Shown: positions 1 through 64,000 of the stretch, in pieces
Layout of the letters: every line of letters starts with the position of its first letter
Position numbering within the stretch: position 1 is the first letter of the stretch
Source of the DNA: Hymenobacter monticola
GTDB taxonomy: Bacteria; Bacteroidota; Bacteroidia; Cytophagales; Hymenobacteraceae
Length of the DNA: 64,000 nt
Assembly (NCBI RefSeq): GCF_022811645.1
Contig: NZ_CP094534.1
Location: 3,906,001-3,970,000, forward strand
Direction of reading: 5' to 3'
Notes under the pieces: model-generated
What the model saw: the letters and a program-made list of their open reading frames with translations, nothing else
Told to the model about the DNA's origin: nothing
Database searches by the model: none
Translations under genes and position numbers: made by a program

Positions 1-459
1 GCCAATTTCATCAGGGTCGTAATGGTAGTGCTCCTGACTTGCGGTGGTGAAACGTTGAATAAAGCCAGCCTGGAATTGCTCGGGTTTTTTTGGCTCAAAC
101 AGACGCTCCTGAATGGTCCAGTCGTAAACACTTATCCCGACGGGATATTTGGTGAGTACCCCGGTCAGGCGGTATTGAGTGATGAATTGTTCGGCCTGTG
201 TTTGAGAGGTAAATATCCCACTGGCAAGCCGGCCGCCTGACCCATGAAAAACCCAAACTTCCGACAAGGCTAAGCCTGATTCGCCGGGGACGGGTGCTGG
301 TATGGGGAAGTGTTTTGCTTCATAGGCGCCCACAAGCGTGCCCAGAATATCCAACTCGTCAAAATCGGGCGTGCCAGGTGTGGCTTCAAAAATAGCTTCG
401 ACCCGGGTCAGGGCTTGGCGATAGTCAGCTTCGGTGCGAATCGGTCCGATGGATTGCAT
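1..459 (-). CDS. HigA-N-like / DUF7710 fusion protein, 3' end cut by window edge
   Basis: This open frame runs from ATG at 459 off the left edge without a stop, giving 153 codons. Residues 1 to about 55 (starting MQSIGPIRTEADYRQAL, then PGTPDFDELDILGTLV and YEAKHFPI) resemble the N-terminal helical part of HigA-type antitoxins. The HTH that normally follows is absent. From about residue 68 the protein instead reads VWVFHGSGGRLASGIF, then LTGVLTKYP, VYDWTI, FIQRF and EHYHYDPDE, the pattern of the DUF7710 family. No toxin gene is visible because the upstream side is intergenic. The domain assignments come from motif memory. The frame itself is clear. Function is unknown; a stand-alone regulatory or immunity-like role is possible. 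Confidence 0.7.
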   Translation of the reverse strand, partial: MQSIGPIRTEADYRQALTRVEAIFEATPGTPDFDELDILGTLVGAYEAKHFPIPAPVPGESGLALSEVWVFHGSGGRLASGIFTSQTQAEQFITQYRLTGVLTKYPVGISVYDWTIQERLFEPKKPEQFQAGFIQRFTTASQEHYHYDPDEIG

Positions 460-523
460 GGTCAGAGGTGTTGGGTAAAAGTCGGCAGCAGCTACGGAAT
501 CTGAGTGGCTGACGTGCGCTTTC

Positions 524-608
524 AGTAGCGCGAACTTTGTAGTTCGCGTGCCAGAACTTCTATTCCTGAAACGGCGCGGGTTGCGCGAACTACAAAGTTC
601 GCGCTACT
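524..608. repeat. Palindromic repeat, arms about 25 bp
   Basis: The arm at 524-548 (agtagcgcgaactttgtag and on) is the exact reverse complement of 584-608, with about 35 bp between. It occupies the gap between two divergently oriented genes. It is one of many dispersed inverted repeats in this window. The rest of the 460-769 gap shows no recognisable gene. Confidence 0.85.
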
Positions 609-769
609 ATCTCTCCGACAACAGCCCCGGCCGCGGCTACCCGCGCGTAAATCGGCTAACGTTCCCTTTCCTGCGTAGGAATATCCAACACACTTCAACT
701 TACATCGGGAGCCAACGACCGGCGCAGGGTTGCGCAAGCTGGCGTCGAACCTGTCTTTTGCTGCTGTTT

Positions 770-2302
<1,533 letters not shown>

Positions 2303-2399
2303 ATGGCTCGGCGCGAGTGACTGTTTAGCTGGGCCTTAAGCTATATTTTTTGCAAAGTGGATTGAGAAACGTTGCAGCTGTTTAGCAAGTCTATTGGCC

Positions 2400-2487
2400 G
2401 ATGTAGAGACGCATACTTGCGTCTCCTCGTTGAACAGTGAGGGTACTTTTCGTTCAACGACGAGACGCAAGTATGCGTCTCTACATC
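2400..2487. repeat. Palindromic repeat, arms about 36 bp
   Basis: The left arm (gatgtagagacgcatacttg and on) and right arm (ending gtctctacatc) are reverse complements around a short centre. The arm motif cgttgaac/gttcaacg at the inner edge also occurs in the neighbouring element at 2517-2604, so they share an inner core but differ in their outer arms. No gene lies between 2303 and 2617. Confidence 0.9.
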
Positions 2488-2516
2488 ACGCGGCCGATTT
2501 CCTGAACAGCTTCGTT

Positions 2517-2604
2517 GTAGGGTGCGGGGCTTGCCCCCGCCCGTCGTTGAAGGAGTTGCGCGGTATTCGTTCAACGACGGGCGGGGGCAAGCCCCGCACC
2601 CTAC
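2517..2604. repeat. Palindromic repeat, GC-rich gtaggg(t)gcgggg family
   Basis: The left arm begins gtagggtgcggggcttgccc and the right arm is its reverse complement ending ctac. The inner edges are cgttgaa and ttcaacg. Close copies of this family are at 3791-3867, 6504-6589 and 30341-30447. It lies just past the stop codon of the minus-strand VWA gene and could act as a hairpin in its transcript. Confidence 0.9.
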
Positions 2605-2617
2605 TGCACTACGGATA

Positions 2618-3739
2618 CTATTCCAGTTTCTGCCCTTGAATGGCATTGGCCATCAGCTCCGGAAACCGGGCCGGCGTGCAGGCAAAGCTGGGAATGTCCA
2701 GGGCCGCCAGCTGCTCGGCCACGCGGCGGTCGAAGCTCGGGGCGCCGTCGTCGCTCAGGGCCAGCAGTACCACAATGTTGACACCTGCCGATTTGAGGGC
2801 GGCGGCGCGCTTTATCATTTCTTTCTCGTTGCCGCCTTCGTAGAGGTCGGTGATGAGGACGAGGATGGTGTCGGTGGGGCGCGAAATGAGCTGCTGGCAG
2901 TAAGTGAGGGCCAGGTTAATATCGGTGCCGCCGCCCAGCTGCACGCCGAAAAGCAGGTCCACCGGGTCGTGCAGGTTTTCGCTCAGGTTCACCACGGCCG
3001 TGTCGAACACCACCATGTGCGTTTTTACCGCTTTCAGTGAGGCCAGCACGGCCCCGAACACACCCGCGTACACCACCGAAGAGGCCATTGAGCCGCTTTG
3101 GTCTACGCAGAGCACGATTTCCTTTAGGGCCTGCCCACGCCGGCCAAAGCCCACCAGTCGCTCCGGAATCACGGTTTTGTGGGCGGCCTGGTAGTGCTTG
3201 AGGTTGGCCCGGATGGTGGCGCCCCAGTCGATTTCGTGGTAACGGGGCCGCGGGTTGCGCACGGCCCGGCTCAGGGCGCCCTGCACGGCCTGGCGCAGCG
3301 GGTTGCTGAGTTTCTTTTCCAGCTCGCGCACTACTTTGGTAATGACCTCGCGGGCCGTGGCCTTGGCCTTCTGGGGCATCACCCGGCTCAAGGACATGAG
3401 CGTGCCCACCAAATGCACATCGGCCTGCACCGTGCGCAGGATTTCGGGTTCCAGCAGCAGCTGGTTGAGGCCCAGACGCGTCATGGCGTCCTGCTGCATC
3501 ACGGCCACCACTTCGGTGGGGAAATACTCGCGGATGTCGCCCAGCCAGCGGCTCACGCGCGGGGCCGAGCCACCCAGACCAGCTTTGCGTTCGGATTTGT
3601 CGCCGTCGTAAAGGGCGGTGAGCACGTCGTCCATTTTGCCGTAGTCGGGCGGCATTTGCACGGCGTTTTCAGCGTCGGCGGCGCTGCCGAGAACGAGTTT
3701 CCAGCGGGTAGGGGTGGAGGAGGACATGGGCGCGGTCAT
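2618..3739 (-). CDS. VWA domain-containing protein (MoxR-associated, CoxE-like)
   Basis: This 373-residue protein has an all-alpha N-terminal half and a C-terminal von Willebrand A domain from about residue 205. The MIDAS metal site is visible as VDQSGSM (DxSxS), with downstream LGGGTDI and LITDLYEGG. VWA proteins of this type work with MoxR AAA+ ATPases; here the ATPase is at 11264-12355, with DUF5682 and SWIM proteins in between and beyond, so I read it as part of that system. The frame opens upstream to 3874, but that stretch is translated palindromic repeat. I chose ATG 3739 (MTAPMSSSTP); ATG 3727 is an equal alternative. The C-terminus ends NAIQGQKLE. Function beyond metal-dependent adhesion or chaperone-type activity is unknown. 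Confidence 0.88.
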   Translation of the reverse strand: MTAPMSSSTPTRWKLVLGSAADAENAVQMPPDYGKMDDVLTALYDGDKSERKAGLGGSAPRVSRWLGDIREYFPTEVVAVMQQDAMTRLGLNQLLLEPEILRTVQADVHLVGTLMSLSRVMPQKAKATAREVITKVVRELEKKLSNPLRQAVQGALSRAVRNPRPRYHEIDWGATIRANLKHYQAAHKTVIPERLVGFGRRGQALKEIVLCVDQSGSMASSVVYAGVFGAVLASLKAVKTHMVVFDTAVVNLSENLHDPVDLLFGVQLGGGTDINLALTYCQQLISRPTDTILVLITDLYEGGNEKEMIKRAAALKSAGVNIVVLLALSDDGAPSFDRRVAEQLAALDIPSFACTPARFPELMANAIQGQKLE

Positions 3740-3790
3740 AAGGTTGGCGACCGTAAATATGGCGGCGGACGGCCATTGTGCAGACCGATA

Positions 3791-3867
3791 GTAGGGGCGG
3801 GGCCTGCCCCCGCCCATCGCCGAACGATATCCGTCTGACGATGGGCGGGAGCAAGCCCCGCCCCTAC
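3791..3867. repeat. Palindromic repeat, gtaggggcgggg family
   Basis: Arms starting gtaggggcggggcctgcccc and ending gcaagccccgcccctac flank a short centre. It sits between the VWA gene start and the azoR stop. It makes the VWA reading frame look artificially long at its 5' end. Confidence 0.9.
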
Positions 3868-3879
3868 ATTTCAAAACAG

Positions 3880-4476
3880 CTACACCGCCACGCTGTCTAC
3901 GGCCTTGCTCAGCGCCATAGGCTCCAAATCGGGGATGCTGGTGCCTTCCACCCGCACCACCTCCACGTCGGTGAGGCCGATGAAGCCCAGCACCGGTTTC
4001 AGGTAGGGCGCCATGAAATCGTAGGCGGCCATGGGGGAGCCCCCGGAATACACGCCGCCGCTGGCCAGCGCCAGGTACACTTTTTTGCCCGTGAGCAGGC
4101 CCTGCGGACCATTCGGGCCGTACTTAAACGTGACCCCGGCCCGCACCACGTGGTCGAGCCAGGCCTTGAGGGATGAGGAAATGCTGAAGTTGTACATGGG
4201 CGAGCCGATGACCAGCACGTCGGCCGCCAGCACCTCGTCAATCACCTCATCGGAGTGCTGCACGGCGGCTTGTTGGCTGGGCGTGCGGGCTTCGGCCGGC
4301 GTGAAAATGCCTTGCACGAACACCTCTTCCAGGTGGGGCAGCGGGTGGTGGGAAAGGTCGCGCTCGTGCACCGAGCTGCCGGGGTGGGCGGCCAGGAGTT
4401 TCTCCACGATTTGGCGGCCCAGCCGGGCGCTGTAAGAGTTGGCGCGGGGGCTGGAGATGATATGCAGAATGTGCAT
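3880..4476 (-). CDS. azoR: FMN-dependent NADH-azoreductase
   Basis: This 198-residue flavodoxin-fold protein matches AzoR length. It starts MHILHIISSPRANSYSARLG, where SPR..S is the FMN-phosphate loop. It contains SPMYNFSISSSLKAWLDHV (the conserved P-M-YNF flavin-contact segment) and ALASGGVYSGG. The family reduces azo compounds and quinones with NADH using FMN, in the cytosol. It is transcribed divergently from an HxlR-family regulator at 4688, and the shared 211-bp gap holds a perfect 14-bp palindrome. This matches the known B. subtilis pairing of the HxlR-type repressor YodB with azoR1, so quinone or diamide induction is a reasonable inference. Confidence 0.93.
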   Translation of the reverse strand: MHILHIISSPRANSYSARLGRQIVEKLLAAHPGSSVHERDLSHHPLPHLEEVFVQGIFTPAEARTPSQQAAVQHSDEVIDEVLAADVLVIGSPMYNFSISSSLKAWLDHVVRAGVTFKYGPNGPQGLLTGKKVYLALASGGVYSGGSPMAAYDFMAPYLKPVLGFIGLTDVEVVRVEGTSIPDLEPMALSKAVDSVAV

Positions 4477-4520
4477 GGCTAAGTGGGGCCAGCCGCAATG
4501 GTGTGGGCTGACTGGCCCGG

Positions 4521-4528
4521 CAAACCTA
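4521..4528 (-). promoter_or_regulatory. Candidate -7 element for azoR
   Basis: On the minus strand this reads TAGGTTTG, a perfect match to the Bacteroidota -7 consensus TAnnTTTG, about 45 bp before the azoR start. No well-spaced -33 TTG is seen, so the call is weak. Confidence 0.35.
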
Positions 4529-4566
4529 TCGGGCGCCCCAACCCGATTCCTAGCTGATTCTCAAAA

Positions 4567-4580
4567 CAGTACCGGTACTG
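4567..4580. promoter_or_regulatory. Putative HxlR operator, 14-bp perfect palindrome
   Basis: The sequence cagtaccggtactg is its own reverse complement. It lies in the middle of the divergent azoR-hxlR gap. HxlR-family repressors bind short GTAC-type palindromes as dimers, so this is the obvious operator candidate for both genes. Confidence 0.6.
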
Positions 4581-4687
4581 AAAAGAGTAGCTATTTGGAA
4601 ATTAAGGCATTGGGAAACAGGCTTCATTCGCTTGGTAAACCTCCAGCCCAATACATTGGTAGTACATGCGCACCAATCCCCGCCGTT

Positions 4688-5071
4688 ATGAGTCCTGAAT
4701 CTGTCGAACATACTCCTGCCAACTGCCGCAGTGCCCATCAAGCCGTGCGCGACACCCTCGACGTGGTGGGCGGCAAGTGGAAGCTGGTGATTCTGGCGGC
4801 GCTGGGCGAGCGCAAGTACCGTTTCAAGGAGCTGAGCCGGACGCTCAACATCTCGCCCAGCATCCTGTCCAAAGAATTGCAGGAGATGGAAATGGACCGG
4901 CTGGTGACGCGCACCGTGCTCAACACCACGCCCCAAACCGTGGAGTACGAGGCGACCGAATACAGCCGAACCTTGGGTGAGGTGCTGCAGGCCCTGCGCC
5001 GCTGGGGCGAGATGCACCACGAAACCATCGTGGGCAAGAAGCGGGCGCCCGCAGCCGCCCCGCGCGCTTAG
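4688..5071 (+). CDS. HxlR-family transcriptional regulator
   Basis: From ATG 4688 this is a 127-residue winged-helix protein of normal family length. Typical motifs are DVVGGKWKLVILAAL, YRFKELSR, ISPSILSKELQEME (recognition helix) and VEYEATEYSRTL. Cys13 (in PANCRSAHQAV) corresponds to the conserved N-terminal cysteine that senses quinones or electrophiles in YodB-like members. The frame extends upstream to 4439, but that part overlaps the azoR start and lacks family similarity. It is divergent to azoR and probably represses both itself and azoR. The C-terminus ends in a short basic, Ala-rich tail. Confidence 0.9.
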   Translation: MSPESVEHTPANCRSAHQAVRDTLDVVGGKWKLVILAALGERKYRFKELSRTLNISPSILSKELQEMEMDRLVTRTVLNTTPQTVEYEATEYSRTLGEVLQALRRWGEMHHETIVGKKRAPAAAPRA

Positions 5072-5166
5072 CCCGGGCACCCGGCGCTTAATTGGCAAAA
5101 ATGCGCCAGATTGCCGCCGCCCCGCCGCCCCGGCGCGTAGTATGACGAGGCCATCACCATTAGCCA

Positions 5167-6507
5167 ATGCTTGTTGAAGAAATTATCCGCCCCCTGACGA
5201 GACCTTTTGGAGAGTTTTTCCGGCGCGAGGCCGCCGGCAGCATCGTGCTGATGGCCAGCGCCGTGCTGGCCCTGGTGCTGGCCAATACCAATTGGGGCCC
5301 GGCGCGCCACTTTCCGGCCGTGTGGGACGAGCACCTGCGCGTGGAACTGCCGGGCCTGTTGTTTGACCACACGCTGCTGCAATGGATAAACGACGGCCTG
5401 ATGACGATTTTTTTCCTCATCGTGGGCCTGGAAATCAAGCGCGAAGTGCTCGACGGCGAGCTGTCCTCGCCCCGGCAGGCGGCGCTGCCCATTGCCGGCG
5501 CGCTGGGCGGCATGCTCATGCCGGCGCTGCTGTTTGCCTGCTTCAACCACGGCACGCCCACGGCCGGCGGTTGGGGCATTCCCATGGCCACCGACATTGC
5601 CTTTGCCCTGGCCGCGCTGCAGCTGCTGGGGTCACGCATCCCGCTAGGGCTGAAGGTGTTTTTGACGGCTCTGGCCATTGTCGACGATTTGGGGGCCGTG
5701 GTAGTCATCGCCCTGTTCTATACCCGCGAGCTGCACCTGATTTATCTCGGTTTAGCGCTGGGCACCTGGGGCCTCACGCTGAGCTTCAACTGGTTGCGGG
5801 TTCGCAGCCTGTGGGCGTATCTGCCTCTGGGCGTGGTGCTGTGGTATTTCATGCTCGAATCGGGCATTCACGCCACCCTGGCCGGGGTGCTGCTGGCGGT
5901 GGCCATTCCGTTTCGGGTGCCGTACTCGCGCCAGGAGCTGCTGCGCCGGGTGGATGAGCGACTGGCTCTGCTGCGCATGGAAACGCACGAGCCTGCGGCC
6001 GACCCGCGCATCATCAGCGAGGAGCTGGAGGACTTGCACCAGCAAAGCAGCTCGCCGGCGCAGCGGCTCGAAACGCAGCTGCATTCGGTGGTGAGCTTCG
6101 GCATCGTGCCCCTGTTTGCGTTTGCCAACACCAGCCTCGTCATCGAGCCGGCGGCGCTGCAAGGTCTGCTTTCGCCGCTGGGCCTGGGCATCATCGTGGG
6201 CTTGGTGGTGGGCAAGCCGCTGGGCGTCGGGCTGTTGTCGTGGCTCACGGTGCGCCTGGGCTGGGCCGCGCTGCCGCCCGGGGTGGCGTGGCCGCAGCTG
6301 TGGGGCGCCGGGGTGCTGGCCGGCATTGGCTTCACGATGTCCATTTTCGTCACCCTGCTGGCGCTGGGCGAACACTCCGCCGGCACCGATGCCGCCAAGC
6401 TGGCCATCCTGACGGCGTCCCTTACCGCTGGGGCGCTGGGCTATGCGCTGCTCCGCAGCACCGCAGCTGCCGGTCCTGAGGCGTCAGGCCCAGATAGAAA
6501 GGCGTAG
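5167..6507 (+). CDS. nhaA: Na+/H+ antiporter NhaA
   Basis: This 446-residue inner-membrane protein has about 12 hydrophobic segments. NhaA signatures include MTIFFLIVGLEIKREVLDGELS, GIPMATDIAFALA and the paired aspartates of ALAIVDDLGAVVVIALFY, which bind and carry Na+. It exchanges Na+ (or Li+) for protons. A soluble loop rich in Glu, Arg and Gln lies around residues 260-300 (MRMETHEPAADP region). The TAG stop at 6505-6507 is part of the left arm of a palindromic repeat starting at 6504, so the last codon before the stop (GCG) directly abuts the repeat. The C-terminal residues after about 430 are probably not essential. Confidence 0.95.
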   Translation: MLVEEIIRPLTRPFGEFFRREAAGSIVLMASAVLALVLANTNWGPARHFPAVWDEHLRVELPGLLFDHTLLQWINDGLMTIFFLIVGLEIKREVLDGELSSPRQAALPIAGALGGMLMPALLFACFNHGTPTAGGWGIPMATDIAFALAALQLLGSRIPLGLKVFLTALAIVDDLGAVVVIALFYTRELHLIYLGLALGTWGLTLSFNWLRVRSLWAYLPLGVVLWYFMLESGIHATLAGVLLAVAIPFRVPYSRQELLRRVDERLALLRMETHEPAADPRIISEELEDLHQQSSSPAQRLETQLHSVVSFGIVPLFAFANTSLVIEPAALQGLLSPLGLGIIVGLVVGKPLGVGLLSWLTVRLGWAALPPGVAWPQLWGAGVLAGIGFTMSIFVTLLALGEHSAGTDAAKLAILTASLTAGALGYALLRSTAAAGPEASGPDRKA

Positions 6508-6589
6508 GGGCGGGGCTTGCCCCCGCCCGTCGTTGAACGGCCAACGTGGGTTTCGTTCAACGGCGGGCGGGGGCAAGCCCCGCCCCTAC
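6504..6589. repeat. Palindromic repeat, gtaggggcgggg family; supplies nhaA stop codon
   Basis: Arms start gtaggggcggggcttgcccc and end cgcccctac, with inner edges cgttgaac and gttcaacg. The TAG in the first bases is the nhaA stop codon. It may serve as the 3' hairpin of the nhaA transcript and of the converging DUF5682 gene. Confidence 0.9.
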
Positions 6590-6647
6590 ATTGTTCAGGG
6601 GGATAATGAGGTTCACAATCAAAGTAATAACCAAGTAAACCCGGAGG

Positions 6648-8996
6648 CTACGCCCCCAACAGCACCCGCAGCCCCGGCAGCACCCGCGCCCCGCGCTCCC
6701 AGTCGAAATCCTCCGATTCCGACGTGCCCGAAACCGCAGCATCGGAGTTGGCGATTTCCAGAATCTGCCGCCGCTCGGGCAGCGAGAAGTCGGTGAAGGC
6801 GCGGCGAAGCAGGGGCACGATTTCGCGAAAGGTGTCCTCATTGAGCTCGCCCAGCCAGCGGTCGAGCAGGTCGAACAATTCGCGGTGGTGGATGAGCAAC
6901 AAGCCCGAGCCGCGCAGGAAGCCCTCCACCCAGGCCGTGGCGTAGTCGGTGGGCTGGGCGGGCGCCAGGGCCAGGCCGAGGGCTGTGGCGGTGGCGTCGG
7001 AATCGTTTTGCTGGGCGTCGAAGAGCAGGCGGGTGGCCGCGCCGGCTAGCAGGCCAGCGCTGGCTGCATTGCGCTGCACCGCTCCCAACGCGGCGTACCA
7101 GTCGGCTTCGTGCTCGTCGTTTTGTAGCAGGCGGATGGCCTGGTGGGTGGCTTCCAGGCGCGTGAGCAGGGCCTTGGCCGCGTCGTAGTCGAGGCCGGCG
7201 CAGGCGGCGGGCAGCCCGATGCACAGGCGCGGCACCAGTTGCTGCACTACCTGGGCCACCTGCGCGGTGTCGGTGCGGCGCACGTTGCCGTAGCGCAGCA
7301 CCTGGGCCAGCGGCGGCAGGGCGGCCAGCAGGTGTGTCACGTCGCGGGTGTCGGCCCCGATGGTTTCAAGCCGGGCCACCAGCGCCGGAATGGCCGGGCC
7401 CAGGTCGGCGCGCAGGGCGTGTTCCAGCAGCGTGCTCACCGCTTCGAGGCTGGTGGCCTCGGCGGCGCGGGCGGCGGCGCGGGCGGCGGCGGCGGCCAGC
7501 ACGGTATTGCCCCAGCGGCCGGCTTCAATGACGGCCAGGGCCATTTCGGGCTCCCATTCCAAGGTCCACAGCTCGTGGAAGGTGCCGCGGGCGCCCGTCG
7601 CTTCTTCGGGCTCGCCCCAGTTGATGTCGAGCAGGCGCAGGCGGTGCAGCAGGTGGCTGCGGTCGAGCTGGGCGGGCTGCCGCAGGTCGAGGTCGAGGTC
7701 TTTGGCCATGGCTTCGGGCTTGAGGCGCAGCGACTTTTGCTGCTGAGCCAGGTCCTGCTGCAAGGGCGTGGCGGGCAAGCCGGCGGGCACCTCGCCCAGC
7801 TTGTGGCCGATTACCAGTTCCTTCTGCACCAGGGCCAGCGGCTCGGCGTAGCCTCCTCCCAAAATGGCCACGGCCGCTTCCTGCAGCTCATCGATGCCCG
7901 GCAAAGCCAGCCCGCGCACGGCAGCCAGCGCCGCCGCCAGCCGCACACCCTCAATGGCGTGAGCCGAGGAGGCGTCCACGTCCTGCCCGCGCAGCAGGCG
8001 GGTGGCGCGCACCATCCAGTGCGTCAGCACTTCGGCCCGCGGCTGGCTGAACAGCAGCTCGTACCAGGCCGGCGAGAGCACGCCTGCCCCATAGCCCGAG
8101 CTGAACGACAGCCGCTCGTAGGTCCACGGAATCCAGGTGGTTTCGGTCGGCACTTTCTTCAGCCCTTTCAGCCGCGCTTTATCTTCCTTTTTCAGCAAAT
8201 CAGCTTGCAGCACCGGCGCGTGCCAGGCCCCGCACACCACCGCCACACGCGGGTAGCCCTGGGCCAGGGTGGCGCGCAGGGTTTCGCGCATAAAGGCCTC
8301 GCGCAGCAGGGTTTCTTCGGTTTCGGGGCGCTTTAGCTCCTCGCGCAGTGCTGTCATCAGCTCCAGCACCACGGCGAAGGTGTCAGCGTTGCCGGGCGCG
8401 TGTTCGAGGTGTGTTTCCCACCACTGCTCCGAATCGGTGTAGCCGGCCAGGCGGGCAATGTAGGCCACGGGGTCGGTGTTGGGGGCGACTTCCGGTGCCT
8501 CACCGGCCGCCGGAACCTCACCCCCTGACCCCCTCTCCAAAAGAGAGGGGGCACCGGCTCGTGAGGACGATTCCATAACCGTAATATCTGGGAGCAAGTC
8601 CGCTGCCCCCTCTCTTTTGGAGAGGGGGTCAGGGGGTGAGGTTTGCGCGAGGGGAGCCAAAATGGCCTCTCGCATGCCAAACCGCAGGCTCATCGGCAAA
8701 TCCATGCACCGCACGTGCGCCGCATTTCGTGCCGCCCAATGCACCGCCTGCCACTCCGGCGAAAACTCGGCGAAGGGCAGAAACGAGGCCTGCCCCTGCT
8801 GCTTGGGGTTGTACACCAGCAGCGCTACGGGCGGCACCAATTCGGGGTTGGTGGCGGTGGCCAGGGCGGCCTCGGCATCGGCGGGGCATTCGAGCAGAAT
8901 GATATCGGGCCAGAATTCTTCGAGGGCGGCCACGAGGCTGGCGGCGCTGCCGGGGCCGTGGTGGCGAATGCCGAACAGGCGGAGGTTGGTGGACAT
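6648..8996 (-). CDS. DUF5682 family protein (MoxR-system component) carrying an in-frame palindromic element
   Basis: From ATG 8996 this is 782 residues. It begins MSTNLRLFGIRHHGPGSAAS; the RHHGPGSA motif and LLECPADAE mark DUF5682, a family usually encoded with MoxR ATPase, VWA and SWIM zinc-finger genes. Residues about 119-161 (8514-8642) are a 43-codon insertion encoded by a palindromic repeat, reading TSPPDPLSKREGAADL and so on. Removing it restores a continuous protein, with MASLAQ-type sequence before and PAAGEAPEVAPNTDP after. The remainder is largely helical and Ala/Leu-rich. An upstream ATG at 9026 would add 10 residues (MHPLPSPFRP) and is less likely. Function is unknown; system membership is inferred from family context. 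Confidence 0.85.
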   Translation of the reverse strand: MSTNLRLFGIRHHGPGSAASLVAALEEFWPDIILLECPADAEAALATATNPELVPPVALLVYNPKQQGQASFLPFAEFSPEWQAVHWAARNAAHVRCMDLPMSLRFGMREAILAPLAQTSPPDPLSKREGAADLLPDITVMESSSRAGAPSLLERGSGGEVPAAGEAPEVAPNTDPVAYIARLAGYTDSEQWWETHLEHAPGNADTFAVVLELMTALREELKRPETEETLLREAFMRETLRATLAQGYPRVAVVCGAWHAPVLQADLLKKEDKARLKGLKKVPTETTWIPWTYERLSFSSGYGAGVLSPAWYELLFSQPRAEVLTHWMVRATRLLRGQDVDASSAHAIEGVRLAAALAAVRGLALPGIDELQEAAVAILGGGYAEPLALVQKELVIGHKLGEVPAGLPATPLQQDLAQQQKSLRLKPEAMAKDLDLDLRQPAQLDRSHLLHRLRLLDINWGEPEEATGARGTFHELWTLEWEPEMALAVIEAGRWGNTVLAAAAARAAARAAEATSLEAVSTLLEHALRADLGPAIPALVARLETIGADTRDVTHLLAALPPLAQVLRYGNVRRTDTAQVAQVVQQLVPRLCIGLPAACAGLDYDAAKALLTRLEATHQAIRLLQNDEHEADWYAALGAVQRNAASAGLLAGAATRLLFDAQQNDSDATATALGLALAPAQPTDYATAWVEGFLRGSGLLLIHHRELFDLLDRWLGELNEDTFREIVPLLRRAFTDFSLPERRQILEIANSDAAVSGTSESEDFDWERGARVLPGLRVLLGA
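8514..8642. repeat. 129-bp palindromic element inserted in frame (copy 1)
   Basis: Arms are aacctcaccccctgaccccc (left) and the matching ggtcagggggtgaggt (right), around a centre containing gattccataaccgtaatatc. Its length of 129 bp is 43 codons. It has no stop in the host gene's frame. Copy 2 at 14052-14180 has the same length, orientation and frame. The centre (ctcgtgaggacgattccata and on to gagcaagtcc) is nearly identical in the two. Confidence 0.93.
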
Positions 8997-9059
8997 GGGG
9001 CGGAATGGGGAGGGCAAGGGGTGCAAATGAACAACGCCCCGCCCAACCCGGCCCGCGTT

Positions 9060-9962
9060 TTAGGTAAAATCCTCGTCTATCAGCTCCTTATTGAGGACAG
9101 CCCCGGCCTTGGAGCCTGCCGCTACGGCCGCAGCCAGCGCCCGCATTGGCGTGGTGTTGTCGCCGGCCGCGTACACGCCTTTCATGCTGGTGCGTTGAAA
9201 ATCATCAACCTGCACATAGCCCATCTCGGTGATGGCGCAGCCCAGCTGCTGGGCCAGGGTGCCGGGCAGTTGAAACGGCACGCGGGCAAACACTGCGTCG
9301 AGCGGATAGTCCGGGCCATCGGCCAGCTGCACCGCGCGCAGGTAGCCCTGCTCGTGCGCGAGGCCGCTGATGGGCGTTTCAACTACCGCTACCTGATGGC
9401 GGGCCAGGGCCGCCCGCTGGGCCTCGGTGAGGGTGGCCGGGCCGTCGGTGAACAAGGTGAGTTGCCGCGTCCACTGCCGAATCAGGCGGGCAAACTCGAA
9501 GCCCACGTCGCCGTTGCCCAGCACGCCCAGGCGCTGGTCGGCCACTTCGTAGCCGTGGCAGTAGGGGCAGTGCAGCACCGAGATGCCCCAGCACTCGGCA
9601 AAGCCGGGCAGGGCCGGCAGCAGGTCGGTGATGCCGGTGGCCAGCACCAGCTTGCGCGCCGTGATACGGGTGCCAGCAGCTGTTTCGATGAGGAATCCGC
9701 CCTCAACGTTTGCGGCCGTCAGCGCCTCATCAGCCCGCAGCTCTATAGTGGGATACTGCAGCACCTGTTCGATGGCCTGGGCGCGCAGGGCAGCCGGCGT
9801 GGCGCCGTCCTGGGTGAGGAAGTTGTGCGAGTGGGGCGTCTGGCGGTTGCAGGGCCGGCCGGTGTCGAGGAGGAGCACCCGGCGGCGGGCGCGGCCCAGG
9901 GCCATGGCGGCGGAAAGACCGGCGTAGCTCCCGCCGATAATCAGAACGTCAAATTCTTGCAT
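9060..9962 (-). CDS. NAD(P)/FAD-dependent oxidoreductase, thioredoxin-reductase-like
   Basis: This 300-residue protein opens with the FAD-binding FDVLIIGGSYAGLSAAM. The redox pair CPYCHGYE is at residues 132-135, and VLGNGDVGFEFA follows as the second (NADPH) nucleotide fold. FAD is held again by VYAAGDNTTPMRAL. This is the compact TrxB-like class that reduces thioredoxin-type or other disulfides. A specific partner is not evident; no thioredoxin gene is nearby. It lies 63 bp upstream of DUF5682 on the same strand, possibly co-transcribed, though the family is not a known member of that system. Long antisense reading frames here are composition artefacts. Confidence 0.88.
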   Translation of the reverse strand: MQEFDVLIIGGSYAGLSAAMALGRARRRVLLLDTGRPCNRQTPHSHNFLTQDGATPAALRAQAIEQVLQYPTIELRADEALTAANVEGGFLIETAAGTRITARKLVLATGITDLLPALPGFAECWGISVLHCPYCHGYEVADQRLGVLGNGDVGFEFARLIRQWTRQLTLFTDGPATLTEAQRAALARHQVAVVETPISGLAHEQGYLRAVQLADGPDYPLDAVFARVPFQLPGTLAQQLGCAITEMGYVQVDDFQRTSMKGVYAAGDNTTPMRALAAAVAAGSKAGAVLNKELIDEDFT

Positions 9963-10363
9963 GAAAAGAAGGGTTGAAAGCAGCCGCGCTACCTGCGTGC
10001 CAGCTGGGCGGACGCGGGCAGCTGGCTCTCCTTACAGTTTCTACAGTTGCTACGAAGTTAGAGGCGCTGCTGGGCTGTGGTGTGGTGGCTAATGTCGAAC
10101 AGGCAAATGTTGGAAGTATGTGAGGGAAATGTTCTTGGGATAGTAGCTAATTAGTCTAGTACACCTTGACGCGTGTCCATCGTGGGGGACAAGCTGAGCC
10201 TCGCAGGGAACAACGCCGTTAGCTAGATTAGCTAACCTTTTTGCCGGTATGGCAGCTAGGTGATGTTTGCCTTCCCATAGGGTTATGTCACGATTTACGC
10301 TCTCCTAAAGCGCTCTGGATTGAGATTAATGACGAATGCAATGGTGTTTAATGAACATAAATG
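9963..10363. other. Intergenic stretch, no gene seen
   Basis: About 400 bp with stops in all frames and falling GC content toward the AT-rich gene at 10364-11218. I see no clear repeat, terminator or promoter. It probably contains the junction of the foreign-looking segment. Confidence 0.5.
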
Positions 10364-11218
10364 TCAGCTTTGACCTTTGAGTGCCTCTGTATGAATGTGT
10401 TGCAATCCGGATATTAGTTTTTCCTCCAGTTCTGTTGCATTGCGGTATACCGTTGTCCTCCAATTTCTAATATCAAATTGCAGTGCTGTTCCTTTTCTTA
10501 CAAGTTGAATAAGAGGTTTTTCAAATGCCCGAGCTAGCCCAGCCTCAAAATACACATTGTGAGAGTTAAGCGTGAAATCAGCAATAACAAAATCAGATTT
10601 TTTGATTTATTCAATTATTTGCTGAGATATCTCATAATCACCTTCTCTCAAGTCCATTCTAATTAATTGCATTGGCAAATTAGTTTGGGCGACTGCACGA
10701 AGCATAGCACGATAATAATCAACCAATGCCGGCTCCTCCTCTTCCCGGAAAGACATTGCTACAAACCCAATTAACTTCTTTGCTGAGGATGTTTTTTGAA
10801 CTTCTGGTGCTGAAATCGTAATATAGTCATTGCTGACCCTCACGTTTTTATCACCATATCGCACGAAAACGTCCCCAGTACTAGCTGTAATAGGCCCAAA
10901 GTGAGAAGGTGCCTTTGTTACATGAATGCAGATGACATGTCTGCCATTAATTTCAAAGTCTGATATTTCAATAGGATAAGGAAAGATTGAATCGCATAAA
11001 GCTTGTGATTTTTTTATCTGTTTTGGTAAAGCATCTGCCGTTATTCCGATAATACGTCCTTCATTCGTAATTCCTATGAATAAATAACCTCCTTCGGAAT
11101 TTGCTAGTGCAATTAATGAGGTAGCGATGTTTTGTTCATTAAAAAAGCCTGCTTTAAATTCTACATTCTGGCTTTCACCCCCCTTGATTAGGTTGGTATA
11201 ATTCTCAATGGTTTCCAT
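10364..11218 (-). pseudogene. AlbA_2 (Schlafen-type) / TIR- or NDT-like protein, interrupted by in-frame TAA
   Basis: Read from ATG 11218, the N-terminal 130 residues carry AlbA_2 divergent DNA-binding features: ESQNVEFKAGF, LIALANSEGGYLFIGI and DVFVRYGDKNVRVS. The C-terminal part starts GFVAMSFREEEEPALVDYY and continues after the stop as DFVIADFTLNSHNVYFEAGLARAFEKPLIQLVRK. This is the fold shared by nucleoside deoxyribosyltransferase-like and TIR-like effector domains. A TAA at 10607-10609 follows QQIIE, and the same frame resumes IKKSDFVIAD. The full-length product would be about 284 residues. The gene is far more AT-rich than everything around it, suggesting transfer. It sits between MoxR and the reductase gene. 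A defence-type role is an inference. As read, the truncated 203-residue form loses the D-F-T and N-V-Y-F-E-A-G motifs. Confidence 0.75.
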
Positions 11219-11263
11219 TTGATAAGGGCTGATTAAATGACTTGCATTTTTGAATGGGCTTCA

Positions 11264-12355
11264 TTACTCCACCACCTCCCGGCACGCGCGGTATAAATCC
11301 TTCCAGCCGTCGCGCTCCTTCACCACGGTTTCGAGGTATTCGAGCCACACCACGCGGTCGGGGGTGGGGTCTTTGATGACGGCGCCGGTGAGGCCGGCGG
11401 CCAGGTCGGGGGCGCGCAGGGTGCCGTCGCCGAAGTAGGCGGCCAGGGCCAGGCCGGCGTTCATCACCGAGATGGCCTCGCCGGTGCTGAGGGTACCGCT
11501 GGGGCTCTTGAGCTTGATTTTGCCGTTGTCGGTCACGCCCTGGCGCAGCTCCCGAAACACCGTGACGAGGCGGCTGATTTCGGCCAGGGCGGGGGCCTCC
11601 ACGGGCAGCTGCAGGGCCTGGCCCTGCTTGGCCACGCGGGTTTGCACGATGTGCACTTCCTCGGCCAGGGTGGCGGGCAGGGGCAGCACCACGGCGTTGA
11701 AGCGGCGGCGCAGGGCGCTGCTCAGCTCGTTCACGCCCCGGTCCCGGTCGTTGGCCGTGGCAATGACGTTGAAGCCCTGCCGGGCTTGAATTTCGGTGCT
11801 CAGCTCGGAAATGGGCAGCACTTTCTCGGAGAGCATGGTGAGCAGGGTGTCCTGCACGTCGGAGGGGATGCGCGTAAGCTCTTCGATGCGCACGAGCTGG
11901 CCGGTTTCCATGCCTTTGTAGAGCGGGCTGGGTACGAGGGCACCCAGGGAGGGGCCTTCGGCCAGCAGGCGGGCGTAGTTCCAGGAGTAGCGCAGGCTGT
12001 CTTCGGCGGTGCCGGCGGTGCCTTGCACCAGCAGGTTGGTGTGCCCGCTGATGGCGGCGGTGAGGTGCTCGCTCACCCAGCTTTTGGCCGTGCCGGGCAC
12101 GCCGAGCAGCAGCAGGGCGCGGTCGGTGGCCAGGGTGGCCACGGCAATTTCCATCAGCCGCCGCTGGCCGATGTACTTGGGCTCAATCTCGAAACCATTA
12201 TCAAGCTTGCCGCCGAGCAGGTAGGTCACCACAGCCCAGGGCGAGAGCTGCCAGCCCGGCGGCTTGGGGCGGGCCTGGTCGACGGCTTTGAGGGCAGCAA
12301 GCTCTTCGGCGTAGAGGTCTTCGGCGTGGGGGCGGAGCAGGGCGGTTGGCGTCAT
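11264..12355 (-). CDS. MoxR-family AAA+ ATPase
   Basis: This 363-residue protein has Walker A GVPGTAKS (residues 85-92), a Walker B region ending VRIEEL (157-160, Glu where Asp is more usual), sensor 1 ATAND (199-203) and the arginine-finger segment ALRRRF (214-219). It matches the MoxR group that pairs with VWA proteins and acts as a chaperone-like remodeller. It lies 82 bp downstream of the SWIM/DUF5691 gene on the same strand, so the two probably form an operon. VWA (2618) and DUF5682 (6648) partners lie further on, displaced by other genes. Its client is unknown. Confidence 0.92.
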   Translation of the reverse strand: MTPTALLRPHAEDLYAEELAALKAVDQARPKPPGWQLSPWAVVTYLLGGKLDNGFEIEPKYIGQRRLMEIAVATLATDRALLLLGVPGTAKSWVSEHLTAAISGHTNLLVQGTAGTAEDSLRYSWNYARLLAEGPSLGALVPSPLYKGMETGQLVRIEELTRIPSDVQDTLLTMLSEKVLPISELSTEIQARQGFNVIATANDRDRGVNELSSALRRRFNAVVLPLPATLAEEVHIVQTRVAKQGQALQLPVEAPALAEISRLVTVFRELRQGVTDNGKIKLKSPSGTLSTGEAISVMNAGLALAAYFGDGTLRAPDLAAGLTGAVIKDPTPDRVVWLEYLETVVKERDGWKDLYRACREVVE

Positions 12356-12361
12356 CGGTTT

Positions 12362-12400
12362 AGGGTGTGAGGGTAAGAGGGTGTGGGGGCAGGAGGTGGA
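12362..12400. repeat. Half-element of the gagggtaggagggta repeat type
   Basis: The sequence gggtgtgagggtaagagggtgtgggggcagg resembles the left arm of the palindromic element at 43557-43643 and the reverse complement of the tract at 47500-47540. No matching second arm is seen here. Confidence 0.45.
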
Positions 12401-12437
12401 AGGTATAACGTGCTTTTCGTCTGTTTACAGGCGTTTC

Positions 12438-15400
12438 TTATTCTCTTAGCGACCCCTCCAAATCGGCTTGGAAGCGCAGGGTGTCGATGAATTCGTGAAG
12501 TTGGGGTTGAAAGGTTTGGTGCATGTCGGCAATGGCTTCGGCTTGCTGGATGACGGCCACCGCATCGGCCGGGGCCACGTTGGGGGCCACGGTCTGGGAC
12601 AGCAGCCACGCCAGCTGGCGCAGGTGGTAGGGCGGGGCGTTGACCTGGTACAGCGTGGCCGTGTTCGCCAGTTGGCTGGCAATGGCCCGCACCACCGTCA
12701 GGCTAAATGTGCGCGGCCACGGCGCAGGCACAAAGCCGAGGTCCTGCGTCCAATTTGGCACCTGGCGGCGCACCCGCTCCAGAATGGGCTCCAGCAGCTG
12801 CTCCTGACGGGCGTCGTCGGAGAGAAGCGCCGCCATCGAAACCCAGTCGATACCCCGGTCGCAGTGGGCTTTTTCCAACGCCGGTCGCTCGTTGAGCCAA
12901 ATCGTGAGGAAAGCACCAGCGAAGGCGGCATCGTGGTGCAGCAAGGTGCTGCGCGACCAAGCCGTGAGCAGCGGCAAAGCCCATTCCGAAGCCAGGGCAG
13001 CAGCCAGTAACTCAGGCGGCGTGAGGCCAAGGTGGGTTAGCCAGCGCTGGGGCGGCAGCAGGGCCAGCAGGTTAGCGAGGCGGGCAGTGGCGGGGCCCAC
13101 CGGCGTGTGAAACGTGGGCCCGTAGGCCGATAGAAACCGGGCATTCTTCTCCTCGATGCCATCGGCCAGCCAGGATTTGTCCCAGGCCTCGGGAAGGACA
13201 ACATCGAGCTGGGCTTTGCCCAGGCCCAGCAGCTTGCGACTGGCGGATAGCAGCGGGGCGGCCCGTGCCCACAGCCGCTCGGTGAGGGCGGCGCCGGGCA
13301 GCTGAACCAGCAGCTCGGTGGCAAGACGGCGCACCTCCTGGCCGCGCGCTTTCAGCAGCGTTTCCAGCGCGGGCTCGGCGTCGGGGTGCAGGTGCTGGGC
13401 CAGGATTTCGAGCAAGGCCTCCTGCACCTTAGCCGGCTCGGTGGGCAGGGCGGCCAGGAGCAGGGCGCGGGCCTCGTCGGGCGCCTGGGCGAAGCGTTCG
13501 GCGAGCCAGGCGCGGCGCTGAGGCAGCGTGCCGGTTTCCCAGGTTTCGGGGTCGGCGCCCGGGTCCGATTCGGCAGGAGCAAGGCCTTCAGCCATTTTGG
13601 CCCAATCGGGGTTTTGTCGAATCAGCCAGTGGCCGCGCTGCCCCAGCACCAGCCCCAGCGCCGCCCGTGTTTCGGCCGAACGGGTGGCGTGCTGCAGCAG
13701 CGGCACCAGCAGGGCCGGGGGCACGCGCAAATCGCGGCCCGCCAGACGGGTGAGGTAGTCGGGCAGCAGCTCCAGGTGCAGGCTGTTGACGAGCATCTGG
13801 TGCAGGTGGGCGGTGCCCTTGGGGCCTACTACGGGCAGCAGCTCGGCGGGCGCGGGCGCGAGGGACGGGCCGGCAGCGGGGGCCGGCCGGAGGCCCGCCT
13901 TGCGCATCAGGGCCAGGGTACCAGCGGCGAGCAAGAGCTGCTGCTCGGGTGTGTCGGCGGGCGTGGGGAAGGCAGGAATGGCTTCGCCGCTCTGGCGCGT
14001 GCCGAGCAGGGCAATGCGCAGGAGCTGGGCGGCTGACGGCGCGGCTGGGAAAACCTCACCTCCTGCCCCCCTCTCCAAGAAAGAGGGGGCACTGGCTCGT
14101 GAGGACGATTCCATAACCGTAATATCTGGGAGCAAGTCCGGTGCCCCCTCTTTTTTGGAGAGGGGGGCAGGGGGTGAGGTCCACGCGTGGTCCGTCGCCC
14201 AGCTACCCAGCGGCCGAAACGCCTGCCCATCCCATTCGCCAAACAGCGTGACCGGCTGCCCGCCGCTTTCGGCCAGCAGCTGCCAGCCAAAATCCTCATC
14301 AATAAAGCGCAACGGCAGCGTGCCGGCCTCCGTGCGGTGGTGCAGTTGCCAGCGGCCATCGGGCAGTGGCATGGGCAGCACCTGCGCCAGCGTAGCGGGC
14401 CACTCGCGCAGCCAGGGCTGGCGGGCCAGCGCGTCGGCGTAATCGTGGAGCAGCTGACTGATGGACTGACCCGTCGGCACTGCCCCGGGCGGCACCGTGC
14501 CATCGAATTTTACCTGCACCGGAGCGGCCCGCAGCGGCAGCAAGCCGGGGTAAAAAGCCAGTTCGCCCAGGTAACTGCCGTGCGGAATGAACGGCGTACC
14601 AAAGGGCTGCCCGCCAAAAGAAAACTCCAGCACCAGCGCGGTGCGGCCGGTGCGACGCCCGTGCAGCCAGGTGCGGCGGGCGGTGAGACGGTCTTCCTCC
14701 CAGCGGAACTGGCCCAGCACGCGCCAGGCGTCGGACACGGGCGGGGCGGTGGCCAGGAGGTCTTCTTTTTTGAGGTTGACGCCGACTTGCTGGAGGATTT
14801 CCGGGCGGGCATCGGCACTGAGCTGGGGCAGGTTCTGGAAGGCCCGCACCAGCAGGAAAAGCTCGCCCAGGCGGCCCAGCAGGCGGGCGGGCCAGTCGGT
14901 GTGGGCGTGGCGCAGGGTGGCCAGCTCGCGCAGGGCAGCGGCCAGGCCGGGCAGCTGGTTGTCGACCAGCCGGGCGGCTTGGCTTTCCCAGAACTTCGCG
15001 GGCTGCTGGTCGAGGGTTGCCAGGCCGGCACGCATCAGGTCTTCGAGCCAGGCGGCGAGGTCGTCGGCGCCGGCGGCCATGCGGGCCAGGCGCTTGGGGT
15101 CGACGCTGAGGCCGCCGGTCGGGGCTGCTTCAAGAGCATCAGCAGCGGCATCGTTGTCCGGGGCTGAAGCGTCGACTGGGTTGCTTTCGGCAGACAACTC
15201 GGTTGCGGCCGTGGCCTTGGGCGTTTTGGCGGCCGGGGGCGCAGCGGCTTTCTCGGTCTTTTTCTCCTGAGTTTGCTGGCGCTTGCTGAGCCACTCTTCC
15301 AGCCAGGCGGGCGGGGTGGTGCCCGTCAGCAGTTCGGGCTGGCGGGACATGAGCAGGAGCAGGCCGGCGCCGTGCTTGCAAGGAAACACCCGGCTCGGGC

Positions 15401-15602
15401 AGCTGCATTTAAAGGCCGGCTCCGTGAGGTCGATGCCGGTAAGGTAGGGCTTGCTGCCGCTGCCGGCGCACTCGCCCCAGGCTGCTGTATCGGTGCGGCC
15501 CAGGTTGGCCCATTTGGTGGGCTTTAGCAGCTCCTGGCCCCTTTTTAGGGTGCCGGGGTCGGTGATGAGGGCTTGGGCTTGCGCTTCGGTGAAGGAAATC
15601 AT
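12438..15602 (-). CDS. SWIM zinc finger protein with DUF5691-like C-terminal half and in-frame palindromic element
   Basis: This is a 1054-residue protein. The SWIM zinc finger CxCx6CxH is complete: Cys66, Cys68, Cys75 and His77 in FKCSCPSRVFPCKHG. An acidic/Ala-rich linker lies around 105-165. The C-terminal half from about 520 (AAQLLRIALLGTRQSGEAIP, later LPLLTAWSRSTLLHHDAAFA) resembles DUF5691, which other bacteria encode as a separate gene beside SWIM, MoxR, DUF5682 and VWA. A 43-codon palindromic element (14052-14180, residues about 475-517, TSPPAPLSKKEGAPDL and on) sits in frame right at the junction of the two halves. It leads the probable operon with MoxR. SWIM domains bind DNA or protein; the precise role is unknown. 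Confidence 0.85.
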   Translation of the reverse strand: MISFTEAQAQALITDPGTLKRGQELLKPTKWANLGRTDTAAWGECAGSGSKPYLTGIDLTEPAFKCSCPSRVFPCKHGAGLLLLMSRQPELLTGTTPPAWLEEWLSKRQQTQEKKTEKAAAPPAAKTPKATAATELSAESNPVDASAPDNDAAADALEAAPTGGLSVDPKRLARMAAGADDLAAWLEDLMRAGLATLDQQPAKFWESQAARLVDNQLPGLAAALRELATLRHAHTDWPARLLGRLGELFLLVRAFQNLPQLSADARPEILQQVGVNLKKEDLLATAPPVSDAWRVLGQFRWEEDRLTARRTWLHGRRTGRTALVLEFSFGGQPFGTPFIPHGSYLGELAFYPGLLPLRAAPVQVKFDGTVPPGAVPTGQSISQLLHDYADALARQPWLREWPATLAQVLPMPLPDGRWQLHHRTEAGTLPLRFIDEDFGWQLLAESGGQPVTLFGEWDGQAFRPLGSWATDHAWTSPPAPLSKKEGAPDLLPDITVMESSSRASAPSFLERGAGGEVFPAAPSAAQLLRIALLGTRQSGEAIPAFPTPADTPEQQLLLAAGTLALMRKAGLRPAPAAGPSLAPAPAELLPVVGPKGTAHLHQMLVNSLHLELLPDYLTRLAGRDLRVPPALLVPLLQHATRSAETRAALGLVLGQRGHWLIRQNPDWAKMAEGLAPAESDPGADPETWETGTLPQRRAWLAERFAQAPDEARALLLAALPTEPAKVQEALLEILAQHLHPDAEPALETLLKARGQEVRRLATELLVQLPGAALTERLWARAAPLLSASRKLLGLGKAQLDVVLPEAWDKSWLADGIEEKNARFLSAYGPTFHTPVGPATARLANLLALLPPQRWLTHLGLTPPELLAAALASEWALPLLTAWSRSTLLHHDAAFAGAFLTIWLNERPALEKAHCDRGIDWVSMAALLSDDARQEQLLEPILERVRRQVPNWTQDLGFVPAPWPRTFSLTVVRAIASQLANTATLYQVNAPPYHLRQLAWLLSQTVAPNVAPADAVAVIQQAEAIADMHQTFQPQLHEFIDTLRFQADLEGSLRE
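14052..14180. repeat. 129-bp palindromic element inserted in frame (copy 2)
   Basis: It has the same architecture and length as the copy at 8514-8642. Its arms (aacctcacctcctgcccccc and ggggggcagggggtgaggt) carry paired base changes that keep the stem complementary. It encodes SPPAPLSKKEGA and LERGAGGEV on the minus strand, in the same phase as copy 1. Confidence 0.93.
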
Positions 15603-15672
15603 GGGAGCGGGGTAGGCGCCAAATGTAGAAGGGAATTCGTTGGCTGGGAATGGCCAATTACACCTGTCAGCC

Positions 15673-16032
15673 TCACTTAAAAAAATCGGCCGGGTCGGCC
15701 TGGCTCAGGTATTGCTGCAGGTGCGGCAATGTATCGAAATGCGGCAGCACGCAGGCCATAAAATCGGCTACGGCCACCGGGCCGCTGGCGTAGGCCACAA
15801 ACGTGTGCCCGCCCTCGGCAAACTCTAGTTCCTCCAGCAGCCGGGGCTGCTTTTCCTCAATGATGGTTTCGATGTGCTCGGCCCAGGAATCGGCCGTGCC
15901 ACCGAAGCCATAATGCTGAAACAGTTGGTAATAGGCTTCCAGTCCGCCCACATCGGCAAAGATGAGCAGCTGGTATTCGGGCATCACGGCGGGCGGCGCG
16001 TCCGTGACCTGGAAGGGGAAAGTGGCAGACAT
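15673..16032 (-). CDS. Imm51-like immunity family protein
   Basis: This 119-residue soluble protein carries a pattern I associate with Imm51: YGFGGTADSWAEHIETIIEE, then LEFAEGGHTFVAYASG and a C-terminal helical HFDTLPHLQQYLSQAD. Imm51 proteins neutralise polymorphic toxins, but no toxin gene or secretion cassette is next to it, so it would be an orphan. It lies 70 bp upstream of the SWIM gene on the same strand and 17 bp downstream of the next gene's stop. The start at 16032 (MSATFPFQV) is the only good ATG. Confidence 0.6.
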   Translation of the reverse strand: MSATFPFQVTDAPPAVMPEYQLLIFADVGGLEAYYQLFQHYGFGGTADSWAEHIETIIEEKQPRLLEELEFAEGGHTFVAYASGPVAVADFMACVLPHFDTLPHLQQYLSQADPADFFK

Positions 16033-16049
16033 GGCGGTGAAAATACGCG

Positions 16050-16595
16050 CTAGTTCCGCCGTCGCCGCACCAGCAATAGGCCCACGCAGGCCACGGCCAG
16101 GGCCGCAATCAGGGCATCGCGCACGAAACGGCCTTGCTTGGCTTCCGCTACTTCGGCTTCGAGGTCGCGCTGCTTGGCGAGCTGCTGCTTTTCGCGCTGG
16201 CGCAGGTTTTGGGCTTCGTTTTCCAATTCCAGCAGGCGCTGGGCGGTGAGGTTGCGGTCGTCGCGGCTGGTGCTTTCCAGCTTGGTGGTGGTGGCCGTCA
16301 GCCGCGCCGAGGTGCTGGTGGCTTTTTGGGCCGTTTCGTTAAGCACATTCACAATTTGCTGGTCCTTGTCCACGATGCCCTGCAGGGCGTCCACCACTTC
16401 CTGCAGGTCTTTTTTAGACGGCTTGTTGCCGAACAGGCTGTGGCGCTGGGCGCTGGCTTCGCGGTAGTGGTCGGTGAGGATTTTTCGTTCGGCCAGCAGG
16501 CGCGGCAACGGCGAATCGGGCGTCACGGCCGGGGCCTGGGCGGCGGCGAGAACCGGAAGCAACCAAACCAGGGGCAAGAAGAAAAAGCGAAACAT
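16050..16595 (-). CDS. Secreted coiled-coil protein with C-terminal membrane anchor
   Basis: From ATG 16595, preceded by AGGAG, this is 181 residues. It has a signal peptide (MFRFFFLPLVWLLPVLAAAQA), then a long charged helical region with coiled-coil character (KKDLQEVVDAL, LLELENEAQNLRQREKQQLA) and a single C-terminal transmembrane segment DALIAALAVACVGLLLV followed by RRRRN. The topology suggests an envelope protein anchored with the coiled coil in the periplasm. I do not recognise a named family. The frame extends to 16760 upstream, but that overlaps the divergent lipoprotein gene. Confidence 0.8.
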   Translation of the reverse strand: MFRFFFLPLVWLLPVLAAAQAPAVTPDSPLPRLLAERKILTDHYREASAQRHSLFGNKPSKKDLQEVVDALQGIVDKDQQIVNVLNETAQKATSTSARLTATTTKLESTSRDDRNLTAQRLLELENEAQNLRQREKQQLAKQRDLEAEVAEAKQGRFVRDALIAALAVACVGLLLVRRRRN

Positions 16596-16668
16596 TAGCT
16601 CCTGTGTAGTTCTTTGCAAGTAGAAAGGCATGTGAGAAAACGGCATTGGCATGAAGAAAATGCAGATA

Positions 16669-17133
16669 ATGAAAAAAGCCACCGTCCTGGTGCTGGGGGC
16701 GCTGAGCATGTGGAGCTGCGAAACCAGCCGGCTGAAAACGCCGCCGACGTATGGCGGCACCGTATCCGAAGGGCTGCACGAAAAAGGCGCCAGCGGGGTG
16801 CTGCCCTTCCTCGTTCAGGAAATCAGCACCGACGCCACGTACGGCTTTACGGAAACCAACCCCGTGCGAGTTGGCGGCGGGCTGGAAGCGGGCGCCCGCA
16901 ACCAGCAGCGTTACCTCAACGCCCTGCTCGGCCCCAAAGGTCAGACCATTGAATACCAGCGCGAAGCCAGCTGCTGCGCTTTTAAAATCGAGCAGGGAGG
17001 TGTGCTCAACGAAGGTCAGCTTGACGTGTACACCATCACCTGGAAGGGCCAAAAAGAACCGGTAAAATTGTACCTCAACATGTACGAAGAAGGCCAGCTG
17101 GCCGCGCCGGTAGGCCTGACGGCGGCTCGTTGA
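16669..17133 (+). CDS. Putative lipoprotein of unknown function
   Basis: A 154-residue product with a lipoprotein signal MKKATVLVLGALSMWSC (Cys17). The mature part has YGFTETNPVRVGGG, NQQRYLNALLGPKGQ, a vicinal ASCCAF pair and LYLNMYEEG. I have seen this pattern in Bacteroidota lipoproteins that carry misleading aldolase-like names; no catalytic residues are recognisable. An earlier in-frame ATG at 16651 (MKKMQIMKK) is equally possible. It is divergent from 16595, with a 73-bp gap to the chosen start. The product is predicted to be membrane-anchored. Confidence 0.8.
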   Translation: MKKATVLVLGALSMWSCETSRLKTPPTYGGTVSEGLHEKGASGVLPFLVQEISTDATYGFTETNPVRVGGGLEAGARNQQRYLNALLGPKGQTIEYQREASCCAFKIEQGGVLNEGQLDVYTITWKGQKEPVKLYLNMYEEGQLAAPVGLTAAR

Positions 17134-17214
17134 GGGCGACGCGGGAACGGCCCCTCGGGCCCGGCGCCGCCGAGGCTGAGCAGCTTTCTGAGGTTGCCCC
17201 GCGTAAAAGGGCAC

Positions 17215-17799
17215 ATGAAGAAGCTTCTGTCCGTGCTTGCGCTGTTGACGACGGGCTGCGGTACTTGCGAGCAGGTATGCCTCACGCCTGAGGAGCGGGC
17301 CTGGTTTCCGGCGCACCCCAAGGGCACCGCTATTGCCTTTCGCAGCAACCGCGGCAACTCCAACACCATGAGTCTGTTGGAGCAGCGCGAATGGTTCAGC
17401 AACACCGACTGCAACAAGCTGGAATCGGGGTCTTACCAGCCCATCCACGTGCAGTTTGGGATGGAATCGGCCACGCAGTACGACGCCAAGCGGCCCCACT
17501 TCAGCATCGTGGCCGATAAAATCAGGCCCGACGTGCCGGCCCGGTTGCAGTTTAGCATCTCAGGGCTGGAGTACCCACTGCCGTCCGGCCAGAAAATAGG
17601 CCCCACCGACGTGCTGGTGCAGGAGCCCTGCAAACTGAGCACCGGCAAAACCTACCCGGCCGCCTACGTTTTCCGCGACGGCCAGAACGCCAAAAATTAC
17701 GGCGCCGGCCGCCTGCGCTCCTTCCACTGGGACAAGCAGGCCGACCTGATTCGCTACGAGCTGGCCGACGGCGAAGTGTTTGAGCGAGTGGGGGAATAA
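17215..17799 (+). CDS. Putative lipoprotein of unknown function
   Basis: A 194-residue product with lipobox MKKLLSVLALLTTGC. Cysteines follow closely (GCGTCEQVC). The mature part contains PEERAWFPAHPKGTAIAF, FSNTDCNKLESGSYQPIHV and a C-terminal LRSFHWDKQADLIRYELADG. It has no similarity I recognise. It lies 81 bp after the previous lipoprotein on the same strand and may be co-transcribed. The frame opens at 17194, but ATG 17215 gives the proper signal sequence. Confidence 0.8.
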   Translation: MKKLLSVLALLTTGCGTCEQVCLTPEERAWFPAHPKGTAIAFRSNRGNSNTMSLLEQREWFSNTDCNKLESGSYQPIHVQFGMESATQYDAKRPHFSIVADKIRPDVPARLQFSISGLEYPLPSGQKIGPTDVLVQEPCKLSTGKTYPAAYVFRDGQNAKNYGAGRLRSFHWDKQADLIRYELADGEVFERVGE

Positions 17800-17814
17800 G
17801 GTTGCATCCAGCGA

Positions 17815-17920
17815 ATGGCACGAGTACCCCGAAGCTCCGCTTCGGCCCGGACGAACGCCAAAACCCTTGTTGGTCATCGTTCAATAGGGCCGAAGCGGAG
17901 CTTCGGGGTACTCGTGCCAT
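17815..17920. repeat. Palindromic repeat, atggcacgagtacccc family
   Basis: The arms atggcacgagtaccccgaag and the reverse complement ending gtactcgtgccat flank a centre of about 40 bp. The last bases contain ATG (17919), an in-frame but unlikely alternative start for the helicase gene. Confidence 0.9.
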
Positions 17921-17947
17921 GCAAAATCCCTCCTTTAGCGGTAATTT

Positions 17948-17955
17948 TAGTTTTG
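17948..17955 (+). promoter_or_regulatory. Candidate -7 element for the Dna2-like gene
   Basis: TAGTTTTG matches TAnnTTTG and lies 18 bp before the chosen ATG 17973. No convincing -33 element is present. Confidence 0.35.
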
Positions 17956-17972
17956 TTCTACCGCTGAAGCTT

Positions 17973-20900
17973 ATGCCTGCCCGCTATTTCCCACGTCTCG
18001 CGGCCCTTGCCACCGACGCCACCGCCACGCCCGCCGACCAGCTTCCGCGCCTGCGCAAGCTGCTCGAAGCCGTGCTGCGCGACGAGTACAAGCGCCGCGG
18101 CGTGAGCTTCGGCAACCTCAGCCAGGCCATCGGCTTTGTGGCCTATGAGCACGAGTTCACGGGCCGCCTGCGCCACCAGTTGCAAGCCCTGCGCCTGAGT
18201 GCCAACCTGGTGCTGCACGAAAGCTACCCCGGCACCGTGGCCGAAGTGGCCTCCGGCTTCCACGCGGTGGTGGAGCTGATTGAGCAGCTCACCGGCGTGC
18301 TCTACGACGGCCCCGCCCTGCAGCTGCCACCCGATGCCGGCCTGGAGGAAAACGAGCAGGCTGCCTTCGAAGCCGCGCTGGCTGCCCAGGCCGCCACCCC
18401 GCTGCCGCCCGCCACACCGCAAGTGGCCTGGCGCGTGCACGTGCTGGCCACCAACCTAGCCACCGGCGAGCTGACCGTGGAAATGGACAAGCCCGCCGAC
18501 GGCCGCCCCGCCGGTCCCTTCGACGTGGTGCTGCCCGAAGCCTACGCCAGCCTGCTGCCCACAGCGGCCGTACTGCACCCCACGCTGCACCTCATCGGCC
18601 CGGTGCTGCTCCCCGATGGCCGCGTGCAGCCGCGCCGCGTAGTGCTCGAGCCCGACTACCTCATCAGCGTCACCACCGTGGCCGAGTGCGCCCAAAAGGA
18701 CGGCACCATTCCCGAGTGGGCCCTCATCAACGCCTTTTTGCCCGATGAAACCTCGCGCTCGTTGGTGCTCGGTAACCTCGTGAACATGTTGTTGGACGAG
18801 GAAGTGAGCCACGCCGCCCGCAACGAGGAGCTGAAAAGTCAGCGCAAGGACGCCGACATGCAGGAGCGCATGGCCGCGCTGGCGAGCTTGCTCGAAAAAG
18901 GACGGCCCGGCCAGGGGTTCGCCAAAAACACTTTTAACGGAATTGAAAACACGTTCGACTCTGCCACTAGCACGAGTGTGGCCGATGAGCCAAGCACCAA
19001 GCACCAGGTACCAGGCACCACCGACTTCGACCTCGAACACTTCCTGCACAAGCGCCTGTTCCGCCTGGCACCGCTGTCGCTGAGTACTTTGCCCGAGTTT
19101 CAGACCCGCAACGGCGTGCCGGAGCTGTTCAACGACCTGCGCCGCCACCACCGCACCCTGCGCGACACCCAGCTGCGCGGCTTCGTGGCCGACAGCCGCA
19201 CCGGCTACCAGCAGCAGCGCCTGCGCGTGGCCGACTGCTTCCTCGAACCCACTTTCCTTTCGGCCACCTACGGCCTGCAGGGCCGCCTCGACCTGCTGCA
19301 CGAAAGCCCGACCGGCTACGACCTCATCGAGCTGAAAAGTTCGAAATCGGTTCCCGGCGGCCCGCCCTGGACCAATCACACCGCTCAGGCCCAACTCTAC
19401 CGCCTGCTGCTCGAATCGGTGTTTGGGGCCGATGGCGAAACCGCGGGCCGTGGCCGCACCAGCATCCTATATTCTAATGCCGTGGATGGCCAAAGCGCCG
19501 TGCGCCGCGTCGACCAAGACCAGGCCCTGATTGACCGCCTGCTCAACGCCCGCAACCAGTTGGTCGGCGTGGAACTGCAGCTGGCCCGCGCCACCGGCCC
19601 GCGCCAGACGCGCCAGCTGCTAGCGCCCGTCATCCATCCCAACCTGGCCGGCCTGCCCAGCTTCGGGCGCGACAAAGCCCAGCACGTGGCCAACGCCTGG
19701 GCCGCCGCCGACCGCGTGGAGCGCGCCTACTGCCTGGAGCTGATTCGCTTCTCGGCCCGCGAAATGCGTCTGACCCTGCTCGGCGACGAGGCTCGCCCAG
19801 GCGATGCCGGCGGCCAGGCCGGCCTGTGGCTGCTGCCCCAGGCCCGCAAGCACCAGAACTTCAGCCTGCTCGACGAGCTGGAATTGATTGAAGACCACAG
19901 CAACGCCGACGATGATGCCCGCGACGGCCTGGGACCGCACCTGGTGTTCCAGCGGCCCGCGGGTGGGCGGGAAGTCAATTTCCGGGCCGGCGACACGCTG
20001 ATTCTGTACCCGCGCCGCAAAGCCGGGGCTGCGGCCGACCAGGCCACCGCGCCGCTCGGCGTGCTCGATGCCCAGGTAGTGAAGGTGGTGCTGGCCGAAG
20101 ACCTCGGCACCGACGGCCGCGTGGTGCTGTCCATTCGCAACCGGCGGCTGGCGCCCCGCTACCTGCACGGCCACTCGCATTGGGCCCTGGAGCCCGACAC
20201 TTACGACACCTTCCGCCGCGAGTGGGCCAGCATCTCGGCCTTCCTCAGCCTGGCGCCGGAGCGGCGGCAGCGCCTGCTGGCCCGCACCGCGCCGCGCCGT
20301 CCCGAGCCAGAGTTCTGGACGCCCGCCTCCGAGCCCGCCACCACGGCGCCCGAGGTGGTGGCCCGCGCTCTGGCTGCGCCCGACTGGTTTGTGCTCTGCG
20401 GCCCGCCCGGCACCGGCAAAACCCGCGCCGTGCTGCGTGAGCTGGCCGAACGGCTCTATCAGCAGGACAAGCACACGCTACTGGCCGCCTACACCAACCG
20501 CGCTGTAGACGAAATCTGCGAGCAGCTGGTGGCGGCCGGGCTGCCGTTTATTCGGGTGGGCTCGCGGCTGGGCACGGCGCCGCACTACCGACCCTATTTG
20601 CTCGATAACATGTTGCGCGACTGCCCCACGCGCCAGGCCGTGCGCGACCGGCTCAAGCACTGCCCGTTCTACGTGGGCACCGTGGCCAGCCTGCTCGGAA
20701 AGCCCGAGCTGTTCACCCTCAAGCAGTTCGACCTGGCCGTGGTGGACGAGGCCAGCCAGGTGCTGGAAGCGCCCATGCTGAGCTTGCTCTCCAAAGTCAA
20801 CAAGTTCATTCTCATCGGCGACCACCGCCAGTTACCTGCCGTTGTCACGCAAGAGCCCGAGGCCAGCGCCGTGGCCGAGGAAGTGGCCGACTTGCTGCAG

Positions 20901-21632
20901 CAGGAGCTGGGCCTCAGCAACATGCGCAACTCCTATTTCGAGCGCCTGTTCAAGAAAGCGGAAGCGCACTGGCCCCACGCCCACGGTACCCTCGCCGACC
21001 ACTACCGCATGCACACCGAACTGGTGGCGCTGGTGAACGACGACTTCTACAACGGCCTGCTGCGCTGCCCCATGCCCTGGCAGCACGAGCCCCTGAACCG
21101 CGCCGCCTGGCCCGCACCCACCGACGCCTTTACCGAGCAACTGCACGCCCGGCGCTTGGTGTTCGTGCCCACCCGCCGCCAGCCCGAGGACTTGTCGATG
21201 AAAGAGTCGGCCCAGGAGGCCGACCTGGCGGCCCGCACCGCGGCCTACGTGGTGCAGGGCTACGGCCCCGATTTCAATCCTGAAACCACCCTGGGCATCA
21301 TCGCCAGCTACCGCAACCAGGCGGCGCTCATTCGGGCGCGGCTGGCGGCGCTGGCGGCGGAACTGGCGCTGCCCGCGCTGGCCCAGGTCAGCGTCGATAC
21401 CGTGGAGCGCTACCAGGGCTCGCAGCGCGACGTCATCGTGGTGAGTTTCTGCTGCCACCACGAGCACCAGTTAGAGCTGATGGTGTCGCCCAACGAAGAC
21501 GGCACCGTCGACCGCAAGCTCAATGTGGCACTCACGCGTGCGCGGCAGCAGCTGGTGCTGCTTGGAAATGAGGAGGTTTTGCAACGCGCGCCGCACCATG
21601 CTGCGCTGCTGGCGCGCGTTGCAAAACCGTAG
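17973..21632 (+). CDS. Dna2-like PD-(D/E)XK nuclease / superfamily 1 helicase
   Basis: This is a 1219-residue protein. The middle part carries a Cas4/Dna2-type nuclease: GRLDLLHES followed by YDLIELKSSKS (around residue 450, D...ExK) and NHTAQAQLYRLLL. The C-terminal third is a UPF1/Dna2-like helicase: Walker A CGPPGTGKTRAVL (around 809), VVDEASQVLEAP (around 922), GDHRQLPAVV, ADHYRMH, VDTVERYQGSQRDVIVVS and NVALTRARQQLVLLG. The family unwinds and trims DNA ends or flaps. The Fe-S cysteine pattern was not obvious. Residues about 325-350 are a low-complexity linker rich in S, T and D, encoded by a locally repetitive, less GC-rich stretch. It stands alone after a palindromic repeat. Start choice is ATG 17973; 17919 lies in the repeat. 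Confidence 0.88.
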   Translation: MPARYFPRLAALATDATATPADQLPRLRKLLEAVLRDEYKRRGVSFGNLSQAIGFVAYEHEFTGRLRHQLQALRLSANLVLHESYPGTVAEVASGFHAVVELIEQLTGVLYDGPALQLPPDAGLEENEQAAFEAALAAQAATPLPPATPQVAWRVHVLATNLATGELTVEMDKPADGRPAGPFDVVLPEAYASLLPTAAVLHPTLHLIGPVLLPDGRVQPRRVVLEPDYLISVTTVAECAQKDGTIPEWALINAFLPDETSRSLVLGNLVNMLLDEEVSHAARNEELKSQRKDADMQERMAALASLLEKGRPGQGFAKNTFNGIENTFDSATSTSVADEPSTKHQVPGTTDFDLEHFLHKRLFRLAPLSLSTLPEFQTRNGVPELFNDLRRHHRTLRDTQLRGFVADSRTGYQQQRLRVADCFLEPTFLSATYGLQGRLDLLHESPTGYDLIELKSSKSVPGGPPWTNHTAQAQLYRLLLESVFGADGETAGRGRTSILYSNAVDGQSAVRRVDQDQALIDRLLNARNQLVGVELQLARATGPRQTRQLLAPVIHPNLAGLPSFGRDKAQHVANAWAAADRVERAYCLELIRFSAREMRLTLLGDEARPGDAGGQAGLWLLPQARKHQNFSLLDELELIEDHSNADDDARDGLGPHLVFQRPAGGREVNFRAGDTLILYPRRKAGAAADQATAPLGVLDAQVVKVVLAEDLGTDGRVVLSIRNRRLAPRYLHGHSHWALEPDTYDTFRREWASISAFLSLAPERRQRLLARTAPRRPEPEFWTPASEPATTAPEVVARALAAPDWFVLCGPPGTGKTRAVLRELAERLYQQDKHTLLAAYTNRAVDEICEQLVAAGLPFIRVGSRLGTAPHYRPYLLDNMLRDCPTRQAVRDRLKHCPFYVGTVASLLGKPELFTLKQFDLAVVDEASQVLEAPMLSLLSKVNKFILIGDHRQLPAVVTQEPEASAVAEEVADLLQQELGLSNMRNSYFERLFKKAEAHWPHAHGTLADHYRMHTELVALVNDDFYNGLLRCPMPWQHEPLNRAAWPAPTDAFTEQLHARRLVFVPTRRQPEDLSMKESAQEADLAARTAAYVVQGYGPDFNPETTLGIIASYRNQAALIRARLAALAAELALPALAQVSVDTVERYQGSQRDVIVVSFCCHHEHQLELMVSPNEDGTVDRKLNVALTRARQQLVLLGNEEVLQRAPHHAALLARVAKP

Positions 21633-21649
21633 GGCCGCCGGCCGGCCGG

Positions 21650-22153
21650 CTATTGAATATCCAACAGCTCCACCTCGAAGCGCAGCACCGAATTAGGCGG
21701 GATGGAGCCGGCCTGCCGGTTCTTATAGCCGAGCGCCGACGGAATCAGCAACACGCTTTTCTCGCCTTTGCGCATGAGCGCAATGCCTTCGTCCCAACCT
21801 TTGATGACCTCGCCTGTGCCCAGCGAAAATCGGAAGGGCGCAAATCGGTTATTGTTGGCGTCGAATACTTTGCCGTTGAGCAACGTGCCGGTGTAAAGCA
21901 CCGATACCGTTTTTCCGGCCACGGCCTGCTGGGCTGCGGGCACGGGCGCCACGGGCACATAGTAGAGGCCCGAGCCTTGGCGCTGGGCGTTGGCAATGTT
22001 GTTATCGACGAGGTAATTCTTGATGAGGCCCTCATCGACGGTGGCGTAGTCGACGTCCTCTTCTTTCTTGCAGGCGGTAGTGGCAATGGCGGCCGTGCCC
22101 AACAGCACCGGAAATAGAAGCCGGAGAAGGCCGGTTGAAAAAGAGAATTTCAT
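21650..22153 (-). CDS. FKBP-type peptidyl-prolyl isomerase lipoprotein
   Basis: A 167-residue product with a lipoprotein signal ending ATTAC (Cys28), then a spacer containing DEGLIKNYLVDNNI and one FKBP domain: VSVLYTGTLLNGKVFDA, GTGEVIKGWDEGIALMRKGEKSVLLIPSALGY and PPNSVLRFEVELLDIQ. Such proteins catalyse prolyl isomerisation in the periplasm or at the cell surface. The gene is a paralogue of 22281-23198 downstream on the same strand. Both have similar bases just before ATG (TATTTT.ACC, then AAAAAATC). Confidence 0.92.
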   Translation of the reverse strand: MKFSFSTGLLRLLFPVLLGTAAIATTACKKEEDVDYATVDEGLIKNYLVDNNIANAQRQGSGLYYVPVAPVPAAQQAVAGKTVSVLYTGTLLNGKVFDANNNRFAPFRFSLGTGEVIKGWDEGIALMRKGEKSVLLIPSALGYKNRQAGSIPPNSVLRFEVELLDIQ

Positions 22154-22217
22154 GCGGATTTTTTAGGTGAAAATAGTGTTGGCTTTGGCCTGTTTGGGCC
22201 GCGCGTTGGTGCCCTTT

Positions 22218-22257
22218 AAAAAACCGGCGGCCTCGCGAAACGCGGGCCGCCGGCTTG
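22218..22257 (-). terminator. Rho-independent terminator after the tandem FKBP gene
   Basis: On the minus strand ccggcggcc pairs with ggccgccgg through an inner cgcg stem and a short loop, then TTTTTT follows. It lies 24 bp beyond the stop at 22281. Confidence 0.8.
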
Positions 22258-22280
22258 TGAATCGACGCAATGGCCCGGAA

Positions 22281-23198
22281 TTAGCGCACGTCCGTCACTT
22301 CCACTTCAAAGCGCAGCACGGTGTTGGGGGCAATGCTTTTGCCGGCGCCCTGTGGGCCATAAGCCAGGCCCGACGGAATCAGCAGCTCCGCCTTGTCGCC
22401 TTTGTGCATCAGGGCAATGCCTTCCTCGAAGCCGGCAATGAGCTGGCCCCGGCCCAGGGTAAACGTGAACGGGGCGGTTGGGGTAGAAGCGTCGAACACC
22501 GTACCGGCGGCATCGAGCAAGTGCCCGGTGTATTGCACCACCACCGTGGAGCCAATGGCCGGCCGCACGGCCGCCGCGTTGGTCACGACGGGCAGGAAGT
22601 ACAGCCCCGAGGTTTGCTTTTGCGCGGTGGTAATGTTTTTGCTGGTCAGGTAGTTGGTAATCAGGCGGTCGTCGACGGCTTTGTAGTCGACCACTTCCAC
22701 CTCAATGCGCAGCACCGAATTGGCCGGAACGAGGGGATTGGACGTCGAGGCGCCGTAGCCCAGGGCCGAGGGAATCAGCAGCTCGGCTTTATCGCCGATG
22801 TGCATCAGAGAAATGCCTTCCTCAAAACCGGGAATCAGCTGGCCCCCCCCCACCACAAAGGTTATGGGCACGTCGTTGTGCTGCGACGAGGCGTCGAACA
22901 CCGTGCCGGCCGCATCGAGCAGGTGCGCGGTGTAGAGCACCGACGCATAGGAGCCCGCGGTGACCCGCGCGGCATTCGTGTTCGTTTGCACCGGCAGGAA
23001 ATACAGCCCGGACGCTTGTTCCTGGGCCGTGGTGATGTTTTTGCTGGCCAGGTAGTCCGTAATCAGGCCTTTGTCGCGGGCGCTGTAGTCCGGAATCTCG
23101 GGCTCGTCCTTGTTGCAAGAAGTAGCCAGGAGGCCGGTGGAAGCGATGAGCAGGAGAAAAAAGAACCGGAACAGACCGGGCGCAAAAAGTAGTTTCAT
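22281..23198 (-). CDS. Tandem FKBP-type peptidyl-prolyl isomerase lipoprotein
   Basis: From ATG 23198 this is 305 residues, with lipobox GLLATSC (Cys28). Two complete FKBP modules follow. Each is introduced by a similar helix (DKGLITDYLASKNITTAQEQ and DDRLITNYLTSKNITTAQKQ) and each carries LDAAGTVFDAS, G.GQLI.GFEEGI.LMH.GDKAELLIPS. The internal duplication is recent-looking. It probably arose with the single-domain paralogue at 21650-22153. The frame extends to 23234 (MAGLGYFYQKIT), which lacks a signal sequence, so I chose 23198. A clear terminator follows. Confidence 0.92.
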   Translation of the reverse strand: MKLLFAPGLFRFFFLLLIASTGLLATSCNKDEPEIPDYSARDKGLITDYLASKNITTAQEQASGLYFLPVQTNTNAARVTAGSYASVLYTAHLLDAAGTVFDASSQHNDVPITFVVGGGQLIPGFEEGISLMHIGDKAELLIPSALGYGASTSNPLVPANSVLRIEVEVVDYKAVDDRLITNYLTSKNITTAQKQTSGLYFLPVVTNAAAVRPAIGSTVVVQYTGHLLDAAGTVFDASTPTAPFTFTLGRGQLIAGFEEGIALMHKGDKAELLIPSGLAYGPQGAGKSIAPNTVLRFEVEVTDVR

Positions 23199-23273
23199 CG
23201 TGATTTTTTGGTAAAAATAGCCCAGTCCGGCCAATGGTCATCTAAGAAATGATGCGGCCTTGCTGGCCTGGGC

Positions 23274-23684
23274 TTAACCCCCAGAGCCGCGCAATTCGTT
23301 CGGGGTTGCACGCGGCGTTTTCGTGAGTTGCTCCGCCAGCAAGGCTAACCCCACGCCACCGGTGTACGCCAGCAGGTCGGCCCACTCAAAGTGGTTGCCT
23401 AGCAGCACGGCCACCAAGCGGTAGCGCTGCCAGCCGAGCAAGTTCAGGACATGGAAATACTGCAGGCACTCAATCAGGTACGATACCAGCAAAACCGAAA
23501 ATGCTGCTCGTTTTACCGGAACACAAAAGAAACTGCGAACTAGGCAGTAGAGGAAAATGGGCGCCAACACGTCTCCCCCATAGGGCCGAACAATTTTGTC
23601 GTGTACACAAAGGGCAATGAGTATTTCGAGCGCCAGCAAGCCGCTGGCCAGCAAGAAGTACCGTTTCTCGAAGCGAAGCGGCAT
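23274..23684 (-). CDS. DUF2809 family membrane protein
   Basis: From ATG 23684 this is 136 residues with four hydrophobic segments: YFLLASGLLALEILIALCV, DVLAPIFLYCLVRSF, AFSVLLVSYLIECLQYF and LLAYTGGVGLALLAEQL. The motifs HDKIVRPYGGDVL and GNHFEWADLLAY match DUF2809, an uncharacterised inner-membrane family. An alternative ATG at 23699 would overlap the stop of the upstream MpaB-like gene (ATGGTTAG), which would couple the two translationally. Both genes are therefore likely one transcript. Confidence 0.8.
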   Translation of the reverse strand: MPLRFEKRYFLLASGLLALEILIALCVHDKIVRPYGGDVLAPIFLYCLVRSFFCVPVKRAAFSVLLVSYLIECLQYFHVLNLLGWQRYRLVAVLLGNHFEWADLLAYTGGVGLALLAEQLTKTPRATPNELRGSGG

Positions 23685-23691
23685 GGGCGGG

Positions 23692-24519
23692 CTAACCATG
23701 AAGAAAATGCATGGGGCAGCGCTTGGGCAACGGCTGCGCTGCGGCGGCGGGCGCATGCAGCGGCGGCGCATTCAGCGCCAGGATGCGGTCCTTATATTCG
23801 GCCGGCAGCATGGCATTTTTGGCCCATTGGCTCACGGGCCATTGTTTGGTAAGCCGGTAGGCCGTCACGGCTGGGCTTATCAGGCCGCCAGGTGGTAAGT
23901 CAAGCATCTCGCGCACACCGGACGGCACCACGAGGCCTTGCACGGCCCGCAGCAAGTGGTAGCGCGGGCCGCCCAAGTGCTTGCGGTACTGCACGTACAG
24001 GTCGGCGGTGTAGGAACTGAGCGCGAGGTTCTGGGCCAGGTGCTGCTGCCGCGCCGTCTGCCAGGTGGCGTAGGTGGTGGGCAAATCCGGAATGCCCATG
24101 CGCTGGCCTACCCGCGTGAACACGGCCATGATTTCGGCACATTCGGCTTTCGTTAGCGGGCGCTCCAACACCTCATACGCCCGGATGGAATAGCCGATGA
24201 GCATGAACAGCACGTCGCGGTAGGCCCAGTCGGGGATGGCCCGGCCGCGCTTGGCTTCCACCGCGCCATGAATGGCGGCAATGGTGTCGATGGCTTTTTC
24301 GGCCCCGGCGCGGTCGGCAAACACGATGCGGCGGGCGTAGTCGACGGTGGAGAACAGGCGGTCGAGCGGGTCGGCGGGCAGGCGCCCGGTGAAGTAGAGC
24401 CAGTCCACGGCCCTGTTCAAAGCAAACTCGGCCGCCGCGCCAGCGAAGATGAACAGCACCGTATCGGCCGAGCCCCAGATGCGGCGGACAATGGAATCGG
24501 GGGCAACAAAATAGCTCAT
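23692..24519 (-). CDS. MpaB/DUF2236-type oxygenase family protein
   Basis: A 275-residue product starting MSYFVAPDSIVRRIWGSADT. Family features include FAGAAAEFALNRAVDW, FSTVDYARRIVFADRAGAEKA, IHGAVEAKRG, AYRDVLFMLIGYSIRAYEVLERPL and, later, a HLLRAVQGLVVPSGVREML stretch. MpaB/DUF2236 proteins (rubber oxygenase Lcp is a relative) bind heme b; candidate ligand histidines are present but I cannot single one out. It is divergent from an AraC regulator, with an inverted repeat in the gap, and is followed directly by the DUF2809 gene. Confidence 0.82.
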   Translation of the reverse strand: MSYFVAPDSIVRRIWGSADTVLFIFAGAAAEFALNRAVDWLYFTGRLPADPLDRLFSTVDYARRIVFADRAGAEKAIDTIAAIHGAVEAKRGRAIPDWAYRDVLFMLIGYSIRAYEVLERPLTKAECAEIMAVFTRVGQRMGIPDLPTTYATWQTARQQHLAQNLALSSYTADLYVQYRKHLGGPRYHLLRAVQGLVVPSGVREMLDLPPGGLISPAVTAYRLTKQWPVSQWAKNAMLPAEYKDRILALNAPPLHAPAAAAQPLPKRCPMHFLHG

Positions 24520-24530
24520 GTTTGAAAAAG

Positions 24531-24549
24531 AACTTTGAAATACAAAGTT
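24531..24549. promoter_or_regulatory. Inverted repeat, possible operator in MpaB-AraC divergent gap
   Basis: aactttg-aaata-caaagtt is a perfect 7-bp inverted repeat with a 5-bp spacer. It lies 12 bp upstream of the MpaB-like start and about 88 bp before the AraC gene. A dimeric regulator could bind here. Confidence 0.45.
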
Positions 24550-24636
24550 AATGAATTAAAGTTGATTCTTCATTCCCAACGTTGAAGCAGCCAGTTAAAT
24601 ATGATATCAACTATTTGAATGGCATAACTTCGCGTC

Positions 24637-25539
24637 ATGGCCGCAAAAGAGAATATACCGGAATACTACCAGCGCTATAGCGAAAGCAAACCCCCGGCGG
24701 GCCAGGTTGCGGTGTATCGGCTGAAGGAGTTTGCCGGCACCGAAACCTACCCGCATGTACGCCGCGACTTTTACAAGATTAAGCTCATGCGCCAGGTGCA
24801 GGGCGTCCTCTCGTATGCTGACCAACGCGTGTCGGTGCAGGACAGTACCCTGGTGATGGTCAACCCGCTGATTCCGCATTCCTGGGAGCGGCATGGGGGC
24901 AGCCCGACTGGTTATGCCTGCTTGTTCACCGAGGAATTTGTCACGCAGCAGCTGAAAACAGCTAGCGTGGCCGGTTCGCCGTTGTTTCGGGTGGGCGCAG
25001 CGCCGGTGCTTTTCCCGCCACCCGAAACGGTAGAAAAAATTGCGGGCGTTTTTGAGGACATGCTGGCCGAAATGCAGTCAGATTACGCCAATAAGTATGA
25101 TTTGCTGCGCAGCTACGTTCAAATCATTCTGCACGAAGCCCAGAAGCTGGCCCCGGCAGCGCCGCACCATCCGCCGGCCAATTCGGCGGCCCGGCTCAGC
25201 GCGGCGTTTCTGGCGTTGCTGGATGGAAGCTTTCCCATTGCCACGCCGCAGCACACGCTGCCCTTGCGTAACGCCAACGAGTTTGCGCGGCAGCTGGCCG
25301 TTCACACCAACCACCTGAACAAGGCGCTCAAGGAAACCACAGGCAAAACCACCACCGAGCACATCGCCGAAAAGCTGCTGGCCGAAGCCAAGGCCCTGCT
25401 GCGCCATAGCAACTGGAGCATGGCCGAAATCAGCTATTGTTTGGGCTTCGAGCACGCGTCGAATTTCAATAGCTTCTTTCGCAAGCACGCCGGCTGCCCG
25501 CCGAGCCAGTACCGCCGCCAGGTGGTTGTGCATTCATAA
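24637..25539 (+). CDS. AraC-family transcriptional regulator
   Basis: This 300-residue protein has an N-terminal cupin-like sensor region (residues 1 to about 180) and a C-terminal pair of HTH motifs. HTH motifs are FARQLAVHTNHLNKALKETTG and AEISYCLGFEHASNFNSFFRKHAGCPPSQYRR, the canonical AraC signature. A short-chain dehydrogenase follows 75 bp downstream on the same strand. That arrangement (AraC then SDR) is common in Bacteroidota, and the SDR gene may be its target. It is divergent from the MpaB-like gene. The effector is unknown. Confidence 0.92.
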   Translation: MAAKENIPEYYQRYSESKPPAGQVAVYRLKEFAGTETYPHVRRDFYKIKLMRQVQGVLSYADQRVSVQDSTLVMVNPLIPHSWERHGGSPTGYACLFTEEFVTQQLKTASVAGSPLFRVGAAPVLFPPPETVEKIAGVFEDMLAEMQSDYANKYDLLRSYVQIILHEAQKLAPAAPHHPPANSAARLSAAFLALLDGSFPIATPQHTLPLRNANEFARQLAVHTNHLNKALKETTGKTTTEHIAEKLLAEAKALLRHSNWSMAEISYCLGFEHASNFNSFFRKHAGCPPSQYRRQVVVHS

Positions 25540-25614
25540 GTTTTGGATTGAATTGCATAAACCAGCCAGTCGGGTGGCCCTGACCTTTGTGGTGTTCAAT
25601 CAAACCCAAAAGAC

Positions 25615-26352
25615 ATGGAAAACAGCATTGATAAAGTCATTGCCATCACGGGCGCCAGCAGTGGCATTGGCGAGGCCACGGCGCGGCTGCTTGCCAGCCG
25701 CGGCGCCAAAGTGGTGTTGGGCGCCCGGCGGCTGGATAGGCTGGAGGCCCTGGCTGCCCGCATCATAGCTGCTGGCGGGGAAGCAGCCTTTGCGCAAACC
25801 GACGTGAAAAGCCGCGCCGACTTAACTGCCCTGGTGATGCTGGCCCGGGAGCGGTTTGGCCAGCTCGACGTACTCATCAGCAATGCCGGCATCGGGCCCA
25901 TTTCGTTGCTCGACGAGCTGCGAATGGACGATTGGGAGGAAATGGTGGACGTCAACATCAAGGGGTTGTTGCACGGCATTGGGGCGGCGCTGCCAGTGTT
26001 TCGGCAGCAGGGCTTCGGGCATTTCGTCAACATTGCCTCCACGGCCGGGCTCACCGTTGTGCCCACCATGGCGGTGTATGCGGGCACCAAGTTTGCCGTG
26101 CGGGCCATATCAGAAGGCTTGCGGCAGGAGGCCGGCGAGCACCTGCGCGTGACCGTTGTGTCGCCCGGCTTCGTGCACACCGACTTTGCCGATTCCATGA
26201 CTAACCCGGAGGTGAAGGCCCACATTATCGCAAACCGGGATAAAATAGCCATTTCGCCCGGGGCCATTGCCCGTGCCATTGCTTTCGCCATCGAACAGCC
26301 CGCCGATGTAGACGTGGGTGAGGTGGTGGTGCGACCCACGGCGCAGGCGTAA
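25615..26352 (+). CDS. SDR family NAD(P)-dependent oxidoreductase
   Basis: A 245-residue classical short-chain dehydrogenase. The cofactor loop is ITGASSGIGEATARLL (from residue 11), NAG is at 90-92, and the catalytic Ser142, Tyr155 and Lys159 lie in NIASTAGLT and AVYAGTKFA. The Arg after the second strand (GARRL) suggests NADP(H) preference. The start is at ATG 25615 just after CCAAAAGAC. It follows the AraC gene. The substrate cannot be told from sequence. A stable hairpin begins within a few bases of the TAA. Confidence 0.93.
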   Translation: MENSIDKVIAITGASSGIGEATARLLASRGAKVVLGARRLDRLEALAARIIAAGGEAAFAQTDVKSRADLTALVMLARERFGQLDVLISNAGIGPISLLDELRMDDWEEMVDVNIKGLLHGIGAALPVFRQQGFGHFVNIASTAGLTVVPTMAVYAGTKFAVRAISEGLRQEAGEHLRVTVVSPGFVHTDFADSMTNPEVKAHIIANRDKIAISPGAIARAIAFAIEQPADVDVGEVVVRPTAQA

Positions 26353-26353
26353 A

Positions 26354-26389
26354 AAGTGGCCGCGGCAAGCCGTTGCCGCGGCCATTTCG
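26354..26389. terminator. Hairpin terminator after SDR gene
   Basis: tggccgcggcaa and ttgccgcggcca form a perfect 12-bp stem with a GCCG loop. It is followed by TTTC on the plus strand and TTTTT on the minus strand. Confidence 0.6.
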
Positions 26390-26415
26390 AGCCCGGACGC
26401 TTGTTACCTTGCGGC

Positions 26416-26973
26416 ATGAAATTCACCCAGATAACGGATTCTATATTCACGGTTGAGGATTTTCTGACCCGGCAGGAGTGCCTGGAAAACCTCGTGCTCA
26501 GCGAAAAAATTGGGTATGAGCTGGCCAAAGTGAACACGGCCGGCGGGGCCAGGGTGCGGACGGACATCCGCAACAACAACCGCGCGTTTTACAAGAGCGA
26601 GGAGCTGGCCCAAACGCTGTGGGAGAAGCTCCAACCTTTTGTGCCGCAGCAGCTGGGGCACAGCCACCCCATCGGCCTCAACGAGCTGTTTCGGTTTTAC
26701 CGCTACCAGCGCGGGCACCAATTCAAGGGCCATTTCGACGAAAGCTACATCCGCAACGAGCGCGAGGCCAGCTACTTCACCTTCATGGTGTACCTGAACG
26801 ACAATTTCCAGGGCGGCGACACCACGTTTCGGGGGCTGCGCATTCAGCCCCGACAGGGCATGGCGCTCATTTTTTTGCATAGCCTTTTCCACGAAGGCAG
26901 CGAGGTGACGCAGGGCGTGAAATACGTGCTGCGCTCGGACGTGATGTACCGGACGGAGGAAGCTGTTATCTAG
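26416..26973 (+). CDS. 2-oxoglutarate/Fe(II)-dependent oxygenase (prolyl hydroxylase-like)
   Basis: From ATG 26416 this is 185 residues. The double-stranded beta-helix iron site is visible as HFDES (His106, Asp108) with a distal His, most likely His159 in LFHEGSEV. Lys169 or Arg173 (GVKYVLRSDVMY) is the likely 2-oxoglutarate binder. FRFYRYQRGHQFKGH and MVYLNDNFQGGDTTF are typical of the P4Hc class. It acts on a protein or small-molecule substrate that cannot be predicted. It is preceded by a hairpin and a candidate TTACCTTG promoter element. The next gene starts about 30 bp later on the same strand with different base composition. Confidence 0.88.
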   Translation: MKFTQITDSIFTVEDFLTRQECLENLVLSEKIGYELAKVNTAGGARVRTDIRNNNRAFYKSEELAQTLWEKLQPFVPQQLGHSHPIGLNELFRFYRYQRGHQFKGHFDESYIRNEREASYFTFMVYLNDNFQGGDTTFRGLRIQPRQGMALIFLHSLFHEGSEVTQGVKYVLRSDVMYRTEEAVI

Positions 26974-27003
26974 TTATTTTATTAATTATTAGTGAAACGT
27001 CAA

Positions 27004-27624
27004 ATGACAATTATTGAAAGACTTCACAAAGCCATCCAATGGCAATTGCCATTAAATGAGCAGTTGGCCACTATGGCTCAGTTTGACAGTATCACGGATG
27101 CAGAAATTGAACAGTTGTTTGATGAGCATAAGTCGTTCGAAGTAGGGTACTTGCTTGAGTACCTAGGACCTGTAAAACTCCAAAAATATCTGCCGCAATT
27201 CCTTCAATTCCTTCAGGATATTAATTGGTCTAGTGCGGGTGGGGCAGCAAGAATGCTTCGCGCGGCTGGTGAGATGGCAGTGCCCGAGGTTAGGCGAATA
27301 TTCAGGGAAGAAGACGATTCCTGGTGGAATTACTGGCTAATTCTGAATGTGGTGGGTTTTTGGAAAACCGAAGTTGTCGCCAGCCTCAAACCAGACCTGT
27401 TATATCTTATTGATAATCCTGACAATGTAGGGACTGGTACTTATGCATTTAAGATTGTAAATGAGCACAACCTGCTAGATAAAGAGGGAAGGGATGGGCT
27501 CTATCAGCAATTGCGTAAAGATTATGAGTTGATGCCTCCTGATAAGTGGAGCGGTGGTAAATGGCCAACGCATCGGGCTAGCTTGATTGCGGAATTGGAT
27601 GAGGTGAAGCAAGAAGTGTCTTAG
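27004..27624 (+). CDS. DUF5071-like protein
   Basis: From ATG 27004 this is 206 residues; a GTG at 26992 in the same frame is possible. The middle part LGPVKLQKYLPQFLQFLQDINWSSAGG and EVRRIFREEDDSWWNYWLILNVV fits DUF5071, a helical-repeat-like family of unknown role. The gene is clearly more AT-rich than its neighbours, suggesting later arrival. Its last 47 bp overlap the 3' end of the convergent transporter gene (27578-27624). Such genes often sit with toxin-immunity clusters, but nothing of that kind is adjacent here. Confidence 0.7.
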   Translation: MTIIERLHKAIQWQLPLNEQLATMAQFDSITDAEIEQLFDEHKSFEVGYLLEYLGPVKLQKYLPQFLQFLQDINWSSAGGAARMLRAAGEMAVPEVRRIFREEDDSWWNYWLILNVVGFWKTEVVASLKPDLLYLIDNPDNVGTGTYAFKIVNEHNLLDKEGRDGLYQQLRKDYELMPPDKWSGGKWPTHRASLIAELDEVKQEVS

Positions 27625-29884
27625 GCTTGTGCCGGTAGAAAAACAGTATCAGCAGTGGCAGCAGCGTCAGCTCGGCCACTACGCCGAAGAGCAGCGTGAG
27701 ACCGATGAGCAGGCCCACGTAGAATGTGCCGTCGAAAGACGAAAACAGTAGGGTGGAAAAGCCACCCACCAGGATGAGTGAGGTGACGATGACCGCCTTG
27801 CCGGCCAGCAGGTAAGTATGCTTCACGGCTTTAAATAAATTAGACTCGTGGGCGAGGGTGAGGCGCAACTTGCTGATGAAGTGAATGGTATCATCGACGG
27901 CAATGCCGAAGGCGATGGTGAAGATGATGCTGGTGCTCACCTTCATGCTCACGCCGGACAGGCCCATCACGCCGGCCACGATGAGGATGGGCACGAGGTT
28001 GGGAATGAGCACCACCACCGTCATGCGCAACGACCGGAACAGCGCCAGCACGATGAGCGTGACCATCACAATGTCGATGCTCATGCCGGTTATCATGTTC
28101 AACGTGAGGTTCTCGTTGTTCTTGTCAATCAGGTTGCTGGAGCCGGTGAGGCGGGTGCGCAGTACCGTGCTGTCGATGCGGGTGCGCAGGTAGCGGCGCA
28201 GGTTGTCGTTGAGGGCATCGGCGCGGATGCTGCCCACGTCGGCCATGCGGCCGGTGAGGCGGCCAGCCGTGCCGTCGGGCAGGGCCAGGGCGCTGAACTC
28301 GGGCTTTTTGCGGAAGAGCTTGAGCTTGCCGCGCAGACGGGCCAGTTCCACGGAGTCGGCCGGGAGGCGGTACTCGGCCAGGCCGCCGCCGTTCAGGGCC
28401 TTGCGCACCGATTTCACCAGCGTGACGGGCGAGGCAGCGAAGCGCAGGCCGTAGGTGCGCTGCAGGTAACCTTCAATCTGCTCGGTCTGGCGCAGCACGT
28501 CCAGGTCGTAGATGTCGCGCCCGCCGGCTGGCTTCAGCTCCAGTTCAAAGGGACGCACGCCGGCAAACTTCTGCTCAAAAAAGGCGAAATCGAGCCGCAC
28601 GGGGTCGTTTTTGGAAAGGTCATCGAGCAGCGAGGAATTGATGCGGACCCGCGTAGCCAGGCCGAAAGACGCGGCAATGACCAGGCCGCTCACCGCAAAA
28701 ATCAGCCGCCGCCGCACCAGTACCGTGCGAAACAGGCGGCCCAGCACGCCGTCCCAGCTGTGGCCCTGCTGGCGCGGCACCCGCAACTGGGGCTTGCGCA
28801 GCAGCAACAGCAGCGCCGGCAGCAGCGTGAAGCTGAGCACGAAGGCCAGCAGCACCGCAATGCCGGTGAAGAGCCCGAAGTTGTAAATCGGCCGGATAGT
28901 GCTGGTCATCAGCGTGAAAAAGCCCAGGCTGGTGGTCAGTGCCGACAACCCCGAGCCGAACCCCGATTCCTTGAGCGTAACCCGTAGGGCGTCTTTTTTG
29001 CTGGCACCGTAGCCCAGCTCGCTCACGTAGCGCGTGATGATGTGCACGGTATCGGAAGTGCCCACTACGAACATCATCACCGGCAGCAGGGCCGTCATCA
29101 GGTCGATGCTCACGTCGCAGGCACCCATCACGCCCAGGCCCCACAAAATGGCCCCCAATACCACCACCAGCGGCAGCACTACGCCCCACCAGGTTCGAAA
29201 TGTGAACCAAAGCAGGCCCGTGACCAGCAGCACCGAGAGGCTCATGAACACGGCCAGCTCCCATTGCAGCCTATCCACAAACACCGACTGCGCCACGGCG
29301 CGGCCGGCGAAGTGATAGTCTTTTTCGGCGAATTTCAGCTGGGCCAGGCTGGCCCGAAGTGAAGCCAGCAGTGAGTCGCCGGGCGGCTTTTTGAGGTCGG
29401 GCGTGGTTTGGATGACCAGCGCCACGGCCCGGGCATCGGGGCTGAAAACGTTGCCGACGAGGCCGGGTGTGCGGTATATCAGCGCGGAATCCTGGGCGCG
29501 GCGGGCGGGTTCGTCGGGGTGCAGGTAGGGCAGGTTGAAAAAGCCCAGGCCTTCGACGACCGGGTTTGAGATGGTGGTGGGGGAGGTGACGGCCACCACG
29601 TGCCGCTCGCGCCGGGCCAGCTGCGTAAGCGAGTCGACGCGTTGAATGAAATCGGGTGCAAACACCGTCTGGCCGGCGGGCGCTTCCAGGCCCAGCAGCA
29701 GGTAGTCGTTGTCGTTGCCGAAGCGGCGGGTGTAGCCCTGGTAGTAGTCCAGGTCGGGGTCGCCCGCGGGGTAGAAGTCGTTGAAATTGTAATTGAAGCG
29801 CAATTGCGCCACGTAATAGGCGCTGAGGGCGGACAACAGCCCGAGCACAAGCAGGGCCAGATAAGCAGTACGACGAAGGGGCAT
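27578..29884 (-). CDS. RND/MMPL family exporter (SSD-containing)
   Basis: A 768-residue inner-membrane protein with the RND two-fold layout: a first membrane helix (AYLALLVLGLLSALSAYYVA), a large periplasmic loop to about residue 210, five to six helices, a second loop (430-600) and six more helices. MMPL/SSD signatures include VGTSDTVHIITRYVSELGYG, GLSALTTSLGFFTL, FTIAFGIAVDDTIHFISKLR and SLILVGGFSTLLFSSF. It likely moves lipids or hydrophobic compounds using the proton gradient. No membrane-fusion partner is adjacent. Its C-terminal tail (KTLLASPHPIPQSS) overlaps the convergent DUF5071 gene. Confidence 0.88.
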   Translation of the reverse strand: MPLRRTAYLALLVLGLLSALSAYYVAQLRFNYNFNDFYPAGDPDLDYYQGYTRRFGNDNDYLLLGLEAPAGQTVFAPDFIQRVDSLTQLARRERHVVAVTSPTTISNPVVEGLGFFNLPYLHPDEPARRAQDSALIYRTPGLVGNVFSPDARAVALVIQTTPDLKKPPGDSLLASLRASLAQLKFAEKDYHFAGRAVAQSVFVDRLQWELAVFMSLSVLLVTGLLWFTFRTWWGVVLPLVVVLGAILWGLGVMGACDVSIDLMTALLPVMMFVVGTSDTVHIITRYVSELGYGASKKDALRVTLKESGFGSGLSALTTSLGFFTLMTSTIRPIYNFGLFTGIAVLLAFVLSFTLLPALLLLLRKPQLRVPRQQGHSWDGVLGRLFRTVLVRRRLIFAVSGLVIAASFGLATRVRINSSLLDDLSKNDPVRLDFAFFEQKFAGVRPFELELKPAGGRDIYDLDVLRQTEQIEGYLQRTYGLRFAASPVTLVKSVRKALNGGGLAEYRLPADSVELARLRGKLKLFRKKPEFSALALPDGTAGRLTGRMADVGSIRADALNDNLRRYLRTRIDSTVLRTRLTGSSNLIDKNNENLTLNMITGMSIDIVMVTLIVLALFRSLRMTVVVLIPNLVPILIVAGVMGLSGVSMKVSTSIIFTIAFGIAVDDTIHFISKLRLTLAHESNLFKAVKHTYLLAGKAVIVTSLILVGGFSTLLFSSFDGTFYVGLLIGLTLLFGVVAELTLLPLLILFFYRHKPKTLLASPHPIPQSS

Positions 29885-29997
29885 TAGGGAAACGAAGCAG
29901 GCGGCGGGCGTGAGGACTTCCGGCGGAGGTACGCAGCGTGCCGGAATTTGAACGAGCCGTTGTATCTTTCAGCTACGAACTCAACAACCATCCAACC

Positions 29998-30240
29998 ATG
30001 AAAAAGTCCCTGCTTGCCCTCGCCCTGTTTGCCGTTGCCGGCACCACCGCCTTCGCCCACGACGGCCACGACAAAGACGGTAAAAAAGGCAAGAAAGCCG
30101 TTTGCTCCACCGAAGCGAAAGCCTCTTGCTCCAAAGACATGAAGGGCAGCATGGCCGGCGGCCATTCCTGCTGCATGAAAGGTGGCAAAACGGCCGCCGC
30201 CCCGGCTCCCGCCAAGGCGGAAGTAGCCGTGAAGCAATAA
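29998..30240 (+). CDS. Small secreted Cys/His-rich peptide, probable metal binder
   Basis: An 80-residue product with a signal peptide (MKKSLLALALFAVAGTTAFA) and a mature part starting HDGHDKDGKKGKKAVC. Five cysteines occur, including CSTEAKASC and HSCCMKGG, with histidines and methionines nearby: a soft-metal ligand set. The tail is Ala/Pro-rich. It is probably periplasmic and binds copper or a similar ion. It faces an HMA protein and a TonB receptor across a terminator and repeat. I know no named family. Confidence 0.8.
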   Translation: MKKSLLALALFAVAGTTAFAHDGHDKDGKKGKKAVCSTEAKASCSKDMKGSMAGGHSCCMKGGKTAAAPAPAKAEVAVKQ

Positions 30241-30277
30241 GTTGCGTCCGGCTTCGGCCGCGAAACCTGACAAAAGC

Positions 30278-30314
30278 AAAAAGCCCCGCCAGACGATTCC
30301 GGCGGGGCTTTTTG
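30278..30314 (+). terminator. Rho-independent terminator after the Cys/His-rich peptide gene
   Basis: aaaaagccccgcc pairs with ggcggggcttttt across a 10-base loop, and T residues follow. It is 38 bp past the stop at 30240. The sequence would also work for the opposite strand. Confidence 0.85.
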
Positions 30315-30340
30315 ATTGGTTGACGAGGCCGTTGGAGATT

Positions 30341-30447
30341 CCGGAACGACGTAGGGGCGGGGCTTGCCCCCGCCCGGCTGTTCGCGCCGGCTCAACGATT
30401 TTGTTCAACGATGGGCGGGGGCAAGCCCCGCCCCTACGTCGTTCCGG
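30341..30447. repeat. Palindromic repeat, gtaggggcgggg family, extended arms
   Basis: The arms extend beyond the usual gtag end: ccggaacgacgtaggggcgg on the left and the reverse complement ending gtcgttccgg on the right. The centre contains cgattttgttcaacg. Confidence 0.9.
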
Positions 30448-30499
30448 ATGCGTCCACAAAATCCGTGGAATCCGTAAAATCCGAGCGAATCCGTGGTCC

Positions 30500-30886
30500 T
30501 TAGTGCACGGCGTTGGTTTTCTTGCAGCAGTCGGGCAGGCGGTTGTAGGCGCGGGCGTCGGCGGTGAGGTCGTCGGCGTCGTAGCCGGTTTTCTGCACGG
30601 CCGTGCGCAGGGCGGCGGGCGTGGTTTTGTCAGCCTTATAGGTGACGGTCACGACCTGCGACGGCACATCAAGCACGGCGCTTTGCACGCCTTTCTCGTA
30701 GGCCAGGCTTTTCTCAATGCGGGCTTTGCACATGTCACACACAGCCGAGGTTTTAAACTTAGCCGTGGCCAGGCCGTTGGCCGAAGCCTGGGCAACTGCC
30801 GGCGCTGTTGTGGCGGGGGCCTGGGCCTGGGCCGAGATGCTGAGCAGCGACAAAAACGAAAGCGACAGCGGGAGGAAGAATTTCAT
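30500..30886 (-). CDS. Secreted HMA (heavy-metal-associated) domain protein
   Basis: A 128-residue product with a signal peptide (FLPLSLSFLSLLSISAQA) and one HMA domain from about residue 40: TAKFKTSAVCDMCKARIEKSL holds the metal-binding Cys50 and Cys53, and VTVTYKADKTTPAALRTAVQKTGYDADD completes the ferredoxin-like fold. The C-terminus has a further Cys pair (LPDCCKKTN). It likely carries copper(I) in the periplasm. It lies 81 bp downstream of the TonB receptor on the same strand, so it is probably in one operon with it. Confidence 0.9.
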   Translation of the reverse strand: MKFFLPLSLSFLSLLSISAQAQAPATTAPAVAQASANGLATAKFKTSAVCDMCKARIEKSLAYEKGVQSAVLDVPSQVVTVTYKADKTTPAALRTAVQKTGYDADDLTADARAYNRLPDCCKKTNAVH

Positions 30887-30966
30887 AATCGAAGATTAAA
30901 AGCGGGTGACGGCAGCCTAACAAAATTGCTGCCGGAAAAATTTGGAGGAAGCTCTGGCTTGCGGTC

Positions 30967-33357
30967 TTATTCTATGCGGTAGCGCAGGCCCGCGTAAGTC
31001 AGGCGGCCGTACACCGGGCCCCACACCATGGCCGCGTCGAACGTCGGACCAAAGGGGGTGGCGGCTCCTTCAATGGGATTGGGCTGACGATAGTTCGTTA
31101 GATTTTCTACCCCAACATAGAGGTCCAGGCGCTTGAAGCCGCGGGTGAGCTGGGCGTTGAGCAGGGCGTAGCGCGGCGTGGTTTCGGGGCGGTACTCCTG
31201 AGCCGCGCCGTGGGCGTGCGTGGCCGTGATGTGTGCCACCGGCCGCTGCCCGAACCACTGCACCGTGAAGTCGCCGCGCCACTTGTCGAAGGCGCTGGCG
31301 TAGCCCAGGTTCAGGAAGGCGCGGTGGGCAGGGGTGAGGGGCTTGGGCAGCAGCACGTTGTCGTAGGTGGTGCGCACGTCCAAGTACTTGTAGGCGCCTT
31401 TCACCTGCAAGCCTTTCAGCGGTTCCAGCTGCAGCTCGGCCTGCAGGCTACGGGCGAAGGAGCGGGCGCCCGGCGCCAGGTTGTCGAGGGTGATGAGGCT
31501 GGGCGCGGTGTACATGTCGGCCACCACCTGGTTCTGGAATTCGGTGTGGTAGTAGTCGAGCACGAAGGTGGCCGGGTGGCCCAGTGCGGTGAAGTACTGC
31601 GTGGCGCTGCCGCCCAGGTTCCAGGCCTTTTCGGGCTGCAGGTTGGGGGCGATGACGAACTCGCGGGCGCTGGCCAGCACGGCGGCGTTGTCGGCAATGG
31701 GGTTGGCCACGCGGAAGCCGCGGCCAGCGGCGGCGCGCAGCACGGTGTTCTTCAGCACGTCGTACTTCAGGTTCAGGCGGGGCGTCACCTGCCAGCCGTA
31801 GAGGTTGTGGTGGTCGGCGCGCAGGCCGGCCACCACGGTCAGGTTGCGGCTGTTCTGGTAGGTGTATTCGGCAAAGGCGCCCGGCACCAGCTCGCGGCGG
31901 GTGCGGTGCTCGCGGGCCTCCACGTCGGCTGGCGTTTCGATAATGTAGCGGCGGCCGGCGGTCAGGCGCTCGTTGTAGTTGTCGTACAAAAAGCTCAGCC
32001 CCGTGCGGTACACGTGCGCCGTATTGCCCAGCGCGCTCTGGAAGAGCAGCGTGGCCTGCCCGGTGCGCTGCCGTCCGTCGTAGCTGCGCGACGACGGGGT
32101 GGTCACGTAGTAAAACGGCTCGCTTGGGTCGTGGTCGGTGTGCAGGTTCTGGTAGCCGTAGGAATACCGCGAGGTGAAGTCGTGGTCGGTGCCCGTCAGC
32201 AGCAGGCCCAGGCTCTGAAAGGGACGCGACGGCCAGGTATAAGAAGTCTTCGCGTAGCCCGTGTAGCGGGTGGTGGCCTGCGTGGTGCCGTAGCTCTGCG
32301 TGAAGGCCTCCGCGCCCGTATCGCGGAAACCGACCTGCCCGCCTTGCCGGGTTTCGCGCAGCGCGCCCAGGCCCACTTCACTCACCCAGCCGTTGCCCGA
32401 GAGGTACTTCCACTTGTTGAATGCGTTGAACTGCGTAGCCAGCGGCAAGTCCAGGAAGCCGTCTTTGTTGCGGTCGACGCGGTTGCCGAGGTGGTCGGTG
32501 TGCAGCAGCAGCACCGTGCTCCATTTCGCATTCAGGCGGGCCGAGGTGTTGAGGTTGACGTCAAATTTGCCGAGGTCGTTGGCGTAGGCGTTGAACAGCA
32601 GCTGGTCGGTTTTCTCCGGCTCTTTCAGCTTCACGTTTATCTGGCCCGAAATGGCCTCGTAGCCGTTCACCACCGAGCCCGTGCCCTTAATGATTTCAAT
32701 GTTGTCAATCCAGGGCCCGGCCAAATAGCCCAGCCGGTAGGGGGCAGCCAGCCCGCGCAGGGCCGGCTGGTTGTCCACGGTCAGCAGCGAGTAGCTGCCG
32801 TCGAGCCCAAGCAGCTGAATCTGCTTGGCCCCGGACACAGCATCCGAGGTCGTGACCTCCACCGAGGCGTTGGTTTCGAAGCTCTCGGCCAGGTTGCAGC
32901 AGGCCGATTTGGTGAGGTCGCGGCTGGAAATGACCTGCACGTTGGCCGGCGTCAGCGACGAGTAAGCGGGCGCGCGGTCGGTCACCGTTACCTCGCCCAG
33001 CTCCTGGCCGGGGCGCAGCGCCGCCCGCAGGTAGGGGGCGCCGGTGGCCGGCACGGCCAGTGTATCGGCCCGGTACCCCAACGCTTGCACCACCAGCCGC
33101 GAGGCCGCGCGCGCCGGCCGGGTCAGCGTGAACCGCCCGGCTTCATCCGAAGTAGTGGTGATGACGGTTGCATTAGCGTCGTCAGCATCAAAGAGCCAGC
33201 GCAGCACCGCGCCGGGCAGGGGCGTGCCCTTGCCGGCTTCCGTGACTTCGCCCCGCACCGGGGCAATCGTTTGGGCCTGCGCCGCACCCGGCACCAGCCC
33301 GGCAGCTATGGTTGCCGCAAGTACAAAAGGCGGGACAATCCCGCGAATAGGTTTCAT
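30967..33357 (-). CDS. TonB-dependent receptor, probably copper-linked
   Basis: A 796-residue product with a signal peptide, an N-terminal carboxypeptidase-like beta domain (about 33-115), a plug domain (about 120-230) and a 22-strand barrel to the C-terminal ...RLTYAGLRYRIE. The plug contains SACCNLAESFETNASVEV, with a Cys-Cys pair at 153-154, typical of the Bacteroidota receptors found beside HMA and HYC_CC_PP proteins. It imports or senses a substrate across the outer membrane using TonB. Copper is inferred from the Cys pair and the neighbours. Long antisense frames opposite this gene are composition artefacts. Confidence 0.92.
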   Translation of the reverse strand: MKPIRGIVPPFVLAATIAAGLVPGAAQAQTIAPVRGEVTEAGKGTPLPGAVLRWLFDADDANATVITTTSDEAGRFTLTRPARAASRLVVQALGYRADTLAVPATGAPYLRAALRPGQELGEVTVTDRAPAYSSLTPANVQVISSRDLTKSACCNLAESFETNASVEVTTSDAVSGAKQIQLLGLDGSYSLLTVDNQPALRGLAAPYRLGYLAGPWIDNIEIIKGTGSVVNGYEAISGQINVKLKEPEKTDQLLFNAYANDLGKFDVNLNTSARLNAKWSTVLLLHTDHLGNRVDRNKDGFLDLPLATQFNAFNKWKYLSGNGWVSEVGLGALRETRQGGQVGFRDTGAEAFTQSYGTTQATTRYTGYAKTSYTWPSRPFQSLGLLLTGTDHDFTSRYSYGYQNLHTDHDPSEPFYYVTTPSSRSYDGRQRTGQATLLFQSALGNTAHVYRTGLSFLYDNYNERLTAGRRYIIETPADVEAREHRTRRELVPGAFAEYTYQNSRNLTVVAGLRADHHNLYGWQVTPRLNLKYDVLKNTVLRAAAGRGFRVANPIADNAAVLASAREFVIAPNLQPEKAWNLGGSATQYFTALGHPATFVLDYYHTEFQNQVVADMYTAPSLITLDNLAPGARSFARSLQAELQLEPLKGLQVKGAYKYLDVRTTYDNVLLPKPLTPAHRAFLNLGYASAFDKWRGDFTVQWFGQRPVAHITATHAHGAAQEYRPETTPRYALLNAQLTRGFKRLDLYVGVENLTNYRQPNPIEGAATPFGPTFDAAMVWGPVYGRLTYAGLRYRIE

Positions 33358-33453
33358 AAGGTCTGTAATTTAAGGCTTTCTGAAGCATCGGCAGCATCAG
33401 CTGCCATCCAGCCCCGTCGGCAATGAAGCCACCGGGCGCATTATCAGAAAGCC

Positions 33454-33897
33454 CTAAACCACCAGTGTGCAGGCAAAAGCCAGCAAGCCGCGTCCACCCC
33501 ACGGGGGCGGCGACGAGTCGGCCGCAAACCAGCGTGGGGCGCTGCCTACGGGCAGGGCAGCCAAATCAGGCTGCGCCCAAGCCGGCGGCGCCAGCAGCAG
33601 GGCCGGCCCCGGCAAGGGCACCAATACCTTAGCCGCCAGCTCGTGGGCCGGGGTCGTGAGCTTGTGCAGCTGCTTGCTAAAATCGCAGCAGTTGTCCTTG
33701 GCTATGGGCGCGTCGGGCGCCATGCCCGCCGTGCACCCTTGCAGCTCGGCCGCCCGCCCCGCCACCGAAAGCGCCACCGTGCTACGGCCGCTCATGCGGC
33801 AGGTCAGGCGCTGCACCGTGAGGCCCACCGAGGCGGTGAGCACCAACACGGCCAGCAACAGGCTGACGAGGCGACGGAGCAACGAAGGGCGCGACAT
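33454..33897 (-). CDS. HYC_CC_PP-like family protein
   Basis: From ATG 33897 this is 147 residues with an N-terminal membrane segment (LVSLLLAVLVLTASVGLTV). It then has TCRMSGRSTV, a Cys-Cys pair in DNCCDFSKQLHKL and LLAPPAWA, in the order of the HYC_CC_PP family, though its first motif (RLTC) departs from the usual HYC. Members accompany copper-type TonB receptors in Bacteroidota, as here: the receptor starts 97 bp downstream. The frame opens upstream to 33966, but a -7 element lies inside that extension. Function is unknown. Confidence 0.65.
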   Translation of the reverse strand: MSRPSLLRRLVSLLLAVLVLTASVGLTVQRLTCRMSGRSTVALSVAGRAAELQGCTAGMAPDAPIAKDNCCDFSKQLHKLTTPAHELAAKVLVPLPGPALLLAPPAWAQPDLAALPVGSAPRWFAADSSPPPWGGRGLLAFACTLVV

Positions 33898-33905
33898 AAC
33901 TTCTG

Positions 33906-33913
33906 CAAAGATA
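33906..33913 (-). promoter_or_regulatory. -7 element for the HYC_CC_PP-like gene
   Basis: On the minus strand TATCTTTG matches TAnnTTTG exactly. It ends 8 bp before ATG 33897, so the transcript may be nearly leaderless. No clear -33 is seen. Confidence 0.5.
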
Positions 33914-34328
33914 AACAGCACTTTCAAGGTTAATCGTGCGAAAATCGGGCGGCCGGAGTGCAACATCCTGGGAAACGTTTCTGAAACCAGCTGTCATTCA
34001 TACATGCCGGAGTCTCGACCCCGCCAGCCGTGAAGCGGCGCCACTTTGGTAGCTATTGGCACTATGAAACGCTGTAACCGCCTAGTGGCAGCATATTCAG
34101 TGAGAGTTAGTCTCGCCGCTTGGCGGCTTCAGTCTTGAGCGAATACAATACTCTGCCTGCGGGGCGCTGTTTCGCAGCCAGTTTGAATTTTGGGCAGAGA
34201 GAAATGCCTATAGAATCAACCTGACATAATGTCAAAAAGCTGTATGGGGCTTGAGTACTCTATTACTGAAAGGAAGAGAATAGCATTAAAAACGCGGCTG
34301 AAATACCCAAGAAAGCACTTTTTCTTTT
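33914..34328. other. Gene-free stretch before the dcw cluster
   Basis: About 415 bp without a coding frame. It holds a small gccgcttggcggc hairpin near 34113 and a perfect 13-bp palindrome TGACATAATGTCA at 34222-34234 that could bind a dimeric regulator. It becomes AT-rich toward mraZ. Confidence 0.5.
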
Positions 34329-34358
34329 GTGGTAGGAAATGGTAAATTGTGGTTGAAT
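34329..34358 (+). promoter_or_regulatory. Probable MraZ operator: three TGGT repeats at 10-bp spacing
   Basis: The stretch divides into GTGGTAGGAA, ATGGTAAATT and GTGGTTGAAT, with RTGGT recurring every 10 bp. MraZ proteins bind direct TGGG-type repeats with this spacing upstream of their own gene. The third repeat overlaps the -33 TTG, so binding would block transcription of mraZ and the cluster. Confidence 0.65.
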
Positions 34359-34382
34359 TTCGGATGCAGTCCCGTACATTTG
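34353..34382 (+). promoter_or_regulatory. Promoter of mraZ and the dcw cluster
   Basis: A -33 TTG at 34353-34355, a 19-bp spacer and a -7 TACATTTG at 34375-34382 match the Bacteroidota consensus TTG-N19-TAnnTTTG. The mraZ ATG follows 34 bp later. Confidence 0.75.
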
Positions 34383-34416
34383 CCTATATCGTCTTCTTTT
34401 CCGGCGATGGCTGCCC

Positions 34417-34890
34417 ATGAATCTGTTGTCCGGCGAATACGAATGCAAGCTCGACCCCAAGGGGCGGCTTGTGTTGCCGGCCAAAGTGAAAGGCAACCTG
34501 CCCGAGCAGTCCGGCAATCAACTCGTGCTTGTGCGCGGCTTCGAGCCCTGCCTGGTGCTCTACCCCCGGGCCGCGTGGCAGGTAATTCACGAAAAGGTGA
34601 TGGCGCTGGACGAGTTCAACGAGGAATACCGACAATTTCAGCGCAACTTTTTCCGGGGCATGACCGAAGTAGAGCTGGATTCCATCAGCCGGTTTATGCT
34701 GCCCCGTACCATGCTGCGCTACGCCGGCATCGAGAAAGAAGCCATTATTGTGGGCCTCGGCAACCGCTGTGAAATCTGGGACCCCGCCCGCTACGACGAG
34801 TTCCTGATTAAAGACCAACAAAGCTTTAGTAAGTTGGCCCAGAAGTTTTTGTCGGTTGAAACGCCCGCCACCAGCGGCCCTGCAGCATGA
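34417..34890 (+). CDS. mraZ: Transcriptional regulator MraZ
   Basis: A 157-residue product with two AbrB-like halves, as in the family. N-terminal YECKLDPKGRLVLPAKVK and C-terminal VELDSISRFMLPRTMLRYAGIEKEAIIVGLGNRCEIW carry the two D-x-K-G-R/L-P type motifs. MraZ binds repeats ahead of its own gene and tunes the division cluster. Its stop codon overlaps the rsmH start (ATGA), so the two are translationally coupled. It is the first gene of the cluster. Confidence 0.95.
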   Translation: MNLLSGEYECKLDPKGRLVLPAKVKGNLPEQSGNQLVLVRGFEPCLVLYPRAAWQVIHEKVMALDEFNEEYRQFQRNFFRGMTEVELDSISRFMLPRTMLRYAGIEKEAIIVGLGNRCEIWDPARYDEFLIKDQQSFSKLAQKFLSVETPATSGPAA

Positions 34891-35810
34891 GCGACTACGC
34901 CAACGATACCGCCTACCACCGCCCCGTGATGCTGGCCCAGTGCCTGGCCGGGCTCGACCTGCGCCCCGACGGCCGCTACGTCGACGTCACCTTCGGTGGG
35001 GGAGGGCATTCGGCCCGCATCCTGGAAAAACTCACCACGGGCCACCTCTACAGCTTCGACCAGGACGCCGACGCCGAAGCCGAAGCACAAAAGTTAATTC
35101 GCCCTCAATTTACATTTGTTAAGGCTAACTTTCGGGATTTAACTGCTGAACTACAGGCACATAATGCGTTGCCGGTTGATGGCCTGCTGGCCGACCTGGG
35201 CGTGAGCTCGCACCAGTTCGATACGCCCGAGCGGGGCTTTTCGACCCGTTTCGATGGCCCGCTGGATATGCGCATGGACCCCGACGGCCCGCTCACCGCA
35301 GCCGACGTGCTGAACGATTACAAAGAAGCCGACCTGCACCGCATCTTCGGCATGTACGGTGAGGTGACCAACGCCCGCACCCTGGCCCAGGCCGTGGCGG
35401 CGGGGCGGCGCGGGCGGCGCCTCGAAACCATCGGCGAGTTGAAGCAGGCCATTCAGCCCTGCACGCCGCGCGGCAAGGAGAACAAGTACCTCGCGCAGGT
35501 CTTCCAGGCCTTGCGCATCGAGGTGAACCAGGAAATGGAAGCCCTGCAGGAAATGCTGCTGCAAACCGCCGAAGTGCTGCGCCCCGGCGGCCGGCTGGTA
35601 GTGATGAGCTACCACTCGCTGGAAGACCGGCTGGTGAAAAATTTCATTGCCAAGGGCAAGTTTTTTGGCGCCGTCGAAAAAGACTTCTTTGGCAATGAAA
35701 GCAAGCCCTTTGAGGCCCTCAACCGCAAGCCGGAGGAGGCCGACGCCGACGAAATTGCGCTGAACAGCCGGGCCCGGAGTGCTAAATTGCGGGTTGCAAT
35801 CAAAAATTAG
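34887..35810 (+). CDS. rsmH: 16S rRNA (cytosine(1402)-N4)-methyltransferase
   Basis: A 307-residue Rossmann-fold methyltransferase. It carries YHRPVMLAQCL, the SAM motif YVDVTFGGGGHSARIL, GLLADLGVSSHQFDTPERGFS, LDMRMDP and MSYHSLEDRLVKNFI. It methylates C1402 in the ribosomal decoding centre. It overlaps mraZ by four bases and is followed 9 bp later by the ftsL-like gene. Confidence 0.97.
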   Translation: MSDYANDTAYHRPVMLAQCLAGLDLRPDGRYVDVTFGGGGHSARILEKLTTGHLYSFDQDADAEAEAQKLIRPQFTFVKANFRDLTAELQAHNALPVDGLLADLGVSSHQFDTPERGFSTRFDGPLDMRMDPDGPLTAADVLNDYKEADLHRIFGMYGEVTNARTLAQAVAAGRRGRRLETIGELKQAIQPCTPRGKENKYLAQVFQALRIEVNQEMEALQEMLLQTAEVLRPGGRLVVMSYHSLEDRLVKNFIAKGKFFGAVEKDFFGNESKPFEALNRKPEEADADEIALNSRARSAKLRVAIKN

Positions 35811-35814
35811 GAGG
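35809..35814 (+). promoter_or_regulatory. Ribosome binding site of ftsL-like gene
   Basis: AGGAGG lies 5 bp before ATG 35820, directly after the rsmH stop. Good Shine-Dalgarno sites are otherwise rare in this window. Confidence 0.6.
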
Positions 35815-35819
35815 TAGCC

Positions 35820-36737
35820 ATGGCCGCCAATACGCTCAGACCCACCGACAGCCCGCGCCGGTCCAACGTGCCCCGCGAGGTCGCCCCGCCGGCCCCCGAA
35901 GTGCTGCCCGAGGCGGCCGTGGTGGAGGCGCCGGCCCCCGAACCCGCGCCCGAGCCGGCCCCGGTGCGCGAGAAACGCCCCCGCAAACCCTCGCCCGAGC
36001 CCGCCCGGCCCCGTAGCTCGTGGAGTTTGTTCTCGCTGCTCGACCGGCTAACCAGCGTCGACAGCCTGTTTCGGGATGGCCTGCCGGTGCGCTACCTGCC
36101 TAAGCTGCTGTTTGTGATGCTGTTGGTGCTGGTTTATATCGGCAACACGCACTACGGTAACCGCATGAACCGCAACATCCTGCGTCTCAAGCAGGAAACT
36201 GAAGACCTGCGCGCCGACTACACTACCCTGAAATCGGACTACATGGAGGCCAGCAAGCAGAGCGAGGTGGCCCGCCGAGTGGCCGCCTTCGGGCTGGTGG
36301 AAAGCTCCTCGCCACCCTTCCGCATCACGGTGCCCAAGGGCCACCTCGACGCGGCGGAGCTGGAGCTGATGCCCGTGCTCACGGCCGACACGCTGGCCGC
36401 CCGCGCCGCCCGCGACTCGGCCGCCGCCGAGCAGGCCGATGTGCAGGCGGGCCGTCGTCGCCGCGAAGCCTTCGAAACCGGCGTGGACAGCGGACCCGAA
36501 ATCATTGCTCCGCCTCAAGCCCTGGACGGCGACTCGGCCGCCGCCAGTGCGCCGGTGGTGCGGCCAGCGGTGGCCCCCCGGGCTACAACGCCCAAAGCCA
36601 AGAGCAAACCCGCTAAGCCGGCCGCGGCCGCCAAGAAAAATACCGCTGGCAGCAAAGCCAAAGCTGCCGCTCCCAAAGCGGCGGCGCGCAAAGCCAAACC
36701 CTCCGATAAGCAAGCCGTTAGAAGCCATTCCCGATGA
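35820..36737 (+). CDS. FtsL-like division protein with long basic tail
   Basis: A 305-residue bitopic membrane protein in the FtsL position between rsmH and ftsI. The cytoplasmic N-terminus (1 to about 90) is Pro/Glu/Ala-rich, the membrane helix is LPKLLFVMLLVLVYIGNTHYG, and a short leucine-zipper coiled coil follows (NRNILRLKQETEDLRADYTTLKSD). After about residue 160 comes an unusual tail ending in many Lys-Ala-Pro units (KSKPAKPAAAAKK and on). FtsL recruits FtsI/FtsW to the septum. Ordinary FtsL proteins have about 100 residues. The stop overlaps the ftsI start. Confidence 0.82.
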   Translation: MAANTLRPTDSPRRSNVPREVAPPAPEVLPEAAVVEAPAPEPAPEPAPVREKRPRKPSPEPARPRSSWSLFSLLDRLTSVDSLFRDGLPVRYLPKLLFVMLLVLVYIGNTHYGNRMNRNILRLKQETEDLRADYTTLKSDYMEASKQSEVARRVAAFGLVESSSPPFRITVPKGHLDAAELELMPVLTADTLAARAARDSAAAEQADVQAGRRRREAFETGVDSGPEIIAPPQALDGDSAAASAPVVRPAVAPRATTPKAKSKPAKPAAAAKKNTAGSKAKAAAPKAAARKAKPSDKQAVRSHSR

Positions 36738-39187
36738 AAGGCAGCGTAAAAAAATCCATCGTCACGCGGGTGCGGCTGGCCTTTTTGGGGGTCGCCGTGT
36801 TTTCGTCGGCGATATTCTGGAAAGCCACCAAAATCCAGTTCCAGGAGGGCGCCAAGTGGCGGGCGCTGGAGCAGGAGCGGCGCATCAGCTACCAGTCGGT
36901 GCCGGCTACGCGGGGTAACATTTACTCTGACAACGAGAGTATTATGGCCACTTCGCTGCCCTTTTACCGGGTGGCCTGGGACCCGGGCGTGGTCGATGAC
37001 GAGGTATTTAAGGCTAACGTGGACTCGCTGGCTTACCGGCTGTCGCATTTCTTCGGCGACCGCAGCGTGCAGGAGTACAAGCGGCGCCTGATAAACGCGC
37101 GCACCGCCAAAATGCGCTACATCCGTCTCAACTCCCGGCAAATCAACTTTCAGGAGAAGAAGCAGCTGGCTAACTGGCCCATTTTCCGGGCCAAGCGCAA
37201 CCGCGGCGGGGCCATTTTTGAGAAGGTGGACAAGCGCTTCCGGCCGTTTGGGGGGCTGGCGCAGCGCACCATTGGCTTCGTGAACGAGGACAAGCACGGC
37301 GCTGGTCTCGAGTACACCTTCGAGCAAAGCCTGGCCGGCAAGCCAGGCGAGGCCCTGTTTGAACGGGTGCCGGGCGGCGTGAAGCCGGTGTTTGACGGCA
37401 CCGAAATCAAGCCCCTGCCGGGCTACGACGTGAAAACCACGCTCGACATCAACCTGCAGGACGTGGCCGAAAATGCCCTCTACAAGTCGCTAGTGGACAA
37501 CAATGCCCAGTATGGCTGCGTGATTCTGATGGAAGTGGCCACCGGCGAAATCAAGGCCGTAGCCAACCTGGGCAAGGCCTCGGACGACACCTATAAAGAG
37601 GACTACAACTACGCCTTTGCCGACCAGGGCCGCACCGAGCCGGGCTCCACGTTCAAGCTGGCCTCGATGATGGCCTTGTTCGAGGCCCGGCCTGAAGTGA
37701 CGCTCGACGACGTGGTGGACACCGGCAACGGCCGCATGTACGTGGGCGGGGCCGTGAAATCGGACTCGCACGGTTACGGCCGCATCACGGTGCAGCAGGT
37801 GTTTGAGAAGTCGAGCAACATCGGCGTGGCGAAGCTGGTCGATAAATACTTTTCGGGCAATCCGAACGAGTACACCGACTACCTGAAGAAGTTCGGGCTC
37901 GACAAACCCCTGGGCTTCCAGATGGCCGGCGAAGCCCTGCCCTACGTGAAAGACCCCAAGGACCGCAGCTGGAGCCGCACCTCGCTCACCACCATGAGCA
38001 TTGGCTACGAGCTCAAGCTAGCTCCGCTGCAAACCCTGGCCTTCTACAACGCCGTGGCCAATGGCGGTGTGAAGGTGCAGCCCATGATAGTGCGCGAAAT
38101 CAAGCAGGCCGACCAAGTGCTGCAGCGCAACGAGCCCAAGGTGCTGAACCAAAAAATCTGCTCCGATGCCACGCTGGCCAAAGTGAAGGCCATGATGGAA
38201 GGGGTGGTGCTGGCCGGCACCGCCCGCAGCATCCGGCCCAAGGACTACAGCATTGCCGGCAAAACCGGCACGGCCTGGAAGTTCAAGAACGGCCAGTACA
38301 CCAAGACGTACTCGACCAGCTTCTGCGGCTACTTCCCGGCCGACAAGCCCAAGTACAGCTGCATTGTGGTGGTCGACTCGCCCCGCAACGGCCGCATCTA
38401 CGGCGCCGACGTGGCCGCGCCGGTGTTCCGCGAAGTGGCCGACAAATGCATGGCCCGCGACCTGCTCAGCCAGCGCCCCCTGCTGGCCAAGGCCCGCCTA
38501 AACAAGAGCCACGTGCCCTTGGTGCGCGCTGGCATGCAGGACGAGCTGGCGCTGGTGTGCCAGAAGCTAGGCTTGGCCGGCAACACCCAGGCCACCGGCG
38601 GCGAAGAGTGGGTGCGCGCGGCTTCCGACACGGCCTTCCACGCCCGGACCGTGGCGCTGGTGGTGAACCCTGTGCGCGCCGGCCGCGTGCCGCAGGTGCG
38701 CGGGTTGAGCTTGCGCGATGCGCTGTTTCTGCTGGAAAACCGGGGCCTGCACGTGCGGGCCGTGGGCACCGGCCGCGTGCGCGAGCAGTCGCTGCAAGTG
38801 GGCGCGCCCATCAAGCGCGGCGACATTATCACGCTGAACCTGGCCGAATCGGGCCCGCGTCTGGCGGCGCCGCAAGCCCTGCCTGAGCCCGAGCACACCG
38901 ACCTGGAAGAGAACAAGATGCTGGTGCCCGTGGAGATGGAAACTACAGCCAAGGAACGCAAGTCCTTTGCCAACGGCGAAAAAGCCCATGTGCAGGCTGC
39001 CGTAGCCGAACGCTCGGCCGGCGTAAAGCCGAACGCCAAAGCCAGGAAGCCCGCTGCTTCGGCAAGCAAACCCGCATCGGCCGCGAAAGCGCCTGCTAAA
39101 CCCAAAGAAACCCGCCAACCGGCCGCCGGCCAGAACCCCAAAAAGGCCAAGCCGGCCAAGCCCGCCCCGGTCGTGCGCCGCGCCTGA
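36734..39187 (+). CDS. ftsI: Peptidoglycan transpeptidase FtsI (PBP3-type) with PASTA domain
   Basis: An 817-residue product with one N-terminal membrane helix (VRLAFLGVAVFSSAIFW), a PBP dimerisation domain and a transpeptidase domain. The active site is S305-TFK, the SxN motif S360-S-N362 and K510-TGTA. After about residue 640 a PASTA-like domain follows (GRVPQVRGLSLRDALFLLENRGLHV), then a Lys/Ala/Pro tail to residue 817. It cross-links septal peptidoglycan. It overlaps the ftsL-like stop (ATGA). The tail resembles that of the preceding protein. Confidence 0.94.
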   Translation: MKGSVKKSIVTRVRLAFLGVAVFSSAIFWKATKIQFQEGAKWRALEQERRISYQSVPATRGNIYSDNESIMATSLPFYRVAWDPGVVDDEVFKANVDSLAYRLSHFFGDRSVQEYKRRLINARTAKMRYIRLNSRQINFQEKKQLANWPIFRAKRNRGGAIFEKVDKRFRPFGGLAQRTIGFVNEDKHGAGLEYTFEQSLAGKPGEALFERVPGGVKPVFDGTEIKPLPGYDVKTTLDINLQDVAENALYKSLVDNNAQYGCVILMEVATGEIKAVANLGKASDDTYKEDYNYAFADQGRTEPGSTFKLASMMALFEARPEVTLDDVVDTGNGRMYVGGAVKSDSHGYGRITVQQVFEKSSNIGVAKLVDKYFSGNPNEYTDYLKKFGLDKPLGFQMAGEALPYVKDPKDRSWSRTSLTTMSIGYELKLAPLQTLAFYNAVANGGVKVQPMIVREIKQADQVLQRNEPKVLNQKICSDATLAKVKAMMEGVVLAGTARSIRPKDYSIAGKTGTAWKFKNGQYTKTYSTSFCGYFPADKPKYSCIVVVDSPRNGRIYGADVAAPVFREVADKCMARDLLSQRPLLAKARLNKSHVPLVRAGMQDELALVCQKLGLAGNTQATGGEEWVRAASDTAFHARTVALVVNPVRAGRVPQVRGLSLRDALFLLENRGLHVRAVGTGRVREQSLQVGAPIKRGDIITLNLAESGPRLAAPQALPEPEHTDLEENKMLVPVEMETTAKERKSFANGEKAHVQAAVAERSAGVKPNAKARKPAASASKPASAAKAPAKPKETRQPAAGQNPKKAKPAKPAPVVRRA

Positions 39188-39193
39188 TATTAA

Positions 39194-39257
39194 GTTAAGA
39201 GTTAGGAGTTAAGAGTTAAAAACGCCATGTTCCAACTCTTAACTCCTAACTCTTAAC
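39194..39257. repeat. Palindromic repeat, gttaagagttaggagttaag type
   Basis: gttaagagttaggagttaag and on pairs with the complementary cttaactcctaactcttaac across about 14 bp. It fills the ftsI-murE gap. Confidence 0.9.
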
Positions 39258-39271
39258 TCCTAACTCACCCC

Positions 39272-40744
39272 ATGATTTCGCTGCCGCTCTTTTCTCTGCT
39301 TACCGATGTAACTGTGCTCACCCAGCACGGCCCCACCGATGTGCCCATTACCGGCCTCACCCTCGATTCGCGCGAGGCGGCGCCGGGCGTGGCCTTTTTC
39401 GCCCTGCGCGGCACGGCCACCGATGGGCACAAGTTCATTGAGGGCGCGGTGGAAAAGGGGCTGGCGGCCGTGGTTTGTGAAGAGCTGCCGGCTGTGCTGA
39501 ACCCGGCCACGGCCTACGTGCTGGTGAAGGACTCGGCCGAAGCCCTAGGCCATATGGCAGCCGCGTTTCACGGCCACCCCTCGCGACAGTTGAAGCTAGT
39601 GGGTGTGACGGGCACCAACGGCAAAACCACCTGCGCCACGCTGCTGCACAAGCTCTTGCGCGAGCTGGGCTACCACGCCGGCCTGCTCAGCACGGTGCAG
39701 AACCAGATTGACGAGGAAGTCATTCCGAGCACCCACACCACGCCCGACGCCATCCGCCTGAATGCGCTGCTGGCCCGCATGGTGGCCGCCGGCTGCACCC
39801 ACGCCTGCATGGAGGTGAGCAGCCACGCCGTGGCCCAGCACCGCATCACGGGCCTGCGCTTCGCGGGCGGCATGTTCACCAACCTCACCCACGACCACCT
39901 CGACTACCACGGCACGTTCGACAACTACCTGAAGGCCAAAAAAGCCTTCTTCGACGGCCTGCCCAAAACCGCTTTCGCCCTCACCAACGCCGACGACAAG
40001 CGCGGCCCGGTGATGCTGCAAAACACCGCCGCCCGCCGCGAAACTTACTCCCTGCGCGGCGCGGCCACCTTCCGCGCCAAGCTGGTGGCCAATGAAGTGC
40101 ACGGCCTGCACCTCGAAATCGACGGCCGCGAAATCCTCTTCCGCCTCATCGGCGTGTTCAATGCCTATAACCTGCTGGCCGTGTATGGCGCGGCCGTATT
40201 GCTGGGCGAGGACCCCACCGAAGTCCTGACCATCCTCTCGGGCCTGACCACGGCGCCGGGCCGCTTCGAGCCGGTGCTTTCGGGCCAGCAGGCCATCACG
40301 GGCATCATCGACTACGCCCACACGCCCGACGCGCTGGAAAACGTGCTGCAAACCCTGCACGAAATCCGCCAGCCCAGCCAGCAAATCATCACGGTAGTGG
40401 GCTGCGGCGGCAACCGCGACGCGGCTAAGCGCCCCATCATGGCCAACCTAGCGGCCCGCTTGTCCAACAAGGTCGTCCTGACTTCCGACAACCCGCGCTT
40501 CGAAGACCCGCTGGCCATTCTGGCCCAGATGCAGGCCGGCGTAACCGCGCCGGACTCGGCCAAAGTGCAGACCGTGGCCGACCGCCGCGCCGCCATTGAA
40601 ACCGCCGTGGCGCTGGCCGGCCCGCACGACATTGTGCTGGTGGCCGGCAAAGGCCACGAAAATTATCAGGACATTCGCGGCGTCAAGTCGCATTTCGATG
40701 ATAAGGAGGTGCTAACCGAAGTCTTTTCTCAACTGAATAAATAG
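39272..40744 (+). CDS. murE: UDP-N-acetylmuramoyl-L-alanyl-D-glutamate-2,6-diaminopimelate ligase
   Basis: A 490-residue Mur ligase with the three-domain layout. The ATP loop is TGTNGKTTCATLL (around 113), MEVSSHAVAQHRITG binds the nucleotide substrate, and HDHLDYHGTFDNYLKAKKAFF carries the conserved histidine and carbamylated lysine. The DNPR motif (406-409), in TSDNPRFEDP, indicates meso-diaminopimelate as substrate. It adds the third residue of the stem peptide. It is followed by a palindromic repeat before mraY. murF is absent. Confidence 0.96.
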   Translation: MISLPLFSLLTDVTVLTQHGPTDVPITGLTLDSREAAPGVAFFALRGTATDGHKFIEGAVEKGLAAVVCEELPAVLNPATAYVLVKDSAEALGHMAAAFHGHPSRQLKLVGVTGTNGKTTCATLLHKLLRELGYHAGLLSTVQNQIDEEVIPSTHTTPDAIRLNALLARMVAAGCTHACMEVSSHAVAQHRITGLRFAGGMFTNLTHDHLDYHGTFDNYLKAKKAFFDGLPKTAFALTNADDKRGPVMLQNTAARRETYSLRGAATFRAKLVANEVHGLHLEIDGREILFRLIGVFNAYNLLAVYGAAVLLGEDPTEVLTILSGLTTAPGRFEPVLSGQQAITGIIDYAHTPDALENVLQTLHEIRQPSQQIITVVGCGGNRDAAKRPIMANLAARLSNKVVLTSDNPRFEDPLAILAQMQAGVTAPDSAKVQTVADRRAAIETAVALAGPHDIVLVAGKGHENYQDIRGVKSHFDDKEVLTEVFSQLNK

Positions 40745-40746
40745 TT

Positions 40747-40844
40747 CGTCATGCTGAGCGCAGCCGAAGCATCTCGCCCGCTTCGTTGCCATCAATCTTG
40801 ATTACTGCTGTACGCGAGATGCTTCGGCTGCGCTCAGCATGACG
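40747..40844. repeat. Palindromic repeat, cgtcatgctgagcgcagccg family
   Basis: The arms cgtcatgctgagcgcagccg (left) and cggctgcgctcagcatgacg (right) extend inward as aagcatctcgc/gcgagatgctt. Relatives are at 53974-54068, 42099-42193, 44871-44902 and 59087-59203. Confidence 0.9.
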
Positions 40845-40869
40845 TTCTGGCTTTTAAAAGCCTACCCGA

Positions 40870-42090
40870 ATGCTTTATTACCTCTTCCGTTACCTGCACG
40901 AACATTTCCACCTGCCCGGCACCGGGGTGTTTCAGTACACCACGTTCCGGGCCGGGCTGGCGGTGGTCATTTCCCTGCTCATCGCCCAAACGTTCGGCCA
41001 TCGCCTTATTAAGCTGCTCCAACGCAAGCAGGTGGGCGAAAGCATCCGCGACCTTGGCCTGCAGGGGCAGAACGAGAAAAAAGGCACTCCCACTATGGGC
41101 GGCCTCATCATTATCCTGGCTATTCTGGTGCCAGTGATTTTGCTGGCTCGTTTGCGCAACATCTACATCATTCTCATGATACTGAGCACAGTATGGCTGG
41201 GCTTGATTGGCTTTCTGGACGACTACATCAAGGTATTTCGTAAGAATAAAGAAGGCCTGAGCGGCCGTTTCAAAGTGCTGGGGCAGGTGGGGCTGGGCAT
41301 CACGGTGGGCTGGGTGCTGTTTTACAGCAACGAAATCACCGTGCGCGAGTATCTGCTGCCCAACGGTACCTTCTCGGCCATTGAGGCAAGTAAGGTGTTC
41401 AAGGACGTGCACTTGATGATTACCACGGTGCCGTTTATGAAAAACAACGAGCTGAACTACGGCGACTTATTCGCCTCGGCCGGCACATTGTTCAACGGCC
41501 TCTACGGCCTGCTTTACATCCCCATCGTCATCTTCCTGATTACGGCCGTGAGCAACGGCGCCAACATCACCGACGGCCTCGACGGGCTGGCGGCGGGCAC
41601 CTCGGCCATCATCGGCATCACGCTGGCCATCTTTGCCTTCGTGAGCGGCAACGCGCTGCTGGCTGATTACCTGGATGTTATGTTCATCCCTGACTCGGGA
41701 GAGCTGGTTATTTTCTGCACCGCCTTTGTGGGCGCCTGCATTGGGTTTTTGTGGTACAACAGCTACCCGGCGCAGGTTTTCATGGGCGACACGGGCTCGC
41801 TGGCTTTGGGCGGCATTATTGCGGTGCTGGCGCTTATTGTGCGGAAGGAATTGCTCATTCCGGTGCTTTGTGGCGTGTTTCTGATTGAAAACCTGTCGGT
41901 TATCGTGCAGGTGAGCTACTTCAAATACACGCGCAAGAAGTACGGGGAGGGCCGCCGCCTGCTGCGGATGTCGCCCCTGCACCACCACTACCAGAAGCTG
42001 GGTTACCACGAGTCCAAAATCGTGTCGCGCTTCTGGATTGTGGGCATCATGCTGGCTGTCATTACTTTGGTAACGCTGAAATTGCGCTAA
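40870..42090 (+). CDS. mraY: Phospho-N-acetylmuramoyl-pentapeptide-transferase
   Basis: A 406-residue integral membrane enzyme with about ten helices. Signatures are [54 protein letters not shown] and [22 protein letters not shown]. It transfers the muramyl-pentapeptide phosphate to undecaprenyl phosphate to make lipid I. It lies between two palindromic repeats. Confidence 0.97.
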
Positions 42091-42098
42091 AAAAGCCT

Positions 42099-42193
42099 GT
42101 CATCCTGAGCGGAGCGAAGGACCTTATCACGGTCGCGCCGCCTCGGTAAGTTTAAGTAACCGTGATAAGATGCTACGCTTTGCTCAGCATGAC
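42099..42193. repeat. Palindromic repeat overlapping the murD start
   Basis: The left arm gtcatcctgagcggagcgaa pairs imperfectly with the right arm ending gctttgctcagcatgac. Inner parts ccttatcacggt and accgtgataag also pair. The ATG at 42189 within cagcatgac is the murD start codon. Confidence 0.85.
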
Positions 42194-43580
42194 CGACCGG
42201 AAGAACATTGTCATTCTAGGAGCCGCCGAAAGCGGAGTAGGAGCTGCGCTGCTAGCGCAAGCCAAGGGGCATTCCGTGTTCGTGTCGGACCGCGGCGCCA
42301 TCCAGGCCGACTATAAGCAACAGCTCGCCCAAGCCGGCATCGAGTTTGAAGAAAACCAGCACACGCTGGCGCGCATTCTGGCGGCCGATGAAGTGGTGAA
42401 AAGTCCCGGCATCCCCGAGAAGGCGCCGGTGATTCAGGCGCTGCGCGAGAAGCAGATTCCCATCATTTCCGAGATTGAGCTGGCTGGGCGCTATACCCGC
42501 GCCAAGTGCATCTGCATCACGGGCACCAATGGTAAGACGACCACCACACTGCTCACCTACCACCTGCTAAAGGAGGCAGGCCTGAGCGTGGGCCTGGCCG
42601 GCAACGTGGGCTATTCACTGGCCGAGCAGGTCATCGAGGATAAATTCGACTATTACGTGGTGGAGCTGAGCAGCTTCCAGCTCGATGATACCCACGACTT
42701 CCAGCCCTGGGTGGCCATCCTGCTCAACATCACCCCCGACCACCTCGACCGCTACGGCTACTCGCTTGAACAGTACGCCCAGGCCAAGCTGCGCATCACC
42801 CGCAACCTGGACAGCAGCGGCGCTTTCATTTACAACGCCGATGACGAGGTGACGGGCAAGTATTTCCAATCGGCCTTCCTGCAGACGCGCCTATTGCCCT
42901 TCAGCATGCACCGTCGGCGCGACATTCAACTGGCGGGCTACTATATAGCCGAAGACCTGCTGTGCACCAACCTGGCGCCCGGCCTCGATGACGAAGGCGT
43001 AGAGCTGAGCACCACCAATTCGCCCCTCATCGGCCAGCACAACCGCCAAAACACGCTGGCCGCCGTACTGGCCGCCCGCTTCGCCGGCCTCGAAACCGAG
43101 CAGATTGAAGCCGCCCTGGCCACCTTCCACAACGCCGACCACCGCCTGCAGCTGGTGGGCGAAATCAACGGCGCCCGCTACATCAACGACAGCAAGGCCA
43201 CCAACGTGGAAGCCGCCTGGTACGCCCTCGATGGCATTCATCAGCCGATAGTTTGGATTGCGGGCGGCACCGACAAGGGCAACGACTACAGCAGCCTGCT
43301 GGGCCTAGCCGAGCGCCGCGTGAAAGCCCTCATCTGCCTCGGCATAGACAACGCCAAACTCCGCACCACTTTCGACCCCATCGTGCCGCACGTGGAGGAA
43401 ACCCAAAGCATGACCGACGCCGTGGCCCGCGCCGTAGCCCTGGCCGCTCCCGGCGACGTGGTGCTGCTTTCGCCCTGCTGCGCCAGCTTCGACCTTTTCA
43501 AGAATTACGAAGACCGCGGCCGGCAATTCGCCGCCGCCGTGACAGAATTAGGTAATGAGGGTAGGGGGGTAGGAGGGTAA
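42189..43580 (+). CDS. murD: UDP-N-acetylmuramoyl-L-alanine-D-glutamate ligase
   Basis: From ATG 42189 this is 463 residues. The N-terminal nucleotide fold is NIVILGAAESGVGAALLA, the ATP loop CITGTNGKTTTTLLTYHLL, then VVELSSFQLDD, LNITPDHLDRYG and NDSKATNVEAAWYAL, and the C-terminal SPCCASFDLFKNYEDRG. It adds D-glutamate to UDP-MurNAc-L-Ala. The start codon lies in the right arm of one palindromic repeat, and the last residues (NEGRGVGG) and stop lie in the left arm of the next. An upstream ATG at 42162 falls wholly in the first repeat and is unlikely. Confidence 0.95.
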   Translation: MTDRKNIVILGAAESGVGAALLAQAKGHSVFVSDRGAIQADYKQQLAQAGIEFEENQHTLARILAADEVVKSPGIPEKAPVIQALREKQIPIISEIELAGRYTRAKCICITGTNGKTTTTLLTYHLLKEAGLSVGLAGNVGYSLAEQVIEDKFDYYVVELSSFQLDDTHDFQPWVAILLNITPDHLDRYGYSLEQYAQAKLRITRNLDSSGAFIYNADDEVTGKYFQSAFLQTRLLPFSMHRRRDIQLAGYYIAEDLLCTNLAPGLDDEGVELSTTNSPLIGQHNRQNTLAAVLAARFAGLETEQIEAALATFHNADHRLQLVGEINGARYINDSKATNVEAAWYALDGIHQPIVWIAGGTDKGNDYSSLLGLAERRVKALICLGIDNAKLRTTFDPIVPHVEETQSMTDAVARAVALAAPGDVVLLSPCCASFDLFKNYEDRGRQFAAAVTELGNEGRGVGG

Positions 43581-43643
43581 GAGTTTATTCCTTCGACCTC
43601 GCTCATACTTCCTGCCCCCATACCTTCCTACCCTCATACCCTA
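43557..43643. repeat. Palindromic repeat overlapping the murD end
   Basis: gagggtaggggggtaggagg and its complement cctaccctcatacccta lie about 30 bp apart. The murD stop codon (43578-43580) is inside the left arm. The ftsW ATG follows 6 bp after the right arm. Confidence 0.85.
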
Positions 43644-43648
43644 ACGCC

Positions 43649-44845
43649 ATGGAACCCGTAAAAATCTGGCTGCAGCGCAACCTCAAAGGCGACCCCATCT
43701 TGTGGGCCATTGTGCTGCTGTTTTCCTTTATCAGCATTGCGGTGGTGTATTCCGCCACCGGCACGCTGGCCTATCGCAACGAGATGCACGGCCGCTCGGG
43801 CTCGGCCGTGGAGATGATTGCGCTCAAGCACACGGCCCTGATTGTGGCGGGCCTGGGGCTGATGTGGCTGGCGCACCGCGTCGACTACCGCTATTACTCG
43901 CGCCTGGCGCTGTACGCGCTGCTGATTTCGGTGCCGCTGCTGCTGTTCACCTACCTGCTGGGCGGCGAAACCAACGGCGCCTCGCGCTGGATGACCATCC
44001 CGGTTATCAACCAAACCTTTCAGCCGTCTGACTTGGCCAAGCTGGCCCTGATTTCGCACCTGGCCAGCATGCTCAGCCGCCGCCAGCAGCACCTCGACGA
44101 CTTCTGGAGCACGCTGTTTCCGGTGATGCTGTGGGTGGGCATCATCTGCGGCCTCATCGCCCTCACCAACGCTTCCACCGCCTCGCTGCTGTTTGCTACC
44201 TGCCTGCTGCTCATGTTCATCGGCCGCGTGCCGCTGCGGCAGATGCTGGTGATGGTGGTGATTGGGGTGACGGTAGGTGGCACGGCCCTGGCCAGCGGGC
44301 AACGCTGGAAAACCGTGCAATCGCGCCTCACCAACTTCTCCGACCCCACCAAGAAAACCCCGTTCCAGCTCGAACACAGCTACATCGCCATTGCCACGGG
44401 CGGCATTGCGGGCAAAGGCCCCGGCAAAAGCACCGAGCGCAACATCCTGCCGCACCCTTATTCTGACTTCATCTATGCCATCATCATCGAAGAATACGGC
44501 CTGATAGGCGGCGCCGTGGTGCTGCTGCTCTACATGGCCTTTCTTTATCGAGGGCTAAAAACGGTGATGAATAGTTACGGAGCTTTCGGCGGGCTACTTT
44601 CGGCGGGGCTTAGTTTTAGTCTGGTCATGCAGGCGCTGGTAAATATGGGCGTGGCTGTGGGCTTGGGCCCCATCACCGGCCTGCCGCTGCCGCTGCTGAG
44701 CATGGGCGGCACCTCGCTCATTTTCACCGGCATCAGCATTGGCATCATCCTGGCCGTGAGCCGCGGCGAGCCGGAAGTGCGCCCCATGACCGGTGAAGAC
44801 CCCGACGCGGCCCGCATCCCCAGCCAGCGCACGGCGTATGCGTAG
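43649..44845 (+). CDS. ftsW: Septal peptidoglycan glycosyltransferase FtsW
   Basis: A 398-residue SEDS protein with about ten helices. Motifs are VVYSATGTLAYR, WMTIPVINQTFQPSDLAKLALISHLA, GGIAGKGPGKSTERNILPHPYSDFIYAIIIEEYG and GPITGLPLPLLSMGGTSLI. It polymerises lipid II at the septum together with FtsI. The context (murD before, murG after) supports FtsW rather than RodA. Confidence 0.95.
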   Translation: MEPVKIWLQRNLKGDPILWAIVLLFSFISIAVVYSATGTLAYRNEMHGRSGSAVEMIALKHTALIVAGLGLMWLAHRVDYRYYSRLALYALLISVPLLLFTYLLGGETNGASRWMTIPVINQTFQPSDLAKLALISHLASMLSRRQQHLDDFWSTLFPVMLWVGIICGLIALTNASTASLLFATCLLLMFIGRVPLRQMLVMVVIGVTVGGTALASGQRWKTVQSRLTNFSDPTKKTPFQLEHSYIAIATGGIAGKGPGKSTERNILPHPYSDFIYAIIIEEYGLIGGAVVLLLYMAFLYRGLKTVMNSYGAFGGLLSAGLSFSLVMQALVNMGVAVGLGPITGLPLPLLSMGGTSLIFTGISIGIILAVSRGEPEVRPMTGEDPDAARIPSQRTAYA

Positions 44846-44865
44846 CGTTTTGCCAGTGGTCGTAT

Positions 44866-44928
44866 TTATAACGTCATGCTTCGGCTGCGTTGGGCATGAC
44901 GTTCATTTTTCGACGTACTATTATAAAT
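44866..44928. repeat. Short palindromic repeat before murG
   Basis: acgtcatgc (44871-44879) pairs with gcatgacgt (44894-44902) around cggctgcgt, a shortened form of the cgtcatgctgag family. An outer, weaker pairing atttataa/ttataaat reaches the murG start at 44927. Confidence 0.65.
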
Positions 44929-46024
44929 GACCAACAAACCCCTTCGTTTCATCATCTCCGGCGGCGGCACGGGCGGGCACATTTTCCCGGCCGTGGCCAT
45001 TGCCAATGAACTACGCCAGCGTATGCCTGATGCGGAAATTCTGTTTGTGGGCGCCAACGGCCGCATGGAGATGACCCGCGTGCCCGAGGCCGGCTACCGC
45101 ATTGTGGGCTTGGACATCACCGGCCTGCAACGCCGCCTCACGCCCAAAAACCTGTTGTTTCCGGTGCGCGTGTTCCGCTCGGTGCGCAAGGCGGGCAAAC
45201 TGATTGAAGAATTTCGACCCGATGCGGTAGTAGGGGTGGGGGGCTATGCCTCGGCGCCGGTGCTGCTGGCCGCCACTTCGCGCGCCATTCCCTCGCTCAT
45301 TCAGGAGCAAAATTCTTACGCGGGCCTCGTAAACAAGCTGCTGGCCAAGCGCGTGAATAAGATTTGCGTGGCCTACGACGGCATGGAGAAGTTTTTCCCG
45401 AAGGACAAGCTCATCCTCACCGGCAACCCCGTGCGCGCCGAAATTGCCAACGGCAGCCGCGCCGAGGCCATCAAGTTCTTCGACCTCGACCCCGGCAAGA
45501 AAACGCTGTTGGTGATAGGCGGGAGCCTGGGCGCTCGCACCCTCAACCTGGCCACCGCCGCCGCCATTTCGCGTCTGCGCGAGGCCGGCATTCAACTCCT
45601 CTGGCAAACCGGCAAGCTCTACTTCCCGGAAGCCCGCCAGCAGGCCGACCAGCCCCACAACCTGCACGCTCTGGAGTTCATTCAGCGCATGGACTTGGCC
45701 TACGCCGCCGCCGATGTCGTCATCAGCCGCGCGGGTGCCCTATCCGTTTCGGAGCTTTGCCTCACCGGCAAGGCCAGCATCCTGGTGCCCTCGCCCAACG
45801 TGGCCGAAGACCACCAAACCAAAAACGCCCTCGCCCTGGTGAGCAAAGGCGCCGCCGTCCTCATCACCGATGAGCACGCTCCCACGCGCCTCTACGACGA
45901 AGCCCTGCGCCTCCTTGCCGACCCCGAGCGCCAGCAGCAGCTCAGCAGCCGTGTGCGCGAGCTGGCCCGGCCGAACGCCACGGCGACCATTGTGGACGAG
46001 TTGCTGAAGCTGGTGCGGAAATAA
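44927..46024 (+). CDS. murG: UDP-N-acetylglucosamine-N-acetylmuramyl-(pentapeptide) pyrophosphoryl-undecaprenol GlcNAc transferase
   Basis: A 365-residue GT-B glycosyltransferase. It starts with FIISGGGTGGHIFPAVAIANEL, then VGVGGYASAPVLLAA, LIQEQNSYAGLVNKLLAKRV and VIGGSLGARTLN, and ends near VISRAGALSVSELCLTGKASILVPSPNVAEDHQTKNA. It adds GlcNAc to lipid I to give lipid II on the inner face of the membrane. Confidence 0.97.
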   Translation: MTNKPLRFIISGGGTGGHIFPAVAIANELRQRMPDAEILFVGANGRMEMTRVPEAGYRIVGLDITGLQRRLTPKNLLFPVRVFRSVRKAGKLIEEFRPDAVVGVGGYASAPVLLAATSRAIPSLIQEQNSYAGLVNKLLAKRVNKICVAYDGMEKFFPKDKLILTGNPVRAEIANGSRAEAIKFFDLDPGKKTLLVIGGSLGARTLNLATAAAISRLREAGIQLLWQTGKLYFPEARQQADQPHNLHALEFIQRMDLAYAAADVVISRAGALSVSELCLTGKASILVPSPNVAEDHQTKNALALVSKGAAVLITDEHAPTRLYDEALRLLADPERQQQLSSRVRELARPNATATIVDELLKLVRK

Positions 46025-46083
46025 ACGATGAAGAAGAACGTCGCGCGTGCTGACGGTCCGAGAAGCTTAAGCATTCCTCAATT

Positions 46084-47481
46084 TTGAAGCAGTTCCCCTA
46101 CGTTTTCTTTCTCGGCATCGGCGGCATCGGCATGTCGGCCCTGGCACGCTGGTTCCGGGCCAACGGCCACCAGGTGAGTGGCTACGACAAAACCGAAACG
46201 CCCCTGACCCGAGCGCTGGCCGCCGAAGGCATCGCCGTGCACTACACCGACGAAGTCGAGAACATCCCCGCGGCGGTGCGCGAAAACCGCGACCAAACCC
46301 TGGTGGTGCTCACGCCCGCCATTCCGGCCGACAGCGTGGAATGGGCCTGGCTGCGGGAGCAGGGCTACGATATTCGCAAGCGCAGCCAGGTGCTGGGTGT
46401 GCTCACGCAAGGCCGCTACACCATTGCGGTGGCCGGCACCCACGGCAAAACCACCACCAGTAGCATGGTGGCCCACCTGCTGCACCACGCCGGCCTCGAC
46501 GCGGGCGCCTTCCTCGGCGGCATTGCCGTGAACCTAGGCAGCAACCTGCTGCTGCCTGCCACGCCCGAGGCACCCATTGTGGTGGAGGCCGACGAGTACG
46601 ACCGCAGCTTCCTGACCCTGTTTCCCGATGTAGCCATCGTCACGAGCACCGATGCCGACCACCTCGACATCTACGGCGACCAGTCGCACCTCATTGAGTC
46701 CTTTCGCCGGTTTGTGGCCCAAATCAAGCCCGGGGGCACCCTGCTCATCAACCACACCGCCGACTCCAGCGTGGCTGCCGCCGCACCAGTCGGCACCCGC
46801 GTCATCCGCTACGGCCTCAGCGTCGAGCAGGGCCCCGAGCTGTTCGCGGCCAACATTTCCGCCGAAGGCCACCAGTTTCACTTCGACCTGCACGGCCCCC
46901 AAGGCCCCGTGGCCGACCTGGAGCTGGCCGTGCCCGGCTACCACAACGTGGAAAACATGCTGGCCGCCGCTAGCGTGGCCCAACTGCAAGGCGTGGCACC
47001 CGAAAAGCTGCACGCTGCCGTGGCGGCCTATCGGGGCGTGAAGCGCCGGTTCGAATTCGTGGTGACGACCCCGAAAAACGTTTATCTGGATGACTACGCC
47101 CACCATCCACGCGAGATTGAAGCCTTTTTGCGCTCGGTGCGCGCCCTGTACCCGGGCCGGCGCCTGCGCGTCATTTTCCAGCCGCACCTGTTCACCCGCA
47201 CCCGCGACTTCGCCGAGGGCTTTTCCCGGAGCTTAAGCATTGCAGATGAGGTATTTTTGTTAGATATTTACCCTGCCCGCGAGAAGCCGCTGCCGGGTAT
47301 AACCTCCGAAATCCTTTTGGCCGACATCACCGCTCCCGTTAAAGCCATTCGCACCAAGGAAGAAGTGCTGGCGGCCGCGCAATCTGACACCAGCTTTGAC
47401 GTTCTGGCCACCGTAGGTGCCGGCGATATCGACACGTTGGTACCGCAATTGAGAACCATTCTCACCGAGCGCTGGAAATAG
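46084..47481 (+). CDS. murC: UDP-N-acetylmuramate-L-alanine ligase
   Basis: A 465-residue product whose frame opens with TTG at 46084; no in-frame ATG lies at the right position, and the family N-terminus (YVFFLGIGGIGMSALARWF) begins six residues in. The ATP loop AVAGTHGKTTTSSMVAHLL, EADEYDRSFLTLFP and DDYAHHPREIEAFL are the expected ligase motifs. It adds L-alanine to UDP-MurNAc. Its position after murG is standard for Bacteroidota. Confidence 0.95.
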   Translation: MKQFPYVFFLGIGGIGMSALARWFRANGHQVSGYDKTETPLTRALAAEGIAVHYTDEVENIPAAVRENRDQTLVVLTPAIPADSVEWAWLREQGYDIRKRSQVLGVLTQGRYTIAVAGTHGKTTTSSMVAHLLHHAGLDAGAFLGGIAVNLGSNLLLPATPEAPIVVEADEYDRSFLTLFPDVAIVTSTDADHLDIYGDQSHLIESFRRFVAQIKPGGTLLINHTADSSVAAAAPVGTRVIRYGLSVEQGPELFAANISAEGHQFHFDLHGPQGPVADLELAVPGYHNVENMLAAASVAQLQGVAPEKLHAAVAAYRGVKRRFEFVVTTPKNVYLDDYAHHPREIEAFLRSVRALYPGRRLRVIFQPHLFTRTRDFAEGFSRSLSIADEVFLLDIYPAREKPLPGITSEILLADITAPVKAIRTKEEVLAAAQSDTSFDVLATVGAGDIDTLVPQLRTILTERWK

Positions 47482-47499
47482 CGGATACGCTTAACGTAC

Positions 47500-47540
47500 A
47501 ACTCTCACACCCACATACCCTTACACCCCCATACCCTGGA
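47500..47540. repeat. Half-element of the ccctcatacccta repeat type
   Basis: The tract ctctcacacccacatacccttacacccccataccctg resembles one arm of the element at 43557-43643. No second arm is seen. Confidence 0.45.
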
Positions 47541-47542
47541 TT

Positions 47543-48301
47543 TTGGACCGCACCGTTAGAAACCTACTTGTTGCCGCTGCTTGCCTCCTGGTGCTGGGCG
47601 GGCTGGGCGTATTTGCCGTGGTGCGCCAAGCCACCCGGCCCGTGAGCGAAGTGCGCGTCAACGTTGCCAACGAATTCGATAACTACTTCATCTCCGAGCG
47701 CGGCGTCACGGCCCTGCTCACCAAGGGCGGCAAAGAGCCCGTACTGGGCACCAAGCCCGAGGGGCCTCGCCTGCGTGAGCTGGAGGCCCGCCTCAAGGCC
47801 CATCCCTTCGTACGCGAGGCCCAGGTATACCGCGACCTGGGCGGCAACCTGCACGCCGACGTGCGCCAAAACCGCCCCATTGCCCGTCTCACGCACCCCG
47901 ACACCCGCCTCGATACCTACGTGGACGTCGAGGGCCATACGCTCCCGCTTTCGCCCTTATTTACAGCCCGCGTAGCGACCGTAGCGAGGGCGAACGGCGC
48001 TAACCTGCCAAATGGATTTTTCCAGGATAGCACCGGGCGGCGTTACCTGGAATTTTTGCGCTACGTAGACGAGCATGAATTCTGGAAAGCCCAGGTTTCG
48101 GAGGTATTCATTGAGCCGAGTGGCAAGCTGTCGTTCACGCAGCAGGTAGGCGACCAACGAATAGAATTCGGGCTGCCCGAAAATATTTCTGAAAAATTTG
48201 CGAAGCTGATGGTATTTTACCGTCAAATTCCCTCAGTTTTGGGGTGGGACACCTACCACCGCGTAAACGTAGAATACCAAAATCAAATTATTTGCGAATA
48301 G
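47543..48301 (+). CDS. ftsQ: FtsQ-like division protein
   Basis: A 252-residue bitopic protein starting at TTG 47543 (DRTVRNLLVAAACLLVLGGLGVFAVV membrane helix). A POTRA-like region follows (VSEVRVNVANEFDNYFIS, then ELEARLKAHPFVREAQVYRDLGGNLHADV), where Bacteroidota FtsQ proteins match poorly to the E. coli form. It lies between murC and ftsA, the FtsQ slot, and connects the division complex in the periplasm. Sequence similarity alone is weak; position decides the call. Confidence 0.85.
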   Translation: MDRTVRNLLVAAACLLVLGGLGVFAVVRQATRPVSEVRVNVANEFDNYFISERGVTALLTKGGKEPVLGTKPEGPRLRELEARLKAHPFVREAQVYRDLGGNLHADVRQNRPIARLTHPDTRLDTYVDVEGHTLPLSPLFTARVATVARANGANLPNGFFQDSTGRRYLEFLRYVDEHEFWKAQVSEVFIEPSGKLSFTQQVGDQRIEFGLPENISEKFAKLMVFYRQIPSVLGWDTYHRVNVEYQNQIICE

Positions 48302-48385
48302 TAATTCGCTGAAACATAGGCTGTAAGGCTGCTGTTTCCCTGTTTCCAACTCACCGCTTCTTCACTGCTCGCCAGCACTGTTCCC

Positions 48386-49810
48386 ATGCAACAAGATAAA
48401 ATCGTCGTCGGGCTCGACATTGGTACCACAAAAATTTGTGCCCTGGTGGGCCGCAAAAACGAGTTCGGCAAACTCGAAATCCTGGGCATGGGCAAAGCCG
48501 TGTCTGAGGGGGTTTCGCGCGGCATCGTGCTCAACATCGACAAGACCGTAGACGCCATCAAACGGGCCATTCGGCAGGCCGAAGAGCAATCCGGAATTAG
48601 CATTGGAGTGGTAAACGTCGGCATCGCCGGCCAGCACATCAAGAGCCTCCAGCACAACGGCAGCATCACCCGCAACTCGCACGATACCATCGGCCCGGAC
48701 GACGTCAATCGTCTCACGCAGGACATGTACCGGCTGGTGACCCAGCCCGGCTCGCAAATCATCCACGTGATGCCGCAGGACTACAAAGTGGACTACGAGG
48801 AAGGCATCGCCGACCCCGTGGGCTACGAAGGCGTGCGCCTGGAAGGCAACTTCCACATCATCACGGCCCAGAGCACGGCTATCAACAACATCAACAAGTG
48901 CGTGACCAAGGCCGGCCTCGAAATCGCCGACCTGATTCTGGAACCGCTGGCCAGTTCCATGTCCATCCTCTCGGAGGAGGAAAAAGAAGCCGGCGTGGCT
49001 CTGATTGACATCGGTGGCGGCACCACCGACCTGGCCGTGTTTAAGGATGGCATCATCCGCCACGCAGCGGTGCTGCCGTTTGGCGGCAACATCATCACGC
49101 AGGACATCAAAGCTGGCTGCAACGTGGCCCCCGGCCAGGCCGAGCAGCTGAAGGTGAAGTTCGGCAAAGCCATTGCCCAGGAAGCCAGCGACTACGAAAT
49201 CGTGAGCATCCCGGGCCTGCCTAACCGCCCGCCCAAAGAAGTTTCGCTGAAAAACCTCGCTTACATCATCGAGGCCCGCATGTCGGAAATCATGGAGCTG
49301 GTGTACGCCGAAATCTACCGCATGGGCCTGCACGACAAGCTGTCGGCTGGCATCGTGCTCACCGGCGGCGGCTCGCAGCTCCAGAACCTGGAGCAGCTCA
49401 CCGAGTACATCACCGGTCTCGACACGCGCATCGGCTACCCCAACCAGCACCTCGGCAAAAGCCGCATTGAGGCAGTGAAATCGCCGATGTATGCCACCAC
49501 CGTAGGCCTCGTGCTGTCGGGCTACCACTCCCTCGACGAGCGTAACCTCTCGCGCACGCCCTACGACTACGAAGAGCAGCTACACGCCGCGCCGGCATAC
49601 TACGCCCCGCAGCCGGCCCCGGCCCCCGCGCCTCAGCCTGCGCCGGCAGAAACGCGCGCCGTGGCACCTGCCGCTGCCACGCCCGCACCGGCTCCTGCGC
49701 CGCAGCCCGCCAAGCAAAAAGAGCCCGGTGCGGCCAGCCGCTTTTTCCGCGACATTATCAGCCGCACCAAAGGGCTGCTGATTGACGATTACGACGATAA
49801 ACAGTACTAA
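48386..49810 (+). CDS. ftsA: Cell division protein FtsA
   Basis: A 474-residue actin-like ATPase. Phosphate loops are VVGLDIGTTKICALVG and GVALIDIGGGTTDLAVF, and GIVLTGGGSQLQNL is the adenosine motif. A Pro/Ala-rich linker (about 395-440) leads to a C-terminal amphipathic helix (ASRFFRDIISRTKGLL) that would anchor FtsZ filaments to the membrane, then DDYDDKQY. It is followed by a palindromic repeat before ftsZ. Confidence 0.97.
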   Translation: MQQDKIVVGLDIGTTKICALVGRKNEFGKLEILGMGKAVSEGVSRGIVLNIDKTVDAIKRAIRQAEEQSGISIGVVNVGIAGQHIKSLQHNGSITRNSHDTIGPDDVNRLTQDMYRLVTQPGSQIIHVMPQDYKVDYEEGIADPVGYEGVRLEGNFHIITAQSTAINNINKCVTKAGLEIADLILEPLASSMSILSEEEKEAGVALIDIGGGTTDLAVFKDGIIRHAAVLPFGGNIITQDIKAGCNVAPGQAEQLKVKFGKAIAQEASDYEIVSIPGLPNRPPKEVSLKNLAYIIEARMSEIMELVYAEIYRMGLHDKLSAGIVLTGGGSQLQNLEQLTEYITGLDTRIGYPNQHLGKSRIEAVKSPMYATTVGLVLSGYHSLDERNLSRTPYDYEEQLHAAPAYYAPQPAPAPAPQPAPAETRAVAPAAATPAPAPAPQPAKQKEPGAASRFFRDIISRTKGLLIDDYDDKQY

Positions 49811-49812
49811 AT

Positions 49813-49914
49813 CATTTAACAATTATCATTTATCATTTAACAGTTGACGTTCTTGGTTTTAGATGCGTGCGTCTTTGCTGAAAATGTTAAATGTTAAATG
49901 ATAAATGTTAAATG
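49813..49914. repeat. AT-rich palindromic repeat between ftsA and ftsZ
   Basis: catttaacaattatcattta and on pairs with the complementary gttaaatgttaaatgataaa and on, leaving a centre of about 45 bp. It begins 3 bp after the ftsA stop. An ATG at its very end (49912) is in frame with ftsZ. Confidence 0.88.
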
Positions 49915-49920
49915 AATCTC

Positions 49921-51429
49921 ATGAATTACAAATTCGATATTCCAGCCCAGAATAAGTCCATCATCAAGGTGATTGGCGTGGGGGGCGGGGGCTCCAATGC
50001 CGTGAAGCACATGCACAAGCAGGGCATCAAGGACGTGGAGTTCATCATCTGCAATACCGACCACCAGGCGCTGCAAAGCTCCACGGTGCCCAACAAGCTG
50101 CAAATTGGCGTGGACCTGACCGAGGGCCTCGGCGCGGGTGCCAAGCCCGAGCGCGGCCGCCAGGCGGCCATCGAGAGCAAGGAGCAGATTCGCGACTTGC
50201 TCAACCAGGGCACCAAAATGCTGTTCATCACGGCCGGCATGGGCGGGGGCACGGGCACGGGCGCGGCCCCGGTTATTGCGCAGGTTGCGCAGGAGCTGGG
50301 CATCCTGACGGTGGGCATCGTGACGGCGCCGTTCATGTTCGAGGGCAAGAAGAAGCGCCAGCAGGCCGAAGAGGGCATCAAGGCCCTGAGCGAGCACTGC
50401 GACACGGTGCTGGTGATTCTCAACGACAAGCTGCCGCAGATTTACGGCAACCTGACGATGGGCGCCGCCTTCGCCAAGGCTGACACCGTGCTGACCACGG
50501 CCGCCAAGTCCATTGCCGAAATCATCACGGTGACGGCGGATGTGAACGTCGACTTTGAAGACGTGAAAACGGTGATGAAGGACAGCGGGGCCGCCGTGAT
50601 GGGGAGCAGCGTGACCGAAGGCGAAAACCGCGCCCGCCGCGCCGCCGAGGAAGCCCTGAACTCGCCGCTGCTCAACAACACCGACATCCATGGCGCGCAA
50701 CGCATCCTGCTTTCCATTATGTCGGGCGCCGAGCACGAGCTGGAGATGGACGAGCTGACGGAAATCACCGAGTACATCCAGGAGAAGGCGGGGCAGGACG
50801 CCGAAATGATTTTCGGCCACGGCATTGACGAGTCGCTGGGCCAAAGCATCCGCGTGACGGTGATTGCCACGGGTTTTGCCCGTGATGCCCATTCCATTAC
50901 CACACCCGCCATGGGCGGCGCGGCTGCGGCCGAGCCAGTGGCTCCCGCGCCGGTAGCAGAGGCGCCGCGGCCGGAAGCCCAGGCTCCCAGTGCTCCGGCT
51001 GCTGCGAGCACGGCACCGTTTGTGCCCAGCTTCGGCGCGCCGGAACCCGCCCGCGTGACGTTTGATTTGAACGGTCCTTCGGCTCATACGGCGCCGCCCC
51101 TGGCTGGCATTCCCGCCACGGCGCCCGGCGAGCCCGTGCTGACATCCAGCGCGCCGGCCCCGGCGCCCGAGCCGGCCGCTTCGGCCTCGGGTCGCCCGCG
51201 CCCGGCCATGGATGCCCAGGCGCTGGAGCGTCGTCGGCGCCTGCAGGAGCTCAGCAACGGCCTGCCGCCCGAAGCGGTTAGCCAGTACGACACCCCGGCC
51301 TACCTGCGTCGGCAGGTGAAGCTGGAGAACGTGGAGCCCAGCTCGGCCCAAAACATTTCGCGCTTCAACCTGTCGGACGACAACGAACTGCTAGGCGACA
51401 ACCGCTTCCTGCATGACAACGTGGATTAA
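49921..51429 (+). CDS. ftsZ: Cell division protein FtsZ
   Basis: A 502-residue tubulin-like GTPase starting at ATG 49921 (MNYKFDIPAQNKSIIKVIGV); 49912 is an alternative inside the repeat. The GTP loop is GMGGGTGTGAAP (around 107), with GVGGGGSNAV and NTDHQAL before it and the synergy loop region DVNVDFEDV after. An Ala/Pro-rich linker (about 320-440) precedes a conserved C-terminus (YLRRQVKLENV, then SRFNLSDDNELLGDNRFLHDNVD). It forms the Z-ring. Confidence 0.97.
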   Translation: MNYKFDIPAQNKSIIKVIGVGGGGSNAVKHMHKQGIKDVEFIICNTDHQALQSSTVPNKLQIGVDLTEGLGAGAKPERGRQAAIESKEQIRDLLNQGTKMLFITAGMGGGTGTGAAPVIAQVAQELGILTVGIVTAPFMFEGKKKRQQAEEGIKALSEHCDTVLVILNDKLPQIYGNLTMGAAFAKADTVLTTAAKSIAEIITVTADVNVDFEDVKTVMKDSGAAVMGSSVTEGENRARRAAEEALNSPLLNNTDIHGAQRILLSIMSGAEHELEMDELTEITEYIQEKAGQDAEMIFGHGIDESLGQSIRVTVIATGFARDAHSITTPAMGGAAAAEPVAPAPVAEAPRPEAQAPSAPAAASTAPFVPSFGAPEPARVTFDLNGPSAHTAPPLAGIPATAPGEPVLTSSAPAPAPEPAASASGRPRPAMDAQALERRRRLQELSNGLPPEAVSQYDTPAYLRRQVKLENVEPSSAQNISRFNLSDDNELLGDNRFLHDNVD

Positions 51430-51454
51430 GTAGCATTTGAATTTGATTATCGAT

Positions 51455-51496
51455 AGTGCCGCCTTTGATACAATCAGAGGCGGCACTCTTTTTTTC
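51455..51496 (+). terminator. Rho-independent terminator of the dcw cluster
   Basis: agtgccgcct and aggcggcact form a perfect 10-bp stem around a 13-base loop, then CTTTTTTTT follows. It is 25 bp past the ftsZ stop. Confidence 0.9.
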
Positions 51497-51607
51497 GGCG
51501 GGGACATAGGGACACGGCGGCATTGACAGGAGCATCTGGCCTCGCAATCCCTACAACTTGCTTTGGGCCAGCACTCAAGTGATTGATGGCTGGATATTCA
51601 ACGCTGT

Positions 51608-52831
51608 ATGGTTCTCTATTTTCGACGCTGGCCCTGGTTGTTGCCTTTGATTGTCCTGCTGGGGCTTTTTGCCTACATGACGGCCACGGGACTGGGGGGC
51701 ACTTCAGATTCAATTTATTACCAATGGGCGGCCCATACCTGGCGTGAGAGTGGCCAGCTATTGGCGCCCGACGGACGGCCTTACCGCTATTGGGGGCCTC
51801 TGTACCCGCTGCTGCTGGCGTGGTTATACGGCCCAACGGGGGTACGGGTGTTGCACGGCGCAGCACTGGCTATTTACCTGGTGCTGTGGGCCCTGATAGG
51901 AAATCGGCTGCTGCCAACGGCCCGGCGCCAGTGGCTGCCGTGGCTGGTGGCGTTGAGTGCAGCCGTGTTGGTACCGGCCAAATACATATGGTCGGAAACC
52001 GTTTTTGGGGCCTTGGCGGCCATTTATTGCTATTCGTTGCTGGCTTGGACGCGCCAAAAGCAAACGGGCTGGCTATGGGTAGCAACAATGGCAGGCTTCC
52101 TGCTGCCGCTGCAACGAACGGCAGGTTTGTTTCTGTTGGCTGGGGCGTGGGCCGGGCTGTTGCTCGCGGGGCTGGGGCGGGAGAAGTGGCGGGTGCTCTT
52201 GTTGCACGGGGCAGCCTGTGTGGTGGGCGGCCTGGCCTGGAACTACTACGCCGAGGTGTTGGCGGGACCCAAGCTTTACCAAAGCACGCGACCTTGGGAC
52301 GCCTGGGCCTCAGTGGCCGATTATGGCTTTGTGCTGGTGCGGTGGCTGTTGCCGCTGGGCGCTTCCTGGCGCGATGCGGTACCGGCGCTCTGGGTTGTGG
52401 CCTTGCCGGGCTTGCTCGCGGCCTTGTTTCCACTTAGGAAAAGCACATCCTTAGCGGTTGCTTCAAAAACTACTGAATCGGCTGATACAGTAGTTCTGCG
52501 TGAGTTGCGGCTGTTGTGGTGGGCAGTGCTGGTGAACATTGTGGCCCTGCTGCTGGCCACAGGGGCGTTGCGCGCTGCTACGGGGCCGCACAATGCCGAG
52601 CGATACTGCGCGGCGCTGGTAGGGCCCGTGGTGCTGCTGGTACTGGCGCGCTGGCCCGATAAAGGGACGATACCAGCCGATAAGAAAAAACTTGTGCGCT
52701 GGGTGGGCGGCGTTTTGCTCGGTGGCTGGCTGGCTTATTCGGCGGTGAGGGCCGGGCACAATGCCCAGCAACTGCGTGCCCGCCCCGCCATGGCTTGGCC
52801 GACTGAAGTTCAGTCCCACTCGAAAAAATAG
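51608..52831 (+). CDS. Multi-pass membrane protein, possible GT-C glycosyltransferase
   Basis: A 407-residue product with about nine hydrophobic helices starting LLPLIVLLGLFAYMTA. The first loop has TSDSIYYQWAAHTWRESGQLLAPDGRPYRYWGPLYPLLLAWLYG, whose aspartate and YRYWGPLYPL pattern recalls dolichol/undecaprenyl-linked sugar transferases (GT-C). I cannot name a substrate. A soluble loop around 280-300 and a basic tail (PTEVQSHSKK) follow. The gene is convergent with the acyltransferase gene, separated by about 20 bp. Confidence 0.7.
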   Translation: MVLYFRRWPWLLPLIVLLGLFAYMTATGLGGTSDSIYYQWAAHTWRESGQLLAPDGRPYRYWGPLYPLLLAWLYGPTGVRVLHGAALAIYLVLWALIGNRLLPTARRQWLPWLVALSAAVLVPAKYIWSETVFGALAAIYCYSLLAWTRQKQTGWLWVATMAGFLLPLQRTAGLFLLAGAWAGLLLAGLGREKWRVLLLHGAACVVGGLAWNYYAEVLAGPKLYQSTRPWDAWASVADYGFVLVRWLLPLGASWRDAVPALWVVALPGLLAALFPLRKSTSLAVASKTTESADTVVLRELRLLWWAVLVNIVALLLATGALRAATGPHNAERYCAALVGPVVLLVLARWPDKGTIPADKKKLVRWVGGVLLGGWLAYSAVRAGHNAQQLRARPAMAWPTEVQSHSKK

Positions 52832-52852
52832 TAACGAAGCTAAGGAAGCGCC

Positions 52853-53968
52853 CTATGCTTTGGCATAGCTGAAACGATTCTTCCAGCGCTCCAACGGCGC
52901 TTCCAACCAAGCCCAGGAGGCCGCTGCCATTGCCAGCAGCAAGGGCGTCAGCACCAGTACCGTGGGCAAGGGACTGAGCCAGAACTCCCGCAGGGCTGGC
53001 CCGTCGGGCTGTGAGGCGGGAAAAAGACGGAAGACGGCCCGCTGGTAAAACACCGGCAGTAGCAGGTGGTAGAGGTAGCAGCCGTAGCTGCGGCGCCCCA
53101 CCCATTGCAGCACCGGGTGCAGCAGAAAGCCATTGCGCGGCTGGTAAGTGGCATCCGGCGTACGCAGCACCCAGGCCAGCGTGAGGAAGCCGGCCACGCT
53201 GCCCAGGCTGGTGTAAACCAGCAGCCACAGTTCCTGATTTTCGGGGCCTAACAGGTGCGTGGTCCCCCAAAGGCTCACCCAGACCGCCCAGGCCAGTAGC
53301 ACCCATTGGCCACGCGCCAGGGCCTGCATCCGCGGCCGGTGCTCCACGATGCGCAGCACAGCGCCCGTGGCAAACATATCGAGGCAGGCGGGCAGCAATA
53401 CCAGCACAAAGCCCGACGTGAACCAAGCCGTCCAGACCGCCCGAAATAGCAGCCCCGCCGCCGCTAATGCTAGGAAAGGCCCCACCCGGCGCCCCAGGAA
53501 CCCCAGCAGCAAGGGCCACACCAGGTAAAACTGCTCATCGACGGCCATGGTCCAGTAGTGGCCCACGCCTTCGCCCCAGTGCTGCAGGCGGTAGAACAGC
53601 AGGTTGGAAAAGGGCAGCACAAACCAGCCTGGGTACTCATGCAGCGTGGCCAGCGGCAACGCGGCGCCCAGCGCCAGCGCTAGGTAGTAAGGTGGCAGAA
53701 TGCGCAGCACCCGCCGCGCGTAGAACGTGCGCAGGCGCCGGCCCCAGCCCACGGGCGCCCCCGGGTGCACCTGCTGCTTCCAGATAATGCCCGAAATCAG
53801 GTAGCCGCTGAGCACGAAAAAGGTGATGCGCCCCATCTCGCCCACCGGAAACGGCAGGTGCGTCCAATGGCCCAGTATCACCAGCCACACCGCAAGGGCG
53901 CGCAGGCCATTGAGCGTGGGGCGGTAGAGCAGGGGCGAAGCAGGCGGCGCGGTACTGGAAGGAGTCAA
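52853..53968 (-). CDS. Acyltransferase family 3 (OafA/YrhL-like)
   Basis: A 371-residue membrane acyltransferase with about ten helices. It has the family start YRPTLNGLRALAVWLVILGHW (R and the catalytic-region His), FFVLSGYLISGIIW, FYARRVLRILPPYYLAL and HYWTMAVDEQFYLVWPLLLG. Such enzymes O-acetylate lipopolysaccharide, peptidoglycan or other glycans on the membrane. Its target here is unknown. A palindromic repeat begins just upstream. Confidence 0.9.
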   Translation of the reverse strand: MTPSSTAPPASPLLYRPTLNGLRALAVWLVILGHWTHLPFPVGEMGRITFFVLSGYLISGIIWKQQVHPGAPVGWGRRLRTFYARRVLRILPPYYLALALGAALPLATLHEYPGWFVLPFSNLLFYRLQHWGEGVGHYWTMAVDEQFYLVWPLLLGFLGRRVGPFLALAAAGLLFRAVWTAWFTSGFVLVLLPACLDMFATGAVLRIVEHRPRMQALARGQWVLLAWAVWVSLWGTTHLLGPENQELWLLVYTSLGSVAGFLTLAWVLRTPDATYQPRNGFLLHPVLQWVGRRSYGCYLYHLLLPVFYQRAVFRLFPASQPDGPALREFWLSPLPTVLVLTPLLLAMAAASWAWLEAPLERWKNRFSYAKA

Positions 53969-53973
53969 AATAA

Positions 53974-54068
53974 AACGTCATGCTGAGCGCGGCCGAAGCA
54001 TCTCTACCGCGCAACGTAATGATTTACTGCTGCACGCGAGATGCTTCGACTACGCTCAGCATGACGTT
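53974..54068. repeat. Palindromic repeat, aacgtcatgctgagcgc family
   Basis: Left arm aacgtcatgctgagcgcggc and right arm ending gctcagcatgacgtt, with inner gaagcatctc/gagatgcttc. A close copy is at 40747-40844. It separates the acyltransferase and YebC genes. Confidence 0.9.
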
Positions 54069-54095
54069 CTTCTATATTAAGCATCGGGCAGACCG

Positions 54096-54830
54096 TTAGC
54101 CCATGGTGTGGTAAACGGCCTGTACGTCGTCGTCTTCCTCAAACTTTTCGATGAGCTTTTCGACCTCCTCGGCTTGCTCGTCGGTGAGGCTCACGGTGGT
54201 GTTGGGCACGCGCTGCAGGGTGGCGCTCACCACGTTGAGGCCCTTGCCGTCGAGGGCCTTTTGCAGCTGGCCGAAGTCGGTGAAGGCCGACTCGACTACG
54301 ATGTACTGGTGCTCGGCGCCGTGCTCGTCTTCCTCGGTGGCTTCGTACACGTCTTCGGCTCCGAAGTCAATCAGTTCCAACTCCAGCTCGTCGCGGTCGA
54401 GGCCGGCGGCGTCGAGCTTGAACACGCCCTTGCGGGTGAAGGTGTAGTCCGACGAGCCGGCGGTGCCCAGGGCGCCGTTGCCGCGGTTGAAGTACATGCG
54501 CACGTTGCTCACGGTGCGGGTGGGGTTGTCGGTGGCGGTTTCCACCACAATGGCTACGCCGTGCGGGCCGTAGCCTTCGTACACCACTTCCTGGTAGTCT
54601 TTTTCGTCCTTGCCGGTGGCGCGCTTGATGGCGGCTTCCACCCGGTCCTTGGGCATGTTCACGCCCTTGGCGTTTTGCATGGCCGTGCGCAGGCGGGCGT
54701 TGGTGTCGGGGTTGGGGCCGGATTCTTTCACGGCCATCACGATTTCTTTGCCAATGCGGGTGAAGTCTTTCGACATCCGGTCCCACCGCTTCATTTTGCG
54801 GCCTTTGCGAAATTCAAACGCGCGTCCCAT
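54096..54830 (-). CDS. YebC/PmpR family transcriptional or translational regulator
   Basis: A 244-residue product of normal family length. It starts MGRAFEFRKGRKMKRWDRMS, and family motifs follow: FTRIGKEIVMAVKESGPNPDTNARLRTAM, NMPKDRVEAAIKRATG, EVVYEGYGPHGVAIVVE, TDNPTRTVSNVRMYFNRGNG and the C-terminal EVEKLIEKFEEDDDVQAVYHTM. YebC proteins were long seen as DNA-binding regulators; more recent work ties some to ribosome rescue at proline stretches. Which applies here is unclear. Confidence 0.95.
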   Translation of the reverse strand: MGRAFEFRKGRKMKRWDRMSKDFTRIGKEIVMAVKESGPNPDTNARLRTAMQNAKGVNMPKDRVEAAIKRATGKDEKDYQEVVYEGYGPHGVAIVVETATDNPTRTVSNVRMYFNRGNGALGTAGSSDYTFTRKGVFKLDAAGLDRDELELELIDFGAEDVYEATEEDEHGAEHQYIVVESAFTDFGQLQKALDGKGLNVVSATLQRVPNTTVSLTDEQAEEVEKLIEKFEEDDDVQAVYHTMG

Positions 54831-54962
54831 AGGGGGTCAATTAACAAGTAACAAGGAGCTATTAACGATGCCATTGCGGCTGCCGCGCGAACTGGCGGGC
54901 CGAAACGGGCCGCAAGTTAGCCAGAACCAGCGAGGGCCGCCAAATACGAGGTCAACTAAGGG

Positions 54963-55451
54963 CTATTTGCGCTTGGCCGATGGTTTTGTGCGAGGCTTTG
55001 GTTTTTTCACGGGCGGTTGGGGCGGCGTGGGCACCAGTTCGTACTCGCCCCGATTACCGGCCGGATAGCCAAAAATAGTGATGCCGAGCCGCCGCGTGGC
55101 CGGCTGGAAGCGGAAGGTGCCGCGCTGCACGTCGGCGCCTTTCAAGTCGCTGAAGGCAAAGCGAATGCTGTCGCCGGCCAGCGTGTAGGTGCCGGTTTGG
55201 TTGAAGTAATAAGGCTTGCCCGACGCCACGATGCTGAGGTGCTTCTCGTAACTGCCGTCGGCGCGCAGGGTGAGTGTGCCGCCCACGCCACTCACCCGCG
55301 TGGGAGGGCCCGCGGTTGTGCTATCGTACACGGTGTAGGCCGTGTAAGTGTAGGTGGTATAGAAGGTAGGCGGCACCGGGATGGTTTGCGCCGGCAATAA
55401 TGTGGGCCACAAGATGATGGCCAGTAGATTAATCAAGAGAAATAGGCGCAT
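54963..55451 (-). CDS. Secreted protein of unknown function (lipocalin-like)
   Basis: A 162-residue product with a signal peptide (LLINLLAIILWPTLLPAQT) and a beta-rich mature part: GGTLTLRADGSYEKHLSI, YYFNQTGTYTLAGDSIRFAF and RGTFRFQPATRRLGITIFG, in a rhythm like META/lipocalin-like domains. It ends in a basic Pro/Lys tail (PPVKKPKPRTKPSAKRK). Neighbours give no role. The mature length is about 140 residues. Confidence 0.75.
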   Translation of the reverse strand: MRLFLLINLLAIILWPTLLPAQTIPVPPTFYTTYTYTAYTVYDSTTAGPPTRVSGVGGTLTLRADGSYEKHLSIVASGKPYYFNQTGTYTLAGDSIRFAFSDLKGADVQRGTFRFQPATRRLGITIFGYPAGNRGEYELVPTPPQPPVKKPKPRTKPSAKRK

Positions 55452-55797
55452 AGGAAGAGGTAGTGTCGAAATAATTGGCGGCAGCTTTTCAAAGCCTGCA
55501 GCATTGCGATGCGAAGGTAAAGCCGACTTGCAGGTGCGCTTCCCGCTGCTGTTTTGGCAAAAACAACGCCGATAACTTTTGTCTGCGCAAATAAATCAGG
55601 CTCTTCCTAACCAACTGATGAGCATTAAGCCGTTGGGCAGCCAGCTCTTGGATGCGTTTGCCTGAATGATTCCACCCTCGCATAGCAATGGCTAAAATGA
55701 ACGCAGTAGTTTGTGCTATACTTTGTTTATATATAAATTTATATTTGAAATTAAAGGAAAAGACGTTTTATTGGGGCTTTCAAAGTACTTATAACGA
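55452..55797. other. AT-rich gene-free stretch with candidate promoter
   Basis: About 346 bp without a convincing gene. TATATTTG at 55740-55747 matches the -7 consensus TAnnTTTG, 50 bp before the next ATG, with TTTG at 55722-55725 as a short-spaced -33. A 64-codon minus frame (55489-55683) shows no coding signs. Confidence 0.45.
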
Positions 55798-56808
55798 ATG
55801 AATAGCATGGCGACGCGCGTTTCTTTTGGGTTCATCATCCTGCCGGCGTTGCTGCTGGCATCGGCGGCTTTGGCGCAGCCGGCTTATAGCGGTGCGCCCG
55901 GCGCCGAGGTATTCAAGAAGGCCCAGCAGCTGGAAGCGGCCGGCAATAAGTCAGCTGCCGCCGCTGCCTACCAGCAAGCCTACCAGGCCTATATGAGCGT
56001 CGATGATTCGGACGGTATGATTAAGGCCCTGGCCAAAAAGAACGCCCTGGCCGGCGCCGCGGCCCCTGCGGCGCCCTCGCCCCGGCCTGCGTCGGCAGCC
56101 CGAGTGCTAGCCGTACCCCGGCCCGTAGCAGGCGGCACTGCCTCGGTGCAGCCCGTGGCTGGCGCCGTGAATGGCGGCCGGCCAGTGGGCCTGTTTTTTA
56201 TGACCCGCTACTGGATGGCTACTCGCTCGCTGGAAAAATCGACCTATTACTTTGCGCCCAACGGCCAGGTGTACGTGGACCCCAAAGGCTTCTCGGCGTC
56301 GGAGCTGGCGGCCCTGCCGGCCAGCTCGCGCGGCAGCTATAGCGTGACCGGCAAAACGCTCGCCGTGCGCTGGGCCAGCGGTCAAACCTCGAGCAGCGAG
56401 GTGGAACCGCAGGCCAACACGTTTTCCTGGGACATGGGCATTTTCCTGGCCGGGAAGCCTTTCCAAAGCCCGGGCCAGCTCGCGGGCTCTTTTGAGGGGG
56501 GCAACTCCATCAGCACCGGCAGCGGCAGCGCCTCGGCGGTGAGCAGCCTCACGTTTCGGTCCGACGGCACCTACAGCGGCGGCGGGGCGTCCAGCTTTGG
56601 GGGGCGCGACGCCGCCGGGGCCAAAACCTACAGCGCGGGCAGCACCAGCAGCAACAGCGGCCGCTGGAGCCTGAGCGGCTGGCTGCTGACGCTGACCGAT
56701 GCGCAGGGGCGCACCTCCCGCGGCGTGGCTTTCCCGGTAGAAAGAAACGATAAAACCGGCCAGGTAATGCGGTTTTATTTTGATGGCGTGGCCTATAAAC
56801 GGCTGTAA
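55798..56808 (+). CDS. Secreted protein with N-terminal TPR-like segment, unknown function
   Basis: A 336-residue product with a signal peptide (FGFIILPALLLASAALAQP). The N-terminal mature part (VFKKAQQLEAAGNKSAAAAAYQQAYQAY) looks like one TPR motif, followed by a Pro/Ala linker (about 80-130). The rest is Gly/Ser-rich beta sequence with FFMTRYWMATRSLEKSTYYFAPNGQVYV, SSLTFRSDGTYSGGG and GRWSLSGWLLTLTDAQGR, again lipocalin-like. I know no named family. ATG 55807 (MATRVSFGF) is an alternative start. Confidence 0.75.
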   Translation: MNSMATRVSFGFIILPALLLASAALAQPAYSGAPGAEVFKKAQQLEAAGNKSAAAAAYQQAYQAYMSVDDSDGMIKALAKKNALAGAAAPAAPSPRPASAARVLAVPRPVAGGTASVQPVAGAVNGGRPVGLFFMTRYWMATRSLEKSTYYFAPNGQVYVDPKGFSASELAALPASSRGSYSVTGKTLAVRWASGQTSSSEVEPQANTFSWDMGIFLAGKPFQSPGQLAGSFEGGNSISTGSGSASAVSSLTFRSDGTYSGGGASSFGGRDAAGAKTYSAGSTSSNSGRWSLSGWLLTLTDAQGRTSRGVAFPVERNDKTGQVMRFYFDGVAYKRL

Positions 56809-56892
56809 GAAAAGCACCTGGGCGGTGCCGTGCGGCGGCTAATAATGCATAGCGGCAACACGCTGGTGGCTGGTGGTTAATATAAAACAATG

Positions 56893-56944
56893 GAGCCGCA
56901 AAGCGGCGGCACTTTCAATAAGAAATGCCGCCGCTTGGCGGCTC
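56893..56944. repeat. Short palindromic repeat, gccgcaaagcggcgg type
   Basis: gagccgcaaagcggcggca pairs with tgccgccgcttggcggctc (G-T tolerated) across 14 bp. Related cores (gccgctttgcggc) recur up to 56990 and at about 34113. It lies in the gap between two convergent genes. Confidence 0.75.
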
Positions 56945-57013
56945 TGGTATCTAGCCGCTGGAAATGGCTGCCGGTGGGTCGCCGCTTTGCGGCTGATGCC
57001 TATTCGGGCTTGA

Positions 57014-58036
57014 TTAGTCGCCCACGCCGCCCCGGTACAGCGGCGGCGGGGTGGGCGATTGGTAGCCTCCGGGCTTTTTCAGCGACGCATTGTAGGCTTT
57101 GCGGTAGGTTTTGGCGGCCTTGCGGTGTTGGCGCCGGCCGCCGGTCAGCAGCCAGGCCGCACCGGCCACCAGGAGGCTGCCGCCGATGATAGCCGCTTTT
57201 ATGGGCAATGTGTCTTTGGGCGCGGGCGGCAGGTGCTCCACGCCGCTGGCATCGGTGCGGGCGGGCTCGTGCACGTAGCGGCCGTGGCTGGGCACGGGGT
57301 AATTGTCGGCCAGGGCGCGCAGGCCCGCCGCCGCTTCGGGGCCGGTGATAACCGGGCCATGGCCGCAGCCAATGGCCCGGGGTTCGAGGTCGGCCAGGAT
57401 TTGCACCGATTTGCGGGCGGCTTCCCAGTCGTAGTTGAACGGCGTGCCGGCGCGGCTGATTTTGGGCTGGCCCAGCAGCACGGCGGGCACCGAGTCGTGG
57501 TGGCAGGTAGCGAAAGCGTCGGCCCCAATCAGCACCCGGTCGGCGTCGCGGAAGAAGGCCAGCTGGCCGGGCGCGTGGCCGGGCACGTGCATCCAGCGCC
57601 AGTTCATGAGGTAAGGCGTGCTGGGGTCGTCAGAATTGAGGGCCTGCACCCGCTCTTCGAGGTTGGGCAGCTGGGTGGGGAAAAAGCGGCTCATGAAGGC
57701 CAGCGAGCCGCCCACGGTGGGGTCGCGCGGCGGGTAGAGGGCTTTGCCGGTCACGTAGGGCAGCTCCAGCGGGTGCACGATGACGGGGACGTTCCAATGG
57801 TCGGCCAGCTCCTTGGCCGAGCCCAGGTGGTCGAGGTGGCCGTGGGTGAGGAGGATGGCCTCAGGGTGGGTGCCAGGGTAGAAGAGCTTGTCGGCGGCGG
57901 CAATGATGGTTTTGGCGCTGCCGGGCAGGCCCGTGTCGATAAGCACCCACTCGCCGGGGGTGCCGGTTTCGACGAAGTACACATTGACAAAGCGCTGAAT
58001 GCGGAGCTGGGTGACGCCAGCGGCTAGAGTATCCAT
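57014..58036 (-). CDS. Metallo-beta-lactamase-fold hydrolase with C-terminal membrane helix
   Basis: A 340-residue product. The zinc motif is LLTHGHLDHLGSAKEL (HxHxDH), and further ligands are likely the His in MHVPGHAPGQLAFF, the Asp in VLIGADAFAT and the His in GCGHGPVITGPEAA. The domain is of the glyoxalase-II-like type. A C-terminal helix (AAIIGGSLLVAGAAWLLTGG, about 283-302) with a basic tail anchors it to the membrane, which is unusual. The substrate is unknown. Confidence 0.88.
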   Translation of the reverse strand: MDTLAAGVTQLRIQRFVNVYFVETGTPGEWVLIDTGLPGSAKTIIAAADKLFYPGTHPEAILLTHGHLDHLGSAKELADHWNVPVIVHPLELPYVTGKALYPPRDPTVGGSLAFMSRFFPTQLPNLEERVQALNSDDPSTPYLMNWRWMHVPGHAPGQLAFFRDADRVLIGADAFATCHHDSVPAVLLGQPKISRAGTPFNYDWEAARKSVQILADLEPRAIGCGHGPVITGPEAAAGLRALADNYPVPSHGRYVHEPARTDASGVEHLPPAPKDTLPIKAAIIGGSLLVAGAAWLLTGGRRQHRKAAKTYRKAYNASLKKPGGYQSPTPPPLYRGGVGD

Positions 58037-58261
58037 AAGGTGGGCAGGGGAGAGGCGTGAATGGAAAGATGTGCTTCCGCATACGGAAAAACCGGCGAAA
58101 AGGAGGCGTTAAGCTCAACAGGCGAAAAAAAGTAGGAGGCGTTGTAACGAATCGAGAAGGCTCCGGTACTCCCTTTGCCAACCAACGCAACAGCGGGCAG
58201 CCCGCTCCCGGGCCTTGCGACCAAAGCCTTTTAGTTCAACCGTTTTACTTCACGTTTTTCC

Positions 58262-59080
58262 ATGAAAACCCTTTTTTCTGCGCTCGCCCTCAATTGCCTG
58301 GCCCTGGCGGCCACCGCCCAAACCACCGCCGAGCCCCAGTTCACCAGCACCTGCCAGGAAGGCCGCGGCTGGCGCAACAATGGCGAGAACCAGCAATTCT
58401 GCGAAACCCGCGACCTGACCATGGCTGCGCCCGCCGGCCAGCCCCTTCGCATTGAGGGCGGGGCCAACGGCGGCATCACGGTGCACGGCTGGGACGGGCC
58501 CAACGTACGAATTCGCGCAAAAGTGACGAGCTGGGCCGGCACCGAAGCCGAGGCCCAGGCCCGCGTTCAACGCGTGAGCATTGCCACCAGCAATAACCAG
58601 CTGCGGGCCACTTCCACGGAGCAAGACGAGCGCTACGCCGTGAGCTACGAGGTATTTGTGCCCCGCGAAACGGCCCTGGCCCTCAACACCCTGAACGGGG
58701 ATATTAGCCTCGACCACCTGCGGGGCGAGGTGAGATTCCACGCCACCAATGGCGGCGTGATGCTCCAGAGCCTGGGCGGCCAGGTAACGGGCCAAACCGT
58801 GAACGGCGGCCTCAATATCAAGCTCAGCGGCAAACAATGGGAAGGCAAGGGCCTCGATGTAGAGACCACCAATGGCGGCATTCACTGGACCCTGCCCTCA
58901 GATTATTCCGCGCAGCTGTTCACCAGCACCAACATGGGCAGTATCCGGGCCAACATGCCCGTTACCAAGTCGGGTTTCCTGCGGCGCGAGCTGGCCACCA
59001 CGCTGGGCAAAGGCGGTGCGCCGGTGAAGGCCGTAACCACCAACGGTGGTGTGACCTTGGAGCAGGTAGCACGGAATTAG
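58262..59080 (+). CDS. Secreted DUF4097-like beta-helix protein
   Basis: A 272-residue product with a signal peptide (LFSALALNCLALAATAQ) and repeated short beta segments typical of DUF4097: LRIEGGANGGITVHGWDG, ALNTLNGDISLDHLRGEV, ATNGGVMLQSLGG, TVNGGLNIKLSG, TTNGGIHWTLP and TTNGGVTLEQV. The recurring T/ANGG.I units suggest a small beta-helix or adhesin-like fold. It stands alone; function is unknown. Confidence 0.85.
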   Translation: MKTLFSALALNCLALAATAQTTAEPQFTSTCQEGRGWRNNGENQQFCETRDLTMAAPAGQPLRIEGGANGGITVHGWDGPNVRIRAKVTSWAGTEAEAQARVQRVSIATSNNQLRATSTEQDERYAVSYEVFVPRETALALNTLNGDISLDHLRGEVRFHATNGGVMLQSLGGQVTGQTVNGGLNIKLSGKQWEGKGLDVETTNGGIHWTLPSDYSAQLFTSTNMGSIRANMPVTKSGFLRRELATTLGKGGAPVKAVTTNGGVTLEQVARN

Positions 59081-59086
59081 TTCTGC

Positions 59087-59203
59087 CTAAAAGCCTGTCA
59101 TGCAGAGCACAGCAAAGCATTTTTACCGCAGTCACTAATTCAACAGAAAGAAATAGTGGTGGCAGGCGAGATGCTTCGCTGTGCTCTGCATGACCTTTTT
59201 AGG
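59087..59203. repeat. Palindromic repeat, gtcatgcagagcacagc type
   Basis: cctaaaagcctgtcatgcag at the left and gctctgcatgacctttttagg at the right pair with small gaps; the inner cacagcaaagcat pairs with atgcttcgctgtg. It is a relative of the cgtcatgctgag family. Confidence 0.85.
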
Positions 59204-59221
59204 ACATCATTGAACCTCGCC

Positions 59222-59494
59222 TCAGCAGCCGCAGCTGAAATCGGGGTAGTCGGAGTAGAGCGGGGCTTGCTTGTCGTCGAGGCGGATGAGGTGGTCGAGG
59301 CGGATTTCCTCGCCCGATTTCAAGCGCATGTATTCCACCTTGTCGCGGATGAACAGGGTTTCAATCACACCGGAGCCCAGGCAAAGCTGGCGCAGGTCGT
59401 TGAAATACTGCAGGTCGACGCGGCGGCGCTGGGTGGCGGCGGCTTCGAGGTGGTCGTAGTAGTTGCAGTCGATGGGGGTGTAGTCGGCGCTCAT
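59222..59494 (-). CDS. Rof-like (Rho-binding antiterminator) protein
   Basis: A 90-residue product starting MSADYTPIDCNYYDHLEAAATQ. The YTPIDC...LE.AAT.R..V start, RDKVEYMRLKSGEEIRLDHLIRLD and general length fit the Rof family, small Sm-like proteins that inhibit Rho termination in E. coli. The C-terminus ends FSCGC, an added Cys pair. It lies between two palindromic repeats. The family call is moderate. Confidence 0.6.
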   Translation of the reverse strand: MSADYTPIDCNYYDHLEAAATQRRRVDLQYFNDLRQLCLGSGVIETLFIRDKVEYMRLKSGEEIRLDHLIRLDDKQAPLYSDYPDFSCGC

Positions 59495-59517
59495 GAGCGA
59501 AATGTAGCGTGTGGGCG

Positions 59518-59617
59518 AAATGTAGCGTGGACTCTGCGAGTCCGCGCGTGGGCGGAGTTATACGGAAAGCCCGCATAAGGCGGGCATACGCGGACTCGCA
59601 GAGTCCACGCTACATTT
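59518..59617. repeat. Palindromic repeat, aaatgtagcgtggactctgc type
   Basis: aaatgtagcgtggactctgc and on pairs with the complementary gcagagtccacgctacattt exactly over 29 bp. A partial copy (aaatgtagcgtgtggg) begins at 59500. It ends about 36 bp before the hutU start. Confidence 0.92.
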
Positions 59618-59652
59618 TCCTATCTTCGCCGCACCACCCAAACCACCCGCCC

Positions 59653-61422
59653 ATGATGCCAACCACCGACCAAACCGCTGAGCTCAATCTCGAAGCCAAT
59701 TCCCTCTCCGCCGCCTCCGCGCCCCAACCCGACGGCAAGCGCCCGATGTTCTACGAGTTCAAGCCCTCGGAAACCATTAGGGCCAAGCACGGCACGGAGT
59801 TGCGCTGCAAAACCTGGGAGGCTGAAGCCGCCCTGCGCATGTTGGAAAACAACATCGACCCGGCCGTGAGCCTGGTGTACGACGAGCTGATTGTGTACGG
59901 CGGTGCCGGCCGCGCCGCCCGCAACTGGAAGGAGTACCAGACTATCGTTAAAACGCTCAAGGAGTTAGAGGCCGACGAAACCATGTTGGTGCAGAGCGGC
60001 AAGGCCGTGGGCGTACTCAAAACCTGGCCCCACGCTCCCCGCGTGCTTATCGCCAACAGCAACATCGTGCCGGCCTGGAGCACCCAGGAATACTTCGACG
60101 AGCTCGACAAAATGGGCCTGATGATGTACGGCCAAATGACGGCCGGCTCCTGGATTTACATTGCCACCCAAGGCATCTTGCAAGGCACTTATGAGACCTT
60201 CGCCGCCATGGCCGACAAGCACTTCGGCGGCAGCCTGCGCGGCACCATCACCGTGACGGCCGGCCTGGGCGGCATGAGCGGCGCCCAGCCCCTGGCCGTG
60301 ACCATGAACGATGGTGTGTGCCTGGTCATCGAGCCCATCGACGAACGGGTGAAGCAGAAAGTGCGCGAAGGCTATGTAGACGAGCAGGCCAACGACCTTA
60401 CCCACGCCCTGGAGCTGTGCGAGCAAGCCAAAGCCGACGGCAAAGGCTGGTCGGTGGGCCTCACCGGCAACGCCGCTACCGTGCTGCCGCGCCTTCTGGA
60501 GCTAGGTTTCCAGGCCGACATCGTAACCGACCAGACCTCGGCCCACGACCTGATGGACTACATTCCCGAAGGCGAGATAGGGGAGGTGCTGGCCCTGCGC
60601 GCCAGCAACCCCGAGGAGTTCAAACGCCAGGCGCTGGCTTCCATCGTGAAGCACGTGGAAGCCATTCTGGAGATGCAGCGCCGCGGCACCATCGCCGTGG
60701 ACTATGGCAACAACCTGCGCGGCCAGGCCGAAAAAGGAGGCCTCAACGTGCGCGATGAAGCCGGCCAGTTCCTGTACCCCGGCTTCGTGCCCGGCTACAT
60801 CCGCCCGCTGTTTTGCGAGGGCAAGGGCCCGTTCCGCTGGGCCGCCCTTTCCGGCGACCCGCAGGACATCCTGCGCATCGACCGTGCCCTGCTCGAAACC
60901 TTCCCCGACAACAAGCTCCTGGCCCGCTGGATTGAGAAAGCCCAGGCCAAGGTGCCCTTTATCGGCCTGCCGGCCCGCGTGTGCTGGCTGGGCTACGGCG
61001 AGCGCGAGAAGTTCGGCCTCGTCATCAACGACCTCGTGGCGCGGGGCGAAGTGTCGGCACCCATCGTCATCGGCCGCGACCACCTCGACTGCGGCTCGGT
61101 GGCCTCGCCCAACCGCGAAACCGAAGGCATGAAAGACGGCTCCGACGCTGTGGCCGACTGGCCCCTGCTCAACGCGCTGGCCAACTGCGCCAGTGGCGCC
61201 GACTGGGTGAGCCTGCACAACGGCGGCGGCGTGGGCATCGGCAACAGCACCCACTCCGGCATGGTCATCGTAGCCACCGGCACCCCCGAAAAAGCCGAAC
61301 GCCTGCGCCGCGTCCTCACCACCGACCCCGGCATGGGCATCTTCCGGCACGCCGACGCCGGCTACGAGCTGGCCCAGGACGTGGCCCGCGAGCGCGGGGC
61401 TAAGATTCCGTCGATGAAGTAG
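59653..61422 (+). CDS. hutU: Urocanate hydratase
   Basis: From ATG 59653 this is 589 residues, slightly longer than the usual 556 because of an N-terminal extension of about 30 (Ala/Ser-rich). Core motifs are [110 protein letters not shown], the catalytic-region [18 protein letters not shown] and [16 protein letters not shown]. It converts urocanate to imidazolone propionate in histidine breakdown, using bound NAD+. Other hut genes are not in the window. A terminator follows. Confidence 0.96.
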
Positions 61423-61440
61423 CGAGTAAAGAATACCAAT

Positions 61441-61479
61441 AAAAAGCCGGTGGAAGCGAGTTGTTTCCATCGGCTTTTT
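61441..61479 (+). terminator. Rho-independent terminator after hutU
   Basis: aaaaagccggtggaa and ttccatcggcttttt form a stem with one G-T-type mismatch around an 8-9 base loop. It is 19 bp past the hutU stop. Confidence 0.8.
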
Positions 61480-61491
61480 AATTGAATAAAT

Positions 61492-62172
61492 ATGCGCTTC
61501 GTAATACTGTTGCTTTTGACAGTGAGCCTGATAGGGTGCTCATCTGAAAACCAGAATGTCCCGGCGGGTTTTGTAAAACGCACGGTGACGTTGGTCAAGA
61601 GGCCGTATGTGCCATCGCCGGCCGGCTCTATCGTTCTAAATGTGCCCGCGAAATATGACACGCTTCTGGTATGGCTTGATGCGTCTGATAATTAAATGTC
61701 AGACAGACCCAAGTACCGCTTCACCAACTCAAAAGGGTGCCTGTTACAAGAAAGCGGCTTTTTTAAACGGGAAGGCGAATACTGCAAGGATACGCTCGAC
61801 CGGCTAACGATTGAAACTTCCCTCGGATTCGACGACGAAATGACTTTGGCAAATCTGGATGGAACAATACACTACTGGGAAGAGCACACCAAAGTAATCG
61901 GAGGAAATCCCCCTATCTGGAAAGCAAAAAGACTCCAGGTTATCAACGGGCGCACGTTCGGGATACTGGAATCATTTGGCCCTGGAAAATTGATAGACAA
62001 GCCTTATGAACAGCTCTCTGCTAAAGTGAAATTCCGACAAGGAGGAAAGCCGTGGGAAGTGGTTTTTAACTTTGAATGCAAGCAAAGAAACTGCCGCGAC
62101 TTTGTTGAAAATGCCAATAAAATCCTTCGCTCAGTTAGGATAGATACCGTGGCAAATACGACAGACAAGTAA
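61492..62172 (+). pseudogene. Putative lipoprotein interrupted by in-frame TAA
   Basis: ATG 61492 opens a lipoprotein signal MRFVILLLLTVSLIGCSSEN and runs 67 residues to a TAA at 61693-61695. The same frame then goes on for 159 codons (MSDRPKYRFTNSKGCLLQ to VDTVANTTDK; Ile-Arg-Ser-Val-Arg near the end) to 62172. The second half lacks any export signal but has the look of a secreted beta-rich domain, so I read the two as one split gene of about 226 residues. Because the TAA is followed at once by ATG, re-initiation could still give a cytosolic second half. No named family. AT-richer than its neighbours. Confidence 0.65.
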
Positions 62173-62242
62173 CCTAAGGCTCAGAAATTCTTTGTCTTTT
62201 GCAGTTTAACCGTTCGCACGACACTTAACTCTCTAAATCTCT

Positions 62243-62833
62243 ATGAAACAACTGCTCCAACTAGTCCCCCTGCTGCTCTGCTTGGGCGCCTGCGAAAGCC
62301 ACCCCGATACCGCGGCCACTGCCAAGCCCGCGCCGCCCATAGCGGAGCCTGCTAATACTGAGCACATCGAGGCTGATACGCTGACCATCACCGGGCTGCC
62401 GACCAAGGAAATATCCACCACGCAGCTCACCAGCCAGTTGGGCCGGCCCGACAGCATTGCCAAAGGCGCCGTGGAGTGCGGCGGCAGCCTCAACCTGCCC
62501 ATGGATGCCCCCGACGGCGACGTCTGGCATTATGGCAAAACGAGGTATGAAGTGAACGGCTCGCGCGCCATTATGCTCGGTTTCGATGTCAGGTCGGGCA
62601 AGTTCAAGGGCAAGCTTGGAAAGCTGGTGCTCGATAAAAAAACCACCCTGGAAGACGTGCGCCGCTTCTACCCCGAATCGGCCAAGGAGGCCGACAAGCC
62701 CGCCGGCCACGGCCTGCCGAATGAAATGATGAGCTTGCCCTTCTATGAAAAGGGTGTACCGGTAGAAGGGGCTTTGGAACTGATATTCGAAAAAGGCCGC
62801 CTGCAAGTGGTGGAATTCTTCAACCCCTGCTAG
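62243..62833 (+). CDS. Putative lipoprotein of unknown function
   Basis: A 196-residue product with lipobox LCLGAC and a mature start ESHPDTAATAKPAPP. It contains LTITGLPTKEISTTQLTSQLGRPDSIAKG, ECGGSLNLP, VWHYGKTRYEVNGSRAIMLGFDV and KTTLEDVRRFYPES, ending VVEFFNPC. No family recognised. It follows the split lipoprotein gene by 70 bp. Confidence 0.8.
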   Translation: MKQLLQLVPLLLCLGACESHPDTAATAKPAPPIAEPANTEHIEADTLTITGLPTKEISTTQLTSQLGRPDSIAKGAVECGGSLNLPMDAPDGDVWHYGKTRYEVNGSRAIMLGFDVRSGKFKGKLGKLVLDKKTTLEDVRRFYPESAKEADKPAGHGLPNEMMSLPFYEKGVPVEGALELIFEKGRLQVVEFFNPC

Positions 62834-62995
62834 GGCCAAGCCTAAAAACTGCCGCGCCGCAAGCCGCTGATTGGCTGCAGGGTTTTATTGGGTGCTCCCG
62901 CATTTTCGGGTTGAAAAAAGCAAAACGCCCGCGCCGCTGTTTAACTCCCTGCGGCCGCAAGTCGTGGCCGCGCAAACTGCTCAATCTTTCACACC

Positions 62996-63721
62996 ATGAA
63001 CATTGGAATTATCGGCGCCGGCCACATCGGCAGCGCCCTCGCCGTGCGGCTCACTAGCCTCGGCCACTCGGTTAAAATCGCCAACTCCCGCGGCCCCGAA
63101 ACCCTGGGCGACGTAGCCCAGAAAACCGGCGCTACCCCCGTCACGGCCGAAGAAGCCGCCAAGGGCGCCGACCTCATCGTTGTCACCATCCCGCTGAAAA
63201 ACATCCCCGACCTGCCCAAAGACCTGTTCGCGGGCGTGCCGGCCGAGGTGCCCATCATCGACACCAGCAACTACTACCCCATGCTGCGCGACGGCCAGAT
63301 TGCGGAGCTCGAAACCGGCGACCTGACCGAGAGCGAGTGGGTGCAGCAGCACCTGGGCCGCCCGGTGGTGAAGGTGTTCAACAACATCTACGCCGACCAC
63401 CTCCAAAACAAGGGCGTGCCCGCCGGCACGGCCGGCCGCATTGCCCTGCCCGTGGCCTCCGACGATGCCGCCGCCAAGCAAAAAGTAATGGCCCTGGTGG
63501 ATGAGCTGGGCTTCGACGCCGTGGACGACGGCACCCTGCACGAGTCGTGGCGCCAGCAGCCCGGCACCCCGTCCTACGGCGCCGACCTGCCCGCCGACAA
63601 GCTGCGCGAGCACTTTGCCAGCCTCGGCACCAAGCGCACCGAGGCCCAGCACGCCGAGTATAAGGCTAACCACGCCAAAACCGAGCAGGCCATGGCCGAC
63701 CAGGGCATTAAGTTGAAGTAA
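62996..63721 (+). CDS. NAD(P)-binding F420-oxidoreductase-like protein
   Basis: A 241-residue product with Rossmann start MNIGIIGAGHIGSALAVRLTSLGHSVKIANSRGPETL, where the SRGPE segment suits NADP binding. VVKVFNNIYADHL and GRIALPVASDDAAAKQKVMALVDELGFDAVDDGTL match the F420_oxidored (NADPH:F420 reductase-like) family. Cytophagales do not make F420, so the real substrate is unknown. A terminator follows. Confidence 0.87.
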   Translation: MNIGIIGAGHIGSALAVRLTSLGHSVKIANSRGPETLGDVAQKTGATPVTAEEAAKGADLIVVTIPLKNIPDLPKDLFAGVPAEVPIIDTSNYYPMLRDGQIAELETGDLTESEWVQQHLGRPVVKVFNNIYADHLQNKGVPAGTAGRIALPVASDDAAAKQKVMALVDELGFDAVDDGTLHESWRQQPGTPSYGADLPADKLREHFASLGTKRTEAQHAEYKANHAKTEQAMADQGIKLK

Positions 63722-63734
63722 ACGGCTTCGGTAT

Positions 63735-63772
63735 ACAAAAAAGCCCTGCCGTATGGTAGGGCTTTTTTTGTG
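63735..63772 (+). terminator. Rho-independent terminator after the F420-oxidoreductase-like gene
   Basis: aaaaaagccctgcc and ggtagggctttttt form a long stem over a GTAT loop, followed by more T residues. The remaining bases to 64000 show no gene; a single TTATCCACA (DnaA-box-like) is at 63879-63887. Confidence 0.88.
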
Positions 63773-64000
63773 TCCATAGTACAGCATCAGTCGTTGCCAG
63801 TAACGGTGGTTCAAGGTTCCGTCGAGACCTTTCTTGTCCTTTGTTAAGTTTTAGCTGCGCACTTAGCCAAGTCCGAAGTTATCCACAGCGGCCGTGAGTG
63901 CTTTCTTTTCGGCTTGTATTTCAGGCGCGAATAGTGAAGGGCGCTTACGCTTTAAGCTAAAACCACCAGCCGTTTGCCCCTACAGCTTCTCGCCGCAACG

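Follow-up and report, generated by a model that had tools for sequence, protein, structure and literature searches.

REP-like palindromic repeats lie in frame in linkers of unrelated Hymenobacter proteins

A dispersed palindromic repeat of the genus Hymenobacter, which we term family A, occurs in frame within linkers of proteins that have no family in common. We infer that this REP-like element very probably inserted in frame at such sites, where its presence would be close to neutral, and that the resulting insertions then decayed or were replaced by other repeats.

Two in-frame copies in the window

The window (the whole analyzed stretch of 64,000 nucleotides from Hymenobacter monticola) contains two copies of the element within coding sequence. 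Both had been singled out in a sequence-only reading, whose coordinates, 129-bp length, strand, and translations proved correct for each copy. The copies and their host genes are as follows.

8514..8642, minus strand: copy 1 of the element, 129 bp, with arms at 8514-8557 and 8600-8643 around a middle at 8558-8599
14052..14180, minus strand: copy 2 of the element, 129 bp, with arms at 14053-14095 and 14138-14180 around a middle at 14096-14137
6648..9026, minus strand: host gene 1, DUF5682 (PF18934, E value of 2.9e-243, match at residues 32-790)
12438..15602, minus strand: host gene 2, SWIM and DUF5691 (PF18944 at residues 526-1049; SWIM at residues 65-83)

Copy 1 is read in the DUF5682 gene as TSPPDPLSKREGAADLLPDITVMESSSRAGAPSLLERGSGGEV and copy 2 in the SWIM-DUF5691 gene as TSPPAPLSKKEGAPDLLPDITVMESSSRASAPSFLERGAGGEV, and the two share, in the same phase (hereafter the TSPP phase), the peptide TSPPxPLSKxEGA...LERGxGGEV. 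They have the same orientation and match at 91% over 139 nt. In each, arms of 43 to 44 nt, complementary at 98% in copy 1 and 93% in copy 2, form an inverted repeat around a middle of 42 nt; the middles are identical (42/42), and all nine differences sit in the arms (79/88 alike). These differences amount to seven change events. Two are compensated, at positions 15/116 and 30/101, and the others are one-sided: of these five, three retain a G-T wobble, one mends a mismatch, and one disrupts an end pair. The initial description of the arm changes as paired thus holds only in part. The stems are nonetheless long: the two linkers score 41 and 34, versus 7.3 ± 1.2 and 7.1 ± 1.0 after codon shuffling, and the RNA fold of copy 1 reaches -104.8 kcal/mol (z of -14.5). 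A scan of the window, clustered at 150 nt, returned 17 palindromes with a stem score of at least 15, only three of which lie in called gene bodies (copies 1 and 2, plus one near the end of the ORF at 17973-21632).

The start codon of host gene 1 is uncertain (9026 or 8996); with residues numbered from 9026, the insert occupies residues 129 to 171. Structure prediction covered this DUF5682 host, for which an AlphaFold2 model built with 33 homologues has a mean pLDDT of 81.8 and a single long internal segment with pLDDT of <50 (residues 127-182), flanked by helices at residues 112-128 and 186-193. The insert is, in this model, wholly inside the predicted disordered linker, which bears out the loop-like site originally proposed. 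In host gene 2, the insert begins at residue 475 and ends shortly N-terminal of the DUF5691 match (from residue 526), at the junction that divides two ORFs in some relatives. This gene had been named for its SWIM domain; the DUF5691 ORF with an in-frame insert stands, but the SWIM match is weak (Pfam E value of 0.013, below the cut-off).

Family A is dispersed and REP-like

A search for the element in its own and related genomes, as suggested by the sequence-only reading, yields at least 84 matches at an E value of ≤0.001 in the window's own genome (6.1 Mb), with 40 of 70 first-look candidates scored; because this count includes both strands, it corresponds to about 42 places. Across the genus, 87 of the 101 Hymenobacter genomes searched (own included) contain a match. 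We then describe family A from a profile of 490,661 bases fetched around element matches, around pattern matches among those listed, and around Y1_Tnp genes, so the resulting counts refer to these stretches and are no census of the genome. In this approximately 490 kb, the profile marks 78 places, 56 with units in an inverted pair and 22 with one unit. By location, 71 places are intergenic, 2 are at gene ends, and 5 are within called genes.

The family A unit has the form CCTCACCCCC(TGA or CGG)CCCCCTCTCC-loop-GGAGAGGGGG, with an extra complementary border (e.g., CTGGCGTC) in many intergenic full-length copies, and its copies possess palindromic ends. In MITEs, by comparison, terminal inverted repeats are related to a resident transposon and a target duplication is present; the search for a parent transposon of family A covered Y1_Tnp (see below). 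Family A is REP-like and, as two inverted REP-type units around a middle of about 42 nt, REPIN-like. Besides the window pair, the same genome has one in-gene copy each in Hen1, Pnkp-like, and PBP1C-like genes; those in the Hen1 and Pnkp-like genes begin in the TSPP phase, and the right arm of the Pnkp-like copy is read in a different phase.

In-gene copies across the genus

Our survey took in 60 full-length or nearly full-length copies from 16 other Hymenobacter genomes, picked by similarity to the window copy; three copies in DUF5682/DUF5691 orthologues (handled separately) and about thirteen lower-scoring copies fall outside it. Genes were called by a home-made codon-usage method, and the Pfam check was applied to in-gene hosts only. 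Fourteen of the 60 copies lie in Pfam-recognizable genes, which represent ten families.

Dual ABC transporter ATPase: 3 copies, insert between domain matches
Hen1: 2 copies, insert between domain matches
AcrB: 2 copies, insert (in L217) directly C-terminal of the first of two same-family stretches
MetH: 1 copy, insert between domain matches
GcpE/IspG: 1 copy, insert directly after the first of two same-family stretches
PNKP: 1 copy, insert inside the span of the domain
PBP1C: 1 copy, insert inside the span of the domain
UvrD-type helicase: 1 copy, insert between domain matches
HsdM: 1 copy, insert C-terminal of the N6_Mtase match
PDDEXK: 1 copy, insert N-terminal of the PDDEXK match

All 14 in-gene copies use the TSPP phase, a count that omits one contrary case because it fell outside the 60: a copy in genome G066 (C1:1957384) lies in a Hen1 homologue split into two frames. 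Length is divisible by three in 14/14 in-gene versus 23/46 intergenic copies, and in 13/13 versus 19/41 (Fisher P of 0.0003) once six rows with ends extrapolated over more than 5 nt are set aside; the usual full-length forms, 129 and 117 nt, are both multiples of three. Since the gene caller sees genes only where a frame is open, the in-frame state of the surviving copies is in part a selection effect, and gene-breaking insertions may be hidden among the copies scored as intergenic.

The survey adds, across the genus, further cases of a dispersed palindromic repeat set in frame in linkers of unrelated genes, much as had been anticipated from the window pair and from its resemblance to Rickettsia palindromic elements (RPEs). 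The MoxR-type system shared by the two window hosts, by comparison, loses its significance, as the element is also present in ten other protein families. Nor is it clear that the hairpin is retained by paired changes, as was first supposed: arm pairing showed no difference between in-gene (15) and intergenic (39) copies, in a test from which 8 of 62 rows lacking an end motif were dropped, and several orthologous linkers have no long stem.

The element is readable in more than one phase. On the coding strand of the window copies, the +1 phase is open besides TSPP, and the TSPP phase is open on both strands of both copies. Among 84 strand-readings of intergenic copies, 46 have TSPP open, 37 have +1 open, and 5 have +2 open. 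The +1 phase is the one read by A-like elements in MetH of G092 and DUF5682 of G026, as well as by an A-like family, D (described below), in G016 and G071. Because TSPP is the phase most often open and the usual full-length forms are multiples of three, an insertion in this phase, in either orientation, adds about 40 residues and leaves the gene unbroken.

Linkers refilled by different palindromes

We compared the linkers of four proteins among relatives, using the best-scoring loci, with the consequence that broken homologues are under-sampled. The relatives' DUF5682 and DUF5691 linkers contain either the TSPP peptide, decayed to varying degrees, or a segment of variable length that is rich in Pro, Ala, and Glu. 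Every linker examined in DUF5682 (30), MetH (24), and Hen1 (24) is a multiple of three and free of stops. Homologues broken near the element include Hen1 of G066 and G081, each with two frames near the linker (by match coordinates), and DUF5691 of G081, whose linker measures 149 nt. In DUF5691, 27/30 linkers are multiples of three, and six contain stops, these being cases in which SWIM and DUF5691 form two ORFs or, in G065, in which the anchors are doubtful.

Long palindromes, defined as those matched by fewer than 2% of codon shuffles, occupy 11/30 linkers in DUF5682, 7/30 in DUF5691, 17/24 in MetH, and 18/24 in Hen1, for a total of 53/108 versus 2/216 equal-length flanking coding windows, in counts that are non-independent given that the homologues are related. 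A stem score of at least 10 gives a similar contrast (54/108 versus 7/216). The four linkers were selected because a copy had been seen there, so the palindromic share is not representative of all linkers. Loss of the stem with the frame still open occurs in G049 (both DUF5682 and DUF5691) and in G038 (DUF5682).

MetH linkers carry family A or one of three other palindromes, B, C, or D, and Hen1 linkers carry A or E.

Family B, MetH linkers, A/T-richer: AGAGTTAAGAGTTAGGAGTTGA
Family C, MetH linkers: CCCCTCCCCAAAAGGGAGGGG
Family D, MetH linkers, resembling A: CCCCACCCCCC
Family E, Hen1 linkers, in frame in five to six relatives: GTAGCGTGGACTCTGCGAGTCCGCG

Tests of dispersal took in families B, C, and E, with not all candidates scored and with matches counted on both strands; all three proved to be dispersed in the genomes that carry them. 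Family E has at least 158 matches in G024 and at least 156 in the window's genome; family B has at least 70 in G051 and no match in G066; and family C has at least 73 in G031 and no match in the window's genome.

When mapped on a phylogeny of 24 MetH proteins from which the linker was removed, the five linker states require at least 8 changes, where the minimum possible is 4; merging D into A leaves 6 changes, with a minimum of 3. The states were assigned by eye, a mechanical family label having been set aside as too crude. An insert-free state also exists in MetH, where 15 relatives have a 21-nt linker with conserved flanks versus 126 nt in G084, whose linker contains the element (these relatives were picked because their match splits without a gap at the linker; L295 was left out as too short). 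DUF5682 linkers range from 72 to 222 nt within Hymenobacter and, outside the genus, from 18 to 126 nt in 33/34 relatives, with one of 207 nt; those of H. terricola and H. cyanobacteriorum contain the inserted peptide. Given that linkers of the same kind are filled, in related species, either by family A or by quite different palindromes, mobile repeats seem to have supplied proteins with new linker sequence on repeated occasions.

Origin and turnover of the inserts

In the course of events that we favor, family A would reach linkers either by transposing or through recombination of its arms with copies at other sites. Gene-breaking insertions would be purged, and those in linkers, being near neutral, would decay by mutation and at times be overwritten by another element; the inserted peptide would be translated as part of the host protein. 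No family A unit was detected within 1.5 kb of Y1_Tnp at any of 34 loci (30 in relatives and 4 in the window's genome), and the repeat is present in four genomes without a Y1_Tnp match (G049, G026, G055, and G008). Three of the four Y1_Tnp genes in the window's genome have other palindromes on either side. In one case these belong to family E, which for this reason resembles a REPIN-type element served by an enzyme of its own.

A broader version of this scheme, which we offer tentatively and with somewhat more doubt than belief, is that inter-domain linkers of many Hymenobacter proteins, housekeeping and others, serve as recurrent landing pads for REP/REPIN-type elements. Families would there compete and overwrite one another through new insertions and through swaps and inversions mediated by the arms, making mobile DNA a major source of linker sequence, and elements readable on both strands would be favored because they remain in frame after flipping.

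Linkers might instead turn over by recombination, the arms of a resident palindrome providing homology to dispersed copies and gene conversion swapping or inverting the middles, such that linkers act as exchangeable cassettes. The window copies, with identical middles and diverged arms, have the expected form, and the middle fits better when inverted in DUF5691 of G038, G024, and G081, in DUF5682 of G081, and in Hen1 of G071 (local alignment scores of 14 to 21, versus 6 to 9 in the other orientation). The TSPP phase, moreover, is open in 29/31 readings of in-gene copies (both strands, coding included) versus 46/84 of intergenic copies. Arm homology does not, however, explain how linker families replace one another in MetH, and some MetH relatives have a palindrome-free 21-nt linker. 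We regard recombination as an unlikely substitute for insertion, to which it may nevertheless add.

It is improbable that the inserts are domesticated, that is, that the hairpin or the Pro/Glu/Gly-rich peptide is retained for a role such as slowing ribosomes between domains or providing a flexible spacer. Such a role would suit the extreme stability of the RNA, the position of the insert between domain matches in most hosts, the repeated filling of the same linkers, and the use of TSPP despite a +1 phase that is often open. Yet the long stem is gone from orthologues whose frame is still open (both genes of G049 and DUF5682 of G038), arms pair no better in genes than in intergenic copies, 15 MetH relatives do without an insert, and the host families are many and unrelated.

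Chance or artifact, whether through spurious ORFs, misassembly, or palindromes that merely reflect base composition, is very hard to credit. The ORF list of this stretch does include 65 ORFs of at least 100 amino acids in 22 kb, many of them overlapping, so open frames alone prove little; but strong Pfam domains flank the inserts, control windows are palindromic in just 2/216 cases, and the repeat recurs in the genomes of many species. Removal of the element from RNA or protein, as an intron or intein, has a negligible probability and was dropped as a candidate, since no Rfam family scores above its gathering threshold in the window and the element is open and in phase, adding 43 residues.

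Relation to known repeats

RPEs are palindromic dispersed elements of about 150 bp that fall into several families and are described both as in-frame inserts of unrelated genes and at other sites (PMC10969869). Judged by this description, family A is similar in being a palindrome of the 100- to 150-bp class with some 42 places in one genome and in lying in frame in unrelated genes with a common peptide (14/14 surveyed copies, in ten families, the split Hen1 of G066 being outside the survey). It differs in that the host belongs to another phylum, that the elements are mostly intergenic, and that linkers are filled by different families.

REPs, according to the account in PMC3733652, are often arranged as inverted pairs and often located downstream of genes, with some inside ORFs, where they were suggested to be neutral in flexible linkers; family A resembles them as short dispersed units, 71/78 places being intergenic and 56/78 inverted pairs. 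The same account records REPs of the CGTC type from Bacteroidetes and in-gene examples from several phyla, reports different REPs at about the same site in recB of two Xanthomonas species, and characterizes the CGTC type by a terminal CGTC, an 8- to 9-bp stem starting with AT pairs, a 4- to 5-nt loop, and no transposase of its own. The stem of family A, CCCCCTCTCC/GGAGAGGGGG, is by contrast about 10 bp of C/G, with a GGCGTC-like outer border in many copies. Unlike GTAG REPs and REPIN-RAYT systems, family A lacks a constant GTAG end and is carried by 0/34 Y1_Tnp loci; family E (GTAG-CGTGGACTCTGCGAGTCCGCG) is closer to them, flanking a Y1_Tnp gene of the window's genome on both sides. What sets the Hymenobacter repeats apart from intragenic GTAG and CGTC REPs is that several families share linkers across one genus.

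The enterobacterial RU and ERIC elements are small mobile repeats with open frames that are fused in frame to genes, and the fusions described in PMC2759123 are placed at C-terminal regions, with none in conserved domains. The Hymenobacter inserts differ in that they separate domain matches or, in the case of PNKP and PBP1C, fall inside the domain span.

With in-gene REPs already published for other phyla, the kind of insertion is known. Our literature search returned no report of in-frame REPs for Hymenobacter or other named Bacteroidota, the gene-listing supplement of PMC3733652 being outside its reach. What is new is the Hymenobacter example with its many conserved hosts, the presence, across one genus, of the four families A, B, C, and E among two shared linkers (those of MetH and Hen1), and the high palindromic share among the linkers examined.

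In-frame insertions of REP type, known from Rickettsia and some other genomes, may be junk that the host tolerates or may supply proteins with new sequence. Here, one environmental genus provides many species, insert-free relatives, and several families in the same linkers of MetH and Hen1, with IspG and AcrB also among the hosts. This set allows tests of the route into genes, of the effect on the protein, and of translation across a coding hairpin of about 40 bp, and it is a warning that annotated Hymenobacter linkers can hold mobile-repeat sequence.

Repeats at gene ends

Two genes in the window's genome, which we take to be trpA and a carboxylase-like gene, obtain their last codons and stop from the repeat. 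Within the window, two further palindromes touch the ends of genes.

Palindromes within and at the ends of genes

In the window, a single open reading frame (12438-15602, minus strand) holds both SWIM and DUF5691, and the 129-bp element lies within it at the junction where, in several relatives (loci L127, L128, L136, L118 and L135), a stop codon splits SWIM from DUF5691. In two other Hymenobacter genomes, G066 and G081, the Hen1 homologue falls into two frames at the linker or close to it, as does the DUF5691 homologue of G081 (L126); these possibly represent gene-breaking insertions. Two pairs of neighbouring genes in the H. monticola genome carry in-frame palindromes: the DUF5682 and SWIM-DUF5691 genes of the window, and a Hen1 gene with a Pnkp-like gene close by at L037 (C1:4163488-4167198).

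Elsewhere in this genome, the repeat supplies the terminal residues and stop codon of a gene, at L012 (C1:4057198-4057329) and L011 (C1:1922533-1922659), giving protein ends of ..TSPSDPLSK* and ..NLTP*, and comparable gene-end overlaps are present among the surveyed copies from other Hymenobacter genomes. Beyond the element itself, many intergenic survey copies (e.g., L182, L192, L194, and L209) carry an additional border, complementary and variable in sequence, which looks as though the element had been inserted into a palindrome or lengthened by one. This border is missing from several in-gene copies.

Other palindrome families and Y1_Tnp genes

Palindromes lie on either side of three of the four Y1_Tnp transposase genes of the H. 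monticola genome:

L043, C1:2047809
L045, C1:3607565
L046, C1:1955577

The flanking palindromes belong to three different families, with the sequences GTACCCCGAAGCTCC..., TAGCGTGGACTCTGCG..., and AGTAGCGCGAACTTTGTAG..., all of which occur in the window (17813-17922, 59518-59617, and 524-608).

A palindrome family other than that of the element, bearing GTAGGGGCGGGGC or a close variant, has four copies in the window:

2517-2604
3791-3867
6504-6589
30340-30448

The TAG stop codon of the open reading frame at 5167-6507 overlaps the GTAG of the copy that starts at 6504.
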